Assembly: GCA_021796055.1 (NCBI GenBank)
Contig: JAJYOS010000068.1
Coordinates: forward strand, 1-13,353
Source: Bacteroidota bacterium
GTDB lineage: Bacteria > Bacteroidota > Kryptoniia > Kryptoniales > JAKASW01
Direction: 5' to 3'
DNA: 13,353 nt
A program made the translations under genes and the position numbers. The notes beneath the pieces were generated by a model that ran no database searches, was not told where the DNA came from, and worked only from the letters and a program-made list of their open reading frames with translations. Of this stretch, positions 1 to 13,353 are shown one piece after another. Numbering within the stretch: position 1 is the stretch's first letter; every line of letters starts with the position of its first letter.

Positions 1-170
1 TCTGTGGAAGGAATAGCGCCAGATTCACCGTGCGCTTTGACATGGAACATTGCGATGCCTGGGGTTATGCCGCCAGATAAGGGCGGCGGCCTTCGTGGAG
101 GTCGCGATTACTGCTGAAGTAAACCTGTTGCAGTTCAACGATTGAGTACGATTTGAAAGGTAGAACGAAC

Positions 171-1478
171 ATGCGAGAAGGTTCCGCATCTCAAGCGGTT
201 GCGCTCGGCCTCTTGGCCCTCTCTTTATTGTCAGTGGTTCAAGTTCCATCCGCGAATGCGCAATTTATTAACGGAGCCGACGTGAGCTGGTTGCCGCAGA
301 TGGAGGCCGCAGGCTATGTTTTCAGAAACCGTTACGGGGTCCAAATGAATTGTTTGGACGTACTTAAAGAGGAGGGGATCGACGCGATCCGAATAAGAGC
401 GTGGGTCGATCCGATAGGCGGTTACTGCGGCACGAAATACGTCACGAAACTGGCTCGAGAAGCAGACAGCTTGGGTTTCAATGTGCTGATAGATTTTCAT
501 TGCAGCGACACATGGGCCGATCCAGGACACCAGACCATACCGGCGGCATGGTCAGACGATTCGCTCCCTCAATTGCTGACGCAGATGTACAATTATATCT
601 ACGGTGTTATGGACACATTGAAATCTGTTGGCGTAGTTCCCAAATGGGTACAGGTCGGAAATGAAACCGATAACGGAATGTTGTGGCCGCTGGGAGAAGC
701 ATCGACCCACATGGGCAACTTTGCCGAGATGATCGACACAGGTTACGCCGCCATCAAGGCTGTCGACAGCACGACGCAGGTGATAGTTCACCTTTCACAA
801 GGGAACAACGATGCTTTGTACAGGCGGTTATTCGACGGGCTGAGGAGTTATGGCGCGAGGTGGGATATAATCGGAATGTCAGTATATCCGGCCTGGGTTA
901 ATTTACCCTGGGATGAGGATGACAGCCTCGCCCAAATAACAATGAAGGACATGATTGCCAGGTACCATACGAAGGTAATGGTGGTCGAGGCGGGCTATAT
1001 TTACGACCAGCCGGTACGGGCTAATCACTTTTTGCTGGATCTCATAGCAAAAACTAAGGCTGCCGGTGGTTTAGGCGTGTTTTATTGGGAACCCGAATGC
1101 TATAACTGGCAGAATTACCAGCTTGGCGCCTGGGACCCGCGGTCAGGAGAGCCGACGGTAGCGATGGACGCTTTCCTTGGCACCGAGGCTACAGCCGTTG
1201 ACAAATCGCCGAGTGTTCCAGGTTACAGTTTCAGCGTTTATCCTAACCCGTTCAATCCGAGCACAACTATCAGCTACAGCTTACCATTACCCGCGAGGGT
1301 ATCCATTACTATCTATAACGTACGTGGAGAGGAAGTGCGACAACTTATTAACGGTTATGAGCTCAGTGGGAGTCACACCGTAACCTGGTCGCCGCGTAAT
1401 GTTTCAAGCGGGGTGTACTTCTGTCGCATAACGGCCGGGGGCCGCGTAGCTACGGTGAAAATGCTTTTACTTAAATGA
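171..1478 (+). CDS. Secreted GH53 arabinogalactan endo-beta-1,4-galactanase with T9SS type A sorting domain
   Basis: This enzyme is predicted to cleave beta-1,4-galactan (type I arabinogalactan, pectin side chains) outside the cell. The ATG at 171 is preceded by AAAGG with 10 bases of spacing, so I prefer it to the in-frame TTG at 153; it gives 435 residues. Residues 1-30 form a signal peptide ending near SANA. The GH53 domain spans about 33-338: GADVSWLPQM, then IRIRAWVDP, then WVQVGNETDNGMLWP with the acid/base Glu165, then VMVVEAGY with the nucleophile Glu273. Residues about 352-435 form a C-terminal domain opening SVYPNPFNPSTTISY and ending in GVYFCRI...ATVKMLLLK, the T9SS type A cargo signal that is removed when the protein crosses the outer membrane. 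The family is seen directly; substrate follows from GH53 knowledge; surface or extracellular location is inferred. No T9SS machinery gene is in the window. Confidence 0.93.
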   Translation: MREGSASQAVALGLLALSLLSVVQVPSANAQFINGADVSWLPQMEAAGYVFRNRYGVQMNCLDVLKEEGIDAIRIRAWVDPIGGYCGTKYVTKLAREADSLGFNVLIDFHCSDTWADPGHQTIPAAWSDDSLPQLLTQMYNYIYGVMDTLKSVGVVPKWVQVGNETDNGMLWPLGEASTHMGNFAEMIDTGYAAIKAVDSTTQVIVHLSQGNNDALYRRLFDGLRSYGARWDIIGMSVYPAWVNLPWDEDDSLAQITMKDMIARYHTKVMVVEAGYIYDQPVRANHFLLDLIAKTKAAGGLGVFYWEPECYNWQNYQLGAWDPRSGEPTVAMDAFLGTEATAVDKSPSVPGYSFSVYPNPFNPSTTISYSLPLPARVSITIYNVRGEEVRQLINGYELSGSHTVTWSPRNVSSGVYFCRITAGGRVATVKMLLLK

Positions 1479-1575
1479 GTTTATGACGACCAGCGCCATG
1501 CGTGTCTGATTGTTGCCCGCATACCTTGATGATGTTCCACGGGCGCTCTACCTTCTACGAAATTCAGGGTGACAA

Positions 1576-2271
1576 ATGCGATACGCGGCTGTCGGGCTCT
1601 TCATCCTTGCCGTGACGAATTCCATTCACGCTCAAGGTGAGTTTCTCAAAGAGGGACAAAGTGGTTATGACGGGGAGGCGGGATATGCTTATGGAAGAGA
1701 GATCGTCGGAGAAGGCGTTTCGTTCGGATAATCTAGCAAAGGTAAAGTAAATGCACTCTTTTCCGCGTCGCATGCGAACCTCGTCGATCCGTTTCCTTTC
1801 TTTTTCTACCCACGAAACGCGCGAATGAGTGGGACATCATTCTCAGCGATGATAGCGGCCCACGTCATCAAAGCCAATTCGTCGAAGAGTCCAGTTTCGG
1901 TAACTTAATCAACAGGGTGTGAGTGGGGTTCTTTTGATGTGCCTCCAGGTTCTCGAGTGTCGACATTCGACGTGCGTGAATATCATCTCATTTACGGGGG
2001 AGCTATTTACCGTAATTGTTATTTTACTCCTCCCATTTTTATACAACCGCGGGTTGGATTCGAATATTATCATGGGTATGCCGCTTTAAAAAACTATCCA
2101 TACGGATCGGAGCACGCAACGCGCGATGCGATGACAGGAGAAGTTGGGATGTCAATCGGGATCAGGAATTCGCAGTTGACAACGATGACTATCAAACCGA
2201 CATTCACATTGAGCAAACGGAAGCCACTATATTCACTAACTTTCGGTGTAGTGTGGGGGAAAGCATTATAG
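1576..2271 (+). pseudogene. Decayed outer-membrane beta-barrel protein gene, two in-frame TAA stops
   Basis: A single reading frame from ATG 1576 to TAG 2269-2271 reads as one protein of about 230 codons, interrupted by TAA at 1729 and TAA at 1906. Segment 1 begins with a signal peptide (MRYAAVGLFILAVTNSIHAQ) followed by Gly/Tyr-rich sequence (SGYDGEAGYAYGREI). Segment 2 continues with strand-turn-strand texture (GKVNALFSASHANLVDPFPF). Segment 3 has alternating aromatic and polar residues (EYHLIYGGAIYRNCYFTPPI, PRVGFEYYHGYAALKNYPYG) and ends LYSLTFGVVWGKAL, like a final barrel strand. No frame change is needed across the three pieces, which points to point-mutation decay of one gene. The family is not identified beyond a probable small beta-barrel. 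Segment 3 alone is open (110 codons from a GTG), but it lacks a signal peptide. Confidence 0.6.
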
Positions 2272-2629
2272 AAGCACGGCGCCTCGCTCTCGCTAGCAAC
2301 AAAAAGGCTGGGAGAAGATTGCGTGGCCCCCTTGGAGTTTTCGGCGTGGGGCCGTAATTTAGTCACAGTTTTTATAAAGCATGCACGAAGTTACGGGAAA
2401 TTAAGAAGTCATTCGTCGAGCATGCTCAGGAGGGAAGGGGTGCTCAATCAAGTCTTCTTCCTTTGACGGGCAGGCGACTTTCTTATATTCGCGGCTTTTA
2501 AGCGGCTTCGCTGACACTACGGCAATCCCGAGTGTAGCGCCCGGTTCATACGTGTTCTGTGCAGTTTACTTGTCAACAATCCGATTCAATCAAACGCAGG
2601 CGAGAACATCGCATAACGAAAGGAACTAA
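2272..2629. other. Non-coding stretch with no recognisable gene
   Basis: Stops are frequent in all frames and I see no protein-like translation. It holds a GGCCCC/GGGGCC inverted repeat (2325-2353), just after the beta-barrel pseudogene, and a perfect 10-base palindrome GAGCATGCTC at 2418-2427. No tRNA-like fold or repeat array was seen. It is probably intergenic or eroded DNA continuing the decay seen upstream. Confidence 0.5.
2325..2353 (+). terminator. Weak hairpin after the beta-barrel pseudogene
   Basis: GGCCCC (2325-2330) and GGGGCC (2348-2353) can form a 6-bp all-GC stem with a 17-base loop. No T-run follows (the downstream bases are GTAATTTAG), so an intrinsic terminator is doubtful. 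It lies 54 bases past the pseudogene's final stop and may be its former terminator. Confidence 0.2.
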
Positions 2630-2701
2630 ATGAAGCTGAAAGAGCTTCCGGGCGGACCGGGGAGGTTTTCGGAAGGATTCGTCTCTTCACCCTCTGCATG
2701 A
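2630..2701 (+). CDS. Small ORF of 23 codons with good RBS, function unknown
   Basis: ATG 2630 follows GAAAGGA (about 2618-2623) at a usable distance and opens MKLKELPGGPGRFSEGFVSS, ending at TGA 2699-2701 after 23 codons. It has no signal peptide, membrane segment or recognised motif. The good ribosome binding site in an otherwise poorly coding zone is its only support. It could be a genuine small protein, the surviving start of a decayed gene, or chance. Confidence 0.25.
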   Translation: MKLKELPGGPGRFSEGFVSSPSA

Positions 2702-2729
2702 TTCTTCCGAATGTTTAGAATGTATTTAG

Positions 2730-3053
2730 GTCGCCTTCAATCCTCAGGGGAATATTCTTGCCGTTGGAGATGTCATGGGCATATGCGTGTGTACGGCTTT
2801 TCCGGCCTGTGGATCGCCGACTTCTGGTGAGACAGAGCTGGAGAATAACCTATTTGATCTATTTGAGAAAATCAAAACTTGGGGCCATTTGTTCGATCTA
2901 CAGCTAAAGTCATGCACAGATTTTACCGATATACCACAGAGAGGGATTCCAGGCATCGGCTCTCGGTACGTGGAGGTGGTCTCTTTAGGAGGAGAGGTAC
3001 AGCGGGAGGAGGTCGATCATGATCAAAACTTATTGCTCTATATTATTATCTGA
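2730..3053 (+). CDS. Doubtful ORF or gene remnant upstream of the hybrid kinase
   Basis: This frame is open from GTC 2730, just after a TAG, to TGA 3051-3053; the first ATG is at 2775 and would give 92 residues. The 5' part reads VAFNPQGNILAVGDVMG before the ATG is passed. GDVMG preceded by a hydrophobic strand recalls the metal-binding region of SpoIIE/PP2C phosphatases (GDVMGHG or GDVSGKG), or less likely a WD40-like strand, but the expected following residues are lost. The middle (ELENNLFDLFEKIKTWGHLF) is helix-like and the end (DHDQNLLLYIII) is not protein-typical. It may be a short eroded remnant of a phosphatase gene, or spurious. It overlaps the leader ORF that starts at 3019. Confidence 0.2.
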   Translation, partial: VAFNPQGNILAVGDVMGICVCTAFPACGSPTSGETELENNLFDLFEKIKTWGHLFDLQLKSCTDFTDIPQRGIPGIGSRYVEVVSLGGEVQREEVDHDQNLLLYIII

Positions 3054-3063
3054 TGGATTATGA
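3019..3063 (+). CDS. 14-codon leader ORF translationally coupled to the hybrid kinase
   Basis: ATG 3019 sits 6 bases after AGGAGGT (3007-3013), a perfect anti-16S complement and one of the strongest ribosome sites in the window. The ORF reads MIKTYCSILLSDGL and its TGA (3061-3063) overlaps the kinase ATG (3060-3062) as ATGA. The kinase itself has no Shine-Dalgarno in the bases before its ATG, so it is probably translated by ribosomes terminating on this leader. The start lies inside the palindrome GATCATGATC (3015-3024). No run of one amino acid suggests classical attenuation. Confidence 0.5.
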   Translation: MIKTYCSILLSDGL

Positions 3064-5381
3064 CAACTTCTCCAAATTCGAAAGAGACGGCTGACAACGA
3101 ATTGAATCGCGAGACGGGACTATCGTTTGAACAGCTTTTCAAGAAAAACCCGCTACCGATGTGGATCTTCGACTCTGAAACGCTTCGGTGTCTTGACGTT
3201 AATGAATCCGCCAGTTTGAAATATGGCTACTTGCACGAGGAGTTCCTCCAAATGGACGCCACGCTTCTCCGACCCGAGTTCGCTGCGGACGGAGTTACCC
3301 AATGTGCCAGACCCGAGGCCGGGTGTTTCACCTACGGCGGGGTGCAGAGCCACAGACTAAAGAACGGCGACATCGTTACGGTGGAAGAATTCTCGCACGA
3401 AATAGTCTTCAATAGCCGTCGGGCGGTGATCGTTACCGCGCACGACATCACGGACCGCGATTATGTAGAGAACGCCATCTTCGAGAACGAGCAACGCCTT
3501 CGAGACCTGATAGATTTTCTTCCGCAGACCGTCTACGAAATGGATATGTCCGGGAACCTGACTTTCGCGAATCGGTTCGCGTTCGAGATGTTCCGAATCA
3601 CCCAGGAAGATTGGGAGAATGGGCTAAACGCACTTGATTTCATAGCTCCCGTTGACCGCGAGCGAGCCCGCAGCGATATCGGAAGAGCGATTCAGACGGG
3701 CAAAACCACGGGCGGAATGGAATACACGATAATACGGAAGGATGGGACGCTCTTTCCAGCGATACAATACGGGAATGTAATTCTAAAGGATGGCAAGCCC
3801 GCCGGTCTGCGAGGGTTGATCGTCGACATCACGACGCAAAAAGAAAATGAACGGTTGGCGATCGCGCTAAGAGACCGCTTTGCCGCAATCTTCAATAACG
3901 CGCGCGACGCCCTTCTACTTTTGAAGCAAAACATGATTGTTGACTGCAACGAGGCAGCATATCAGGTATTCGGCGGCGACAGAAACAAAATTATCGGGGC
4001 GGTGGTCGAAGATTTGTCTCCCGCCATCCAAGCCGACGGCATGTTATCGAAAGAAAAGGCCGCAGAGAAAATATCGGCGGCGCTTCAGGGGGAGTCCCAA
4101 TTTTTTGAGTGGCAGCACAGTAGACTCAATGACGAAGTGTTTGACTGCGAGGTGAGTCTCAGTAAGGTTGTGATCGACGGTGAGCCGATGCTCCTTGCGG
4201 TTCTGCGAGACATCACGGAGCGAAAGTTGCTCGAAGAACAGCTGCGCCAGTCGCAGAAACTCGAAAGTCTGGGACAACTTACCAGCGGGATAGCACACGA
4301 TTTTAACAACATACTGGGGGGCATAATCGGCTTTTCACAGCTTGCACTGCGCAAGGCGAGCGAAGGGAGCGTTCCAAGCAGCTACCTGGAGCGTATCAAC
4401 ATGCTTGCAATGAAAGCCGCCGGGGTCACTAAACAGCTTCTCGCGTTTTCTAGAAAGCAGTTCCTTCAGCCCAAATATATTAACCTTAACGACCTCGTGG
4501 CTGATTTCTTGCAACTCGTTCCTCGTATAATCCGCGAAAATGTCAGCGTCCGGTTCGTGGCGGGGAAGGATCTCGATACTGTTCACGTTGATCCTCCTCA
4601 AATTGAGCAGGTACTCCTGAATCTTATCCTCAACGCGAACGACGCGATGCCCGGCGGAGGGGAACTCCTCCTGGAGACCAGAAACAGCAGGCTGAATGAT
4701 TCCCCTAATTGGTCCATCTCAGGCGAAGATGACATCGACTACGTCATATTGGCGGTCACAGACACCGGCACCGGCATCGAGAAATCTGTCCTCGAAAGGA
4801 TTTACGAGCCTTTCTTCACGACCAAGGAAGTTGGAAAGGGAACCGGACTCGGCTTGTCCGTCGTACACGGCATCGTGAAGCAGCATAACGGGTCAATTCA
4901 TCTTCGCACTGAATTGGGTAAAGGGACGACATTTGAGATTTTCTTACCGTCTGCGAAACAGCGTCCCGAGAATGCCAAACGGGAAAGTGAAGAACTCCCG
5001 TGCGCGAAAGACGCTTCCGAGAAAATCCTCGTTGTGGAGGACAATGAAGAGATGCGACAATTTATGGCCGCATTTCTTAGAGAGAACGGTTACGAAGTCA
5101 TAGAAGCGGCGGACGGCGAAGAAGGGGCGCAATTATACGATTCGGTATCCGGGGGTGTGTCACTTGTAATTTCTGATATCGTCATGCCGAAGATGAGCGG
5201 AAGGGAATTGAGACAAAGTTTATTGGAACGGGATCCTCGCGTTAAGTTTTTATTTGTGAGCGGTTATGATAGAACTTCCGGAACAGAGACGCCATTCCCG
5301 CATGATGTTGACTTCATGGCGAAGCCGTTCGGTGTTTCAGAATTGAGCAAGAAGGTACGAGAGATATTGGACAGAAAATAG
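3060..5381 (+). CDS. Soluble hybrid sensor histidine kinase: PAS-PAS-PAS-HisKA-HATPase-receiver
   Basis: This is a 773-residue cytoplasmic hybrid kinase with no membrane segment, so it should sense an internal signal. Three PAS repeats are visible at about 21-135, 145-262 and 270-392, each ending in the typical AHDITDR, VDITTQKE or LRDITERK linker. HisKA follows with phospho-acceptor His413 in GIAHDFNNILGGI, of the HDFNN type often found in kinases of this architecture. The ATPase domain shows the N-box NLILNANDAM (Asn525), DTGTGI, and the G-box GKGTGLGLS (592-600). The receiver (about 655-773) has acidic pair Glu660/Asp661, phospho-acceptor Asp706 in SDIVMPKMSG and Lys755 in AKPFG. All key residues are intact, so a phosphorelay is expected. 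No output regulator lies beside it, so its partner must be elsewhere. Translation probably depends on the overlapping leader ORF. Confidence 0.95.
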   Translation: MTTSPNSKETADNELNRETGLSFEQLFKKNPLPMWIFDSETLRCLDVNESASLKYGYLHEEFLQMDATLLRPEFAADGVTQCARPEAGCFTYGGVQSHRLKNGDIVTVEEFSHEIVFNSRRAVIVTAHDITDRDYVENAIFENEQRLRDLIDFLPQTVYEMDMSGNLTFANRFAFEMFRITQEDWENGLNALDFIAPVDRERARSDIGRAIQTGKTTGGMEYTIIRKDGTLFPAIQYGNVILKDGKPAGLRGLIVDITTQKENERLAIALRDRFAAIFNNARDALLLLKQNMIVDCNEAAYQVFGGDRNKIIGAVVEDLSPAIQADGMLSKEKAAEKISAALQGESQFFEWQHSRLNDEVFDCEVSLSKVVIDGEPMLLAVLRDITERKLLEEQLRQSQKLESLGQLTSGIAHDFNNILGGIIGFSQLALRKASEGSVPSSYLERINMLAMKAAGVTKQLLAFSRKQFLQPKYINLNDLVADFLQLVPRIIRENVSVRFVAGKDLDTVHVDPPQIEQVLLNLILNANDAMPGGGELLLETRNSRLNDSPNWSISGEDDIDYVILAVTDTGTGIEKSVLERIYEPFFTTKEVGKGTGLGLSVVHGIVKQHNGSIHLRTELGKGTTFEIFLPSAKQRPENAKRESEELPCAKDASEKILVVEDNEEMRQFMAAFLRENGYEVIEAADGEEGAQLYDSVSGGVSLVISDIVMPKMSGRELRQSLLERDPRVKFLFVSGYDRTSGTETPFPHDVDFMAKPFGVSELSKKVREILDRK

Positions 5382-5573
5382 AAGAATAGAACTGCGCTGG
5401 TCTTGCTTAATCACCGCCATCTTGCTTTACTATTTGAGCCGGAAGTCATGTGACATTAAACGAGGATAGGCTTCGATCTGCGCTATCGTGAAGATTTCAA
5501 TCCAAGTTCCAGGAAGGAACGAAAACGGGCGCATTCTCTTCAGTGAATACAGTTGTCCCACGAGGAGCCGATA

Positions 5574-7292
5574 ATGAATATTAACTTCACACATAGTCTG
5601 CCTTATGGCCACGCTGCCGCGGATAAACTCCATCTCTCATCGCTTGGCAGGATTTCACTCATTCTCGTGATGCTCTTTGGCGCCCTGACTCCGTCGGGCG
5701 CCTCAGCCGGATTTCGAGCCGCATTCGTGGATGAACTAACGCCGCTGTATCCCGATTCGAGAATCAAAGAAGTTGCCCTTCAGGAACCTATCGTTCTCGA
5801 CGCCGCTAGAGGCACATTCGCCGGCGTGCACATTCTTGTTACGGACCTTCGGCCAAATGAGCCACTTAATGTCGAGGTAAGAAAATCAAAGCGATGGCCT
5901 TCAGAGTCTGTCGGTATCTATCAACTTCTTAGCGTTCCCGTAGAAATTAACTCCGGTTTACTTAGCCGTACGGAAAAATGGGATGGTCAATTCAATCCTT
6001 ACGTCATACGGCGCGCTCCCTTCCGTGTGCACGATGTGATGAAGCCGATCAAGTCTAGAATCGATGTTGACGATTCGGTCGCCGCTATCGCTTTTGAAGT
6101 GAAGGTGCCCCGTGACATGGAGCCGGGTGAATACGGCCTTGAAGTCATTCTACGTGCGGACACTGAGAGGATCGTCAGGCATCTTACGATCAGGGTGCAT
6201 TCTGCCGTGGTTCCACAAATCGGCAAGAATACAATGTGCTACACTTGCTGGTTCTCTGAGAAGAATATGCTTTGGGGTACTCACGACACACTATGGAGTG
6301 CTGCCTTCTGGAGAATACTTAACAGGTATGCCTCCTTGATGGCGCTGGGGCGACAAAATACTTTCAGGCTTCCGCTGGATTTGGGCTCGACCAGCAGCGG
6401 ACAGTACCTTCTCGACACTGCTAGAATGGGAAGAACGATCTCTATCTTACAAAAGCATGGCTTCTACTATGTGGAAGGGGGGCCCTTCCTTACCTCAAAG
6501 GGGAATCATCTCATCACTGGTGGCGGATTCCCGGTACGAAACAGTCGAGGAACAGCTGAATTGGTATCGACGCTCGACCAGCTTCACGATTTCATAGAGA
6601 GGGAGCATTTGGAGGGAAGATGGTTTCAGCATATCCAGGATGAACCGGGTCCAAACTTGGATAGCGATTATATATTCGTCGCTCGGCTCATTCACGAGAA
6701 GCTCCCCGGTGTGCGAGTGTTGGAAGCCGGGGACAACAGGGATCTTGTTGGCGCTATCGACGTTTGGTGTCCAACGGACGACCAATATCAAGAGCATCGG
6801 GAATTCTACATGGGGCGACAGAATGATGGTAACGAATGTTGGGTTTACACATGCCTCACTCCAACCGGTCCGTGGATTAACAGGCTTCTTGACATGGAAA
6901 GGCTGCGCCCGGTATATATCGGCTGGGGGGCGGCGCTTTTTGGCACTTCTGGATTTCTCCACTGGGGGCTAAATCAATATTACGCGAATCCATTTAAACA
7001 AAGCGTGGTAGACCACCCGGATGCGCCTCACACGAACGATCAACTCCCTGCCGGAGATCCGTACATCGTCTATCCTGGACCCGGGGAACCGTGGCCCTCT
7101 GTCCGATTTGAAGCGCTGAGGATTGGGCTTGAAGACCGCGAACTACTTCGTCAGCTTGACGAGAAGGATCCAAAGCTCTGCCGAATGATAATACAGCAGG
7201 TGTTTCGGTCGTACGATGAATACAACAAGAGTGTGAAGGTCTACCGGGCAACCAAGCTGCGTTTGCTGGATGCGCTTGACAGCGCCGAATAG
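5574..7292 (+). CDS. Exported DUF4091 / GH123-like glycoside hydrolase
   Basis: The ATG at 5574 follows AGGAG (5563-5567) by 6 bases and is preferred over the in-frame TTG at 5553; it gives 572 residues. An N-terminal signal peptide (LGRISLILVMLFGALTPSGA, then ASA/G) predicts export. Residues about 55-210 look like a beta-sandwich domain. A TIM-barrel-like region follows, containing FQHIQDEPG with the adjacent acidic pair Asp356-Glu357, the arrangement used by GH123 beta-N-acetylgalactosaminidases (substrate-assisted catalysis, Asp-Glu pair). The C-terminus has GFLHWGLNQYY and PSVRFEALRIGLEDRELLRQL, the hallmark end of DUF4091 proteins. DUF4091 is often annotated as a putative glycoside hydrolase; the actual sugar is unknown here. 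There is no T9SS tail, so it is probably periplasmic or a conventionally exported protein. It lies 192 bases after the hybrid kinase, on the same strand. Confidence 0.85.
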   Translation: MNINFTHSLPYGHAAADKLHLSSLGRISLILVMLFGALTPSGASAGFRAAFVDELTPLYPDSRIKEVALQEPIVLDAARGTFAGVHILVTDLRPNEPLNVEVRKSKRWPSESVGIYQLLSVPVEINSGLLSRTEKWDGQFNPYVIRRAPFRVHDVMKPIKSRIDVDDSVAAIAFEVKVPRDMEPGEYGLEVILRADTERIVRHLTIRVHSAVVPQIGKNTMCYTCWFSEKNMLWGTHDTLWSAAFWRILNRYASLMALGRQNTFRLPLDLGSTSSGQYLLDTARMGRTISILQKHGFYYVEGGPFLTSKGNHLITGGGFPVRNSRGTAELVSTLDQLHDFIEREHLEGRWFQHIQDEPGPNLDSDYIFVARLIHEKLPGVRVLEAGDNRDLVGAIDVWCPTDDQYQEHREFYMGRQNDGNECWVYTCLTPTGPWINRLLDMERLRPVYIGWGAALFGTSGFLHWGLNQYYANPFKQSVVDHPDAPHTNDQLPAGDPYIVYPGPGEPWPSVRFEALRIGLEDRELLRQLDEKDPKLCRMIIQQVFRSYDEYNKSVKVYRATKLRLLDALDSAE

Positions 7293-7463
7293 CTGCTCGT
7301 TTGAGAGATGAGGGTAAGACCGTAAGCATGAAGAAAGACGGCTCTGAGTTTTGCGCAACGATCCGGATAAGAGGTTTCTTGAACCGCGAATGTTGGGAGT
7401 GAGATACCAGAGGGATCGAGTGAAATTGGCAAAAAGTGCGGAAGATAAGAGACTGAGAAGTGT

Positions 7464-7540
7464 TGGTACTGGCGGCGGGATTCGAACCTGCGACCCCTAG
7501 ATCCACAATCTAGTGCTCTAACCAACTGAGCTACGCCAGC
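7464..7540 (-). tRNA. tRNA-His (anticodon GTG), non-canonical acceptor end
   Basis: It is a full cloverleaf on the minus strand. The acceptor is GCTGGCG paired with CGCCAGT, the D-stem GCTC/GAGC, and the anticodon stem CTAGA/TCTAG with loop TTGTGGA (anticodon GTG, His). The T-arm is GCAGG-TTCGAAT-CCCGC, and the encoded CCA lies at 7464-7466. Oddities: the base before position 1 is T, not G, so there is no encoded G-1; the discriminator is A73 rather than C73; the first pair is a G1-U72 wobble; and the T-stem has an A51-C63 mismatch. Most bacterial tRNA-His genes encode G-1 opposite C73, the main HisRS identity element. It lies 73 bases downstream of dacB on the same strand, with its own promoter. 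Confidence 0.96.
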
Positions 7541-7563
7541 ATATGTGCTAAATTTTGTGCTTT

Positions 7564-7592
7564 AATTTAACCAAATTCAGCCAAAATCTCAA
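7564..7592 (-). promoter_or_regulatory. Promoter of tRNA-His, sigma70-like
   Basis: On the minus strand TTGAGA (7592-7587) and TAAATT (7569-7564) are separated by exactly 17 bases. The expected start is near 7557, about 17 bases before the mature tRNA 5' end at 7540. The AT-rich block stands out from its surroundings. This is a motif match only. Confidence 0.55.
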
Positions 7593-7613
7593 CGACTATC
7601 TCATCTACCCGCG

Positions 7614-9227
7614 TCATTCGCGTTTGAGGCCTTGCCCTGAAATCTCATGCGGGCGATGAGTCGTCTTTCTGAACCGTCCGACTTCCTTGCGCGGCTTCCG
7701 TCTCATCGGGGCCCGTCTACTGTATTCGCGAATCCCAAACGTACCGATTCTGTGCACGCGAAGGTTCCTGACAAAGACCCTTAAATTGGGGCTGTACTGT
7801 GTGAGCAAAGTACAAATGCTGTCTTGCAGGCTTCTCATTGAATCTGCGTTCCATGCAATATTCTCCATCATCATCGAGAAGACCAGCGTGTCATGCGGAA
7901 TGAATATGTAGCCGGAAAGAGTGCGGACTCCAAGCAATGAACCAGTTTTCGCGTGGACTAAACCTTTCACGAAACTCTGAGTCATCCTGTCCTGAAGAGT
8001 ACCCGCTTCTCCGGCGACGGGGAGACTGTTAACGAATATATGCTTGTATGGTTGGTTAAGGTCGTAGCGGAGGACATGCACGATGGCGTTGGGCGTAATG
8101 AGGTCGTAATGGGAGACTCCCGAACCATCCACGATGAAGTATTGTGTCGTGTCTACTCCACATTGCTCAAGGAAAGTTTTCTCAAGAGTAATTCCATTCT
8201 TTGCGCTTCCCACCTCATCCGCAGTTGCCATCGGGACCGTGCGCAGCATGCACTCCGCGCCCAGATTATCCGACACATGGTTGATATACGTGACCACAGT
8301 GTCTATCCCATGTATCAGGGAAAACACCTGCACGCGAGACGTATGGTCCGTATAAGTGCGCGTAACATCAAGATGTCCGAGTATCTTGACACCGTGTTTT
8401 TCCAGAAGCTCTCGCAAGACGGTCCCGAAATAATGAGCAGGATGTCGCACCGAGAACTGGTAAGTCGTGGGAGTGAAATCGTCCGTGTAAGTTCCAGTAA
8501 CGACGATCGTATTCACGCCATTAATCATCTCACGCGTTACGTTAATTGTGTCAATATCTCCGGGTTGAGCCAGATTGTCGATCTTGATAAATGAAGTCTC
8601 GGGATAAGTTGTGACGACAAGGCCGCTTCCTGATGGATCCAACGAAACAAAAACGTTTACTACGTCGTGCTGAAGCTCTGCCGGTGCGATAAACATGGCA
8701 TACGGTTCCGGCTCGTCGTCCCACATCCAACCTGCCCCCCATTGAAGGGAATCGAATTTCGAAATGTCGAGGACAAGATTTCCCGTAACGGTGGTAATCC
8801 CGGTCGCTTCTATCGCCTTAGCCGCTGAATCGAGATCATTCATTCTGATTATTGGATCGCCCATGCCGACAACGACGAGGTCGCCGACCAGGCTATCTTC
8901 CCGCTGCACTCCCGCGAAGTCGAATGGAGTGGCGAAAAGATAACCCTTGCCGAGACTATTCAGGGCGAAAGAAGTCGTCACAATTTTTAGGTTACTGGCG
9001 GGGAGAAGTAAAAGCCCGGCATTTGTGCTGAAGATCGTCCGTCTTTCTCTGAGCGAGTAGACATCGACAGCTTTCTGCGTTCCGGGCGATTTACTTTGCG
9101 AAATCATGTGATTAATCTCGCGTTTCAGGAGACGCTGCGAAGCTGTTTCCTGCGCGTAAATGCATGGCGAAATGACGAAGATCAGAAGGATGATCTTCAT
9201 TGCAAGAGAGACAGGGGAGCGTTTCAT
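7614..9227 (-). CDS. dacB: D-alanyl-D-alanine carboxypeptidase/endopeptidase, PBP4 type (S13)
   Basis: This periplasmic penicillin-binding protein of peptidase family S13 trims or cleaves peptidoglycan cross-links. It has 537 residues with an N-terminal signal peptide (IILLIFVISPCIYA/QE). All three penicillin-binding motifs are intact: SxxK as PASNLK (Ser78, Lys81), SxN as VSDN (Ser319-Asn321) and KTG as HAKTGS (427-429). The long insert between the first two motifs is typical of PBP4. Its ATG overlaps the stop of the upstream regulator gene as ATGA, indicating translational coupling and supporting this start over the second Met at codon 10. Odd: the last 50 or so residues after ICTLLTQYSP form an Arg/Lys-rich tail (for example RRAPMRRKPRKEVGRFRK), beyond where S13 proteins normally end. 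It is the last gene of the kinase-regulator operon. Confidence 0.93.
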   Translation of the reverse strand: MKRSPVSLAMKIILLIFVISPCIYAQETASQRLLKREINHMISQSKSPGTQKAVDVYSLRERRTIFSTNAGLLLLPASNLKIVTTSFALNSLGKGYLFATPFDFAGVQREDSLVGDLVVVGMGDPIIRMNDLDSAAKAIEATGITTVTGNLVLDISKFDSLQWGAGWMWDDEPEPYAMFIAPAELQHDVVNVFVSLDPSGSGLVVTTYPETSFIKIDNLAQPGDIDTINVTREMINGVNTIVVTGTYTDDFTPTTYQFSVRHPAHYFGTVLRELLEKHGVKILGHLDVTRTYTDHTSRVQVFSLIHGIDTVVTYINHVSDNLGAECMLRTVPMATADEVGSAKNGITLEKTFLEQCGVDTTQYFIVDGSGVSHYDLITPNAIVHVLRYDLNQPYKHIFVNSLPVAGEAGTLQDRMTQSFVKGLVHAKTGSLLGVRTLSGYIFIPHDTLVFSMMMENIAWNADSMRSLQDSICTLLTQYSPNLRVFVRNLRVHRIGTFGIREYSRRAPMRRKPRKEVGRFRKTTHRPHEISGQGLKRE

Positions 9228-10567
9228 TTCCTGGGTCGGCCTAATTTCCTATAGAGTGTGCTCTTGTTTATCCCCAATATTTCTGCGGCTGCGACGTAGT
9301 TGTCCCCGCAGAAGCTTAGAACGTGATTTATATATTCCGTCTCGAGCTCATCGAGAGTTAAGTTGGAAGGGAGATGTTCAGTCCAGTTCTCTCCCTGTTT
9401 TCGAACGGAGGGAAGCTCGGTGTCGCCGGGAGCCAGGATCGGTCCCGTTGCAAGGGCGACGGCTCTGTCCACGAAGTTCTCAAGCTCGCGGACATTTCCG
9501 GGCCAGGTGAGGCGATATAATCGCTCGAGCAACTCGGCAGAGATGCCGGTTACTTGTTTGTTATGCTGGATGTTGTACTTCTTAATAAAGAAATCGATCA
9601 GGAGAGGGATATCGTCCTGTCTTTCGCGTAAAGGAGGAAGCTCTATCTTGATGACGCTGAGCCGGTAGAAGAGATCTTCGCGGAACAGCTTCTCACTCAC
9701 TAGTTCTTCGAGATTCCGGTTCGTCGCGGCTATGATCCTGACGTCGACGATCCGAGAAACGCTGCTCCCAATTCGGCGGACCTCATGCTCCTGTAGAACC
9801 CTGAGAAGTTTAGGTTGGAGGAGCAAAGGTATTTCTCCAACCTCGTCAAGGAAGAGCGTGCCGCCTTCAGCTTCCGTGAACAATCCGTCCCTCGCAAATA
9901 GCGCCCCGGTAAAGGCCCCTTTTTCGTGACCGAAAAGTTCAGCTTCGAGAAGTTGTTCAGGGATGGCGGCTACATTTATCGGTATGAACGGTTTTTCCGC
10001 TCGCGGACTGTTGAGATGTATTGAGCGCGCTACAATTTCTTTTCCTGTTCCACTTTCTCCCTCTATCAGTATACTGGAGTTAGTTGGAGCTACCCTCCCA
10101 ATTACCTTGAACACCTTGAGCATTCTCTCGCTCTTTCCGACCACATTCGAAACATTTGGCTCCATCTGTTGGAGGGTACCCTTTTCGCCGGCACCTTCGG
10201 CGGCGTGGAAGTGAGAAACGGCGTTCGAAACTACAAGGCGTATCTCGTTGAGATTAAGCGGCTTGCTTAAGTAGTCGAAAGCCCCGTCTTTTATTGTGTT
10301 TGCCGCCGCTTCAAGTGTTCCGAAAGCTGTTATTAGTATGACCGGCAACGAGGGGGAAGCTTCAAGGAGTCTACTCATAAGTTCAACCCCATTGAGGCCT
10401 GGCATCATGACGTCGGTCACGACTGCTGAGAAACCGCCCATCTTAATTCGCGATAGGGCCGCTACTGGGTCGGAAAACGTTTCCACCTGATATGAGGACG
10501 ACAGCGCTTCGCGTAGTATCTCCAGCGAATCCGCGTGATCGTCAATTACTGCGATTTTGTCTTTCAT
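9224..10567 (-). CDS. NtrC-family sigma54-dependent response regulator
   Basis: This 447-residue activator would switch on sigma54 promoters after phosphorylation by its partner kinase. The receiver (1-120) has Asp9/Asp10, phospho-acceptor Asp52 (VTDVMMPGLNG), Thr80 and Lys102 (SKPL). The AAA+ domain (about 140-370) shows Walker A GESGTGKE (170-177), the sigma54-contacting loop GAFTGA (217-222), Walker B TLFLDE, the arginine-finger region LFREDLFYRL, and WPGNVREL (355-362). A Fis-type helix-turn-helix ends the protein (about 403-443: AAAEILGINKSTLYRKLG). Every catalytic element is intact, so it should be a true sigma54 activator. The gene starts 26 bases inside the end of the kinase gene and overlaps dacB by 4 bases. 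Which promoters it controls is not shown; the candidate -24/-12 element ahead of its own operon is one likely target. Confidence 0.96.
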   Translation of the reverse strand: MKDKIAVIDDHADSLEILREALSSSYQVETFSDPVAALSRIKMGGFSAVVTDVMMPGLNGVELMSRLLEASPSLPVILITAFGTLEAAANTIKDGAFDYLSKPLNLNEIRLVVSNAVSHFHAAEGAGEKGTLQQMEPNVSNVVGKSERMLKVFKVIGRVAPTNSSILIEGESGTGKEIVARSIHLNSPRAEKPFIPINVAAIPEQLLEAELFGHEKGAFTGALFARDGLFTEAEGGTLFLDEVGEIPLLLQPKLLRVLQEHEVRRIGSSVSRIVDVRIIAATNRNLEELVSEKLFREDLFYRLSVIKIELPPLRERQDDIPLLIDFFIKKYNIQHNKQVTGISAELLERLYRLTWPGNVRELENFVDRAVALATGPILAPGDTELPSVRKQGENWTEHLPSNLTLDELETEYINHVLSFCGDNYVAAAEILGINKSTLYRKLGRPRK

Positions 10568-12185
10568 CTTTGCTATGTGTAGGTAATACTATTGAGAATG
10601 TTGAACCGTGCTCGGATGTGTCCGATAGAAATATTTTTCCGTTGTGTCTGTCGACGATCTCTTTACATATGACAAGTCCGATCCCGTTTCCGTTGGGCTT
10701 TTTGCTATTGATGAACTCATTGAACAACTGGCGCACGACTTCTTGCGGTACTCCGCCGCCGTTATCTGAAATATCAAACCTTATGTTTTCAAATTCAAAG
10801 CCGCTATCGAAGGATGTCTTGAGCGTGACTACTCCGCGAGTCGAATGATCATCTTTTGACTCGACGGCGTCAATCGAATTATTAAGGAGGTTGATCAGAA
10901 CCTGTTGAATCTGAACCGGGTCCGCTTCGAATACGGCCTGTGTGTTTTCCATCTGCACTTCGAAGGAGACGGACTTGTCCCGCATTTTGGGCTCCATGAC
11001 GGCGCGCGTCTCCTCGATAAGATTAGAGAGAACTATTCGCTGCTTGGATGGCATCGCGATCTTCCTCGATTGTAGAGAGCGATTAATGATGCCTATCATC
11101 GTCTCCACCTGCCTGTAAATAACCTTGAGCTTGTTCTTCTCAAGTTCAGGAATATCATTTTCGAGCAGCAATTGCACGGAGGTATATATTGCATTCAGCG
11201 GGCTACCGAGCTCGTGAGCAAGCTTGGACGCGACCTTACCGAGCGAGGCTTGCGACTCGAAGAGTCTAAGTTTCTCCTGCATCGAAATGACTTCATCGCT
11301 CTTCTGTCGCAGCGCTTCGGTGGCAATTTCTATTTCCTTCTGAAGTTTTATGGCCGACTCTTCCTGGCGCTTGACTTCTGACTTTATGATGTCGTGAGCT
11401 TTCTGAAGCTCTATCATCATCTCGTTATAAATTGTCGAGAGAGTGCGAAACTCTGTGCCTGAAGTTATGTAAAGGCGGGAGTCCATATTTCCGCCTGCGG
11501 CATAACGTAAGGCAGTCTCAAGTTCTTCAAATGGCCTCAGAAAGGTCACCCGGAAGGCTACCAGCAGCAGAATCGACGCGAACACGCTGACTGCCAGCGT
11601 AATGGCCGCCCCCGTGGCCTGATTCCTTCTCACCGTCTGCCTAACACGGCTCAGAGTTATTTTCGTGATAGCGTATCCCCAAATCTGGTCGTTCCCTTGT
11701 AGGAGGAGCGAGTATGAGTAAAGAGAGTTGCCGTACCTGATCGACGAGACCTCGCCGCGTCTTGGGTGGCTGGTAATCAGAGTTCGTTTGACATAGGAGA
11801 ATTCGCCCCCTTCTGGAGCTCTTCCGGCGAAGGCTACCAATTGCATTGAGTCCGGATCGACTTGCTTGAAAAAGCCTATGAACTCGGATTCAGGAAGGAG
11901 ACGGAGGGCAAGTCTCGCGTTTGCCGCGAGCGTGGAGACATCGACCTTTGGTGACGCGGTGGTAGCGACATTAAACTCGGCGGCAATGAACTGAGCGCTG
12001 TTCTCAGCGTCTCGGAAAAGCATTTTTTCGGTCGCGATCGAATTGAAGTAGGTTATGAGTATCCCGGCGGCGAAGAGGATAAGCACGACCACCGCCGTTA
12101 TCCTTGTTCGTAACGAGAATGACGGGTTCTTTAATTTCACTAAAAAAATATACTTTTTGGTAACATGGCTTTCAAGCTTCATCAT
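10542..12185 (-). CDS. Membrane sensor histidine kinase paired with the NtrC-type regulator
   Basis: With the ATG at 12185 the protein has 547 residues; an in-frame GTG at 12203 and an ATG at 12182 are alternatives, and none has a clear Shine-Dalgarno. Order: a short cytoplasmic start, TM1 (about 30-47, TAVVVLILFAAGILITYF), an extracytoplasmic sensor of about 145 residues, TM2 (about 192-211), HAMP (212-264), a coiled coil rich in Glu/Lys/Gln (about 260-310), and HisKA with His324 in KLAHELGSPLNAI. The ATPase domain has N-box NLLNNSIDAV (Asn435), ISDNGGG, and the G-box NGNGIGLVI. The layout is that of NtrB/ZraS-like kinases that drive sigma54 activators, and the next gene encodes one, overlapping by 26 bases. 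The signal is unknown; the periplasmic sensor and the linked dacB suggest envelope state. Confidence 0.93.
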   Translation of the reverse strand: MMKLESHVTKKYIFLVKLKNPSFSLRTRITAVVVLILFAAGILITYFNSIATEKMLFRDAENSAQFIAAEFNVATTASPKVDVSTLAANARLALRLLPESEFIGFFKQVDPDSMQLVAFAGRAPEGGEFSYVKRTLITSHPRRGEVSSIRYGNSLYSYSLLLQGNDQIWGYAITKITLSRVRQTVRRNQATGAAITLAVSVFASILLLVAFRVTFLRPFEELETALRYAAGGNMDSRLYITSGTEFRTLSTIYNEMMIELQKAHDIIKSEVKRQEESAIKLQKEIEIATEALRQKSDEVISMQEKLRLFESQASLGKVASKLAHELGSPLNAIYTSVQLLLENDIPELEKNKLKVIYRQVETMIGIINRSLQSRKIAMPSKQRIVLSNLIEETRAVMEPKMRDKSVSFEVQMENTQAVFEADPVQIQQVLINLLNNSIDAVESKDDHSTRGVVTLKTSFDSGFEFENIRFDISDNGGGVPQEVVRQLFNEFINSKKPNGNGIGLVICKEIVDRHNGKIFLSDTSEHGSTFSIVLPTHSKDERQNRSN

Positions 12186-12229
12186 ACCGGTCGAAGTAAT
12201 CACTTTGGAAGGTGCCTATCGCTCGCGAG

Positions 12230-12244
12230 GCAGTGTCAAAGCCA
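12230..12244 (-). promoter_or_regulatory. Candidate sigma54 (-24/-12) promoter of the kinase-regulator-dacB operon
   Basis: The minus strand reads TGGCTTTGACACTGC, matching the sigma54 frame TGGC-N8-TGC (consensus TGGCACG-N4-TTGC) with GG and GC exactly 10 bases apart. The start would fall near 12218, about 33 bases before the kinase ATG at 12185. An imperfect inverted repeat (GTGG...CCAC, 12252-12270) lies just upstream and could be an activator site. The same bases contain TTGACA, a possible sigma70 -35, but no convincing -10 follows at 16-18 bases. Position and orientation make it more credible than the motif alone. Confidence 0.4.
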
Positions 12245-12329
12245 CCGAAGTGTGGATTACATTATCCCACGAAATTATCTCTTCGAGTTGTTAACTTGAT
12301 ATTCATGCAGGTAAAAGGAGCAATTTTAG

Positions 12330-13353
12330 TTGACAAGAGCAACAACCGCACATAAGAGCAAGAAGGCCAACGAGGCAGGAGAACTTGTTCTCGAAGGGGT
12401 CAGGACACACAACTTAAAAAATATAGATGTCACTATTCCTAAAGGCATGATCACTGTGGTGACAGGTCCGTCTGGGAGTGGCAAATCGAGCCTCGCTTTC
12501 GACACTATCTATGCCGAGGGGCAGAGAAGGTACATAGAAAGCCTCTCCGCTTATGTCCGTCAATTTCTTGAAAGAATGGAAAAGCCGGATCTCGACACCA
12601 TAAGGGGAATAACCCCGACGGTCGCGATAGAGCAGAGGCGGCTCAGCCGAAATCCGAGGTCGACGGTAGCGACAATGACGGAGATCTACGACTACCTCAG
12701 ACTTCTCTTCGGACGTGCGGGGACCGTCTACTGTACTAAAGGCCATGGCCCCGTATTTCGATATTCGCCTGAATCGATTTTGAGAGAAGCAGATAAGTCT
12801 CTAAAAGGCAAGAGACTATTTATTCTTTTTGATATGGTGGCGGGTGATACCAGGAAAAATATCGATGACCTAAGGCGACGCGGCTTTTACCGCTTCGTGC
12901 TTCTCGATAAACCGACGGAGTTGATTGACTCAAACGTAGCTGAAGTCCCCGATTCCGGTACCCCCATGGTACTTGCCGATAGGGTTGTGCCGGGAAGCGA
13001 AGGGTACGCGGAGAGAGTGATAGAGGCTTGCGAGCAAGGTTTTGCGAACGGGGGAGGAAAGATTTATATCTGCGACGTAGATAGCGCGACCGTTCGGAGG
13101 TTCTCAAGCAGCTTCGAATGCTCGGATTGCGGTTCTGCGTATCTTGAACCGGAGCCCCGCCTCTTCTCGTTCAACAATCCTTACGGGGCGTGCCCTGAAT
13201 GTCAGGGATTCGGAACTGTCGTAGGTTACGACTGGCAGAAGACAATCGCAAATCCTTACTTAAGCATTCTTCATGGAGGGATCAGTCTGATTGCTGCTCC
13301 AGCGTTCGATATTTATCGCCGCTCCCTTTTGAAGGCTGCCGCGAGCGGAAAGA
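12330..13353 (+). CDS. uvrA: Excinuclease ABC subunit A, 5' part (runs off the window)
   Basis: UvrA is the ATP-dependent DNA damage-recognition subunit of nucleotide excision repair. The first 341 codons are present. The start is TTG 12330, with AAAGGAG (12314-12320) 9 bases upstream; no ATG lies in frame before the conserved core. Residues: VRTHNLKNIDVTIPKG, Walker A GPSGSGKSS (46-54; many UvrA proteins have Leu at the Pro position), the stretch LAFDTIYAEGQRRYIESLSA, then SRNPRSTVATMTEIYDYLRL. The first zinc module is intact: Cys264, Cys267, Cys288, Cys291 around LEPEPRLFSFNNPYGACPEC. The N-terminus is some 15 residues longer than usual and rich in Lys/Thr/Ala. It is divergent from the sensor kinase, with 144 bases between starts. 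No confident SOS box is seen. Confidence 0.96.
   Translation, partial: MTRATTAHKSKKANEAGELVLEGVRTHNLKNIDVTIPKGMITVVTGPSGSGKSSLAFDTIYAEGQRRYIESLSAYVRQFLERMEKPDLDTIRGITPTVAIEQRRLSRNPRSTVATMTEIYDYLRLLFGRAGTVYCTKGHGPVFRYSPESILREADKSLKGKRLFILFDMVAGDTRKNIDDLRRRGFYRFVLLDKPTELIDSNVAEVPDSGTPMVLADRVVPGSEGYAERVIEACEQGFANGGGKIYICDVDSATVRRFSSSFECSDCGSAYLEPEPRLFSFNNPYGACPECQGFGTVVGYDWQKTIANPYLSILHGGISLIAAPAFDIYRRSLLKAAASGK

Follow-up and report, generated by a model that had tools for sequence, protein, structure and literature searches.

A tRNA-His gene without G-1 in a Bacteroidota genus and its probable acquisition together with an altered HisRS

The rules by which tRNAs are identified are usually held nearly frozen, because a synthetase and its tRNA must change together. 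The 13,353-nucleotide stretch of DNA analysed here, called the window below, carries a tRNA-His gene from which G-1:C73, the canonical histidine identity of nearly all bacteria, is absent. This raises the question of whether the gene serves as the working tRNA-His of the cell and, if so, how it came to be there. Pairs of a G-1-less tRNA-His and its synthetase (HisRS) are known from the alphaproteobacterial Rhizobiales, Rhodobacterales and Caulobacterales, and from most SAR11. The accessible parts of two papers name one group of alphaproteobacteria as the only bacterial exceptions (PMC4284800, PMC6471195), and in those of a third the trait is held to have likely arisen once in bacteria (PMC3937112). 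Titles and abstract openings in the open literature, a scope outside which most subscription papers fall, contained no report of the trait in other bacterial phyla. We consider it highly probable that the gene is the cell's working tRNA-His under an altered identity rule, its charging being predicted from sequence, and that the pair of tRNA and HisRS entered the ancestry of the genus by lateral transfer.

The tRNA-His gene in the window

ARAGORN places a single tRNA in the window, a minus-strand tRNA-His(GUG) spanning 7540-7464, and RF00005, the tRNA model of Rfam, puts it at the same position with 69.8 bits, compared to a gathering score of 29. Direct reading of the letters gave a T at -1, so that the gene has no G there (position 7541), a G1:U72 pair in an acceptor stem of seven pairs, A73, an encoded CCA and a T stem in which A51 is mismatched with C63. 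Apart from the stem length, these are the features described in the earlier note, and ARAGORN, Rfam and direct reading bear them out. The gene and its upstream region are laid out as follows:

7464..7540, minus strand: tRNA-His (GUG), G1 to A76, with encoded CCA (ARAGORN; Rfam RF00005, 69.8 bits; sequence)
7541..7541, minus strand: position -1, a T (G in canonical bacterial genes) (sequence)
7540..7540, minus strand: G1, facing U72 (sequence)
7468..7468, minus strand: U72 (canonical: C72) (sequence)
7467..7467, minus strand: discriminator A73 (canonical: C73) (sequence)
7504..7506, minus strand: anticodon GUG (ARAGORN)
7477..7477, minus strand: C63 of the A51-C63 T-stem mismatch; A51 at 7489 (sequence)
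7564..7592, minus strand: candidate sigma-70-like promoter, TTGAGA-17-TAAATT, 24-52 bases upstream of the tRNA (consensus match only)
7614..9227, minus strand: D-Ala-D-Ala carboxypeptidase (PBP4, S13), the upstream neighbour of the tRNA, context only

One promoter-like site was found upstream of the gene, compared to 0.2 expected in shuffled sequences. At 153-1478 and 5553-7292 the window also encodes two proteins that point to a polysaccharide-degrading setting, one of them GH53 and carrying a T9SS tail, the other GH123-like.

tRNA-His and HisRS in the genome of the species

As a stand-in for the genome of the window strain we used G000, the species representative, a draft of 240 contigs that is 99.8% complete. 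The window is 99.7% identical to contig C122 over 7356 bases and 99.3% identical to C59, the contig carrying the tRNA, over 1578 bases. C122 reaches only to window position 7356, and neither contig matches the window in every letter, so that the window is, judged over these 7356 + 1578 bases, a close strain of G000. Rfam gave 44 tRNA hits for G000, with 14 of its 164 first-look candidates left unscored, and one of the 44 is a tRNA-His. The same single gene was found by blastn with the window tRNA and by model R1, a tRNA-His model based on genes from the window and from E. coli; none of the three detected a second. The genome has one hisS above the curated cut-off (TIGR00442), and it is of the altered clade described below.

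The earlier note had suggested that the gene might be a degenerate extra, in which case a canonical pair would do the work. Two features could be taken as marks of such a copy, redundant or in decay: the A51-C63 mismatch, and the difference between G000 and the window immediately 3' of the tRNA. However, a canonical second tRNA-His with an ordinary HisRS was sought in this 99.8% complete draft and not found, the one tRNA-His detected being the gene in question and the one hisS above the cut-off altered, and the canonical tRNA pattern was found in none of the 13 genomes of the genus. Furthermore, the tRNA body is identical letter for letter in G000, G008, G010 and G012, T-stem mismatch included, and the mismatch is therefore no sign of decay. 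We find a decaying copy very improbable. The encoded CCA, which the earlier note had also pointed out, is present in the window but is an unstable feature: none of the nine genes read from the genus encodes it, and of the 32 altered genes of the class five do.

Window (position 7463) and G000 (L020, 831-900) part ways at the 3' end of the tRNA-His, and the G000 frame adjoining this end begins excisionase-like in our own reading of the letters: MTEILTAKEVAQ. The tRNA-His may be an integration site, a candidate role that would also account for its variable CCA.

A second explanation, likewise raised in the earlier note, is that a Thg1-like enzyme adds the G-1 that is absent from the gene after transcription. 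This route is known in eukaryotes, and Thg1-like proteins occur in some bacteria (accessible part of PMC6471195). Like eukaryotic tRNA-His with a Thg1-added G-1, the gene has A73 and no encoded G-1, but its setting is bacterial and a Thg1 homologue was not found: PF04446 matched neither G000 (0/1) nor any of the 64 genomes searched (drafts), while the control, Methanosarcina acetivorans, was positive. The HisRS is altered as well, and the additions made by Thg1-like proteins are described as restricted to Watson-Crick pairs, A73 being no template for G (PMC6471195, PMC4284800, in the portions available). Addition by Thg1 is in our opinion highly unlikely. If the gene is a working tRNA-His under an altered rule, as we prefer, RNase P would cut it at +1 and no G would be added. 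A G-1 neither encoded nor added is also described for Acanthamoeba and trypanosomes, where an atypical HisRS copes (PMC6471195, PMC4284800, both in part); their enzymes are set apart by description, as dissimilar to bacterial ones, in the available text of PMC4284800.

The motif-2 Gln is replaced by Asp in the HisRS of G000 (D149), and the motif reads WRADKPDPGRFREF in G000, FRHERPQKGRYRQF in E. coli and mostly WRNEKPGPGRFRQF in the fetched Rhodobacterales. The ancestral Gln touches the G-1:C73 pair, whereas Gly is derived and covaries with tRNA-His in alphaproteobacteria, according to the accessible part of PMC3937112. The enzyme clusters with those of alphaproteobacteria that are known for a tRNA-His without G-1. 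The earlier note had pointed to the motif 2 loop as the place to compare hisS with its canonical and alphaproteobacterial counterparts, and the alignment shows a divergent clade in which Gln is lost, with Asp instead of the alphaproteobacterial Gly, which was not found in G000. KPDPGR is present in 12/12 genus enzymes covering motif 2, whereas RPQAGR is found in 3/3 enzymes from f2, a family of the same order as the window's family f1, and in 3/3 canonical enzymes from a further family, f3. Altered-clade enzymes of the class with motif 2 covered have Asp in 36 cases out of 37 and Gln in one (G338), and a search of the G338 genome did not find its tRNA-His. In named non-alphaproteobacterial altered HisRS among the matches listed, the residue is Gly in 12/18, Asp in 5/18 and Ala in 1/18; as read from these enzymes, motif-2 Gly is not confined to alphaproteobacteria.

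The pair is like the alphaproteobacterial one in having no encoded G-1, G1:U72, A73, no Thg1 and a HisRS that has lost the motif-2 Gln and stands on the same side of the tree, and unlike it in that the host is no alphaproteobacterium and motif 2 has Asp here and Gly there. With the canonical E. coli type it shares the anticodon and the general tRNA body, and its HisRS passes the same family model, TIGR00442, but it is without G-1, C72 and C73 and has KPDPGR for RPQKGR in motif 2. In the parts available of the respective papers, histidine identity in Caulobacter is assigned to A73, U72 and the anticodon (PMC9976931), A73 is called a minor element there (PMC5370408), and the Caulobacter tRNA-His/HisRS pair is reported to be orthogonal to E. 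coli (PMC3875453), while for another alphaproteobacterial HisRS G1:U72 and A73 are critical and the anticodon is not (PMC7590224). Given these differing reports, the weight of each element may vary among enzymes. The HisRS of the genus would read A73 and U72, and perhaps the anticodon too, as reported for the alphaproteobacterial enzymes. Work against a eukaryotic origin of the latter is cited in PMC5370408, as far as accessible.

Could the gene be alphaproteobacterial DNA brought in by contamination or misbinning? The genus genomes are drafts, but the tRNA shares its window with a T9SS sorting domain, on the GH53 protein, the altered HisRS profile is matched by 13/13 genus genomes, and the HisRS of G000 is only 40-44% identical to alphaproteobacterial HisRS. 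Its named close relatives are mostly Bacteroidetes, Kryptoniota or Kryptonia, with one named Acidoferrales, so that both the T9SS domain and the HisRS relatives speak against an alphaproteobacterial host. We regard contamination as refuted.

Distribution of the altered tRNA-His and HisRS

Model R1 found a readable tRNA-His in 39 of 61 relatives; 12 are altered, 27 have G-1, G1:C72 and C73, and none is intermediate, a split that goes beyond chance. The genus, with 13 genomes including G000, accounts for nine of the 12 altered ones. The altered tRNA-His pattern was present in 29 of 391 genomes of the class (none for a reversed-pattern control), and a HisRS profile at E<=1e-70 matched 40, including all 13 of the genus. 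Both were found in 28 genomes, the tRNA only in one (G322) and the HisRS only in 12 (Fisher p=3e-32, for genomes that are related and not independent). Three genomes (G172, G241 and G390) have an altered tRNA with C38, which the pattern missed. G282, a HisRS-profile match with a Gln-type motif and a canonical tRNA-His, is counted within the 40 and excluded from the 39 altered-clade genomes. No tRNA-His was seen in eight of these 39, presumably due to assembly gaps, and the 31 with a readable tRNA-His all have an altered one (31/31). The canonical tRNA pattern was found in 212/391 genomes, but in 0/40 HisRS-profile genomes compared to 212/351 others (Fisher p=2e-15, the genomes again being related); this pattern misses true canonical genes, as in f2, where it found 0/7 and four genomes read as canonical.

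Letter by letter, all 32 altered genes have G1:U72 and A73, and their position -1 is T in 22, C in nine, A in one and G in none. All 30 canonical genes (E. coli included) have G-1, G1:C72 and C73. Each genome contributed a single gene, so that L271, an additional altered copy in G373, is not counted; G322, with both types, counts once in each set. U72 and A73 are required by the pattern through which 17 of the 32 altered tRNAs first came to light; the 15 found by R1 without it have U72 and A73 too. Position 38 is A in 12 of these 15 (C in three), versus C in 26 of 27 canonical genes, and may be a further difference between the two types.

Within the class, the altered tRNA-His occurs in six families, f1, f13, f31, f22, f3 and f19. 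Genomes of f2 are canonical in the 4/7 that were read, and f3 contains one altered genome, G057, alongside 10/12 with the canonical pattern. Beyond the class, the best 80 loci listed for this type of HisRS include Bacteroidota, Acidobacteriota, Planctomycetota, Hydrogenedentota, Neomarinimicrobiota and Bipolaricaulota, besides Rhodobacterales; many of the named genomes are metagenome bins with names given by their depositors. Among named altered-HisRS genomes from the matches listed, a tRNA-His was read in 20/24, with G1:U72 in 19, A73 in 19 and C73 in none; model R2 scored other tRNAs near tRNA-His, and for the remaining 4/24 (G064, G069, G078 and G079) the fetched loci held no tRNA-His. The altered tRNA and HisRS are found together in Acidobacteriota, Planctomycetota, Hydrogenedentota and Neomarinimicrobiota, and in Bipolaricaulota with G73. 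The earlier note had suggested a second lineage with the altered rule, which is true but too small: there are six families in the class, at least four more named phyla and a fifth with G73. By record titles, the same tRNA set occurs in six groups, namely the window's class, Acidobacteriota, Planctomycetota, Hydrogenedentota, Neomarinimicrobiota and Alphaproteobacteria, and the lack of G-1 is unsafe as a once-only phylogenetic marker.

Variants were also seen. L231 (G074, Bipolaricaulota) has G73 with G1:U72, L224 (G076, Planctomycetaceae) has C1:G72 with A73, and one Planctomycetota genome has G at -1 but A73.

HisRS trees, gene linkage and transfer of the pair

The altered HisRS, together with G282 on a long branch, are split from the canonical enzymes of the class and E. 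coli with an SH-aLRT of 100. They fall into two groups, one with f22, f3, Planctomycetota, Neomarinimicrobiota, Bipolaricaulota and the alphaproteobacteria, and the other with f1, f13, f31, Acidobacteriota, Hydrogenedentota and another Planctomycetota. The trees are quick searches with long branches, and the groups for the AU tests are taxonomic and were chosen after a first tree was seen. In these tests a single clade for the altered HisRS of the class was rejected (p-AU 2.3e-5), as was one clade for the six Planctomycetota rows (p-AU 1e-62), whereas f1, f13 and f31 as one clade were not (p-AU 0.215). This favours at least two entries of the altered HisRS into the class, and since the f1, f13 and f31 clade was not rejected, a single older entry into these three families is possible. 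Whether the alphaproteobacterial enzymes are nested inside the others was tested by forcing all non-alphaproteobacterial altered HisRS together, with a borderline result (p-AU 0.06).

tRNA-His and hisS lie within 10 kb of each other in 16/31 altered and 0/15 canonical genomes of the class (Fisher p=6e-4), and within 500 bases in 7/31 altered ones. These sets comprise 31 altered genomes with both genes located, without G322, whose hisS is a fragment, and 15 canonical ones including G282. The two genes share a contig in 17 altered genomes (one at 47 kb) and in six canonical ones (40 kb to 1.46 Mb), and lie on different draft contigs, where distance cannot be judged, in 14/31 and 9/15, respectively. 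Among the matches listed, a tRNA-His was present in the fetched flanks (up to 2 kb) of hisS in 7/18 named non-alphaproteobacterial and 0/5 alphaproteobacterial loci, and the genes stand side by side in Acidobacteriota, Planctomycetota and Neomarinimicrobiota. This suggests, as far as gene order and trees can tell, that tRNA and synthetase spread laterally between lineages as a unit. For the window's genus co-transfer is read from the relatives only, since its tRNA-His and hisS are on different contigs in 9/9 genomes read.

Alternatively, the altered rule arose in place, tRNA-His and HisRS having changed together by descent. The lack of linkage found in the genus fits this explanation, as does the f1, f13 and f31 clade that was not rejected. 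However, the HisRS lies within a multi-phylum group, far from that of f2 in the same order, the altered enzymes of the class do not form one clade, and G057 is altered inside a family in which the canonical pattern prevails in 10/12 genomes. We therefore find an origin in place improbable; like the decaying copy, the Thg1 route and contamination, it was considered and rejected on the points counted against it. Acquisition of an alternative tRNA/HisRS pair, one of the possibilities listed in the earlier note, is the best supported, by the HisRS clade, the co-occurrence in the class, the linkage in relatives and the conflict of tree and taxonomy.

According to the transfer explanation, the pair would have entered the ancestry of the genus from outside. 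As no cross-reaction with the resident G-1:C73 pair is expected, it could have functioned from the start, and such orthogonality would explain why a foreign pair was taken up whole. The old pair would then have been lost, and the two new genes are no longer found together in the genus, whereas related families often still have them side by side.

The gene downstream of hisS in many altered loci is histidine ammonia-lyase-like (hutH), with PF00221 in 6/6 tested; the best matches of these proteins are NCBIfam histidine ammonia-lyase models in 7/7, above cut-off in 3/7. By tblastn with one protein query, hutH follows hisS in 21/23 altered class genomes outside f1 with at least 300 bases downstream and in 7/17 named non-alphaproteobacterial loci among the matches listed, and in 0/13 genomes of the window's genus, 0/14 canonical class loci and 0/62 alphaproteobacterial hisS loci among the matches listed (two with less than 60 bases downstream). 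G373, G412, G360, G322 and L063, with too little downstream sequence, are left out of these counts. In G282, hutH stands in front of the Gln-type hisS. Unlike the alphaproteobacterial loci (tRNA-His 0/5 and hutH 0/62 among the matches listed), related families often keep tRNA-His near hisS and hutH. One may guess that a useful catabolic gene carries the tRNA/HisRS pair along. A hutH-like gene directly after hisS was also seen in distant lineages (L057, L058, L056, L351, L352, L353, L356 and L214).

We lean slightly towards a wider picture, in which an orthogonal tRNA-His and HisRS, often with hutH behind, form a portable cassette that moves between phyla and displaces the resident pair; the alphaproteobacteria would then be just one of many recipients rather than the source, and G322 would be caught in the middle of the swap. 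In G322 an altered hisS fragment, cut by the contig end, lies beside an altered tRNA-His, and a canonical tRNA-His is on another contig. The altered pair (L350, C161) is on a 3.8-kb contig and adjoins phage terminase and portal genes. With both tRNA types, G322 could be an intermediate; a mixed bin is also possible. The neighbouring tRNA and enzyme genes, and a switched genome in a mostly canonical family, provide a natural series for testing the exchange of a translation rule, and the many HisRS/tRNA-His pairs, possibly orthogonal to E. coli, would be useful in genetic-code engineering.

Viral carriage of the pair was considered and found unsupported by scans of IMG/VR, in which no stretch with a tRNA-His had a HisRS. 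Of the 47 stretches that matched the tRNA pattern, 13 contain a tRNA-His according to ARAGORN and none a HisRS. Four HisRS loci came from one scan of IMG/VR and none from two further viral scans. Of the four, three are Gln-type by motif, two of which adjoin tRNA-Pro, and one is alphaproteobacterial-type. The latter (L346, IMGVR_UViG_3300025759_000462), on a contig classed as viral, has a TyrRS-like frame, in our reading, and a tmRNA nearby.
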